A stretch of 37,146 nucleotides of DNA from positions 1-37,146 of the IMG/VR virus record IMGVR_UViG_3300030098_005424; one strand, 5' to 3'. Both the position numbers and the translations under genes were made by a program. This document shows positions 1 to 37,146 of the stretch, piece by piece. Numbering within the stretch: the stretch's first letter is position 1; every line of letters begins with the position of its first letter. The stretch comes from a virus. The notes beneath the pieces were generated by a model. It was not told the DNA's origin, ran no database searches, and saw nothing but the letters and a program-made list of their open reading frames with translations.

Positions 1-412
1 GTTTCTTTCAATATTTTAACAAAAGATGAATCAACTCAGATTTTTAATGAATTAGATTCAGCACCAAATACAACAGAAAAAATGAATATTTTAAATAATA
101 TAAGAACTGTGTTTGGAGATAAAAGCGATGAATTATTTAGTACAATGTTTAATGATTCTAACAAGCCTACCGCAAGAATTTATTCGCTTGTTGGAGAATT
201 ATCAGGAAGAAATACTGGATTAGCAGTAGATATTTTAAAAGGTATGGAAAAAGAAAAGACCGGACAGATACTAACTACCGATAAATTTACAAAAAATGAT
301 ATAAAAACAAAAACTCAAGATTTATTGAATGACTTGAATATTGGTAATGATATGAAAGGCTCAATGCTTGATGCTATGTATTATTCTATTTTAAATGATG
401 GAGATATACCAA
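1..412 (+). repeat. Left copy of the imperfect terminal repeat
   Basis: The 412 bases align without gaps to 36735-37146, with 22 mismatches by hand count (about 95% identity). Both copies are in the same reading frame of the same gene. This is probably the overlap of a circular map rather than a repeat in one molecule. Confidence 0.85.
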
Positions 413-861
413 GTAATCAATTTGATGAAAGACTTAATGAAATAGCTGGTGGAACTGGCCATCCGATTTCAGGAAATGGAGGAATTTATGAATTTGATAA
501 TCATAGTGTAGTTGTTCCTAAGGAAGTAAATAAAAGAGAATTAAACAGTATAATGAATAATTTAGAAGTAAGTGTTTTTGAACAAAGTTTACAATCTACA
601 CCTCATTATACAAATGGTGAAATATTTCCAATAGAAAAAATTATTGATGATGGTGTTTATTTAGTTAATACCGGTGACCCCTATATGTTTTTTCTTACAA
701 ATGAACCAATAGAAAGTGATAAGCCAGTTCGCTTATACCACGATGCCTCTGATAACAAAGTGTTATTAGATATTAGAAAATTACTTAATTTAAATATTGA
801 GTATTTAAAATCAGAAGAATTAAAAGTACAAGAAGAATTAATAGAAAGAATAGAGGATTAA
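1..861 (+). CDS. Internal virion (ejection) protein, C-terminal part, cut by window edge
   Basis: The reading frame is open from base 1 and ends with TAA at 861, giving 286 residues of a larger protein. Its first 137 codons align without gaps to the last codons of the gene running off the right edge, so this is the 3' end of that gene; joined across a circular map the protein would be about 856 residues. It is hydrophilic and mostly helical-looking, with no recognised enzymatic motif. Its place between a gp14-like protein and an M15 peptidase plus two giant virion proteins fits an ejectosome component, as in T7 gp14-gp16. An ATG at 82 is internal and should not be taken as the start. The function is inferred from position. 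Confidence 0.75.
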   Translation, partial: VSFNILTKDESTQIFNELDSAPNTTEKMNILNNIRTVFGDKSDELFSTMFNDSNKPTARIYSLVGELSGRNTGLAVDILKGMEKEKTGQILTTDKFTKNDIKTKTQDLLNDLNIGNDMKGSMLDAMYYSILNDGDIPSNQFDERLNEIAGGTGHPISGNGGIYEFDNHSVVVPKEVNKRELNSIMNNLEVSVFEQSLQSTPHYTNGEIFPIEKIIDDGVYLVNTGDPYMFFLTNEPIESDKPVRLYHDASDNKVLLDIRKLLNLNIEYLKSEELKVQEELIERIED

Positions 862-862
862 G

Positions 863-1318
863 ATGCAGCTTACAGAAAATTTTAGTTTAAGAGAATTTAC
901 AAAATCACAAACAGCTGACCGATTAGGAATTGATAATACTCCGCCTGAAGAAATGATTCCTAAACTTACTTTTTTATGCACTCAAATTTTAGAGCCGCTC
1001 AGGAAAAGAATTGAAAAACCAATAATTATAACTTCAGGTTACAGATGCCCTGAGTTATCAAAAGCGATTGGGTCAAGTGAAAATAGTCAACATTGTAAAG
1101 GTGAGGCAGCTGACATCGAGGCCCTAGGTATGAGTACATTAAGTTTAGCTGAAATGATTATTAACCATTTTGATTTCGACCAATGTATTCTTGAATGTTA
1201 CAAACAAGGTGATATGCAATCCGGCTGGGTGCATTTTAGTTTAACATCAGGAACTAATAGAAAAGAAGTTTTAACCTATACAAAAGAAAAAGGCTATGCG
1301 AAAGGATTAGTTATTTAA
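863..1318 (+). CDS. M15-family zinc peptidase (putative endolysin or virion lysin)
   Basis: The 151-residue protein resembles the Peptidase_M15_3 family (D-Ala-D-Ala carboxypeptidase-like), which cleaves peptidoglycan peptide cross-links. The visible zinc-site pattern is H77 and D84 in the SQHCKGEAAD segment, then H124 in GWVHF. The upstream ITSGYRCPELS segment is also typical. There is no signal peptide. The ATG lies one base after the previous stop, with a GAGG element at 853-856. It sits inside the ejection-protein cluster, far from the putative holin at 13209, so it may be carried in the virion for local wall digestion during entry, act as the endolysin, or do both. Confidence 0.85.
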   Translation: MQLTENFSLREFTKSQTADRLGIDNTPPEEMIPKLTFLCTQILEPLRKRIEKPIIITSGYRCPELSKAIGSSENSQHCKGEAADIEALGMSTLSLAEMIINHFDFDQCILECYKQGDMQSGWVHFSLTSGTNRKEVLTYTKEKGYAKGLVI

Positions 1319-4300
1319 ATGGTTAGTCCATTCAATAACAATCAAGAGTCTTTAGAGTCTATTGGACTAGATAGAATACAAACTTTTGATAGACCTGAAA
1401 GTACCTATGGTGAAAGCTGGAGAATATTTAGAGAAAAATTTAAAAGGAATGATTCACCTAATTCCAGGGAATATACATTAACAAAAGTTTTACAACCAAT
1501 ATTAGATGATGTTTTTGAAAAAACTGGTAAAAGATTTCAGAATTTTGGAAATGCTCCTCAATATCCAGTTGTGGGAAAAGCCAATCCAGGCAATTTGGCT
1601 TACGATGTTGTCACTCCAACATTTGATGAAGAATTAGCAAAGTTAAATAAACATATAAAAAAATCAGGATTAGATTATGGAATTATTACTCAGGAAGATT
1701 TACTAGGAAAAGCTGGTGAATTAGCAAGAGAGTCCAGGTCAGATGCAGATGAAATATTAAAAGCTGGTGGACCATTTGGTTCTCAGGCTTTACCAACAGC
1801 GGTTAGTTATTTTGGTGATATGGTAAGTGACCCATATTATTGGCCTTTTTTATTTTATGGAAATATTACTGGTAATTTAGCTAAAGAGGCAATGGCAAAA
1901 GTTTTTGTCCAACAATTTGCAGCTGGAGCGGGTTATGAATTAGTTACTCGACCAAAAGTTGCAACTTTTAAAAAAAGTATTGGAGAAGAATACACATTAA
2001 ATGATATGGCAAAAGATGTTGGTATTGGTGGATTATCAGCTGGTGTTGGTGGTGTAACATTAAATGTATTATTTGCTGGAATTAAGAAAGCATTACCAAG
2101 TATAAAAATCCCTGAAAATCCAACAAACCAGGAGGCTCACGATATTATAAAACAAGCAGCTAGATTATTGGATCCTAATAATCCTAATGGTCATAAAATT
2201 CCTAAACAACTTATTGATGAATTAAATCCTGAAAAAAATATGGATATGGTTAATTATACATTTGGAAGTTTAAAGGATGATGATGTTATTATTAATGCCA
2301 ATCCATTTAAAGGAGCTGATGGTGAAATTGAACATATTAAATTAGTTAATGAAAGTTTAAGAAACTTAGGTGAGTACCCTGATGCAGCTCCTATAAACAA
2401 ACCTACATCACCATTAAATACAGAAAAATTTCAAACTAAAGAAAGTGTTGTTGAGGCTACTTTACCTGAGGATCAAATTAAATTTAACATTGATGAATTA
2501 GAAGTAGATGCAAAAACATTTCAATTTAAATCAGGTACAGATGAATTTGGTGTATCTGATAAAATGAAAAATGTAACAAAGTGGGAACCATTTCTTGCTG
2601 ATAAAATATTAGTATTTGAAAATAAAGCGGGGAAAAAAATTGTTGTTGATGGTCATCAAAGATTAGGTTTAGCTAAAAGAATTATAGCTCAAAATGATGG
2701 ACAAAAACCAGCATTATATGGTCATCTATTTAGAGAGGTTGATGGTTTTACAGCTCAGGAAGTTAGAACGATTGGAGCTGCAAAAAATATAGCTAATATT
2801 CAAAAGTTAAATGCTATGGATATTGCTAAAGTTTTAAAGTTAGATAAAAAAAAATTAGATTCAATCGGTATTCCTCGAACATCAGAATTTTATAAACAAG
2901 GTAATGATTTAAGTAAACTGGGAGATGATGCCTGGTTAATGATGGAGAATAAAGTTATTGATGAGAATTTTGGAGCTTTGGTTGGAAGAATGGTTGATGA
3001 TGTTGACAAACAACCAACGATTATAAAATTATTAAATGAAACAAAACCAACTAATTTAGTACAAGCTGAATCAATTATTAACCAGGCATTAAGAGCTGGT
3101 TTTAAAACTGAATCTCAAGAAACCTTATTTGGTAATCTAAAGGTTACAGAAACTTTATTTAAAGAAAGAGCTGTAATATTAGATGAAACACTAAAAAGGT
3201 TAAAAAGAGATAAGCAAGTGTTTAAAACACTCGTAGAAAATCAATCACAAATTGAATCTAAAGGAAACCAATTAGTGAAAAATATTAATAAAGAAATGGA
3301 GGTAAACAATGCCCAGGCAGAAGAAATACTCAAAAGACTTGCTCACACAACCGGAACAATCGGTGATGAACTCACCAAAGCAGCTAAAAAGTTTAAAGAA
3401 ACAAAAAGTAAACGAGCAGCTGTCGATGACCTCTCAAGAGTTATCCGAGAAGAAATACAGCGAGGCAATATCTCTAGGAGTACAGATGGCAGAATCGGAG
3501 ATGCTATTAAGGATCAAAAGACAGAAATTATGGACCCTATCCCAGAAAGAACGAATATTCAGGGATTCGATGAACCAAGAAAAGGAAATGTAGTTCAGGA
3601 ACAAGCTGACCAATTAGAAAATGTATTAAAAGAAGAAATTGGAATAGATACTCAATCGCCTACAAATCTTTCAGCATCCAAAACTGATCCGACAGTTAAA
3701 GAGGGAGCTGGTTTCCAGGATTCAGATTTTCTATCAAAAAATACTGGAGCTGCACCACCATCCTCAGTTTTTGCTAAAGATATAGGAAAGCCAATATCTC
3801 GAACACCTACAGAATCAAGAGGTTCAATGGGTGATATGAATTTTTCTGACATTATTACCTATCATAAAGTTAGTAACCTAGATGAATTATTTAAACTAGC
3901 TAATAAAAATAAAACTAATGCAAACAATACACTTACAAATATAGCACGAAAATACAAAGATGGTAAAGCAGAAATTTCAATTAAAGAAAAACAAAAATTG
4001 TTAGATAATATTGCACAAAAAAAAGAACTAGATTCAACTCATTCATTTTTAAATGAACCGGATATATTTAGAGGTAGAATTATTGTAAACAATATTGATG
4101 ATATTCAAAAGGTAGTTAATGATATTAAAAAAGATTTTGGAATTGTTAGAGAAAAAAACCTTTTAAAATCACCTACAGATACTGGTTATAGAGGGTATCA
4201 TTTACAACTAATAACTAAAGATGGATTAGGTTTTGAACTACAAATACATCATCAAAAATTATTAGATAAATTAACACAATTAAAAAAGACACCTACTTCA

Positions 4301-4633
4301 GTATATAAATTTGACAAAAATTTAAGAGCTAAATTTACTAATAAAATAAAGATTACAAAAGAAGAAGTAGATTTACTAGACCAGTATAAACTTAATGAAA
4401 AAAAAATTAATGATGAATTATACAATGAAGTTATTCAAGAAGAAAAAATGGTAGATGAATTACTTACTGACATTGAGGCAAGAAAACCAATACTTGATGA
4501 ATCAATAGAATTTCAAGAACCTAACTTACAATCAGCTGATGGTGTTATTTCAAAGAATCAAACAGTTCGAGAGGTATTTGAAGAATTTAATAAAGATAAA
4601 GAAATGTTAAATAGATTAAAGGATTGTGCTTAA
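1319..4633 (+). CDS. Large polyvalent internal virion protein with ParB-like and RelA/SpoT-like domains
   Basis: This 1104-residue protein starts directly after the M15 peptidase stop. Residues about 150-260 form a Gly/Ala-rich, partly hydrophobic segment like the N-terminal parts of phage polyvalent or internal virion proteins. Residues about 385-560 carry a ParB/sulfiredoxin-like core with the signature VVDGHQRLGLAKR at 442-454. Residues about 640-790 are charged and probably coiled. Residues about 850-990 resemble the RelA/SpoT nucleotidyltransferase fold: DIFRGRIIV near 915-923, GYRGYHL at 956-962 and ELQI at 973-976. The lysine-rich loop of active alarmone synthetases is not obvious, so activity is uncertain. 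The stop overlaps the next ATG (TAATG). It is probably delivered into the host with the DNA. Confidence 0.7.
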   Translation: MVSPFNNNQESLESIGLDRIQTFDRPESTYGESWRIFREKFKRNDSPNSREYTLTKVLQPILDDVFEKTGKRFQNFGNAPQYPVVGKANPGNLAYDVVTPTFDEELAKLNKHIKKSGLDYGIITQEDLLGKAGELARESRSDADEILKAGGPFGSQALPTAVSYFGDMVSDPYYWPFLFYGNITGNLAKEAMAKVFVQQFAAGAGYELVTRPKVATFKKSIGEEYTLNDMAKDVGIGGLSAGVGGVTLNVLFAGIKKALPSIKIPENPTNQEAHDIIKQAARLLDPNNPNGHKIPKQLIDELNPEKNMDMVNYTFGSLKDDDVIINANPFKGADGEIEHIKLVNESLRNLGEYPDAAPINKPTSPLNTEKFQTKESVVEATLPEDQIKFNIDELEVDAKTFQFKSGTDEFGVSDKMKNVTKWEPFLADKILVFENKAGKKIVVDGHQRLGLAKRIIAQNDGQKPALYGHLFREVDGFTAQEVRTIGAAKNIANIQKLNAMDIAKVLKLDKKKLDSIGIPRTSEFYKQGNDLSKLGDDAWLMMENKVIDENFGALVGRMVDDVDKQPTIIKLLNETKPTNLVQAESIINQALRAGFKTESQETLFGNLKVTETLFKERAVILDETLKRLKRDKQVFKTLVENQSQIESKGNQLVKNINKEMEVNNAQAEEILKRLAHTTGTIGDELTKAAKKFKETKSKRAAVDDLSRVIREEIQRGNISRSTDGRIGDAIKDQKTEIMDPIPERTNIQGFDEPRKGNVVQEQADQLENVLKEEIGIDTQSPTNLSASKTDPTVKEGAGFQDSDFLSKNTGAAPPSSVFAKDIGKPISRTPTESRGSMGDMNFSDIITYHKVSNLDELFKLANKNKTNANNTLTNIARKYKDGKAEISIKEKQKLLDNIAQKKELDSTHSFLNEPDIFRGRIIVNNIDDIQKVVNDIKKDFGIVREKNLLKSPTDTGYRGYHLQLITKDGLGFELQIHHQKLLDKLTQLKKTPTSVYKFDKNLRAKFTNKIKITKEEVDLLDQYKLNEKKINDELYNEVIQEEKMVDELLTDIEARKPILDESIEFQEPNLQSADGVISKNQTVREVFEEFNKDKEMLNRLKDCA

Positions 4634-7089
4634 TGAGTTTTAAAGATTGTGTAGTTAATGCTAATAAAGAGGGTAAGATGACCGATGAGCAAAAGGCTTA
4701 TGCGGATGAAGTTTATGACCAATTAGAAATGGAATTTACTAAATCATCGAGTCCTGAAAATGCAGCCTCTCGAGCTGCGAAAGAAACTTTTGATATTTTA
4801 AAAGCAGAAACAGCTCATAAAAAAAGAGTAAAGCTCTTACAGATAATGGCTCATAAAAGAATAATGGATTTTATTGACCGCTATCCTGGTAATTTAGGAA
4901 AAGCTATGCAAGCTCTTATTGCTATAAATGATCCATTTGCAAAAGGTGTATCAAACCTTGAGGCGAGAAGTGGAGCTATTAATAGATATTATCTCGGTTA
5001 TATGAATGAAGTATTAGCTAAGTTTGGTAAAGGTGTAACTGGTCGAACCAGGAATAAAGCTGAAATTAAAGATATGGTTAAAGAAATATTTGGAGAGGAT
5101 AGTGGTAATGTATCAGCAAAAGAATTAGCTCAAGCCTGGAAAGATACACATACTAAAATGAGAATTAGAGCTAATGAGGCTGGGATGAGGATTGCTGACA
5201 ACAAAGATTGGGGATTGCCACAAAAACATAATAATGAATTAGTTTTATTAGCTGGAGAAAAAGAATGGATGGATTTTGTAAGACCATTTCTTGATAAAGA
5301 AAAAATGATTAATGAACAAACTGGTCTTAAATTTACCGATGAAACTTTAGAATTAGCATTAAAAGATGTTTATGAAAAGATTAGCACTAATGGAGCTGCA
5401 ACAATTAAACCTGGAGGCTTAGGTGGCCAGGGTCAAAAAATGTTAGCTAATCGTTTACAAGACCATAGATTTTTAGTTTTTAAAGATGCTGAATCCTGGA
5501 TGAAATACCAGGAACGATTTGGAGAGCCTGATGCTTTTAATGTAATGACTAATCATATTGAAAGTATGTCAAGAACCATTGCTGAATTAGAAGTGTTAGG
5601 ACCTAATCCTACTCAAATGATGAAAAACATAAAAAGAGAAATTGAAAGAAGAAGTGCTAAATTAGTTAAAAAAGAAAAAGACAAAGTAACATCGGCAGTT
5701 AAAACAGCTGAAATTTATTATGATTATTTTCAATTAAGAATAAATGACCCGGTTAATGTTAGATTTGCAGAAACAATGAAAGGTGTAAGAAATGTTTTAT
5801 CTGCATCTCAACTTGGTAGAGCATCTATCTCAGCATTAACTGATACACAAAATGCCAGGCTAACAGCTCGTATGATTGGATTACCTCAAGTATCAATGAT
5901 GACTAATTATTTTAAAACTGTATTTGCTGGATTAAGTTCAAGAGAACGAGCAAAACTTGCAGCTCGATTAGGTGGTGGTGCTGATAACTGGATAGATACT
6001 GCAATTTTAACAGCTCGATTTAATGGTGAGGCGGCTGGTCCTGGATGGACAGCAAGAGTATCTGATATTGTTATGAGGGCAAGTGGACTAGCTCCAATGA
6101 CTCAGGGTGGTAGGCACGCTTTTTTATTAGAATTTACTGGTCATTTTGGAAGTCAGGTTGGAAAAAAATATAATGAATTAGATAAAGTATTAAGAGAATC
6201 ATTAGAGCGATATGGTATTAATGCCAATGATTGGGATCTAATTAGAACAACAAAATTAGCTGATGGAAAATATTTAGATTACCAGGCAATAGCAGCTCGA
6301 ACAGATTTACCAACTGGAAAAGCTAAGGAGCTATCAACTAAAATATTAGAGGCGATTGTCACAGAAACTGAATCAGCAATTCCATCAACAACATTTAGAG
6401 CTAAAGGAACATTATTAGGAGGTTCGAGAGCTGGTACTATATCAGGGGAATTAACTAGAAGTTTTGCTCAATACAAACAATATCCGGTAACAATAATGCA
6501 TACTATGTTTGGGCGATTTATGAACGCTAGAAGTAAATATAGAAAAATAAGTTTACTTGCTGATTTTATTATAGCTGTAACTTTAATGGGAGGTGTAAGT
6601 TTACAATTAAAAGAAATTAGTAAAGGCCGACAACCATTAAAAATGAATACAAAAGAATTTTGGGCCAAAGCATTTTTACAAGGTGGAGGTGCTGGTATAT
6701 GGGGTGATTTTATTGGACAATCTGAGGCTCGTTATGGGAGAGGATTAGGTACAGTAGCTGGAGGACCAACAGCTGGATTAGCAACAGATGTAGCTGATTT
6801 AACAGCTGGTAGTATTTTTAGAGCAGCTCGAGGTGATGATACAAATATAGGAAAAAAAGCTGTAAACTTTGTTAAACAATATACTCCTGGTAGTTCACTT
6901 TGGTATTTAAGTCTAGGATTAGAAAGAGTTGTTTTAGATAACATACAAAGAATGATTGACCCTAAAGCTGAGAAAAGATGGCGCAGGCATCAACGACAAA
7001 AATATAGAGATTATGAACAAGAATATTGGTGGAGTCCAGGAGAGAGTGTTCCCTCTGATACGCCAAATATCGGAGCCGCTTTTGAGTAA
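4633..7089 (+). CDS. Large internal virion protein
   Basis: This is an 818-residue protein. I start it at ATG 4633, which shares a base with the preceding TAA (TAATG coupling), rather than at an in-frame TTG at 4624. Residues about 1-400 are charged and helical. The C-terminal third (about 560-760) has the pattern shared by many phage internal virion and polyvalent proteins: a segment near FAQYKQYPVTIMHTMFGRF, a hydrophobic stretch ending GGVSLQLKEISKG, then a glycine-rich GGGAGIWGDF segment. The hydrophobic stretch near residues 640-660 could insert into the host membrane during ejection. No catalytic motif was recognised. It is the last gene of the ejection cluster, 48 bp before the tail fibre gene. 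Confidence 0.7.
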   Translation: MSFKDCVVNANKEGKMTDEQKAYADEVYDQLEMEFTKSSSPENAASRAAKETFDILKAETAHKKRVKLLQIMAHKRIMDFIDRYPGNLGKAMQALIAINDPFAKGVSNLEARSGAINRYYLGYMNEVLAKFGKGVTGRTRNKAEIKDMVKEIFGEDSGNVSAKELAQAWKDTHTKMRIRANEAGMRIADNKDWGLPQKHNNELVLLAGEKEWMDFVRPFLDKEKMINEQTGLKFTDETLELALKDVYEKISTNGAATIKPGGLGGQGQKMLANRLQDHRFLVFKDAESWMKYQERFGEPDAFNVMTNHIESMSRTIAELEVLGPNPTQMMKNIKREIERRSAKLVKKEKDKVTSAVKTAEIYYDYFQLRINDPVNVRFAETMKGVRNVLSASQLGRASISALTDTQNARLTARMIGLPQVSMMTNYFKTVFAGLSSRERAKLAARLGGGADNWIDTAILTARFNGEAAGPGWTARVSDIVMRASGLAPMTQGGRHAFLLEFTGHFGSQVGKKYNELDKVLRESLERYGINANDWDLIRTTKLADGKYLDYQAIAARTDLPTGKAKELSTKILEAIVTETESAIPSTTFRAKGTLLGGSRAGTISGELTRSFAQYKQYPVTIMHTMFGRFMNARSKYRKISLLADFIIAVTLMGGVSLQLKEISKGRQPLKMNTKEFWAKAFLQGGGAGIWGDFIGQSEARYGRGLGTVAGGPTAGLATDVADLTAGSIFRAARGDDTNIGKKAVNFVKQYTPGSSLWYLSLGLERVVLDNIQRMIDPKAEKRWRRHQRQKYRDYEQEYWWSPGESVPSDTPNIGAAFE

Positions 7090-7137
7090 GACTATGTTTT
7101 TAGGTATATTTAATCAATGTTTTAGAGGTATTCGCTA

Positions 7138-8346
7138 ATGGCAAATTATGCAATAACAGCTGTTGATAGGCGTGTTGTTTATACTGGTTCAGCTGGAACC
7201 GGCCCATATTCTTTTTCCTTTCCAATATTGGCCCAGACAGATTTGGCAGTTTATATTGATTCTACAAAAAAAACATTGACCAGCGATTATACTGTTTCTT
7301 TATCAACTTCTACTGGAACCGGTTCCATTACTTTTACCTCTACTCCTACTACACCAACTAGCTCAAATACTATTACTATTGTTGGTGGTAGAACAATTCA
7401 AAGAACAACTGATTTTGTTACAGCTGGGGATTTGTTAGCTAGCTCACTTAATACTGAATTAGATTCATTAACAATTTTTAATCAGCAAATTTCAGAAGAT
7501 ACAGACAGAAGTATTAAAGCTCCGGTGTATGATCCTACAACTATTGATATGACATTACCGGCTAAAGCAACAAGAGCCTCTAAATCATTAACTTTTGATT
7601 CTGATGGAAATCCATCGGTAGCAGCTTTATCAGTAGCCTCAGTAACAGTATCAACTGGATCAGCTGGTTCATCCGCATCATCATCATATAATACAACTAC
7701 TGGAGCATTAGCACTTACAATTCCTCGAGGCGATACCGGTGCAACTGGAGCATCTGGTGAAATGACTTCATTTACTTTAGCGGGTTCTTCAGGTTCAGGC
7801 CAAACAATAACTAATGGGAATACTGTAACTATAGCAGCTGGTGAGGGTATTACTACAACTGGAGGAGCAACTGATACTGTAACTATTGCCGGTGAGGATG
7901 CAACAACAAGTAATAAAGGTATAGCCTCTTTTGCTAGCGCAGATTTTTCTGTATCAAGTGGAGCTGTATCTTTAGAGGCCGCAGTTCCTAAAACTGATGA
8001 ACAAAACACTTTCACAAAAGCTCAGTTACCCTCAACATATACTGGAACTGGATTAACATTAGATTTTGATACATACCAAAATTTTATTATAACTTTAAGC
8101 TCAGGATCTAATACATTAGCAGCGCCAACTACTGAGGCATCTCAAATAGGTCAAACTGGAGTTATCATATTTATTCAACCAGGAAGTAGTAGTGCTGGAA
8201 CAGTAAGTTTACACGGAGATTATGAAACACCAGCAGCAGCTGGTTTAACTTTAAGTTCAACTAATAGTGCATACGATGTCGTACCTTATATTGTCAAAGC
8301 TGATAATTCAATTTTACTAGGTTCGCCACAACTGGCTTTTGGGTAG
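7138..8346 (+). CDS. Tail fibre protein with T7 gp17-like N-terminal domain
   Basis: A 402-residue protein. Residues 1 to about 130 match the T7 tail-fibre N-terminal (tail-attachment) domain: a short start, then VDRRVVYTG, YSFSFPI, and a VYID-type strand followed by a Ser/Thr-rich beta region. A short collagen-like stretch, RGDTGATGASGE, lies at 197-208. The rest is low-complexity Ser/Thr/Gly/Ala, typical of fibre shafts, ending in a small beta-rich C-terminal domain (about 290-402). A GAGGT element precedes the ATG. The protein is probably a connector fibre anchored to the tail, onto which the large adhesin encoded immediately downstream (3 bp gap) could assemble. Confidence 0.85.
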   Translation: MANYAITAVDRRVVYTGSAGTGPYSFSFPILAQTDLAVYIDSTKKTLTSDYTVSLSTSTGTGSITFTSTPTTPTSSNTITIVGGRTIQRTTDFVTAGDLLASSLNTELDSLTIFNQQISEDTDRSIKAPVYDPTTIDMTLPAKATRASKSLTFDSDGNPSVAALSVASVTVSTGSAGSSASSSYNTTTGALALTIPRGDTGATGASGEMTSFTLAGSSGSGQTITNGNTVTIAAGEGITTTGGATDTVTIAGEDATTSNKGIASFASADFSVSSGAVSLEAAVPKTDEQNTFTKAQLPSTYTGTGLTLDFDTYQNFIITLSSGSNTLAAPTTEASQIGQTGVIIFIQPGSSSAGTVSLHGDYETPAAAGLTLSSTNSAYDVVPYIVKADNSILLGSPQLAFG

Positions 8347-8349
8347 ATT

Positions 8350-11300
8350 ATGTTTACCAGCGAATTATGGCAACAATCTGGAGTAAGTACATACTCTATA
8401 GACCAATCAATTAGATTTAATGATAATGATTCACCAGTTTTAACTGCATCTCAAACTGGAGCTGGTGATACTAGAAAGAAAAATACTTTTAGTGTTTGGG
8501 TTAAAAGAGGTAATTTAACTTCTTTAATGTATATTGGTGCTTATCGTTATGATGCTACAAATTATCAACTTTATTCTTTTGATTCAAGTGATAGACTAGA
8601 ATTTGCAGATATATCTGGTGGTTCTGTTATTGGTAAACTAATAACGAATAGAGTTTTCCGTGACCCAAGTGCCTGGTATAATCTTACCTTTGTTTGGGAT
8701 ACAGCTAATGCGATTTCAAGTGAAAGAATGATAATTTATGTAAATGGTGTTAGAGAAACTTCATTTAATACAGCTACATATCCAAGTGTAAATACTGATT
8801 CAGGTGGTGCTGGTAGAGCATCATCTACTATGAGAATAGGAACTTATGATGCAACTGGTGCATTTTTTGATGGGTATTTAACTAATATAGTTTATGTTGA
8901 TAATAGTGCATTAGATGCATCTAGTTTTGGAGAAACAAATGATAATGGTATTTGGGTTCCTCGTGATGTAAGTGATTTAACATTTGGTACTCGTGGTTTT
9001 TATATTGATGGCAGAGATAGTTCAGCTTTAGGAGATGATGAAGCTGGAAGTAATGATTTTACGACAAGTGGACTTAGTGCGGATGACTCACAACCCGATT
9101 CGCCAACAAATAATCACGCAGTTTTTAATCCATTAGATGTAACTCACCACGGATATACAGCATTTAGTGAGGGTAATTTAGCAATAACCTATAGTGGAGC
9201 ATCAGCTAGAGAATTAGCAAGATCATCAATTACAATACCAGCAAATACAGATGGTTTTTTTGAAACAAAAATGACAGCAACTTTAGGAAGTGGTGTTGAT
9301 TTTGCTATTGGTATTGAGGATGGTTCTGCTTTACAAGATGCTAGTAATACAACATATACTAATGCTTATGTTATAAGAGAAGATGGTACTTTTAGCACTA
9401 CTGGTAGTTCAAGTACAACCTCTTATGGAGTAAGTTTTACAAACAATGATGTTATAGGTGTTTGGCGAAAAGCAAATGGTGATTTAGTATTTTATAAAAA
9501 TGGTACAGCAATGAATTCTGGAACACCAGCAGTAACTGGGGTAACTGGTGAAATGCATTTTGTTGCTGGAGGATTTAATGGGGGTGCTGGTATAGGTAGA
9601 TTTGCATCAGGTCAATGGACAAATAAACCAAGTGGAGTAACAGATTCTATGGCACTTAACACAAGTAATTTATCTGAACCAGCAATTACAAATAGTAAAA
9701 ACCATTTCTGGATTAACTTGCACGAGGGGAATGGCGGAGGCCAGCGTACCGGAAATTTCGTACCTTTTACAGATAATGCCACGATTGCGAATAGTTGTAT
9801 ATTTAATCGTGCTGATTCAGCTATAATGTCAAGAACTTTAGAAACACCAACAAATGGAAAAAAATGGACATTTAGCACTTGGTATAAAAGAGGGAATTTA
9901 GATAGTAGTAATTGTAAATTTCTAGGATTTAGTGCTAATAATGGTGGTGGTTATATTGGAATATCAAGTGATAGATTTTATGTTTCTGATTTAACATATA
10001 GTGGTAGTTGGACTGTAACTCTTACATATCATCAAAATAGAACAGTAGAAGATACTTCAAAATTCTACCATTTCCTTGTATCCGTTGACACTACTTTATC
10101 AACTGCAAGTGACAGGGTTAAAATTTATATTGATGGTGATAGAGTAACTAGCTTTGATTCTTACACAGCTCACCCAGCACAAGACCTTATTACAAATTGG
10201 AATGGAGGTTCTGGAACTCTTTATATTGGTAGGAGGGGATTAGATACTACAAATTTATTAGATGGTTATATGGCTGAAACGAATTTTGTAGATGGTACAG
10301 CACTTGGACCAGATACTTTTGGTGTCGTTGATACAAGTACAAATCGCTGGATCCCCAAGACATTATCAGGTATTACTTATGGTAATAGTGGATGGAGATT
10401 AACTTATGCTGATTCTAGTAATCTTGGAGATGATACTTCAGGAAATACAAATGATTTTACAGTTAGTAATATAACTAGTTCTGACCAGACCACCGATAGT
10501 CCTACCCAGAATCATTGTATAATGGACCCAAATGATGAAACTGGTTCTATTACAATGTCAGAGGGTAATTTAAAAGTAACTCAAGGTGGAGCTGGAGATG
10601 CAATCAGAGGTTCGTTAGCACCAACATCAGGTAAATATTATTTTGAAATTACAGCAACAGCAGTAGGTGCAGATGGAAATAGTATTGTTGGTATTCAACA
10701 AAAAAATGTTCCGATAGATTCAAGCACAAGTTTAGCATCTGTAAATGCAGAAACTTTTGTATATAGAGATGATGGTTATCTTGTAAATGGTGGGCAATAT
10801 GCAAGCGGTTATACAAATTGGGGTGCTACTGATGTTATTGGAATAGCTATGGATTTAGATAATCATAAGTTATACTTTTCAGTAGATGGAACATATATTA
10901 ATTCAGGCAACCCAGCAAATGGAACTGGTAGTGTCTTTAATTTAGTTCAAAATACTAGATATGCACCATACATTGGATTTCAAGGTTCAAGTGGATTTAT
11001 ATTTGATGTTAATACTGGACAAAGAGCATTTAACACATCTGCACCAACGGGATTTTCTGCTTTACAACAAGACAACCTATCAGAAACTGCAAAAGGTTTA
11101 ACTGATTTAGTTATAATTAAAAATAGAGATGCGGCAGATAGTTGGATTTGGCAAGATTCATTAAGAGGAGCTGGAGAGTATGGTTCTATGGGTTCAGCTA
11201 CACAATTTAATACAGCTATTACAGATGGAGTGCAGAAATTTTTAAAAGGTGGAGTTCAAATAGAGGATAATGATGCTGTAAATACTAGTGGAGAATCTTT

Positions 11301-12054
11301 TGTTTCTTATAATTGGAATATTAATGGAGGCACAAAAACTACTGATGCATCAGGTGATTTAAGTGTTGAGTTACAAGCAAATGCTACTGCTGGTATAAGT
11401 GTTGGTAAATTTACTGTATCAGGAAGTGGTAATAAAACTTGGGCGCACGGATTAGGTGGTGTTCCTGAAATGGGAATTTTATGCGCTTATAATTCAACAA
11501 ATTCTGGAACAACATACCATCACGAATTTTCAACAACTCCTTATAGTAGTGGTGCCTTTTTAACATCTAATGCGGCTGCATTTACTTCATCAAATATATG
11601 GGGTCCGGCTAAACCAACATCTACATTATGGACAGGATTGGTAGGTAGTTTATTTAGTGCTGGCGAACCTTATATTTTTTATTCATTTAGAGGAATTCCG
11701 GGTTTTAGCAAAATCGGATCCTATACTGGATCGGGAAATGTCGACGGGCCTTATGTCCAACTCGGATTCACTCCTCGTATGATCCTAATTAAACAAACTG
11801 GAGCTACTAGTTGGTATTTATTTGATTCTGCAAGAAATCCTATAAATATTACAAATGGTGCAAACCTTGTAGCTCATCCAAATAATAGCGATGCCGCTGA
11901 TTGGAATAATACTTATGGTCCAGAATTTTTAAGTGGTGGGTTTAAAGCAAGAGCGCCTGGATATGGCATTAATTATTCTGGAGTAAATCATATATATATA
12001 GCCTTTGCTGAAAATGTATTTTTTGATGGAACAAGTCCGGTTACTGCACGATGA
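8350..12054 (+). CDS. Large tail adhesin with tandem LamG and SPRY domains
   Basis: A 1234-residue protein built as a tandem duplication. Residues about 20-190 are a concanavalin/LamG-like domain (KKNTFSVWVKRGNL), a linker has the DSSALGDDEAGSNDFT motif, and residues about 290-425 look like SPRY (GFFETKM ... GVWRKANGDLVFYKNG). The pattern repeats: LamG about 482-670 (KWTFSTWYKRGNL), linker DSSNLGDDTSGNTNDFT, SPRY about 760-895 (GKYYFEI ... GIAMDLDNHKLYFSVDG). Residues about 915-1230 form a further domain common in marine phage fibres (IGSYTGSGNVDGP, RMILIKQT, FAENVF). LamG and SPRY folds bind sugars or proteins, so this is the likely receptor-binding protein. The region at 9715-9790 is richer in GC than its surroundings. 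Confidence 0.8.
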   Translation: MFTSELWQQSGVSTYSIDQSIRFNDNDSPVLTASQTGAGDTRKKNTFSVWVKRGNLTSLMYIGAYRYDATNYQLYSFDSSDRLEFADISGGSVIGKLITNRVFRDPSAWYNLTFVWDTANAISSERMIIYVNGVRETSFNTATYPSVNTDSGGAGRASSTMRIGTYDATGAFFDGYLTNIVYVDNSALDASSFGETNDNGIWVPRDVSDLTFGTRGFYIDGRDSSALGDDEAGSNDFTTSGLSADDSQPDSPTNNHAVFNPLDVTHHGYTAFSEGNLAITYSGASARELARSSITIPANTDGFFETKMTATLGSGVDFAIGIEDGSALQDASNTTYTNAYVIREDGTFSTTGSSSTTSYGVSFTNNDVIGVWRKANGDLVFYKNGTAMNSGTPAVTGVTGEMHFVAGGFNGGAGIGRFASGQWTNKPSGVTDSMALNTSNLSEPAITNSKNHFWINLHEGNGGGQRTGNFVPFTDNATIANSCIFNRADSAIMSRTLETPTNGKKWTFSTWYKRGNLDSSNCKFLGFSANNGGGYIGISSDRFYVSDLTYSGSWTVTLTYHQNRTVEDTSKFYHFLVSVDTTLSTASDRVKIYIDGDRVTSFDSYTAHPAQDLITNWNGGSGTLYIGRRGLDTTNLLDGYMAETNFVDGTALGPDTFGVVDTSTNRWIPKTLSGITYGNSGWRLTYADSSNLGDDTSGNTNDFTVSNITSSDQTTDSPTQNHCIMDPNDETGSITMSEGNLKVTQGGAGDAIRGSLAPTSGKYYFEITATAVGADGNSIVGIQQKNVPIDSSTSLASVNAETFVYRDDGYLVNGGQYASGYTNWGATDVIGIAMDLDNHKLYFSVDGTYINSGNPANGTGSVFNLVQNTRYAPYIGFQGSSGFIFDVNTGQRAFNTSAPTGFSALQQDNLSETAKGLTDLVIIKNRDAADSWIWQDSLRGAGEYGSMGSATQFNTAITDGVQKFLKGGVQIEDNDAVNTSGESFVSYNWNINGGTKTTDASGDLSVELQANATAGISVGKFTVSGSGNKTWAHGLGGVPEMGILCAYNSTNSGTTYHHEFSTTPYSSGAFLTSNAAAFTSSNIWGPAKPTSTLWTGLVGSLFSAGEPYIFYSFRGIPGFSKIGSYTGSGNVDGPYVQLGFTPRMILIKQTGATSWYLFDSARNPINITNGANLVAHPNNSDAADWNNTYGPEFLSGGFKARAPGYGINYSGVNHIYIAFAENVFFDGTSPVTAR

Positions 12055-12087
12055 TAATATTAACACACATAACAAAAGGAGTATAAA

Positions 12088-12732
12088 ATGTGGGCCAAAG
12101 TTAAAGCAAGTCAGGTGGTAGAATTGTTTAGAAATCCTAAACCAATCACTTTTGATAATATAAAACATCCAAAAGAAATATTTAATAATTGGACTTCTAA
12201 AGAATTAAAAGCAATCGGTATATATGATTTTATTGATGGGACACCAGCTGATGCTAGATTTGAAACTGCAACTACTGTTAATTACAAAGTTGATGATGCT
12301 AAAGGTATTGTCACAGAAACTATTAATAAAAAAGATAAATTAATAAACGATACTTTATGGACATCTAAAGATAAAACAGATAAAAAAATTCCTGATGGAG
12401 AAGATGTTGGAGATGTTGCAATTCCAGGATTAAAAACAATTTTTATAGAACAAACAAAAAATCGAGCAGCTGCATTACTAAAGCCAACAGATTGGATGGT
12501 TACTAGATTAGTTGAGGATAGTAGTAAAAAAATTCCAAGTGTTGTTTCAACTTATAGAGCAGCTGTAAAAAATGAGGCTGATAAAATAGAAAAAGCAATA
12601 AGTGATTGTGACACTCTGGATAAATTAAAAGCATTATTTGTTACAGAATATAATAAAGATAAATCAATTAAAAAAATAGCAACTATGGAATCTTTTCCTG
12701 ATGCTAAAGGTATAGAGGCATATACAAGATGA
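12088..12732 (+). CDS. Putative tail fibre assembly / fibre-associated protein
   Basis: A 214-residue protein with a good ribosome binding site (AAAGGAG) before ATG 12088. The C-terminal part has the pattern LLKPTDWMVTRL, then an IPS.V.TYRAAV segment, resembling the C-terminal region of phage tail-fibre assembly chaperones, where a PTDW motif precedes a helix. Its position immediately after the adhesin fits that role. The N-terminal half, with NPKPITFDN and a repeated aromatic/Asp pattern, was not recognised. The assignment rests on motif shape plus position; it could instead be a structural tip protein. Confidence 0.5.
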   Translation: MWAKVKASQVVELFRNPKPITFDNIKHPKEIFNNWTSKELKAIGIYDFIDGTPADARFETATTVNYKVDDAKGIVTETINKKDKLINDTLWTSKDKTDKKIPDGEDVGDVAIPGLKTIFIEQTKNRAAALLKPTDWMVTRLVEDSSKKIPSVVSTYRAAVKNEADKIEKAISDCDTLDKLKALFVTEYNKDKSIKKIATMESFPDAKGIEAYTR

Positions 12733-12851
12733 TGCTAACAAAAGATCATATTATTTTATCTAAATATTTTATGATAAAAATTCCCGCTGAAACTAAAAGG
12801 GTTAAAGATTTATCAGAAAACAGATGGGGATATAAAAAAAGTGGATACTAG
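12729..12851 (+). CDS. Small hypothetical protein (40 aa)
   Basis: A 40-codon reading frame whose ATG overlaps the stop of the preceding gene (ATGA) and whose end overlaps the GTG start of the next gene, as expected of a translationally coupled small gene. The peptide is basic and has no membrane segment or known motif. It fills the otherwise empty space between the fibre-assembly gene and the small membrane protein. The coupling is the only support. Confidence 0.4.
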   Translation: MMLTKDHIILSKYFMIKIPAETKRVKDLSENRWGYKKSGY

Positions 12852-13035
12852 AACACTTCAGGATGTAGCTATGGAATTGGAGGCTCACGAAAGAGAGTGT
12901 TCTGTGTATAGAGATATGACAAAGACATCTTTAGATAAACTTGAGGGTAGGATTAAAAGGTTAGAGATGGTGATAATGTGTTCAACTATTTCAATTTTAA
13001 GTGCAATGATGGCTGTAATATTTAAGGTGATGTAA
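12841..13035 (+). CDS. Small coiled-coil membrane protein, XhlA-like holin accessory
   Basis: A 64-residue protein with a GTG start. Residues 1-40 are charged and helical, with a heptad-like stretch ending KLEGRIKRLE. Residues about 43-62 form one hydrophobic C-terminal segment (MVIMCSTISILSAMMAVIF). This build, an N-terminal coiled coil plus a C-terminal membrane anchor, is that of XhlA-type haemolysin/holin-associated proteins often found in phage lysis cassettes. The putative holin 170 bp downstream supports a lysis role. No catalytic function is expected. Confidence 0.6.
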   Translation: MDTRTLQDVAMELEAHERECSVYRDMTKTSLDKLEGRIKRLEMVIMCSTISILSAMMAVIFKVM

Positions 13036-13208
13036 TGGATGATATGGTTTTAACTTATATGATTTATGTTAGTGAGGATAATGATAAACCCTCTGTAACA
13101 ATTAAGGTAACTGGTTTGGATAACCAAGATGATGCTGAATACATTGCATCTAAATTAGATAATTTATTTAATAATAACCTTAATACAATTTCAGAAAGGA
13201 TACATTAA
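13035..13208 (+). CDS. Small hypothetical protein (57 aa)
   Basis: A 57-residue acidic protein. Its ATG overlaps the preceding TAA (TAATG) and its TAA is followed at once by the ATG of the holin-like gene, so it is embedded in a tightly packed operon. The composition (MDDMVLTYMIYVSEDN, then a beta/alpha pattern) suggests a small soluble domain. No family was recognised. Confidence 0.55.
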   Translation: MDDMVLTYMIYVSEDNDKPSVTIKVTGLDNQDDAEYIASKLDNLFNNNLNTISERIH

Positions 13209-13586
13209 ATGTTATTTGGACCAATCGTTTCAGGAATTACTAATTTAGCAACAGCCTGGATAAAAGGAAAACAAGAAAAAGCTAAATTAAAATCTCAGGT
13301 AGAATTATCTAAACTCGAGGCTACTCGTAAAAAGATAGAAACTGATGGTGACTGGGAAAAAATTGCACAATCTAATGCTGGGGATTCTTATAAGGATGAG
13401 TTATGGACAATTTGGATGATTATAATAATGACACTTTGTTTTATAGAACCTATGCAACCAGTTTTAAAAGAGGGATTTAGATTTCTTAGAGAAGATTTAC
13501 CGGAATTCTTACAATGGGGAATTTTAATTTCAATATCAGCGAGCTTTGGCATAAAAGGAGTCAGTAGCTTTATAGGGAAAAAATAA
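13209..13586 (+). CDS. Putative holin (GTA_holin_3TM-like)
   Basis: A 125-residue protein with a hydrophobic N-terminus (about 1-19), a charged helical linker rich in Lys/Glu (20-60), then two membrane segments at about 65-84 and 102-122, the last ending SFGIKGVSSFIG. The motif SYKDELWTIW before the second hydrophobic segment and the GF..L...PEFLQWG loop are typical of the 3-TM holin family of gene transfer agents and phages. Holins form lesions in the inner membrane that time lysis. The stop overlaps the next ATG. I am fairly sure of the family and less sure that it is the active holin. Confidence 0.7.
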   Translation: MLFGPIVSGITNLATAWIKGKQEKAKLKSQVELSKLEATRKKIETDGDWEKIAQSNAGDSYKDELWTIWMIIIMTLCFIEPMQPVLKEGFRFLREDLPEFLQWGILISISASFGIKGVSSFIGKK

Positions 13587-14026
13587 TGGACCCGGTAACA
13601 GCATTGGGGATTGCTACAACCGCATTTAATACAATTAAAAAAGGGTTTGATGTTGGTAAAAATGCTGAATCAATGATGTCAGATGTTGGTAGGTGGATGT
13701 CAGCAATAGAAAGTGTAAGAAATCCACAAGAAAAAAAATTTAAAAAAGTCGCAAATGTAGAACAACAAGCAATCGATCAATTTGCAGCTAAGAAAAAAGC
13801 TGATTCGATGGAAAGAGAATTAAAAAATTATATGATTGCAACATTTGGAATGAAGTCTTGGGATGAGTTATTAAGAATACAAGGTCAAATTAGAAAAAAA
13901 AGAAAAATGGAAATTGCATATCAAAAAAAACAAAGAGAAGAAATGATTAATGCTATTATAATATTTGTCGGTATTGGTTTTGGTGGTGTCGGATTAATTT
14001 TTGGATTTGTATATTATTTGACATAA
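13586..14026 (+). CDS. Phage membrane-anchored protein of unknown function
   Basis: A 146-residue protein: an N-terminal AIATTAFNTIKKGFDVGK-like segment, then a charged, helical middle (residues 35-120) with many Lys, Glu and Gln, and one C-terminal membrane segment (about 121-144, Gly/Ile/Phe-rich). Similar proteins are common beside lysis genes in marine phages, but I know of no proven function. The topology (long coil plus tail anchor) would allow a lysis-accessory or virion role. The ATG overlaps the TAA of the putative holin gene. Confidence 0.6.
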   Translation: MDPVTALGIATTAFNTIKKGFDVGKNAESMMSDVGRWMSAIESVRNPQEKKFKKVANVEQQAIDQFAAKKKADSMERELKNYMIATFGMKSWDELLRIQGQIRKKRKMEIAYQKKQREEMINAIIIFVGIGFGGVGLIFGFVYYLT

Positions 14027-14128
14027 ATGCGATATGAGAATAAAAGAAAATTTCCCAAACCTCACAAACGAGAATATAAATCACCAGTAGCCATCTGGAA
14101 TAAAAAAGGTAAATCATTATGGTATTAG
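14027..14128 (+). CDS. Very small basic hypothetical protein (33 aa)
   Basis: A 33-codon frame that begins directly after the preceding TAA and overlaps the next gene's start by ten bases. The peptide is strongly basic (many Lys/Arg) and aromatic, with the pattern KPHKREYKSPVAIWNKKGKS. Its tight fit between neighbours suggests that it is translated. No function can be assigned. Confidence 0.4.
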   Translation: MRYENKRKFPKPHKREYKSPVAIWNKKGKSLWY

Positions 14129-14514
14129 GTAAAACAGCGGAATATTATGTTGCCTATTTTTTAATAAAATTAGGATATAATACATCGGTTGTTAATCATA
14201 ATGGATTTGATTTAATTACTGTAATTGAAAATAAACCTTATCGTATTGAAGTTAAAAGCTCTAAGACAAAAATTAAAGATAGAAATGGATTTAGGTTTGC
14301 AACTAAGCAAGGACCTACTGGTAAGAAAAGATATTTAACTGAGGATATGGCATCGGATATTGTTGCATTTGTTTCTATGTTAAAACCTCCAAGAATTTTT
14401 TTTAAACCAACCTATAAAATTACATCTATATCACATAGTATTTATAGTATTCATTTTAACAACCCTACTCTCGAGCAAGACTCTTTAATACAAAGTTTAA
14501 GTGAAATTAGCTAG
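14119..14514 (+). CDS. PD-(D/E)XK-superfamily nuclease-like protein
   Basis: A 131-residue protein with a nuclease core pattern: E8 in a helix (KTAEYYVAYFLIKLGY), D31 in NGFDLI, then the E-x-K pair E44/K46 in YRIEVKSS, followed by a basic segment and an alpha/beta tail. This resembles Holliday-junction-resolvase or group I intron endonuclease-like PD-(D/E)XK proteins. It is the last gene of the long rightward unit and precedes a terminator. The substrate is unknown; it may be a late-expressed host-DNA or junction-resolving nuclease. Confidence 0.6.
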   Translation: MVLGKTAEYYVAYFLIKLGYNTSVVNHNGFDLITVIENKPYRIEVKSSKTKIKDRNGFRFATKQGPTGKKRYLTEDMASDIVAFVSMLKPPRIFFKPTYKITSISHSIYSIHFNNPTLEQDSLIQSLSEIS

Positions 14515-14553
14515 GTAGTTTAACCCTAGGCAACCTCAAAAACTTAATCCTCG

Positions 14554-14577
14554 AGGCTCCTAGAGCTTTGTTTTTTT
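14554..14577. terminator. Intrinsic terminator between convergent genes
   Basis: AGGCTC and GAGCTT can pair around a CTA loop (14554-14568, with one G-T pair), followed by TGTTTTTTT. It lies between the end of the rightward late genes (14514) and the stop of the leftward block (14576), so it probably ends rightward transcription. Few A residues lie on the other side, so termination of leftward transcripts is less certain. Confidence 0.6.
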
Positions 14578-14782
14578 AATATTTTTCTTTATTTATGCAG
14601 ATTTGGCGATACTTAATATAACCAGCTACATTTAAAGATGGGTTTGTATAATCGGTTTTTTGCCATCCAACATCTACCCATTCGCATTTATAAATTCTTT
14701 CATTATTTTGTTTGTGATAAAAAAAATCTAAATTATTCCAAGCATATAAATTCATTATAAAACCTACTATTAAAGTTTCCAT
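14576..14782 (-). CDS. Small hypothetical protein (68 aa)
   Basis: The last gene of the leftward block, 68 residues, with a GAAAGGA ribosome binding site upstream of its ATG. The N-terminus is mildly hydrophobic (METLIVGFIMNLYAW), possibly a short signal-anchor; the rest is rich in aromatic residues and Cys/Trp. No family was recognised. It is 13 bases from the stop-proximal end of the operon gene before it, which supports co-transcription. Confidence 0.5.
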   Translation of the reverse strand: METLIVGFIMNLYAWNNLDFFYHKQNNERIYKCEWVDVGWQKTDYTNPSLNVAGYIKYRQICINKEKY

Positions 14783-14795
14783 AATAAAATCCTTT

Positions 14796-15038
14796 CTAAT
14801 ATTCTAAAGATTCATAATTAATTCTGACAGAACGATTGCTCCATTTATCTCGTGAAATATAATTTTTACTTTCGAGCCTATCTAATAAATGATTTATACC
14901 GCTATCAGATTTAGTTTTTTTAAACTTCTTCATCTCCTGGTAAGATGGAGCATAATGATTAGTTTCTATAAAGTTCTTAATAAACATAAACAACTCCTTT
15001 TCTTTTGGTGTAAAATAATTTCCATTAAACATCATCAA
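14796..15038 (-). CDS. LexA-like DNA-binding domain protein without protease domain
   Basis: An 80-residue protein that matches the winged-helix N-terminal domain of LexA: FTPKEKELFMFIKNFIETNH, then YAPSYQEM (the LexA GYAPSxxEI pattern), then SDSGINHLLDRLESKNYISR. The Ser-Lys autoprotease domain of LexA/CI is absent, so it cannot cleave itself. It probably binds DNA as a small regulator, perhaps at SOS-type or prophage operators. The start (three ATG codons in a row) overlaps the end of the exonuclease gene. Confidence 0.7.
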   Translation of the reverse strand: MMMFNGNYFTPKEKELFMFIKNFIETNHYAPSYQEMKKFKKTKSDSGINHLLDRLESKNYISRDKWSNRSVRINYESLEY

Positions 15039-15984
15039 ACACCTTTACCTTTAAAGACTTACCTCGAGTAGCTGGCCGAGCTGGAACTGTGTAAGATTTC
15101 CTGGCTGAATTTTCAGGCCAAAATATTTCAACATTATTGCCAACTGCTTTATCGTGATTAGCCATAATAGACATTAAATAAGAAGTGCATTCATCCTTAA
15201 TTTTCTGACCGGATTTAATTAATTGTTGAGCCTCTAATAGTTTATCAACAATTTCCATATCCTCTCCGCCTAAAACTACCGGAGGTAATCCCTGGTCAAC
15301 TTTATAAGTAGCAATGCCATCCATTGGATTAGCTACTGGGTACCAATCAACAACCTTATTAACTTTATAGTCATCAATTTTTTTTTGAAACTCAGGTATT
15401 AATTGCTCGATATGTTTTCTAATTTCAGGATTGCTTTTTGTTACAAAAACCCTCAGATGAATACCTTGATACAAATGAGCAATTACAGCATATTTTGCAC
15501 CGGTACACATCATTAATCCCTCAACTTGATAAGGACCTTTATTCAAATCTGGAATAGTTTGAGGTGGTTTGCCAATAGCTTTTGCCTCAACAACAACAAG
15601 ACCATCTAATACAATTTCATCATCATCACCTAAAACATATACATTTTGTTCAGGCATATTAGGCACTCTTACTTTATTAACAGTACATAAAGCATCAGGT
15701 GAACCGGATAATGGTAATGTTGAATGATGTACCGGATCACAATCTTCATCGTAAGCAGTAATTAATAATTTTTTTAATCCTAATTCTATGATTTTAGGTT
15801 CGTGAATATTTCCCCAATGCATTGGACTACCTGAAATTTCAACTCTATCAATTCCATTAGATTTACCAATAGAATCTATAGCTGACCTTAAAATATCATT
15901 AGGCGAATCATATTTAGAATGACCAGCTAATATTGAAAGTATTGAGCAGCTGGCCTGGTCATCTCTTGTTCTTTTTCCTACCAT
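15025..15984 (-). CDS. YqaJ / lambda-exonuclease-type recombination nuclease
   Basis: A 319-residue protein with the viral recombinase (YqaJ/lambda Red alpha) pattern: WGNIHEPKII with E62, SGSPDAL with D97, VVVEAKAIG with E133 and K135, and a downstream Q153 in the PYQVEG segment. These fit the PD-(D/E)XK active site of 5'-3' exonucleases that make single-stranded tails for strand annealing. An SSB-like protein is encoded in the divergent operon, but I saw no RecT/Beta annealase. A GAGGT element lies upstream of the ATG. The leftward, recombinase-linked position is unusual for a replication-type gene. Confidence 0.75.
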   Translation of the reverse strand: MVGKRTRDDQASCSILSILAGHSKYDSPNDILRSAIDSIGKSNGIDRVEISGSPMHWGNIHEPKIIELGLKKLLITAYDEDCDPVHHSTLPLSGSPDALCTVNKVRVPNMPEQNVYVLGDDDEIVLDGLVVVEAKAIGKPPQTIPDLNKGPYQVEGLMMCTGAKYAVIAHLYQGIHLRVFVTKSNPEIRKHIEQLIPEFQKKIDDYKVNKVVDWYPVANPMDGIATYKVDQGLPPVVLGGEDMEIVDKLLEAQQLIKSGQKIKDECTSYLMSIMANHDKAVGNNVEIFWPENSARKSYTVPARPATRGKSLKVKVFDDV

Positions 15985-16265
15985 TGCGGACCTCTTATAA
16001 ATGTATGGTTAACATCGAGAGCTACAACTAAAGAAATAACTAGAAAAAAGCATAGTAAAAATGCTAATATGTTTAAAGTTAAACTAGCTAAACTTGATAA
16101 TCTTACTGACTTTAGATAGTCAGATACTCCATACAATATATTGAGGACACTCTTAATTATCCTAATATATATTATGCGATCCTTTTTAGACTCCGATACC
16201 TTAACAATTCTATTAGAATCGTTATATAGTGCGGTAATCTCTATATTATGTTTGTTATTTTGCAT
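15978..16265 (-). CDS. Small membrane protein of unknown function
   Basis: A 95-residue protein with a charged N-terminal half and one strong hydrophobic segment at about residues 60-86 (LTLNILAFLLCFFLVISLVV). A GGAG element sits well placed upstream of ATG 16265. The end overlaps the exonuclease start by a few bases, suggesting coupling. A lysogeny-block membrane protein could act in superinfection exclusion, but nothing in the sequence shows this. Confidence 0.55.
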   Translation of the reverse strand: MQNNKHNIEITALYNDSNRIVKVSESKKDRIIYIRIIKSVLNILYGVSDYLKSVRLSSLASLTLNILAFLLCFFLVISLVVALDVNHTFIRGPQW

Positions 16266-16334
16266 ATAATCTCCATTTGCAAGGGTTGTTATTTGACTAA
16301 ATGCTAATTTCCTCGATGATTACTATATATAGTG

Positions 16335-16625
16335 TCATTTACAACCTCTAAAATCATTTTGCGGACCAGCTCCTAATTTAGGTTCGTTGGCTCTGACCTT
16401 TAAATCACAATGCACCGAATAAAATTCGTGTTTGGCCATTGTTAATTTTCGATAAATCGGTTGCTTTGAATTTTGTATCTCTTTTAAATTCTCATACAAC
16501 TGACCAAACAATTTAACTGCATTTGCTAAATGTCTGGCTTGCATCATTGGTATTGTTATTCGAGAACAAGATTTTTCATAAATAACATTGCTATAATAAT
16601 CTTCATTTTGTCTTTGTTTATCCAT
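16335..16625 (-). CDS. Hypothetical protein (96 aa)
   Basis: A 96-residue protein with a strong GGAGG ribosome binding site. It is mostly helical and amphipathic (MMQARHLANAVKLFGQLYENLKEI) with several Cys and His residues. No known family was recognised. It follows the winged-helix regulator in the leftward operon after a 69-bp gap. Confidence 0.5.
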   Translation of the reverse strand: MDKQRQNEDYYSNVIYEKSCSRITIPMMQARHLANAVKLFGQLYENLKEIQNSKQPIYRKLTMAKHEFYSVHCDLKVRANEPKLGAGPQNDFRGCK

Positions 16626-16694
16626 TACCCCTCCTATAATACACTAATTAATATCTAAAAAAATGATATTCCTTTAACATATAGATGTTAAAAA

Positions 16695-17195
16695 TTAGGA
16701 CATTTTTTCATAATTATCGATGGCTTTTTGTACCGCCTGAACCCGACTAAAAGGACTCTCATTATAATATGTTGAACGAGCTTGTTTAAAAGCTGATATA
16801 ATTGCAATAAGCAGCGCAGTTGGATATAATCTGCGGGTTTTAACATAATGCTCTTTTCCAAATGATTTAAAATCGTAATCAATATAACCTAAATCAACTA
16901 AATCACCTTTAATTGTACTGACAGTTTGACGAGTCAATGTTGTTGCTTGACTAATCTCAGCAATGCTTAAACAATTGTCCGAATAATATGCATAAGAAAT
17001 TGACAAAAAAACTAAAAACCTTGGTCCAGTTCTATTAAAAAAATAAATACCATCAACAATTTTAGATGGATAATTATTTATATATTTAGCATATCTTGTT
17101 CTTTTATCAATTAATATTAAATCAAGCAAATGTTTAAATAGTGTTTTACCATATTGTTTGTCAAATTCTTGTCGATTAAATAAATCAATCTTCAT
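16695..17195 (-). CDS. Winged-helix (MarR-like) DNA-binding protein
   Basis: A 166-residue protein. Residues about 80-118 form a helix-turn-helix and wing: LSIAEISQATTLTRQTVSTI, then a DLVDLGYIDY wing segment. The N-terminal 75 residues contain two helices that may dimerise. A GGAGG ribosome binding site precedes the ATG, and the gene overlaps the 3' end of the recombinase, so the two are co-expressed. It is a candidate regulator of the recombinase or of the divergent promoters; the target is unknown. Confidence 0.65.
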   Translation of the reverse strand: MKIDLFNRQEFDKQYGKTLFKHLLDLILIDKRTRYAKYINNYPSKIVDGIYFFNRTGPRFLVFLSISYAYYSDNCLSIAEISQATTLTRQTVSTIKGDLVDLGYIDYDFKSFGKEHYVKTRRLYPTALLIAIISAFKQARSTYYNESPFSRVQAVQKAIDNYEKMS

Positions 17196-17976
17196 AAATA
17201 CCTCCTCGTATCATAATGTTTCTGATTGTAGTTCTTTTATCAACTTTACCTTTAATAAACCAGCGGCAATCCTCCTCTTTAACCTCTCCTTTATTAAAAG
17301 ATGTTTGTCTTAATACTGGCACTCCTCTAACTTGCAGCTCCTTAGCTATCTCTTTTAAAGTTGTAAAACCAGCCGCTTTAATCTTTTTAATCTCCTCACA
17401 GATTTTTTCAGCATCATCCTGAGCCGTCAGCTGGCGAGCTTGCACCGCTTTTTTCTGACCAATACCAGGATTCGGTGATCCTAATTTAACTCCTTGAGCT
17501 TTTCTCTCAGCTAAAGCATTTTTAGTTCTCTCAGATATTAAAGCCGCCTCATATTCAGCAACATTCGCTAAATTAACTAACATAAATCTATTGGTTGCTG
17601 GATTATGAAACATTGGAACATCGGTAGCAATAAATGGTTGTTTTGAATCTAGTATCTTAGTTAAAAAAGATACATTACGAACCAATCTATCTAATTTAGC
17701 TACAACTAATATCGCTCCGGTAGATTTACAATGAGCTAGAGCTTTCATCAGCTCAGGCCGCCTTAAATTGGCCGCCCTACCCGACTCTATCTCAACATAC
17801 TCTCCGATCCGCTCCCAGGGTCCGCCATTAAGATGCTTTTCAATAGCGGTCCTTTGAGCCTCTAAACCTAACCCGGATTTACCTTGCTCCTTGGTAGATA
17901 CTCTCAGATAAAATACATACTTACCTTTATGAGCCTCTCCAGGAACAAAATCTTTTTTCCTAAAGTTTCTGGTCAT
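17185..17976 (-). CDS. Small serine recombinase (resolvase/invertase family)
   Basis: A 263-residue protein. I start it at ATG 17976, which overlaps the upstream gene's TGA (ATGA), rather than at a TTG 15 bases earlier. The catalytic serine is S27 in YLRVSTKEQ; GLGLEAQR follows, and AKLDRLVRN carries the active-site arginine pattern. Residues about 205-260 look like the short C-terminal DNA-binding region (FTTLKEIAKELQVRGVPVLR). At this size it lacks the zinc and coiled-coil domains of large phage serine integrases. It may integrate the phage, invert a segment, or resolve dimers of an extrachromosomal prophage. Confidence 0.85.
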   Translation of the reverse strand: MTRNFRKKDFVPGEAHKGKYVFYLRVSTKEQGKSGLGLEAQRTAIEKHLNGGPWERIGEYVEIESGRAANLRRPELMKALAHCKSTGAILVVAKLDRLVRNVSFLTKILDSKQPFIATDVPMFHNPATNRFMLVNLANVAEYEAALISERTKNALAERKAQGVKLGSPNPGIGQKKAVQARQLTAQDDAEKICEEIKKIKAAGFTTLKEIAKELQVRGVPVLRQTSFNKGEVKEEDCRWFIKGKVDKRTTIRNIMIRGGIYED

Positions 17977-18125
17977 AGCTCTTGAGTCCAATAATCATAC
18001 AGTTCATCTACATCTTTATCTGATGCTTTATAAATCCATTTATAGTGATTACCAGCTATTTTTTCTTGATTAACTATAAACCTTATTCTTCCATTTTTAG
18101 TTTTATGTCTTTTAAATTTACTCAT
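17973..18125 (-). CDS. Small hypothetical protein (50 aa)
   Basis: A 50-codon frame directly upstream of, and overlapping (ATGA), the recombinase ATG. The peptide is basic at the N-terminus (MSKFKRHKTKNGRIRFIV) and acidic at the C-terminus (KDVDELYDYWTQEL). Its coupling to the recombinase supports real translation and suggests a partner role, for example as a recombination directionality factor, but no family is recognisable. Confidence 0.5.
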   Translation of the reverse strand: MSKFKRHKTKNGRIRFIVNQEKIAGNHYKWIYKASDKDVDELYDYWTQEL

Positions 18126-18410
18126 TTATTTAAGCTCCTTTACTATTGATAATAAATTGTTCTCACTCCAATCAAAACCTTTGCTTTTATAATCGTCATA
18201 ACACTCAGCACAGCTTGAATTAAGGTAATATAACTCTATTTCATCGTATTCCTCATTTTCAATAAACAACCATTTAGAATTATTATTAACCCTAACTATC
18301 TTAAACATAGTTTTATTGGTAATTTCAAAAGGTTCATAACCTCTATCACCAAACCAATCTTTTACATATTTAAGCATTGGTCCATTTGTACCTGAATATA
18401 TTATTGTCAT
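18126..18410 (-). CDS. Hypothetical protein (94 aa)
   Basis: A 94-residue acidic protein with an alpha/beta pattern and a CAEC pair near residues 68-71. It has GGAGAT upstream of ATG 18410 and ends immediately before the next small gene. It is the second gene of the leftward transcript. No family was recognised; small acidic early proteins of this kind often bind or inhibit host factors, but that is a guess. Confidence 0.55.
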   Translation of the reverse strand: MTIIYSGTNGPMLKYVKDWFGDRGYEPFEITNKTMFKIVRVNNNSKWLFIENEEYDEIELYYLNSSCAECYDDYKSKGFDWSENNLLSIVKELK

Positions 18411-18538
18411 TATTTAATCTCCTTATTTATTATTTGTTTAACTAAAACTCTTTTACCATTCTCATCTATTTCATATTCTTTTATTGAAACGATAGGGTCC
18501 GGTTTAGTGTTATAAACTGTTTTTGTTTTTGTTTTCAT
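18410..18538 (-). CDS. Small leader protein of the leftward operon (42 aa)
   Basis: A 42-codon basic peptide (MKTKTKTVYNTKPDPI and on to KQIINKEIK) with an AAAGGAAA ribosome binding site. Its TAA overlaps the next ATG (TAATG). It is the first reading frame after the divergent control region. No function is recognised. Confidence 0.45.
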   Translation of the reverse strand: MKTKTKTVYNTKPDPIVSIKEYEIDENGKRVLVKQIINKEIK

Positions 18539-18588
18539 AGTTGTTTTTTTCCTTTCTTTATTAACTATCTATTTTTTCTCCTATTATC

Positions 18589-18640
18589 ATTATGCATATT
18601 TATAGTACCTTTGCAATACCTAAATGGTACTTTTTATAAA
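18589..18640. promoter_or_regulatory. Divergent promoter pair with operator-like inverted repeat
   Basis: TTGCAA at 18611-18616 is its own reverse complement and can serve as a -35 box on both strands. Rightward it is 18 bp from TATAAA (18635-18640), just before the ribbon-helix-helix gene. Leftward it is 16 bp from CATAAT (reverse strand, 18594-18589), before the recombinase operon. AGTACC (18604-18609) and GGTACT (18626-18631) form an inverted repeat around the shared box, well placed for a repressor. The promoters are predicted by eye only. Confidence 0.5.
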
Positions 18641-18651
18641 AACAATATATT

Positions 18652-18810
18652 ATGAATAAAAAAAACCGAATAATCTCAAAGCATCTGCACCTTTCAGAGG
18701 ATGTTTGTAAATTATTAAAATTACAAAAAAATAATTTAAGACGCTCAGAAAGTTCAATTATTGATGAATTAGTTCGGAATTATCTTCAGGATGGAGGGCC
18801 AAATGGTTAA
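18652..18810 (+). CDS. Ribbon-helix-helix (CopG/Arc-like) regulator, 52 aa
   Basis: A 52-residue protein with the RHH pattern: a beta strand with alternating residues (ISKHLHLS), a helix (EDVCKLLKLQKN), then a second helix beginning RRSESSIIDELVRNYL. Such proteins dimerise and insert the strand pair into the DNA major groove. It is the first gene of the rightward operon and lies next to the inverted-repeat operator, so self-repression or control of the leftward promoter is likely. A weak ribosome binding site is possible in the A-rich leader. It overlaps the next gene by eight bases. Confidence 0.7.
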   Translation: MNKKNRIISKHLHLSEDVCKLLKLQKNNLRRSESSIIDELVRNYLQDGGPNG

Positions 18811-19159
18811 TAAACCAAAAATAAAAGGCACACAATATGAAACCGAAACTGTTAAATTAATTAATGGTCTAGGTATCGATTGTGAGCGGGTTCCTCTATC
18901 CGGAGCTTTAGGTGGTAAGTATCGAGGCGATATTCAATTCGCTGGTTTAATTGCTGAGTGTAAAAGAAGAAGAAAAGGTTTTTCATCTTTATACAAAGCA
19001 TTGCGCCAAGATAATGCTGATCTATTATTTGTAAGAGATGATAATGAAAAGACCTTGGCGGTTCTACCTTGGGAAACATTTACACTATTTCTCCAATGGT
19101 TAGATTTTAAAACTAAATATCCACATCAAAATGAGAAAGGAAAAAATGATGAATCTTAA
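18803..19159 (+). CDS. Hjc/Holliday-junction-resolvase-like nuclease
   Basis: A 118-residue protein. I choose ATG 18803, which has GGAGGG just upstream, over an in-frame ATG at 18791. The PD-(D/E)XK core is visible: E13/E15 in the first helix, the RVPLSGALGGKYRGDI loop with D43, then AECKRR with E52 and K54, followed by a helix and a DLLFVRDD strand. Phage Hjc-like proteins cut branched DNA during recombination-dependent replication or before packaging. Its place beside SSB-like and primase genes supports a replication/recombination role. Confidence 0.7.
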   Translation: MVNKPKIKGTQYETETVKLINGLGIDCERVPLSGALGGKYRGDIQFAGLIAECKRRRKGFSSLYKALRQDNADLLFVRDDNEKTLAVLPWETFTLFLQWLDFKTKYPHQNEKGKNDES

Positions 19160-19679
19160 TTTAGGAAGTGATGGAGATGTGCAATATATCTCCTGGAAAG
19201 CTCAGGAACAAACCTGGGATGTCGATGGAGAAAAATGTGAGCTAAAACAATTTTTAATAGCTCCTAATACAATAAAAACTGGTCAAGGCAAATTAGAAAA
19301 AGGCCAATCACCAATATGGAAATGGAGCGATACTCCCGGTTCAAAAGTGCAAATAGATAAAGAGAATGGCTTTAAAAACGCGTTCTTTCTAATGGTCTAT
19401 CTATCTGAAAAGCAAGGTAGTCCAGTTAGTGGCTGGAGAGAATGGATCTCAAATCAAAGAGCGAGTCGAGATGCTGTTTCAAAAGTATTTGACCAAATGG
19501 GAAAAGATTGGGCGGACTCTAAAAAAGCAGCTCTAATTGAATATGATGGTCACGAAATGATGGAATTTGGACCAGCTAAAGTAGCGGTTCCTAAGTTAAA
19601 ATTCGTTAAGTTTGTTGATGCTCCGGAAGAAATACCAGCTGAAACTGAAAGCGATGACAATAAGCCTGAGTTTGAATAA
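19146..19679 (+). CDS. Putative single-stranded-DNA-binding protein
   Basis: A 178-residue protein. I start it at ATG 19146, spaced after AGAAAGGA; an ATG at 19131 lies too far upstream of that site. The beta-rich body (VQYISWKAQEQTWDVDGE, IWKWSDTPGSKVQID) and the acidic C-terminal tail DDNKPEFE recall phage ssDNA-binding proteins whose tails contact replication partners. It sits between a junction nuclease and the primase-helicase. The OB fold cannot be confirmed by eye. Confidence 0.5.
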   Translation: MMNLNLGSDGDVQYISWKAQEQTWDVDGEKCELKQFLIAPNTIKTGQGKLEKGQSPIWKWSDTPGSKVQIDKENGFKNAFFLMVYLSEKQGSPVSGWREWISNQRASRDAVSKVFDQMGKDWADSKKAALIEYDGHEMMEFGPAKVAVPKLKFVKFVDAPEEIPAETESDDNKPEFE

Positions 19680-19682
19680 ACA

Positions 19683-21584
19683 ATGGATAAGTGGGCGGAC
19701 AGTATTAAAGCTGTTGCTACCCATTTCTGGGGTTCTCCTAGTGTAATTAAGGAGGAAGAATTGCGCTGGGGAAACCAAGGCTCTAAGGTCATAAATTTAA
19801 GTAAAGGAACATTTTATGATTTTGAATTAGAGCAAGGTGGTGGCTGTACTGATTTAATAAAACTCTATGGACCAAGTAATATTAGTGTCCAGGATTTTCT
19901 TACCGATGTCATTGGTATGAATCAGGAACAGCCACAACTTAAAGATGTTGATGATATAAAATTACCTACAAAACAAACAGTTTATGATTACCAGGATGCT
20001 CAAGGCAAAACTATATATCAGGTCATTCGATATGAACCTAAAACATTTAGACAGCGCCAGGTAATTAATGGGAAAGCAGTTTGGAACCTCCAGGGTGTAT
20101 CCCTACTCCCATTTAGATTACCAAATATATTAAAGAATCAAACAAAACCAGTATATATAGTCGAGGGCGAAAAAGATGTATTAAAGCTCGAGAATCTAGG
20201 ATTAGTAGCCAGCTGTAATAGCGGAGGATCGGGTAAATGGACTAAAGAGCATAGTGAATATCTAAAAAATAGAGATGTTATAGTCATTCCTGATAACGAT
20301 GAACCAGGTGAAAAACACAGTAGGCAAGTAATTAAATCACTTCAAGGGGTTGCCAAATCAATAAAATTATTGCAGCTGCCAAACCTTAAACCTAAAGGCG
20401 ATGTTTTTGATTGGCTCGAGGATAAAAGCATTAAAGATCTGGAAACTCTCGTAGAAAAAACAGAATTTGTATCCGATAAACCAATGACTCCAATTAAAGT
20501 TATGAGCATAACTGAGGTAATGAGTATGCCACCGGTTAAATGGTTAATTAAAAATTTCATACCTGAGAACTCAATGTCAATGATATATGGCTCACCAGGC
20601 TCAGGAAAAACCTTTATGGCACTAGATATGTCATTACACATTGCTCATAACATTAGCTGGCACGATAACGATGTTATTCCTGGAGCTGTTTTCTATATAG
20701 CTGGCGAGGGTGTTGGTGGATTAAGAAAAAGATTACAAGCCTGGCATAATAAAAAGAATATAAAACCAATAGCTCCGGTTCATATTATACCTCAGGCTGT
20801 CGGATTACTCGATGAACAAGCGATTAATGATTTAATAGAAACTATCCAGGCCTTTAAACAAGACAATATACAGCTAATAGTATTTGATACTGTTGCTAGA
20901 TGTATGGCCGGAGATGAAAACTCCGCTCAGGATATGGGATTAGCTATCCAGGCTATGGATAAAATAAGAAATACCTTTAATTGCACAGTTATGCCAATTC
21001 ACCATAGCGGTAAAGACTCAGTTAAAGGAGCTAGAGGTAGTACCGCAATGATAGGAGCTGTCGATGTTAGTTTAAAAGTACAAAGACAAGATAAATTAAT
21101 GGGTTTAATTACAGAAAAACAAAAAGATGCTGAGGCCTCAGATGTAGTATGGTTTGAATCTGAACAAGTATCACTCAATGATGATGAACTTGATCTATCA
21201 TCAGAAACTAGCCTGGTATTAAAATTATCTAATGAAAAAGCAGAAAAGATTAAAAGATTAACACCAAATCAAAAAGAATTATTAAATACATTGGAGCTGG
21301 CTCTCGAGGAATATGGAACTGAACCAGGTGGTAAAATACCTCATTTAGCGGTCAGTTATGAGAAATTTAAAGAATTAGCCTATGAAAAGATAATAACCAC
21401 CGGAAACACCCAGGATGCAAGGAGAAAAGCATTTGTTAGGACCGCAAAATCATTAATGCAAGCCGGACAAATTGATAAGCTCGGTGATTGGGTTTGGGTC
21501 GTAAGCGGACAAGTCCAAGCGGACAATGTGTCCGGGTCTAAAAACACCGGAAATCAGGGATTTACATACTATGCGGACAATTAG
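19683..21584 (+). CDS. Toprim primase / RepA-like helicase
   Basis: A 633-residue protein joining two enzymes. Residues about 155-245 are a Toprim domain: EGEKD at 161-165 and the metal-binding DND at 204-206. Residues about 280-510 are a RecA-like hexameric helicase (AAA_25/RepA type): Walker A GSPGSGKT at 303-310, FDTVA at 401-405 and HHSGKD at 440-445. The N-terminal 150 residues have no obvious CHC2 zinc finger, so de novo priming is uncertain. The C-terminal tail (510-633) may bind DNA and is encoded across several CGGACA motifs. This is the main replication enzyme; no DNA polymerase gene is present. Confidence 0.85.
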   Translation: MDKWADSIKAVATHFWGSPSVIKEEELRWGNQGSKVINLSKGTFYDFELEQGGGCTDLIKLYGPSNISVQDFLTDVIGMNQEQPQLKDVDDIKLPTKQTVYDYQDAQGKTIYQVIRYEPKTFRQRQVINGKAVWNLQGVSLLPFRLPNILKNQTKPVYIVEGEKDVLKLENLGLVASCNSGGSGKWTKEHSEYLKNRDVIVIPDNDEPGEKHSRQVIKSLQGVAKSIKLLQLPNLKPKGDVFDWLEDKSIKDLETLVEKTEFVSDKPMTPIKVMSITEVMSMPPVKWLIKNFIPENSMSMIYGSPGSGKTFMALDMSLHIAHNISWHDNDVIPGAVFYIAGEGVGGLRKRLQAWHNKKNIKPIAPVHIIPQAVGLLDEQAINDLIETIQAFKQDNIQLIVFDTVARCMAGDENSAQDMGLAIQAMDKIRNTFNCTVMPIHHSGKDSVKGARGSTAMIGAVDVSLKVQRQDKLMGLITEKQKDAEASDVVWFESEQVSLNDDELDLSSETSLVLKLSNEKAEKIKRLTPNQKELLNTLELALEEYGTEPGGKIPHLAVSYEKFKELAYEKIITTGNTQDARRKAFVRTAKSLMQAGQIDKLGDWVWVVSGQVQADNVSGSKNTGNQGFTYYADN

Positions 21585-21659
21585 ACGGACAATTTCAAGG
21601 ACCGGACAAGCCGGACACCACCCTATAGGGTGTCCGAGTGTCCGCAATGTGTCCGGACA
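21464..21659. repeat. CGGACA repeat cluster, candidate replication origin or operator
   Basis: By hand count the hexamer CGGACA or its complement TGTCCG occurs 12 times here. Forward copies start at 21464, 21506, 21520, 21574, 21586, 21603, 21612 and 21654; reverse copies start at 21529, 21631, 21639 and 21650. TGTCCGGACA (21650-21659) is a perfect palindrome, and CGGACACC/GGTGTCCG (21612-21619 and 21629-21636) form a hairpin around a CCCTATAGGG core. The cluster spans the 3' end of the helicase gene and the start of the next gene. It looks like initiator iterons. Confidence 0.65.
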
Positions 21660-21673
21660 AAAGGATTTATTGT

Positions 21674-22144
21674 ATGAATATTAAACTTGAAACGATTAAA
21701 GAATTAGATTTATTGGCGGCTAAATTAGAAAAAAAATACAGTCCGAAACAAATAACAGATTATGTCGCAACTTCTCTAGCTGAGAAATTTATTAAACAAC
21801 AAGATAAATTAAACCAGGCAATAGAGGCTGATAATGAATCGGAAATAATCAAACATAGTCAGGCAATGATTAAAGGCTGGATGAAATTAGATGAATGGGC
21901 CGACTCTCAAACACCAGGAGAAGTATGGGAAGTTGAACATCCATCCGGAAAAGTCATATCTGTTTATAAAAATGAAGTGCCTGAAGAATATAAAAAAGAC
22001 ACATTACATATCAATATAAAGGAATTAGTAAAGTTTATGCCAGCTAATATCTTAATGTTAGCAGCTGCGATTCCTAAACCTGAAATCACTAAAGTAACAT
22101 CTAAAGAATGGGATGATTTAATAGATGATGAGATACCTTTTTAA
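21674..22144 (+). CDS. Hypothetical replication-region protein with SSB-like C-terminal tip
   Basis: A 156-residue protein. I start it at ATG 21674 with AAAGGAT upstream; a GTG at 21638 would begin inside the repeat cluster. The N-terminal 80 residues are helical and charged. The C-terminus reads DDLIDDEIPF, almost the bacterial SSB tail (DDDIPF), which binds many DNA-repair enzymes and replicases. No OB fold is evident. It lies between the putative origin and the helix-turn-helix replication protein. Confidence 0.55.
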   Translation: MNIKLETIKELDLLAAKLEKKYSPKQITDYVATSLAEKFIKQQDKLNQAIEADNESEIIKHSQAMIKGWMKLDEWADSQTPGEVWEVEHPSGKVISVYKNEVPEEYKKDTLHINIKELVKFMPANILMLAAAIPKPEITKVTSKEWDDLIDDEIPF

Positions 22145-22146
22145 TT

Positions 22147-22857
22147 ATGTTTGTAAATAAAAATACCGCACCAACAATAAGACAATCTAAACCTGACACA
22201 AGAAGATATTCAGTTATGCCAGCTCGCAGTATCCAGGACGATGATTTGCATTATACCACACTTAGATTGCTAGGAGCTATTTGCTTACATACTAATAAAT
22301 ATGGCATTTGCTTTCCATCTCGAATCACTCTTGGTAGGCATATCTCAAGAACTCCAAAAACTGTATCAATACATATTCAAAAGCTCATTAAATTAGGATA
22401 CATAAGGAAATTAAATAAAAGACCATACAGAATACCTGGAGCTGAGATCAAATCAAGATATGCTACAAATCGTTATCAAGTCTTATATGATGGTCCACAA
22501 ACTATATTACCAACTAAAGAACAATTCTATGCTCCAAGGCCAAAGATAGCTGAAGAATACCCTGAGGAGAACCAACAGAATGTTATAGATAACAGTAAGG
22601 GGTTAAAGGGGGGAAAAATCGATGAACTTCAAAAAAAGAGTATCGCACAAGCATTTTGTTCAGGAATTGAAAGAGGATGCGGTCAGCCCAGAATTCCTGA
22701 TAATTATTTAAAAGAGGCCGAGATTGTTGCAGCTGCTGGTATTTCAGCTGAACAAGTCCTGGAATATACTGCTACATTGACGAATACCAGGCTCCAGGAA
22801 AATAAACCAATGCCATTAACTTTAATTGAGGTTTGCAAAGCCACCGGATTAATGTAG
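22147..22857 (+). CDS. Helix-turn-helix replication protein (putative initiator)
   Basis: A 236-residue protein. Residues about 20-100 form a winged helix: LHYTTLRLLGAICLHTN, then FPSRITLGRHISRTPKTVSIHIQKLIKLGYIRK, as in phage and plasmid replication initiators (HTH_36 type). The middle (100-165) is polar. The C-terminal part (165-236), with EIVAAAGISAEQVLEYTATL, resembles a DnaD- or loader-like helical domain, though this is uncertain. It lies just downstream of the CGGACA array, which it may bind. A run of G residues (SKGLKGGK) sits in the linker. Confidence 0.6.
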   Translation: MFVNKNTAPTIRQSKPDTRRYSVMPARSIQDDDLHYTTLRLLGAICLHTNKYGICFPSRITLGRHISRTPKTVSIHIQKLIKLGYIRKLNKRPYRIPGAEIKSRYATNRYQVLYDGPQTILPTKEQFYAPRPKIAEEYPEENQQNVIDNSKGLKGGKIDELQKKSIAQAFCSGIERGCGQPRIPDNYLKEAEIVAAAGISAEQVLEYTATLTNTRLQENKPMPLTLIEVCKATGLM

Positions 22858-22904
22858 AATTGCATTATCCAATCGGTGGAATGAATTATGAAAGGATAAA
22901 AAAG

Positions 22905-23297
22905 ATGGAAAACACACCAAAAAATAAGGATACCACCCTCCCTCCCCAGGGGTCCGCTTATATTAGGGGTACCTCACAAGAAATTTTAGGCAATAAAGCT
23001 GACGAGTTTATTGATATGGTAAACTCTCCACCGCATTATAAACAAGGTAAATTTGAAACAATTACCATAATTGAATCGTTATTATCTCCTGAGGAGTTTA
23101 TTGGTTATTTAAAAGGATCATTTATAAAATATATTTCAAGAGCTGAGCATAAAGGAAATTTAGCCGAGGATTTAAATAAGGCTGAATGGTTTTTTAATAA
23201 ATATAAACAGAAACAAATTACTCATAAATATCCTCAGGGAGAAAATCGAGAGTATGTAGAATATGAGGCTGGTGAAAAACCATCAGATGTTGAATGA
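22905..23297 (+). CDS. DUF3310-family protein
   Basis: A 130-residue protein. I start it at ATG 22905 after AAAGGAT; longer frames from TTG 22833 or ATG 22881 have poor or misplaced ribosome binding sites. The family pattern is clear: VNSPPHYKQGKFETI, then FIGYLKGSFIKYISRAEHKGN, then EDLNKAEWFFNKY. DUF3310 proteins are common in phage early regions, sometimes fused or linked to nucleotide metabolism; their function is not established. A C-rich tract encodes residues near the N-terminus. Confidence 0.75.
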   Translation: MENTPKNKDTTLPPQGSAYIRGTSQEILGNKADEFIDMVNSPPHYKQGKFETITIIESLLSPEEFIGYLKGSFIKYISRAEHKGNLAEDLNKAEWFFNKYKQKQITHKYPQGENREYVEYEAGEKPSDVE

Positions 23298-23530
23298 TTA
23301 ATGAGTTTGTAGTTTTAGCAACTTTATTATTACCTAATGGAGAAACTAGATTAGTTAAATTTAATGAAATATTTCCTGATTGTAAGATTGCTTTAATTAC
23401 AATTAAAACTGAATTCCCAAATCTTCAATGGTTCGGATGTTATACAAAGGAATTTTGGGAAGAAATTGAGGAACATAATAAGGCAATAATTGGTTCCAGG
23501 GAAATGATGAGAGAGCAATATGGTAGATAA
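23294..23530 (+). CDS. Small hypothetical protein (78 aa)
   Basis: A 78-residue protein whose ATG overlaps the DUF3310 stop (ATGA). The first 30 residues form beta strands (FVVLATLLLPNGETRLVKF), followed by a mixed helical end rich in Glu. There is no signal peptide or known motif. It is part of the packed early operon. Confidence 0.55.
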   Translation: MINEFVVLATLLLPNGETRLVKFNEIFPDCKIALITIKTEFPNLQWFGCYTKEFWEEIEEHNKAIIGSREMMREQYGR

Positions 23531-23699
23531 GAAAAAAAGTGGTTATAAATTTATGTCAGAAAATTTTGTGTATGGAGGGTATGCACCAAATTTATACAAA
23601 CACGATTGGAAAACTCCAGCCTACAATGTTGAGCCTACTGAAAATTATAATTATAACTGGCAATTAACTCCAACTTGGGATGATAATAATGATAAGTAA
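23520..23699 (+). CDS. Small hypothetical protein (59 aa)
   Basis: A 59-codon frame overlapping its neighbours at both ends (start 23520 inside the previous gene; end overlapping the next start). It is rich in Tyr, Asn and Trp, with a repetitive C-terminal part (ENYNYNWQLTPTWDDN). Similar aromatic small proteins occur among phage unknowns. No function is recognised. Confidence 0.45.
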   Translation: MVDKKKSGYKFMSENFVYGGYAPNLYKHDWKTPAYNVEPTENYNYNWQLTPTWDDNNDK

Positions 23700-23928
23700 A
23701 GCATTTTTTTTAGTTATGTTTACTTTGAATCCTGACCATAGTTTTACACCGCATCATATAGGTAGATTACCTAATTGTAGTTTTGCTCAAGTTATTATTA
23801 ATCAGATAGTAGAAAGTAAAAGAATAAGTCGCTCAGAATTTGGTGGTTATTTATGTATGTCATCAAAGAATTATTATGATTCAGAAACACCTATTCCTAA
23901 AGTTAGACCAATGCAGAAATTAAAATAA
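23689..23928 (+). CDS. Small hypothetical protein, possible signal or membrane peptide
   Basis: A protein of 79 residues from ATG 23689, or 82 from ATG 23680. The N-terminus is hydrophobic (MISKAFFLVMFTLNP) and could be a signal sequence. The mature part has three Cys residues and several His. It may be exported, but the hydrophobic stretch is short. No family was recognised. Confidence 0.45.
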   Translation: MISKAFFLVMFTLNPDHSFTPHHIGRLPNCSFAQVIINQIVESKRISRSEFGGYLCMSSKNYYDSETPIPKVRPMQKLK

Positions 23929-23937
23929 TGAAAGAAA

Positions 23938-24732
23938 ATGAAACACAAAATATTAGATTTGTTTTCAGGAATAGGTGGATTTAGTTATGGATTTGAAATG
24001 GCTAATTTGGGTGAAACTATTGTATTTGTTGAAAAGGACGAGTTTTGTCAGAAAGTTTTAAGAAAGCATTGGAAGAATGTTCCAATAATAAACGACATAA
24101 GGAAAGTTAATGGAAAAGACTTTGGTTCAGCTACCATTATTTCAGGAGGATTCCCTTGCCAGCCATTCTCAGTTGCTGGAAAAAGAAAAGGCAAAGATGA
24201 CGACAGATACTTGTGGGACGAAACTATTAGAGTTGTTGCCGAGTGCAAACCGAAATGGTTTATTGGAGAAAATGTTGACGGCATTGTTAACATCTCCGAA
24301 GGTACAATCTTGCGACAGATACAAGACGATTTGGAAAAAGAGGGTTTCCAAGTCCAATGTCTTGTTATTCCAGCTAGCGGCATCGGTGCTTGGCATCAAA
24401 GAAAAAGAGTCTGGATCATCGGACATAATGTATCCAACACCAAGATCCTGCGACCTAGAAGGAGGAGTAGTCAAAAATGTAGAATTAAAAAACGGAAGTT
24501 TCAGCAGACTAAACAAAAAAGGGATTCGTTTTGGAGTGAAGCTAAAAGATGCAGTTCACAAGATGACACCGCAAGCTGGTGGCAAACTCAATCCGAACTT
24601 TGTGGAGTTCCTGATGGGGTATCCTATGAATTACACTCAAATAGAACCGACAGAATCAAAGCACTCGGAAACTCAATCGTGCCACAAATCGCCCAACTTG
24701 TTGGAGAATCAATTTTGAAAGCAGAAATATGA
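23938..24732 (+). CDS. C5 cytosine DNA methyltransferase (Dcm type)
   Basis: A 264-residue methyltransferase. The SAM-binding motif I is LDLFSGIGGF (6-15), the catalytic loop GGFPCQPFS has C74, the ENV motif is at 111-113, QRKRVW at 154-159, and the final motif RIKALGNSIVPQ at 239-250. Only about 80 residues separate the last two, so the target-recognition region is short. It probably protects phage DNA from host restriction. The whole stretch 24110-24718 is also read in another frame as a second protein. The stop overlaps the TerS start (ATGA). Confidence 0.9.
   Translation: MKHKILDLFSGIGGFSYGFEMANLGETIVFVEKDEFCQKVLRKHWKNVPIINDIRKVNGKDFGSATIISGGFPCQPFSVAGKRKGKDDDRYLWDETIRVVAECKPKWFIGENVDGIVNISEGTILRQIQDDLEKEGFQVQCLVIPASGIGAWHQRKRVWIIGHNVSNTKILRPRRRSSQKCRIKKRKFQQTKQKRDSFWSEAKRCSSQDDTASWWQTQSELCGVPDGVSYELHSNRTDRIKALGNSIVPQIAQLVGESILKAEI
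24110..24718 (+). CDS. Nested gene in the +1 frame of the methyltransferase gene
   Basis: A 202-residue protein read entirely inside the methyltransferase gene in the +1 frame. It has its own ribosome binding site (AAGGAAAG at 24099-24106) before ATG 24110. The sequence matches a recurring phage protein that accompanies Dcm genes: an N-terminal LPLFQEDSLAS segment, a CGTKLLELLP segment, LLFQLAAS, MYPTPRSCDLEGG near 107-119, and the signature LNPNFVEFLMGYPMNYT at 160-176. I recognise this pattern from memory of methyltransferase-linked phage sequences. Its biochemical function is unknown to me; it may help the enzyme with target recognition. The conservation argues against a chance open frame. 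Confidence 0.7.
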   Translation: MEKTLVQLPLFQEDSLASHSQLLEKEKAKMTTDTCGTKLLELLPSANRNGLLEKMLTALLTSPKVQSCDRYKTIWKKRVSKSNVLLFQLAASVLGIKEKESGSSDIMYPTPRSCDLEGGVVKNVELKNGSFSRLNKKGIRFGVKLKDAVHKMTPQAGGKLNPNFVEFLMGYPMNYTQIEPTESKHSETQSCHKSPNLLENQF

Positions 24733-25139
24733 AAGAAAATGATTTAAATAAAATAACCATTCGTAGAGCCAGGCAATTATTGGATAAAGGTTCTGAGGAG
24801 GAAAAGAATAAAGTTAAACAAGAGCTGGAGGCTATTGGAGCGAGTGAAATAACTGATGTATTAAGTTGGAACGATAAGGGTCAGGTATCAATGAATAGTT
24901 CTGAATCGTTATCTCATAGAGCCAGGAAAGCTATTAAGAAAGTTAAATCAACACCGACTCAATATGGAACATCTTTAGAAGTTGAAATGCACGATAAGTT
25001 ATCGGCATTAAGATTATTAGCAAAGCATAGTGGTTTATTGGAGGTCCAGGAGGATAATAATAGACCAGCTGTTATAGGGATCAATTTAAAAGGTCCTGAG
25101 GTTGCTACTATTAAGGTTAAGAAAAATGAAGAAGAATGA
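24729..25139 (+). CDS. terS: Terminase small subunit
   Basis: A 136-residue protein whose ATG overlaps the methyltransferase stop. The second half has the terminase small-subunit pattern: TPTQYGTSLEVEMHDKLSAL, RLLAKHSGLLEVQ, then INLKGPEV. The N-terminal region (ITIRRARQLLDKGSEEE) is helical and would bind the packaging start site. TerS recognises the viral concatemer and regulates the TerL motor encoded just downstream. Confidence 0.75.
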   Translation: MKENDLNKITIRRARQLLDKGSEEEKNKVKQELEAIGASEITDVLSWNDKGQVSMNSSESLSHRARKAIKKVKSTPTQYGTSLEVEMHDKLSALRLLAKHSGLLEVQEDNNRPAVIGINLKGPEVATIKVKKNEEE

Positions 25140-25362
25140 TATACCCTGGTATTCAAAAATAATTTTAGAGCTGAGATTAGCTAAGGGATATACCCAGGAA
25201 GATTTAGCATCAGATGCCGGTTTAAATGCAGATACAATATATAAATTAGAAAAAGGCATATCATCCGGCACAATGGATACAATAGAAAAGATTTTAGATT
25301 GTTTAGAATATGAATTGGAGATAGTACCTCAAGATGGCCAGGACACAGCGTTCAAGAGATAA
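25126..25362 (+). CDS. XRE-family helix-turn-helix regulator between terminase genes
   Basis: A 78-residue protein. I start it at ATG 25126, inside the TerS end; an upstream TTG at 25102 is less likely. Residues about 17-65 form an XRE fold: LRLAKGYTQEDLASDAGLNADTIYKLEKG. The tail YELEIVPQ resembles HipB/HigA-type proteins, which often pair with toxins, but no toxin is adjacent. It overlaps TerL at 25334. A late-module position suggests a regulator of late genes or a resident DNA-binding cargo. Confidence 0.75.
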   Translation: MKKNDIPWYSKIILELRLAKGYTQEDLASDAGLNADTIYKLEKGISSGTMDTIEKILDCLEYELEIVPQDGQDTAFKR

Positions 25363-26887
25363 AAGTAATCGTAGAAAAAGAGCTAGAGCTGAATTACCTA
25401 TTACTAATTTAGATTTAGATTTTTCTAATTCACCGGTTGTTTGGAAATTTTTAAATGACAATTCTTTTGTCAGGTCACTAATGGGTCCGGTTGGTGGGGG
25501 GAAAAGTTATGCTTGTGCTGCTGAAATATTTTTAAGAGCATTAAAACAACCTCCATCACCAAAAGATAATATTAGATATTCTCGAGGGGTTGTAATTAGA
25601 AACTCATATCCTGAATTAAGGACTACAACAATTAAAACCTGGTTAGAATTATTTCCTGAGAATCGCTGGGGTGCAATGCGCTGGTCACCTCCATTAACAC
25701 ATCATTTAAAATTACCGGCCAAAGGCGATATACCTGGGGTTGATTGTGAAGTTATATTTTTAGCATTAGACCAACCTAAGGATGTAAGAAAGTTATTATC
25801 ATTAGAATTAACTTTTGCCTGGGTCAACGAGGCAAGGGAATTACCTTTAGCGGTAATCCAGGGCCTTACCCATAGGGTGGGTAGATTCCCGACTAAATCT
25901 AATGGTGGCTGTCCTTGGCGAGGAATTATAATGGATACTAATGGCCCAGATGATGACAGCTGGTATTATCGTTTAGCTGAGAAAGAGCCTATTCGAGGAA
26001 AATTTCCCTGGACATTTTTTAAACAACCAGGAGGAATGATAGAAACTAATGAATCTAAAGATGCTATTAAAGCAGCTGGTCGATATTGGAAAGCTAATCC
26101 TAATGCTGAGAATATTGTTAATCTCCCAAATCTCTATTATGAACAGCAGTTGGGAGGAAAATCATTAGATTGGTTACGAGTTTATGTTGGTGGTAATTAT
26201 GGATTTGTTAAGGAGGGAAAATCGGTTTGGGAGGAATATATTGATTCAGATATGATGGATGAGCATATAGAAATTGATAGGTCATTACCTATTCAAATAG
26301 GTCTTGATTTTGGTTTAACACCAGCTGCGGTGTTCGGCCAACGATATGCCTCAGGTAAATGGCATATATTACACGAAATAGTTACTGAGGATATGGGGTT
26401 AGAAAGATTTGCTCAGATGTTATTATATGAATTAAATACTCGCTTTGAAAAAATGGAGCCGGTAATTTGGGGAGATCCAGCCGGACAAAAAAGAGATGAG
26501 ATTTTTGAGGTTACCAGTTTTGACCATTTAAGGAGTTTAGGATTAAATGCTAGGCCTACTGCATCAAATGATTTTAAAGTAAGACGAGAGGCTGGAGCCG
26601 CTCCAATGATTAGGTTGGTTGATGGTAAACCAGCTCTTAGAATTAATCAAAGCTGTAAAAGATTGCGAAAAGCATTAAATGGAGGCTATCATTTCAAGAG
26701 AGTGGGAATTTCTGGATCGCAAGATCGTTTTAGAGATGTACCAAACAAGGACCAGCATAGTCACATAGGTGATGCTTTTGCTTATTTATTATTAGGAGGA
26801 GGAGAGCATAAGCGTTTAGTTCGAGGGAGTTATCATAGTAATAGAGGTCAAACAACCATTGCTGATTTAGAATTTGAAATATGGTAA
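25334..26887 (+). CDS. terL: Terminase large subunit
   Basis: A 517-residue packaging motor. The ATPase carries Walker A GPVGGGKS at 51-58 and a Walker B-like FAWVNEA at 161-167. The RNase-H-type nuclease shows GLDFGLT at 323-329, GDPAG at 380-384 and DAFAYLL from D480. These match podovirus large terminases that cut the concatemer and pump DNA into the procapsid. The start overlaps the XRE gene. The sequence does not decide between headful and cos/direct-terminal-repeat packaging. Confidence 0.95.
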   Translation: MARTQRSRDKSNRRKRARAELPITNLDLDFSNSPVVWKFLNDNSFVRSLMGPVGGGKSYACAAEIFLRALKQPPSPKDNIRYSRGVVIRNSYPELRTTTIKTWLELFPENRWGAMRWSPPLTHHLKLPAKGDIPGVDCEVIFLALDQPKDVRKLLSLELTFAWVNEARELPLAVIQGLTHRVGRFPTKSNGGCPWRGIIMDTNGPDDDSWYYRLAEKEPIRGKFPWTFFKQPGGMIETNESKDAIKAAGRYWKANPNAENIVNLPNLYYEQQLGGKSLDWLRVYVGGNYGFVKEGKSVWEEYIDSDMMDEHIEIDRSLPIQIGLDFGLTPAAVFGQRYASGKWHILHEIVTEDMGLERFAQMLLYELNTRFEKMEPVIWGDPAGQKRDEIFEVTSFDHLRSLGLNARPTASNDFKVRREAGAAPMIRLVDGKPALRINQSCKRLRKALNGGYHFKRVGISGSQDRFRDVPNKDQHSHIGDAFAYLLLGGGEHKRLVRGSYHSNRGQTTIADLEFEIW

Positions 26888-27369
26888 ATGATTTTCATAG
26901 GTTTATTCAGGGTTGTATTCCTGATTATAGTAAAGCATTTCCATTTTATAAACATCATTTGTATCTTTTAAATTTTTCTAAAGACCAATTAACATTAAAA
27001 GAAAATATACCGGATTATTTTAATTATGTTGAAACTCAAGCATCATTTGGTCACTCTTGTACCATTATGGTTGAAAATCAACCGCATCTAATATTTGGCT
27101 TTTTTCAGCTGTATCAAAATGTTTATGAGTGCTGGATGATATTTGATGGCAAAACTAGAAAATACTCAATTCCATTTTTAAAGAGTACAAAAAAAATATT
27201 TGATAAAATTCCCGACTTTCTTACGATAAAAAGGCTCCAAATGTATATACTCTCTAGTAATCCTACTAACATCCGCTATGCGAAGTATGCTAAATTTCAA
27301 AATGAGGGATTATTAAGGTCGTATGGCCCTGATGGTTCTGATTATAATATTTTTGCTAGGATATATTGA
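26881..27369 (+). CDS. GNAT-fold acetyltransferase-like phage protein
   Basis: A 162-residue protein whose start overlaps the TerL stop. The C-terminal part has the GNAT pattern seen in podovirus proteins near the terminase: a central beta pair (PHLIFGFFQLYQNVYECWMIF), then a helix, and a final FQNEGLLRSYGPDGSDYNIFAR motif. The usual Q/RxxGxG/A acetyl-CoA loop is not clear, so catalysis is uncertain; T7 gp13-like internal core proteins have a similar location. It may modify host or virion proteins. Confidence 0.6.
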   Translation: MVNDFHRFIQGCIPDYSKAFPFYKHHLYLLNFSKDQLTLKENIPDYFNYVETQASFGHSCTIMVENQPHLIFGFFQLYQNVYECWMIFDGKTRKYSIPFLKSTKKIFDKIPDFLTIKRLQMYILSSNPTNIRYAKYAKFQNEGLLRSYGPDGSDYNIFARIY

Positions 27370-27545
27370 TGTCACAACAAGAAGTAAAATTTAATGACTT
27401 TGTTAAAAGCACCGCAGCTCGAAAGTTAATGCAAATAAATAATCCCGCAAAATACAAAAAATTTATAAAAAAATTAAGATTATTAGGAGCTGATGATATG
27501 GAAGTATTGTCAGGAAAACCTAGATATGACGAAAGGATATATTAA
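27369..27545 (+). CDS. Small hypothetical protein (58 aa)
   Basis: A 58-residue basic protein with its ATG overlapping the preceding TGA (TGATG). It is helical and rich in Lys (AKYKKFIKKLRLLGADD), with a C-terminal PRYDERIY. It sits between the GNAT-like gene and a conserved small podovirus protein. The overlap and a reasonable composition support translation. Confidence 0.5.
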   Translation: MSQQEVKFNDFVKSTAARKLMQINNPAKYKKFIKKLRLLGADDMEVLSGKPRYDERIY

Positions 27546-27547
27546 AA

Positions 27548-27772
27548 ATGGGCGGAGTATTTTCAAAACCAAAACCACCACCAAGACCAGCACCAATAGT
27601 TAATACAGCTGTTGAAGATGAAAACAGAAGATTAAAAGCTGAAAAAGCTGAAAAAAACAAACAGCTACAAGCTAAGTTAAGAGCTAGGAGAGCTGGTGGC
27701 CAAAGAATGTTATTATCTGAAGATAGAGAAAATCCATCTTTAGGTATTATGGGTACAAACACATTAGGTTAA
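27548..27772 (+). CDS. Small conserved podovirus protein
   Basis: A 74-residue protein with the N-terminal pattern MGGVFSKPKPPPRP, a charged helix (AVEDENRRLKAEKAEKNKQL), then a basic, Gly-rich end. Similar MGGxFSxPKPP proteins recur just upstream of the portal in marine podoviruses. The function is not known to me; the location suggests a virion or assembly factor. Confidence 0.65.
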   Translation: MGGVFSKPKPPPRPAPIVNTAVEDENRRLKAEKAEKNKQLQAKLRARRAGGQRMLLSEDRENPSLGIMGTNTLG

Positions 27773-27777
27773 ATATA

Positions 27778-27873
27778 ATGGAATATTTTCAAAAACTTAA
27801 ATGTTTATATCATAATAACAAAGATAAAATCATTATTGCTCTTGTTGTTATTTTACTGTTAATTTTATATTAA
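27778..27873 (+). CDS. Single-segment membrane peptide (31 aa)
   Basis: A 31-codon frame starting just after the preceding stop and ending 9 bases before the portal ATG. Residues about 17-31 are strongly hydrophobic (KIIIALVVILLLILY), preceded by a basic charged segment. It has the form of a small phage membrane peptide, perhaps a lysis or entry accessory. It has no recognised family. Confidence 0.5.
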   Translation: MEYFQKLKCLYHNNKDKIIIALVVILLLILY

Positions 27874-27882
27874 GGTTTCCTG

Positions 27883-29469
27883 ATGAAAGGAAAGTTTACT
27901 CCGCAAGAAATAATTAGACGAGCTGAGAAAGCTGATGCTCGTAAAGAAAACTGGAGAGATGTATATGAGCAATGTTATGAAATGGCATTACCTCAAAGAA
28001 ATTTATATTCCGGTTATTGGGAAACTAAAACTCCTGGTCAAAAAAAGACAAACAAAGTATTTGATTCAACAGCTATAAATTCAACTCAACGATTTGCCAA
28101 TCGCTTACAATCATCTTTATTCCCTCCCTATAGAAACTGGTGTCGTTTAATTGTAGGCGATATGGCAAGAGATGAGGTTAAGAATCCTGAGGAATTACAA
28201 AAAGCCTTAGATTTATATACTGAAAAAATGTTTACAGTAATTCGACAAACAAATTTCGATTTAAGTATTTCAGAATTTCTCCTTGATTTATGTGTTGGAA
28301 CAGCGTGTATGATGATCCAAAAAGGACCATCAGATGACATACCAGTTAAGTTTGAGGCCATTCCGCAATATTTAATATCTATTGAGGAGGGAGCTAATGG
28401 TAAAGTAGAAAATGTATATCGAAAAATTAAAGTTAGAGCTGATGTTATTAAAAGAACCTGGCCGGATGCTGTATTAAGTGACCAGTTAAAAAAGATAATA
28501 GAGGATAAACCTGAGGAAGAAGTTCATTTATTAGAGGCTACCATATACAAACCTGAATTAGAGAAATGGTGTTATCACATTATCTATAATAAAAATGGTT
28601 ATAGTAAAGGTCAGCAAGCTAATGAATTAGTTTATAGATTATTAAATGATACGCCTTTTGTTGTATGTCGATATTCTAAGGTAGCTGGTGAAGTGTTTGG
28701 TAGAGGCCCTTTAGTATCTTGTATTGATGACATTAAGACTTTAAATAAAACTAAAGAGATGATTTTAAAAAATGCCAGCCTGGCAATAGCTGGTGTATAT
28801 ACAGCTCGAGATGATGGTGTTTTAAATCCAACAAATATTCGTATTGCTCCAGGAAGTGTAATTCCAGTTGCATCTAATGGTGGTGGTCAAGGACCATCTT
28901 TAACTCCCCTACCCCGCTCATCAGATTTCAATGTAGCGCAAATAGTAATAAAAGACTTAGTTGATAATATTAAAACTACTTTATTAGATGATTCGATTCC
29001 ACCAGATTCAGCGTCAGCTCGTTCAGCTACAGAAGTTATGGAACGAATGAAATCGTTAGCAACTAATTTAGGTAGTGCATTTGGTCGATTAATAACTGAG
29101 GCATTAATACCAATGGTTCAAAGAATTTTAAAAGTTATGGATGACCAAAAAATAATTGATTTACCATTAAAGGTTGATGGTAATGTAGTTAAGATTGTTC
29201 CTCAATCTCCATTAGCTCAATCTCAGAATATGACAGATTTACAGAATGTAATGCAGTTTATTCAAATTGCTCAAGGATTAGGACCGGTTGGTCAGGTTGC
29301 GGTTAATCAAGATGAGGTATTAGATTATCTAGCTGATAAAATGGGAATACCAGGTAGTATTTTAAATTCAAAACAACAGCGCAAAATGATTGTTGAACAA
29401 ATGACACAAGTAGCTGTTCAAGCTCAACAAGCTCAACAAGCTCCTGATGAGGATATAAATGCAGCCTGA
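27883..29469 (+). CDS. Portal (head-to-tail connector) protein, T7 type
   Basis: A 528-residue protein with the T7-like portal pattern: an N-terminal helical crown/clip region with YEMALPQRNLY, FDSTAINSTQRFANRLQSSLFPP, then FGRGPLVSCIDDIKTLNKT and ATEVMERM in the stem. The C-terminal tail is Gln/Ala-rich (QAQQAQQAP). Portals form the dodecameric DNA gate at one capsid vertex, onto which the tail tubular proteins attach. The stop overlaps the next small gene. Confidence 0.9.
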   Translation: MKGKFTPQEIIRRAEKADARKENWRDVYEQCYEMALPQRNLYSGYWETKTPGQKKTNKVFDSTAINSTQRFANRLQSSLFPPYRNWCRLIVGDMARDEVKNPEELQKALDLYTEKMFTVIRQTNFDLSISEFLLDLCVGTACMMIQKGPSDDIPVKFEAIPQYLISIEEGANGKVENVYRKIKVRADVIKRTWPDAVLSDQLKKIIEDKPEEEVHLLEATIYKPELEKWCYHIIYNKNGYSKGQQANELVYRLLNDTPFVVCRYSKVAGEVFGRGPLVSCIDDIKTLNKTKEMILKNASLAIAGVYTARDDGVLNPTNIRIAPGSVIPVASNGGGQGPSLTPLPRSSDFNVAQIVIKDLVDNIKTTLLDDSIPPDSASARSATEVMERMKSLATNLGSAFGRLITEALIPMVQRILKVMDDQKIIDLPLKVDGNVVKIVPQSPLAQSQNMTDLQNVMQFIQIAQGLGPVGQVAVNQDEVLDYLADKMGIPGSILNSKQQRKMIVEQMTQVAVQAQQAQQAPDEDINAA

Positions 29470-29665
29470 ACAACTTGATAAGATTATATTAAGAGTGTTT
29501 TCATCAGCTGATGGAACTAAGGTATTAAAATTTTTAAAAGAGCAATACTTGGAAAAAGAGTGTTGGACACCTGGTAGTGATCCATCTTACGGATTTTATA
29601 GAGATGGTGAAAATGCAGTTGTTAGAGATATTATTAAAAGAATGGTGAGAGCCACAAAATTATAG
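29459..29665 (+). CDS. Bbp19-like small phage protein
   Basis: A 68-residue protein with the Bbp19-type pattern: VFSSADGTKVLKFLKEQY, then GSDPSYGFYRDGENAVVRDIIKRM. Such proteins lie between portal and scaffold genes in BPP-1-like phages, as here. The ATG overlaps the portal stop. The function is unestablished; a head assembly role is inferred from position. Confidence 0.75.
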   Translation: MQPEQLDKIILRVFSSADGTKVLKFLKEQYLEKECWTPGSDPSYGFYRDGENAVVRDIIKRMVRATKL

Positions 29666-29677
29666 AAAGGAAAAGTT

Positions 29678-30526
29678 ATGCAAGCTGAAGAACAAGTATT
29701 AGCTGAGGAACAAACTCCAGCTGAAGAACAAACTAATGATGAAGAAAAACCATTAATTAGTGCCGAAGAACCTAAACAAGAAGATAAACCTGATGAGGAG
29801 AAATATGTACACCACCTACAAAAAGACGAAGAAACCATATCAACAAAAGAAGAAGAAAAAGTAGAGGTTAAAGAAAAGCCTGAATATTTAAACGAACAAT
29901 ATTTTGATGAAAAAACCGGTGATATTAATACCGAGCAAATGCAAAAAGACATAAAGTCATTAAGAGATAAAATGTCAGCTGGTAAACATAAGCCACCAAA
30001 AGATGGTAATTATGATACTGAATTTTATACTAAAGAATATAAAAAAGGTTCTGATGATTTATTTGATGAATTTATTGATTTTGCTAAAGATAATAATATG
30101 AGCCAGGAATTAGTTGAAAAAACTTTTGGAATGTTTCAAAAAGCTGTTGGTGTAATAGATGATGAAGTTAAACAAAAAGGCATAGATGCAAAAAAGCAGT
30201 TAGGTAAAAATGCAGATACTATTATTACAAATACTCAAAATTGGCTTGATGGATATAGAAATTCTAAAGTTATTAACCAGGAGGAAATGGAGTCAATTAG
30301 TCGTGCCTCTACTGATCCTAATTTTGTCAATGCTATGAATAAAATTAGGCGTTCTTATGGTGAACCTAATATTCCAACAACTGAAATTCTTGAAACTGGT
30401 AAGATGACATTAGATAAAGCTAAAGAAATGCTTAAAGATCCTCGCTATGCAGCTGGAGATGAAAGTTATTTAAGGCAAGTTGAACAAGCATTTTATGAGG
30501 CTAGTGGAGAACCATACCCAGGATAA
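29678..30526 (+). CDS. Scaffolding protein
   Basis: A 282-residue, strongly acidic and helical protein. It has repeated AEEQ units at residues 3-18 and a YLNEQYFDEKTGDINTEQMQK segment that matches the phage scaffold pattern near residues 68-88. A GAAAGGA ribosome binding site precedes the ATG. Position between the portal/Bbp19 genes and the major capsid gene fits the internal scaffold that shapes the procapsid. Its lack of sequence conservation with classical scaffolds is normal. Confidence 0.75.
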   Translation: MQAEEQVLAEEQTPAEEQTNDEEKPLISAEEPKQEDKPDEEKYVHHLQKDEETISTKEEEKVEVKEKPEYLNEQYFDEKTGDINTEQMQKDIKSLRDKMSAGKHKPPKDGNYDTEFYTKEYKKGSDDLFDEFIDFAKDNNMSQELVEKTFGMFQKAVGVIDDEVKQKGIDAKKQLGKNADTIITNTQNWLDGYRNSKVINQEEMESISRASTDPNFVNAMNKIRRSYGEPNIPTTEILETGKMTLDKAKEMLKDPRYAAGDESYLRQVEQAFYEASGEPYPG

Positions 30527-30734
30527 TAACTCTCTATATGTTATTATATATCTTTTAAATATCGGAGTGATGTTTGCACACTATTATTCTACTTAGTATT
30601 GTGTAAGTAATAGTCGATAACCTTAAATTTGGCCGGCTTATTATGGTATTAAATATACAAGTTTTGAGCCTGGATAAGACAACTTAAAGCGAAATAATTT
30701 TTAATATTAACCTTATTTTTAAGGAGAAACACAA
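30527..30734. other. 208-bp untranslated leader before the capsid gene
   Basis: The largest gene-free stretch in the window. It holds a ribosome binding site (AAGGAG, 30720-30725) close to the capsid start and a possible stem (CTATT 30581-30585 plus ACTTA 30591-30595 pairing with TAAGT 30604-30608 and AATAG 30609-30613, with a bulge). No strong -35/-10 pair, T-rich terminator or tRNA was seen. A dedicated capsid promoter or a processed mRNA leader is likely in such a gap. Confidence 0.4.
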
Positions 30735-31589
30735 ATGGTAGCAAGTGTAAGTAATGCATTTATTACTATGTTTGATTCCGAGGTTCACCAGGCTTATCAG
30801 GCACAACGCCAGTTAGCGGGAGTAACGAGGGAAAGAACTGGAGTTGTGGGTTCAACTGTAAAATTCCAAAAATTGAGTAAGGGTTCAGCTAGTATTAGAA
30901 GTCCGCTTACTGATGTAGTGCCTATGTCACTAACTTGGAGTAATGTATCGGCCACTATGACCGACTACATTGCAGCTGATTACACAGATATGTTTCACGC
31001 TCCAAAAGTAAATATACAAGAAAAATCCGAATTAGTTCAATCTGTTTCAGGAGCTATTGCGAGAAGAATGGACCAAGTGACCATCGATGCTCTCGTAGCG
31101 GCCTCAGGAACTGGTACTGTAGCTAACACTATCCAAGAAGATGGTAGCTCAGGAAGTGCTAATGGATTAAATACTGGAATGATTAGAGCAGCTAAAAAAA
31201 CATTAGATGCGAAAAATGTTCCACCGGGTAACAGATGTTTGTTGGTTCACGCCAACTCACTTTCTAACCTCTTAGGTAAAACCAGCGTACAATCTTCTGA
31301 TTTCAATAGCATAAAAGCTCTTGTAAATGGAGATTTAAATACTTGGCTTGGTTTTAAAATAGTAACTATTGGCGATAGAGATGAGGGCGGTTTAGCCATT
31401 GATGGTAGCTCTGACAGAATCTGTTATGCATTTCATAAAAGTTCTGTTGGTGTTGGTATAGGAATAAACCAAACTTCTCGCATAGACTGGGTGGCTGAAA
31501 AGACATCCTGGCTCGTTGCATCAATGTTTTCAGGTGGCGGAATTGCCATCGATGCAGATGGTATCGTTAAAATCACAACAAGGGAGTAA
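30735..31589 (+). CDS. Major capsid protein
   Basis: A 284-residue protein with the phage capsid pattern: an N-terminal arm (FDSEVHQAYQAQRQLAGVTR), VKFQKLSKGSASIRSP, a central AIARRMDQVTIDAL helix, and the C-terminal KTSWLVASMFSGGGIAIDADGIVKI. It is small for an HK97-fold capsid but fits podoviruses of this kind. Its codon choice is less AT-biased than its neighbours, as expected of a strongly translated gene. It has a strong ribosome binding site and its own leader. Confidence 0.85.
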   Translation: MVASVSNAFITMFDSEVHQAYQAQRQLAGVTRERTGVVGSTVKFQKLSKGSASIRSPLTDVVPMSLTWSNVSATMTDYIAADYTDMFHAPKVNIQEKSELVQSVSGAIARRMDQVTIDALVAASGTGTVANTIQEDGSSGSANGLNTGMIRAAKKTLDAKNVPPGNRCLLVHANSLSNLLGKTSVQSSDFNSIKALVNGDLNTWLGFKIVTIGDRDEGGLAIDGSSDRICYAFHKSSVGVGIGINQTSRIDWVAEKTSWLVASMFSGGGIAIDADGIVKITTRE

Positions 31590-31594
31590 TTGAT

Positions 31595-31879
31595 ATGGCT
31601 TTTGATAGAGATGGATGGAATGTCGTTGGAGGCGTATCAAAAAAAGGTACCGGACTTGGTGTCTTTTCTTACTCAACAACTGACACAATAGCCCAAGTAA
31701 ATAATGAGGGTTATTTTAATGATTTATCTGACACAGTTAGTGTTGGTGACATCATTTTTGCTCGTACTTCTACTGGAGGTACTCAAGCAGTTTCTATTTG
31801 TTTTGTTGCAAGTAATACCGCAGCTGGCGTAGTTGATGTCACAGATGGTCTTACTGTTACTGCAACAGATAGTGACTAA
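31595..31879 (+). CDS. Putative capsid decoration / head-stabilising protein
   Basis: A 94-residue Gly/Ser/Thr/Val-rich, beta-predicted protein (FSYSTTDTIAQVNNEGYFNDLS, then VGDIIFARTSTGG). It directly follows the capsid gene and is closed by a strong terminator, giving a two-gene capsid unit expected to be made in large amounts. Similar small proteins beside capsid genes are head decoration proteins. The function is inferred from position and composition. Confidence 0.55.
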   Translation: MAFDRDGWNVVGGVSKKGTGLGVFSYSTTDTIAQVNNEGYFNDLSDTVSVGDIIFARTSTGGTQAVSICFVASNTAAGVVDVTDGLTVTATDSD

Positions 31880-31889
31880 ATTAATAATT

Positions 31890-31919
31890 TGGGAGGGTGT
31901 AAAAGCTCTCCCATTTTTT
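31890..31919 (+). terminator. Intrinsic terminator after the capsid unit
   Basis: TGGGAGGGT and GCTCTCCCA can pair over nine positions (two G-T pairs) around a GTAAAA loop at 31890-31913, followed by TTTTTT at 31914-31919. This is a well-formed Rho-independent terminator between the decoration gene and tail tubular A. Partial readthrough would keep tail gene expression below that of capsid. Confidence 0.75.
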
Positions 31920-31929
31920 AAAGGTTTTT

Positions 31930-32547
31930 ATGGCTACTGGAGATTCTAAATTATCAATATGTTCTGATTCGTTAATATTATTAGGTAGTTCTCCATTAAG
32001 TAGTTTTTCTGAGGGTACTGATTCAGCTCAAATTTGTGATCGAATATATGACGATACTAAGGATATGCTTTTAGGAATGTATCCTTGGTCATTTAGTTAT
32101 AAAAAAGTACAATTAGCTCAAACTGTTACTTCACCAACTACTGAATGGACTTATGAATATTCATTACCAGCTGATATGATTGGTTCAGGAGTAAGAGCGG
32201 TTTTTACTTCTAGTACAGCTGGAGCATCTCCGATAAATACTGGATGGGAAATTTTAGGAGATAAGCTAGTAACAAATGAAACTACTATTTATGTTGATTA
32301 TCAAACTTCACCATCAGAAGATGTTTTACCAACTTATTTTATTCAATTATTAAAATATTTTATGGCCTGGCATATTGCTGAAAGTGTTACAGATCAAATT
32401 ACAAAAGCTCAATATTTTCAAACCATTGCTGTTGGTTCAGCAAGTGAGAATATGAGAGGAGGAATGTTTAGACAAGCAACTCAAATAGATGGTCAAAATA
32501 GACCGAATTGGTCAATGGATGATTTTGATTTAACCGCTATTAGGTAA
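31930..32547 (+). CDS. Tail tubular protein A (gp11-like adaptor)
   Basis: A 205-residue protein with the T7 gp11-like pattern: an N-terminal helical segment (LSICSDSLILLGSSPLSSF), RIYDDTKDMLLGMYPWSFSYKKVQLA, WTYEYSLPADM and YVDYQT, with a helix at ILQLLKYFMAWHIAESV-like positions. The protein forms the ring joining portal to nozzle. AAAGG lies upstream of the ATG. The match to tail tubular A is good throughout. Confidence 0.85.
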   Translation: MATGDSKLSICSDSLILLGSSPLSSFSEGTDSAQICDRIYDDTKDMLLGMYPWSFSYKKVQLAQTVTSPTTEWTYEYSLPADMIGSGVRAVFTSSTAGASPINTGWEILGDKLVTNETTIYVDYQTSPSEDVLPTYFIQLLKYFMAWHIAESVTDQITKAQYFQTIAVGSASENMRGGMFRQATQIDGQNRPNWSMDDFDLTAIR

Positions 32548-32549
32548 AA

Positions 32550-34535
32550 ATGTCCAGGTTAATTAACATACAAACTAATTTTAGTATAGGAGAATTAGAT
32601 CCATTAGTAAGAGGTAGGGTTGATTTGCAGCAATATTATAACGCTTTACAAACTGCAAGTAATGTATTTATTCAACCTCAAGGCGGATTAAAAAGACGAG
32701 ATGGTTTAAAATATATAAGCGAGTTACCATCAGCTGCAAATCCTGGAAATGGGGTTCGATTAGTTCCTTTTGAATTTAGTACAGATGATTCATATATGTT
32801 TGCTTTGGTTCATCAACGAATTTATATTTTTAGAAATAATGCTTTAGTTACTAACATTAATTCTAGTGGAAATGATTATTTAGCAGTTTCTACTTTAACT
32901 TCCGTTATGTTAGATACAATTAAATATACTCAAAATGCAGATACTATTATTTTTGTTCATAAAGATTTAGCTCCAATTAAAATTGTAAGAGGTGGTGACC
33001 ATAACCTATGGACCTTATCGACTATTACTTTTAAAAATACTCCAGTTTATGCACCAACCATTACAACAAGTAATCCCTCCTCTACTATAACTCCAACTGG
33101 TACAAGTGGTAGTATAACAGTTAATGCTGGTTCAAGTATATTTTCATCATCCCACGAAAAACAATATATTAATTTAACAGAATCTTATGGTCGAATAAAA
33201 ATTGTTGAATATGTGTCAGCAACACAAGTTAAAGGAATTGTTGAAATTAATTTATTTAACAGTTCTCAAGTTGCATCTGGTGATTGGGAATTAGAAACTG
33301 GTTATGTTGATTCCTGGTCATCATCTAAAGGTTATCCAGTATCAGCTACTTTTCATCAAGGAAGATTATATTTTGGTGGAAGTAAATCACAACCAACGAC
33401 ATTTTGGGGTTCTGTTGTTGGTGATTTTTTTAATTTTAATTTAGGTGGTGGGCTTGACGATGAGTCGGTTACCGCAACTATAGCAACAGATAGTTTGAAT
33501 CAGATTGTTGATATTCACTCAGGCCGGGATTTGCAAATTTTCACGAGTGGCTCAGAATTTTACATCCCTCAGACCATTGACCAGGCAGTAACTCCTGAAA
33601 ATGTTTTAGTTAGAACCGCTACTAGAAATGGAACAAAACCTGGAGTACCGGTAGCTGGATTAGATTCAGGAACAATTTATATTCAAAGAAGTGGAAAGAT
33701 GTTAAATGAAATGGCTTTTACTGATACTGAACAAGCCTATAACACAGCTAACATATCATTATTAAGTTCTCATTTATTAAACAATCCAGTTGATATGGCA
33801 ATCCGAAGAAGTACAAGTACAGAAGAAACAGATAGGTTATTTGTAGTTAATTCAGGCGATGGTTCTATGAGCTGTTATTCTATACTTAGAAGTCAAAATG
33901 TTATAGCTCCATCTAAAGTTACTACTTCAGGAGAATTTTTAGCAGTAGGTGTTGATGTTGATACTATTTATACAATCGTTAAAAGAACGATTAATAGTGC
34001 TACAAAATATTTTGTTGAGGTATTTGATTCATCATTACATACAGATTCAGCTGTTTATGTATCAGCCTCAAGCACAACTGGTACAGCTGCACATTTACCA
34101 AGTTCAACAGTTGATATTATTAATGATGGAAATGTTGAGGAACAACAAACAACAAATGGAAGTGGAGTTGTTACTTTTGCCAGGGCATCAGCTAGTAATT
34201 ATGAAATGGGATTACCATTCTCATTAGAGGTAAAAACGATGCCGGTACAACCAAAATTTCAAGGAAGTGTATCAGCTAAAGGTTTTAAAAAAAGAATAAT
34301 AGAGGTAAATGCTGATGTTTACCAAAGTAAGGCAATGAGTGTTAATTCTCAATTAGTTCCCTTTAGAAGTTTTGGTGAGGATGTTTTAGACCAACCAGTT
34401 CAATCTTTTACTGGTGTTAAAAAGGTAGGACCATTATTAGGATTTAATGATGAGGGAACCATTACTATTACTCAATCAGTTCCATTAGAATTAAATTTAT
34501 TAGCATTAGACTATAAAGTGAGTATAGGAGGATAA
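32550..34535 (+). CDS. Tail nozzle protein (tail tubular B-like)
   Basis: A 661-residue protein with the phage nozzle pattern: NFSIGELDPLVRGRVDLQQYYNA, then GGLKRRDGLKYI, a beta-propeller-like middle (YPVSATFHQGRLYFGGS, SGSEFYIP) and a Ser/Thr-rich C-terminal half. Nozzle proteins extend the tail tube and hold the fibres. It is two bases after tail tubular A and two bases before the gp14-like gene, so the tail module is compact. Assignment to the nozzle family is good; fine detail is not possible by eye. Confidence 0.85.
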   Translation: MSRLINIQTNFSIGELDPLVRGRVDLQQYYNALQTASNVFIQPQGGLKRRDGLKYISELPSAANPGNGVRLVPFEFSTDDSYMFALVHQRIYIFRNNALVTNINSSGNDYLAVSTLTSVMLDTIKYTQNADTIIFVHKDLAPIKIVRGGDHNLWTLSTITFKNTPVYAPTITTSNPSSTITPTGTSGSITVNAGSSIFSSSHEKQYINLTESYGRIKIVEYVSATQVKGIVEINLFNSSQVASGDWELETGYVDSWSSSKGYPVSATFHQGRLYFGGSKSQPTTFWGSVVGDFFNFNLGGGLDDESVTATIATDSLNQIVDIHSGRDLQIFTSGSEFYIPQTIDQAVTPENVLVRTATRNGTKPGVPVAGLDSGTIYIQRSGKMLNEMAFTDTEQAYNTANISLLSSHLLNNPVDMAIRRSTSTEETDRLFVVNSGDGSMSCYSILRSQNVIAPSKVTTSGEFLAVGVDVDTIYTIVKRTINSATKYFVEVFDSSLHTDSAVYVSASSTTGTAAHLPSSTVDIINDGNVEEQQTTNGSGVVTFARASASNYEMGLPFSLEVKTMPVQPKFQGSVSAKGFKKRIIEVNADVYQSKAMSVNSQLVPFRSFGEDVLDQPVQSFTGVKKVGPLLGFNDEGTITITQSVPLELNLLALDYKVSIGG

Positions 34536-34536
34536 A

Positions 34537-35025
34537 ATGGAAACAATCGCTTTAGTCGCACCTTATATTTCAGCAGTTAGTACAGCAGTATCAGCTATTG
34601 GAGCAATTACTCAAGGTCAATACAAACAAACAGAATATAATGCTCAAGCTGAAATGACAAGACTTCAGGCCAGTAGAGATGCTTTAGAATATAATAGAAA
34701 AGCAGTTGCGGCATTAGATAAATCATTAGAAACATCAGCTGCAATTAATGCTCGAAGTGGTTCGGCTTTATTAGATCCATTTAGCGGATCAATGGGTAAT
34801 TTAACAATGTATGCTTTCGGAGAGGGTTATAAGGACTATACAACAGCTAAAAGAGGAGCTGACATAACATTAGGTATGGGTGAGTTCCAGGCAAAATTAT
34901 ATGAGCAAGCTGGAGATCAGGCTAGAAAGCAAGGAATTTATAATGCTATAGGAAAATTTGGTGAAACTGCAATGACAATAGGCAGTATAGGTTCAGTTCC
35001 TGATACTGGAGGATTAAAAGTATAA
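34537..35025 (+). CDS. Internal virion protein, gp14-like
   Basis: A 162-residue protein. The N-terminal hydrophobic segment (residues 4-25, APYISAVSTAVSAIGAIT) is followed by an Ala/Gln-rich helix (TEYNAQAEMTRLQASRDALEYNRKAV), then a Gly-rich tail. This matches the short gp14-like ejection proteins that line the outer-membrane channel in podoviruses. The stop overlaps the start of the larger ejection protein at 35025. Confidence 0.75.
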   Translation: METIALVAPYISAVSTAVSAIGAITQGQYKQTEYNAQAEMTRLQASRDALEYNRKAVAALDKSLETSAAINARSGSALLDPFSGSMGNLTMYAFGEGYKDYTTAKRGADITLGMGEFQAKLYEQAGDQARKQGIYNAIGKFGETAMTIGSIGSVPDTGGLKV

Positions 35026-37146
35026 TGGCAAGGAGTTTAAGATATAGAAGTATGGGTTATAGTTTAGCTCCAATTAGAAATGTTGATTTTGCTAATTTGA
35101 GAGAAAAACAAATTACCTCATCAATTATGCAACAACAAGCAGATAAGGTTACTAATTTTGCATTAAAAACATACGAAAAAGCTCAAATAAGAAAAGCTCA
35201 GGAAATGGCAGTAAAAGACCCTGAGGGAGTGTTATCACAATATGGAGGAAAAAAACCATTAACCTCAGCTGGAGCAGCTGCATTTGAACAAGCATCAGTT
35301 ATTTCAGCCGCTAAATTAGAAACTCAAGCGAGAAATGATTTAAGTGTTTTATTAACAGATTGGGAAACAAATCGTAAAAACCCACAAGATTTACAAGATA
35401 AAATAGATAATTTAAATACTGGATATTCTTCAGCATTACAAAACCTTGACCCAATAGCAGCTGCAAAATTAAATATGACATTATCTGTTTTAGGTCAAAG
35501 TACAATGAGTGATTATATTGGTAAGTGGTCCAAATGGGAAGATGAAAAAAACCAAACTGATTCTTTACTGGGATGGAATAGAAGAAAAAAGGATGGTGAA
35601 TTATTTGCTGCAAATCAAGGATTAACATTATCTGATGATGAGTTTGATTCAATTCTTGCGATTGATGTAGCAAATCATAGACAGTATCTTGAGGCTAGTA
35701 AATTTTCCGGAGATAAGGTTGCTAGTATGCTTTTAGATTATCAAGAGGATATTTATGCAGCTCAGGTTATTGCAAAATTTAATACAGCTCCTGATAAAAA
35801 TGAATTTATGGATAAAGTGTTTGAACCAGCAACTACTAAGAAAGATGGGTTGTTAAGAGGTTTAAATAGAGATGCTATTAAATCTTTAAGAACAAGTTTT
35901 AACAGAACTATAAGAAGTAGAAATAGTGAATCTAATTCAAAACTAACAGTTTACAATAAGGAATTTACACCAATAAAACAAGATATGTTTAAAGGGTATG
36001 ATGTTACTACTAGATTATCTGAGTTAAAACAAAAAGTAGAAAATGAACCTGATTCTAATAAAAAAGCAGAAATGATGAAAGACATACAATTATATGAGGT
36101 CTTTGGTCCTGAGATAAAAAGGGTAGCAAGTATGCCGGTTTCAGAAATAGATAGTAATGTTTTAATAATTAAAAATGAATTAAAAAAAAATGGGGTTACA
36201 GCATCAGAATCCTTAATTATGGAGGCTTTAGATAAAGTATCAACTGAGAAAAAAGGTGATGCTAAAATTGTAAAAGATAAAATTACCGAAATAGGAAATA
36301 TTATAAAAGCAAATAATACTCCTGACCAAAAAGAAATAAATAAACTTTCAGCAATGGTTAAAGGAATAGATGACCCAGGTGTTACAGAACAATATGAGGA
36401 ATTAGAAAGATTATACAATGTTGTAAAAAATCAAGACATAGTATCTATAAAAAGTGCTGTTGAAGATATTGAAAATTTAAAAGCAACTTTCAATCAAGAT
36501 GGAATTAATATTAATGAACAAGCAATAATCCAAACTTATCAAAATATTATAAAACAAAAAAAATCTGCATTAGCAAAAGACCCGGTTGAATATTACCAAA
36601 ACCAAGATAAAAGTTTTCCTGAAATAAATATGTCTAATGTTATTAGAAAAAACACTCAGGATACTGGAGTCATAAATGATGCGGCCAAACGATATGAATA
36701 TATGGTCCATAAAACTATGTTAGAAGATGGTGCAGTTTCTTTTAATATTTTAACAAAAGATGAATCAACTCAGATTTTTAATGAATTAGATTCAGCACCA
36801 AATGCAACACAAAAAATGACTATTTTAAATAATATAAGAACTGTGTTTGGAGATAAAAGCGATGAATTATTTAGTACAATGTTTAATGATTCTAATCAGC
36901 CTACCGCAAGAATTTATTCGCTTGTTGGAGAATTATCAGGGAGCAATCCTACATTAGCAACAAATATTTTAAAAGGTATGGAAAAAGAAAAGACCGGACA
37001 AATACTAACTACCGATAAATTTACAAAAAATGATATAAAAATAAAAACTCAAGATTTATTGAATGAATTACATATTGGTAGTGATATGAAAGGTTCAATG
37101 CTTGATGCTATGTATTATTCTATTTTAAATGATGGAGATATAGCAA
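35025..37146 (+). CDS. Large internal virion protein, cut by the right window edge
   Basis: The frame opens at ATG 35025 and is still open at the last base, giving 707 residues. It is Lys/Glu/Asn-rich and predominantly helical, with repeated short helices such as KAQEMAVKDPEGVL and DLQDKIDNLNTGY. There is no known enzymatic motif. The final 137 codons match the start of the window at about 90% residue identity, so the gene continues there and ends at 861. It is an ejection component by position. Confidence 0.75.
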   Translation, partial: MARSLRYRSMGYSLAPIRNVDFANLREKQITSSIMQQQADKVTNFALKTYEKAQIRKAQEMAVKDPEGVLSQYGGKKPLTSAGAAAFEQASVISAAKLETQARNDLSVLLTDWETNRKNPQDLQDKIDNLNTGYSSALQNLDPIAAAKLNMTLSVLGQSTMSDYIGKWSKWEDEKNQTDSLLGWNRRKKDGELFAANQGLTLSDDEFDSILAIDVANHRQYLEASKFSGDKVASMLLDYQEDIYAAQVIAKFNTAPDKNEFMDKVFEPATTKKDGLLRGLNRDAIKSLRTSFNRTIRSRNSESNSKLTVYNKEFTPIKQDMFKGYDVTTRLSELKQKVENEPDSNKKAEMMKDIQLYEVFGPEIKRVASMPVSEIDSNVLIIKNELKKNGVTASESLIMEALDKVSTEKKGDAKIVKDKITEIGNIIKANNTPDQKEINKLSAMVKGIDDPGVTEQYEELERLYNVVKNQDIVSIKSAVEDIENLKATFNQDGININEQAIIQTYQNIIKQKKSALAKDPVEYYQNQDKSFPEINMSNVIRKNTQDTGVINDAAKRYEYMVHKTMLEDGAVSFNILTKDESTQIFNELDSAPNATQKMTILNNIRTVFGDKSDELFSTMFNDSNQPTARIYSLVGELSGSNPTLATNILKGMEKEKTGQILTTDKFTKNDIKIKTQDLLNELHIGSDMKGSMLDAMYYSILNDGDIA
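36735..37146 (+). repeat. Right copy of the imperfect terminal repeat
   Basis: This copy pairs with 1-412. Of 22 mismatches, 16 change an amino acid (14 residues of 137) and 6 are silent, with the densest cluster around left-copy positions 206-230. In-frame substitutions without indels argue against sequencing error. Confidence 0.85.

Follow-up and report, generated by a model that had tools for sequence, protein, structure and literature searches.

The 37,146-nt stretch of DNA analyzed here (IMG/VR record IMGVR_UViG_3300030098_005424), hereafter the window, belongs to a marine podovirus of the T7/HTVC010P/epsilon15 type, whose tail-tube B protein shares 49.6% identity with OM43 phage MEP301. 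Its gene order is portal, scaffold, capsid, tail tubes, gp14-like protein, gp15-like protein, M15 peptidase, P0001, gp17-family protein and fibres, and the gp15-like gene of ∼850 aa is split by the contig ends (Table 1). The same order was found in phiV10, and the VP5 homologue of the 818-aa protein that follows P0001 is annotated as 'similar to ... epsilon 15p17'. For this 818-aa gene, the open reading frame list contained a TTG start at 4624, upstream of the ATG at 4633.

Table 1. Features of the P0001 locus and of the neighboring genes in the window
Feature	Position	Strand	Basis
gp14-like internal virion protein	34537..35025	+	phrog_418, E 3.7e-6
gp15-like internal protein	35025..37145 (5' part), 1-861 (3' part)	+	Both parts match one 855-aa L002 protein
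M15-type peptidase (peptidoglycan hydrolase), directly upstream of P0001	863..1318	+	Peptidase_M15_3, E 2e-18; phrog endolysin
P0001 ORF	1319..4633	+	ATG start; 1104 aa
P0001 as predicted carrier with effector cassette, in the slot of epsilon15 gp16 (ejection protein)			ORF, gene order
P0001 N-terminal part, residues 1-368 (putative ejection-protein body)	1319..2422	+	Conserved with L002
ParB-like domain, residues ~385-594	2471..3100	+	AF2, Foldseek, VIA-align
Exchange slot	3638..4504	+	DNA homology with L002 ends at 3637 and resumes at 4505 (blastn)
RelA/SpoT-type synthetase domain, residues 836-1042	3824..4444	+	Pfam, phmmer, AF2, profile
P0001 C-terminal tail, residues 1058-1104	4490..4630	+	87% identity to L002
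Cys1103 codon, sole cysteine of P0001	4625..4627	+	
818-aa protein, phrog_684/epsilon15 gp17 family, next gene	4633..7089	+	ATG 4633; phrog_684, E 1.2e-172
Cys6 codon, sole cysteine of the 818-aa protein	4648..4650	+	Protein starts MSFKDC

The N-terminal part of P0001 contains a Gly-rich hydrophobic stretch, with a hydropathy peak beginning at residues 233-241. The homologue in the related phage L002 was 82.7% identical to P0001 over residues 1-774 and again highly similar over the last 47 residues; this type of tail is kept whichever cassette precedes it, and comparable tails end the homologues. A sequence-only reading of this DNA had located a ParB-like core at residues 442-454 (VVDGHQRLGLAKR) and RelA/SpoT motifs in a C-terminal segment. 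Their placement was correct, DIFRGRIIV covering residues 915-923, GYRGYHL 956-962 and ELQI 973-976.

The ParB-like assignment agreed with the predicted structure (AF2 model, pLDDT 84.6), which matched 7nfu in Foldseek (E 1.9e-5) and ParB/Noc in VIA-align (Z 9.1 over 196 residues), with further structural matches to 7bnk, 6t1f and sulfiredoxins (ParB/Srx fold). While the fold stood, the block proved larger than the core first noticed, comprising an N-domain with the DGHQR motif and ParB/Noc-like DNA-binding helices. Residues Q402, D444-R448 and N490 were invariant in 52 homologues. No Pfam ParB-type model matched P0001, and none was among the best 25 of the 38 families matched by the 52 members.

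The C-terminal motifs had been taken to indicate an alarmone synthetase fold, and this was confirmed with a wider extent, the proposed region of residues 840-1000 being only the core of a domain spanning residues 836-1042. The Pfam RelA_SpoT model matched residues 893-978 (E 3.8e-7; score 30.8 bits, curated cutoff 27), the NCBIfam YjbM model gave an E-value of 1e-6, yet far below its own cutoff, and small alarmone synthetases in the PDB were matched at E ∼5e-4 by phmmer. A profile of nine homologues matched Staphylococcus aureus RelP at E 2.8e-11. The AF2 model of the domain (pLDDT 89.4 from a nine-row alignment; the SI2 sequence was left out of one structure-prediction input) showed a Pol-beta-type SYNTH fold with small alarmone synthetases as the best structural matches (Foldseek E 1.4e-8), led by B. 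subtilis SAS1 (5ded; Z 16.5 over 169 residues, rmsd 2.8) and followed by RelP (Z 16.1), Tas1 (14.3), CapRel (13.3) and FaRel2 (8.3). The Pfam match, the structural match to SAS1 and the RelP profile together ruled out a chance occurrence of the motifs.

We then compared the catalytic residues using the roles described in PMC5794853, where D107/E174 form the Mg pair and Y151 is the acceptor Tyr of SaRelP, and in PMC11782079. K889, D915, G919, Y957, H961, Q963, D968, G969, E973, Q975 and H977 were invariant across nine homologues with 31-40% identity to P0001. D915 and E973 are the counterparts of the Mg pair, and Y957 aligned by profile with Y151 in the beta3-beta4 loop. The ATP clamp was kept only in part: K80 and R112 (SaRelP numbering) correspond to K889 and R920, whereas four of the six positions were replaced (R78 by S887, S84 by K893, K88 by N897 and R91 by Q900), the R78 counterpart being present in the homologues L007 and L073. 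From these residues, enzymatic activity is likely for the RelA class to which P0001 belongs; that of the P0001 copy itself is uncertain because its ATP clamp is partly replaced. The acceptor-site motifs (RGR, GYH and IH) are intermediate between the signatures that PMC12226406 gives for RSH and Apk2, and a swap of the syn acceptor motifs is reported there to have left specificity unchanged. On account of this mixed signature and the reported swap, we dropped acceptor prediction from the syn motifs. Within this class, the cassettes of L010 and L011 form the closest pair, and their dN/dS was ∼1.06, a value compatible with relaxed constraint.

The RelA/SpoT-type domain lies in a slot whose content differs between related phages. 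The DNA of the window and L002 was 82.9% identical up to position 3637 and 94.2% identical from 4505, and the L002 slot contained a Zeta-toxin kinase (Pfam Zeta_toxin, E 1.1e-16); the signature Walker A of the Zeta cassettes was intact. When 76 homologues were aligned on the ParB block, a Zeta cassette occupied the slot in 23, the RelA class of P0001 in 6, a second RelA/SpoT-like class in 11 and other content in 6, with a third RelA/SpoT-like class and ART-PolyVal among the latter; the slot was empty in 23, and the remaining 7 were giant polyvalent proteins. The second class, whose cassettes do not have the GYR..H histidine, was connected to that of P0001 with a profile-profile probability of 96.4 (controls, 0.1 to 2.4). 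On the tree of the 76 rows, slot content underwent at least 26 state changes.

Cassette boundaries remained sharp in phages with 92-98% identity. L038 and L040 were 96.9% identical over 8 kb before and 98.5% identical over 2.5 kb after their differing cassettes (second RelA/SpoT-like class versus Zeta), L026 and L029 differed by the presence or absence of exactly 846 bp (282 codons), and L035/L036 and L028/L033 showed likewise sharp differences. Cassettes diverged faster than the carrier in the close pairs tested, and in L033/L036 the cassette dN was 0.107 versus 0.538 for the ParB block; from such comparisons, cassettes evidently move between distant carriers, and the alignments show that phages swap the RelA/SpoT-type domain as a whole. 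No co-moving immunity gene was found in the compared pairs, where the swaps were confined to the slot, nor was there an immunity gene beside P0001, whose neighbors are the M15 peptidase and the gp17-family protein; the genes on either side stay in place when the cassette changes, and hence a linked immunity gene is not apparent. Homologues lacking a cassette are frequent (23 of the 76 rows), and therefore the effector would be dispensable for ejection. They were not truncated assemblies, given that their ORFs were complete with an intact tail and that L026 and L029 differ by a whole number of codons. The giant polyvalent proteins contained no trace of the gp17 family, and the reading of them as fusions of gp16 and gp17 was dropped. 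A cellular source of the cassette was dropped after no relative was found in the genome contigs scanned with one peptide pattern, which is weak evidence.

P0001 and the 818-aa protein each have a single cysteine; the window's gp14- and gp15-like proteins contain no cysteine. A cysteine was found in the last nine residues of 68 of the 69 complete non-giant P0001 homologues, 52 of which had only one cysteine, and the homologue set overall contained 97 cysteines in 73,866 residues. The sole exception, L077, looks frameshifted, with a downstream gene that begins ∼750 bp later. In the downstream family, 65 of the 67 cysteines in 53,691 residues from 68 pairs were located within the first ten positions, the apparent exceptions were traced to start or frame choice, and C6 was present in every one of 17 diverse homologues. 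Another set, collected by means of the downstream protein and overlapping the first in part (same contigs), showed a single cysteine, located at position ∼6, in 72/72 downstream proteins and a C-terminal cysteine in 71/72 upstream proteins, of which 19 had no detectable ParB block. Because the sets overlap and all members are homologues, these counts represent conservation and not independent events. The pattern is shared at ∼28-34% identity by the cultured phages phiV10 (C596 of 600 and C5 of 824 residues), YA3 (C634 of 640 and C5 of 847), VP5 (C386 of 390 and C5 of 782), YeP5 (C423 of 430 and C5 of 841) and SI2 (C790 of 792 and C6 of 830).

This conserved two-protein single-cysteine pattern is not a matter of general composition, since among the remaining long ORFs of these loci only 7.6% have a cysteine within the last nine residues (a background to which gp16-slot proteins lacking a detected ParB block also contribute) and 1.3% have one at positions 2-9. 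Nor is it a by-product of gene overlap, as it persists in L071, L084 and L158, whose genes do not overlap; the C-terminal cysteine is encoded by TGT as well as TGC, 1-9 codons before the stop. A redox link between the C-terminal cysteine of gp16-type proteins and the N-terminal cysteine of gp17-type proteins is plausible on this pattern, and a disulfide would explain why each protein keeps one cysteine and why the two lie at adjoining ends. We found nothing relevant in the literature on a disulfide-linked ejection protein. The words 'disulfide' and 'cysteine' are absent from the podovirus ejection-protein papers searched, one of them a 2022 review, and sequence searches gave no solved structure for either family of ejection proteins.

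We infer that P0001 very probably enters the bacterium with the viral DNA, as had been proposed, because its gene stands beside that of an epsilon15-gp17-type protein, with the gp14-like, gp15-like and M15 peptidase genes on the other side; this genomic context supports the proposal well. Together with the exchange data, we consider it probable that P0001 is an ejected carrier that brings a host-directed RelA/SpoT-type enzyme in a cassette exchangeable between phages. The packaged N-terminal body and the ParB-like block, which may bind DNA or nucleotides, would enter the cell with the genome, and the cassette near the C-terminus would deliver a single enzyme directed at the host, in P0001 a RelA/SpoT-type pyrophosphokinase. 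Once in the cytosol, this enzyme is expected to move a pyrophosphate group of ATP onto the 3'-OH of either a purine nucleotide or a tRNA CCA end, so that an alarmone would be made or translation blocked. The presumed benefit to the phage would be that host growth is slowed or a nucleotide-based defence disturbed before phage gene expression. As a more tentative extension, which we hold to be somewhat less probable than its opposite, the gp16/gp17-type proteins may form a redox-controlled pair, in which a disulfide formed in the periplasm or the released virion would tether the effector-bearing carrier to the trans-envelope machinery until the reducing cytosol cuts it and releases the carrier with its toxin cassette.

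Several other explanations bear on parts of this proposal. The replaced equivalents of R78, S84, K88 and R91, the dN/dS value of the one close pair and the many phages with cassette-less homologues would fit a decaying or non-catalytic relic, a nucleotide binder or a spacer, with only the carrier being of importance. We regard such decay as unlikely, given that K889, D915, Y957, H961, E973 and Q975 are invariant in nine homologues as divergent as those described above, that the frame is open and intact and that other enzymes of the slot retain their signature motifs, such as the Walker A of Zeta. It is somewhat less improbable, though still on the unlikely side, that the cassette is aimed at competitors such as superinfecting phages or defence systems and not at host metabolism. 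The enzymatic product or the modified target would then block another phage or a nucleotide-signalling defence, a role to which we assign the same rather low probability. Fast cassette turnover on a conserved carrier is the expectation of an arms race, and conflict systems typically use effectors of the RelA/SpoT, Zeta and ART kinds (PMC5512222), but no specific target is indicated and the turnover would be equally expected if hosts differ in sensitivity.

The two remaining explanations concern packaging and the cysteines. P0001 could be an unpackaged, late-expressed cytosolic toxin encoded among structural genes, as the adjacent M15 peptidase can be read as an endolysin. This is very improbable in view of the epsilon15 gp16 slot within the conserved gp14-gp15-gp16-gp17 order, the relative L010 that is fused to a pesticin-type lysozyme domain (PF16754, E 4.9e-36), the cysteine depletion common to other internal proteins and the cysteine pattern that links P0001 to the next ejection protein. 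It is about as likely as not that the terminal cysteines do not pair with each other: disulfides are not expected in the reducing cytosol where virions assemble, and the two proteins may differ in oligomeric state, so the cysteines may instead have separate roles (metal binding, homodimer disulfides or acylation) or reflect a nucleotide-level by-product of overlap, the last version being the one opposed by the non-overlapping loci and the codon usage and spacing described above.

In line with the comparison to polyvalent proteins made in the sequence-only reading, ParB-like and RelA/SpoT-type domains are joined in one polypeptide among virion genes, and proteins of this kind are already known. 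Phage polyvalent proteins joining DdrB-like ParB and RelA/SpoT domains were published by Iyer, Burroughs and Aravind in 2017 (PMC5512222), who also described Zeta-like kinases in polyvalent and MuF proteins. P0001 resembles them as a late-gene, putatively virion-associated multidomain protein with a ParB-superfamily and a RelA/SpoT domain and with Zeta-like kinases and ART in the repertoire. It differs in being small (one carrier and one cassette), in having no Pfam ParB match, in having one fixed position for exchange with a conserved tail behind it and in its setting, the epsilon15 gp16 slot of a marine podovirus, compared with a Spirochaete or epsilon-proteobacterial prophage in the published case. 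The MuF-Apk2 toxins of temperate phages, characterized as (p)ppApp synthetases in PMC12226406, likewise join a RelA/SpoT-type synthetase to a phage head-associated protein; P0001, however, has no MuF domain (no Pfam or PHROG match), no adjacent iapK/aph1 immunity genes and a conserved tail after the cassette, where Apk2 is C-terminal, and its acceptor signatures are mixed. RelQ/SAS1 and RelP/SAS2 share with it the fold, the Mg pair and the acceptor Tyr, but identity is only ∼18%, the ATP clamp is partly lost, QIHH replaces QIR and the domain is part of a predicted virion protein. The toxSAS Tas1, CapRel and FaRel2 have the same synthetase fold and are used as toxins, whereas for P0001 no antitoxin or immunity partner was seen and delivery would be by ejection. 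The epsilon15 gp16/gp17-type pair, represented by p19/p20 of phiV10, corresponds in gene position, homologous downstream protein and single-cysteine pattern, although no ParB or effector domain was detected in p19. With polymorphic toxins, P0001 shares the constant carrier and the exchangeable toxin module.

Neither the fixed slot, with its swap pairs found in nature, nor the cysteine pattern spanning two proteins is described in the papers searched. They suggest that in marine podoviruses an ejection protein may serve like the carrier of a polymorphic toxin. The natural near-isogenic pairs, with the same backbone and a different cassette or none, permit a direct test of the role of the ejected effector, and the single-cysteine pair provides a concrete, testable handle on how podovirus ejection proteins may link to each other.

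When the two ends of the contig were compared, window positions 1-412 and 36735-37146 were 94.7% identical over 412 bp. Through this overlap, which carries strain variation, the end of the contig joins its beginning; it is probably a nearly complete genome.

Selected features of the window
Feature	Position	Strand	Remark
Single-cysteine codons	4625-4627 and 4648-4650		Adjoining ends of two putative ejection protein genes
RecE-like exonuclease	15025-15984	-	
Serine recombinase	17185-17991	-	Resolvase E 2.4e-25
DNA methyltransferase	23938-24732	+	

Among the homologues of P0001, the 1104-aa protein of the window with a ParB-like block and a RelA/SpoT-type cassette, a third RelA/SpoT-like cassette class was found after the ParB block at loci L033, L036 and L076, with the signature HIRDSYRFKT...WGWRIIAFD...QLVEWYLP and a profile match to class 2, the second such class, at a probability of 85.6. 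In the cassettes of L030, L039 and L017, the class-2 RelA-like domain is apparently preceded by a second ParB-like stretch, with the sequence RDNGDGTFSVRDGNSTYSIA or one close to it. The L010 homologue carries an N-terminal pesticin-type lysozyme domain (PF16754, E 4.9e-36), and the same N-terminal domain was recognised by eye in those of L011 and L095.

The homologue in Dunaliella viridis virus SI2 (L005, HQ332136) is without a cassette. This record names an algal virus; its genome is of the tailed-phage type, and the algal host label looks doubtful.

The complete giant polyvalent proteins of L004, L006 and L056 (2,565-3,920 residues) contain zero cysteines. The pair of lone cysteines in the two putative ejection proteins is kept across marine contigs and in phiV10, VP5, YA3 and YeP5.
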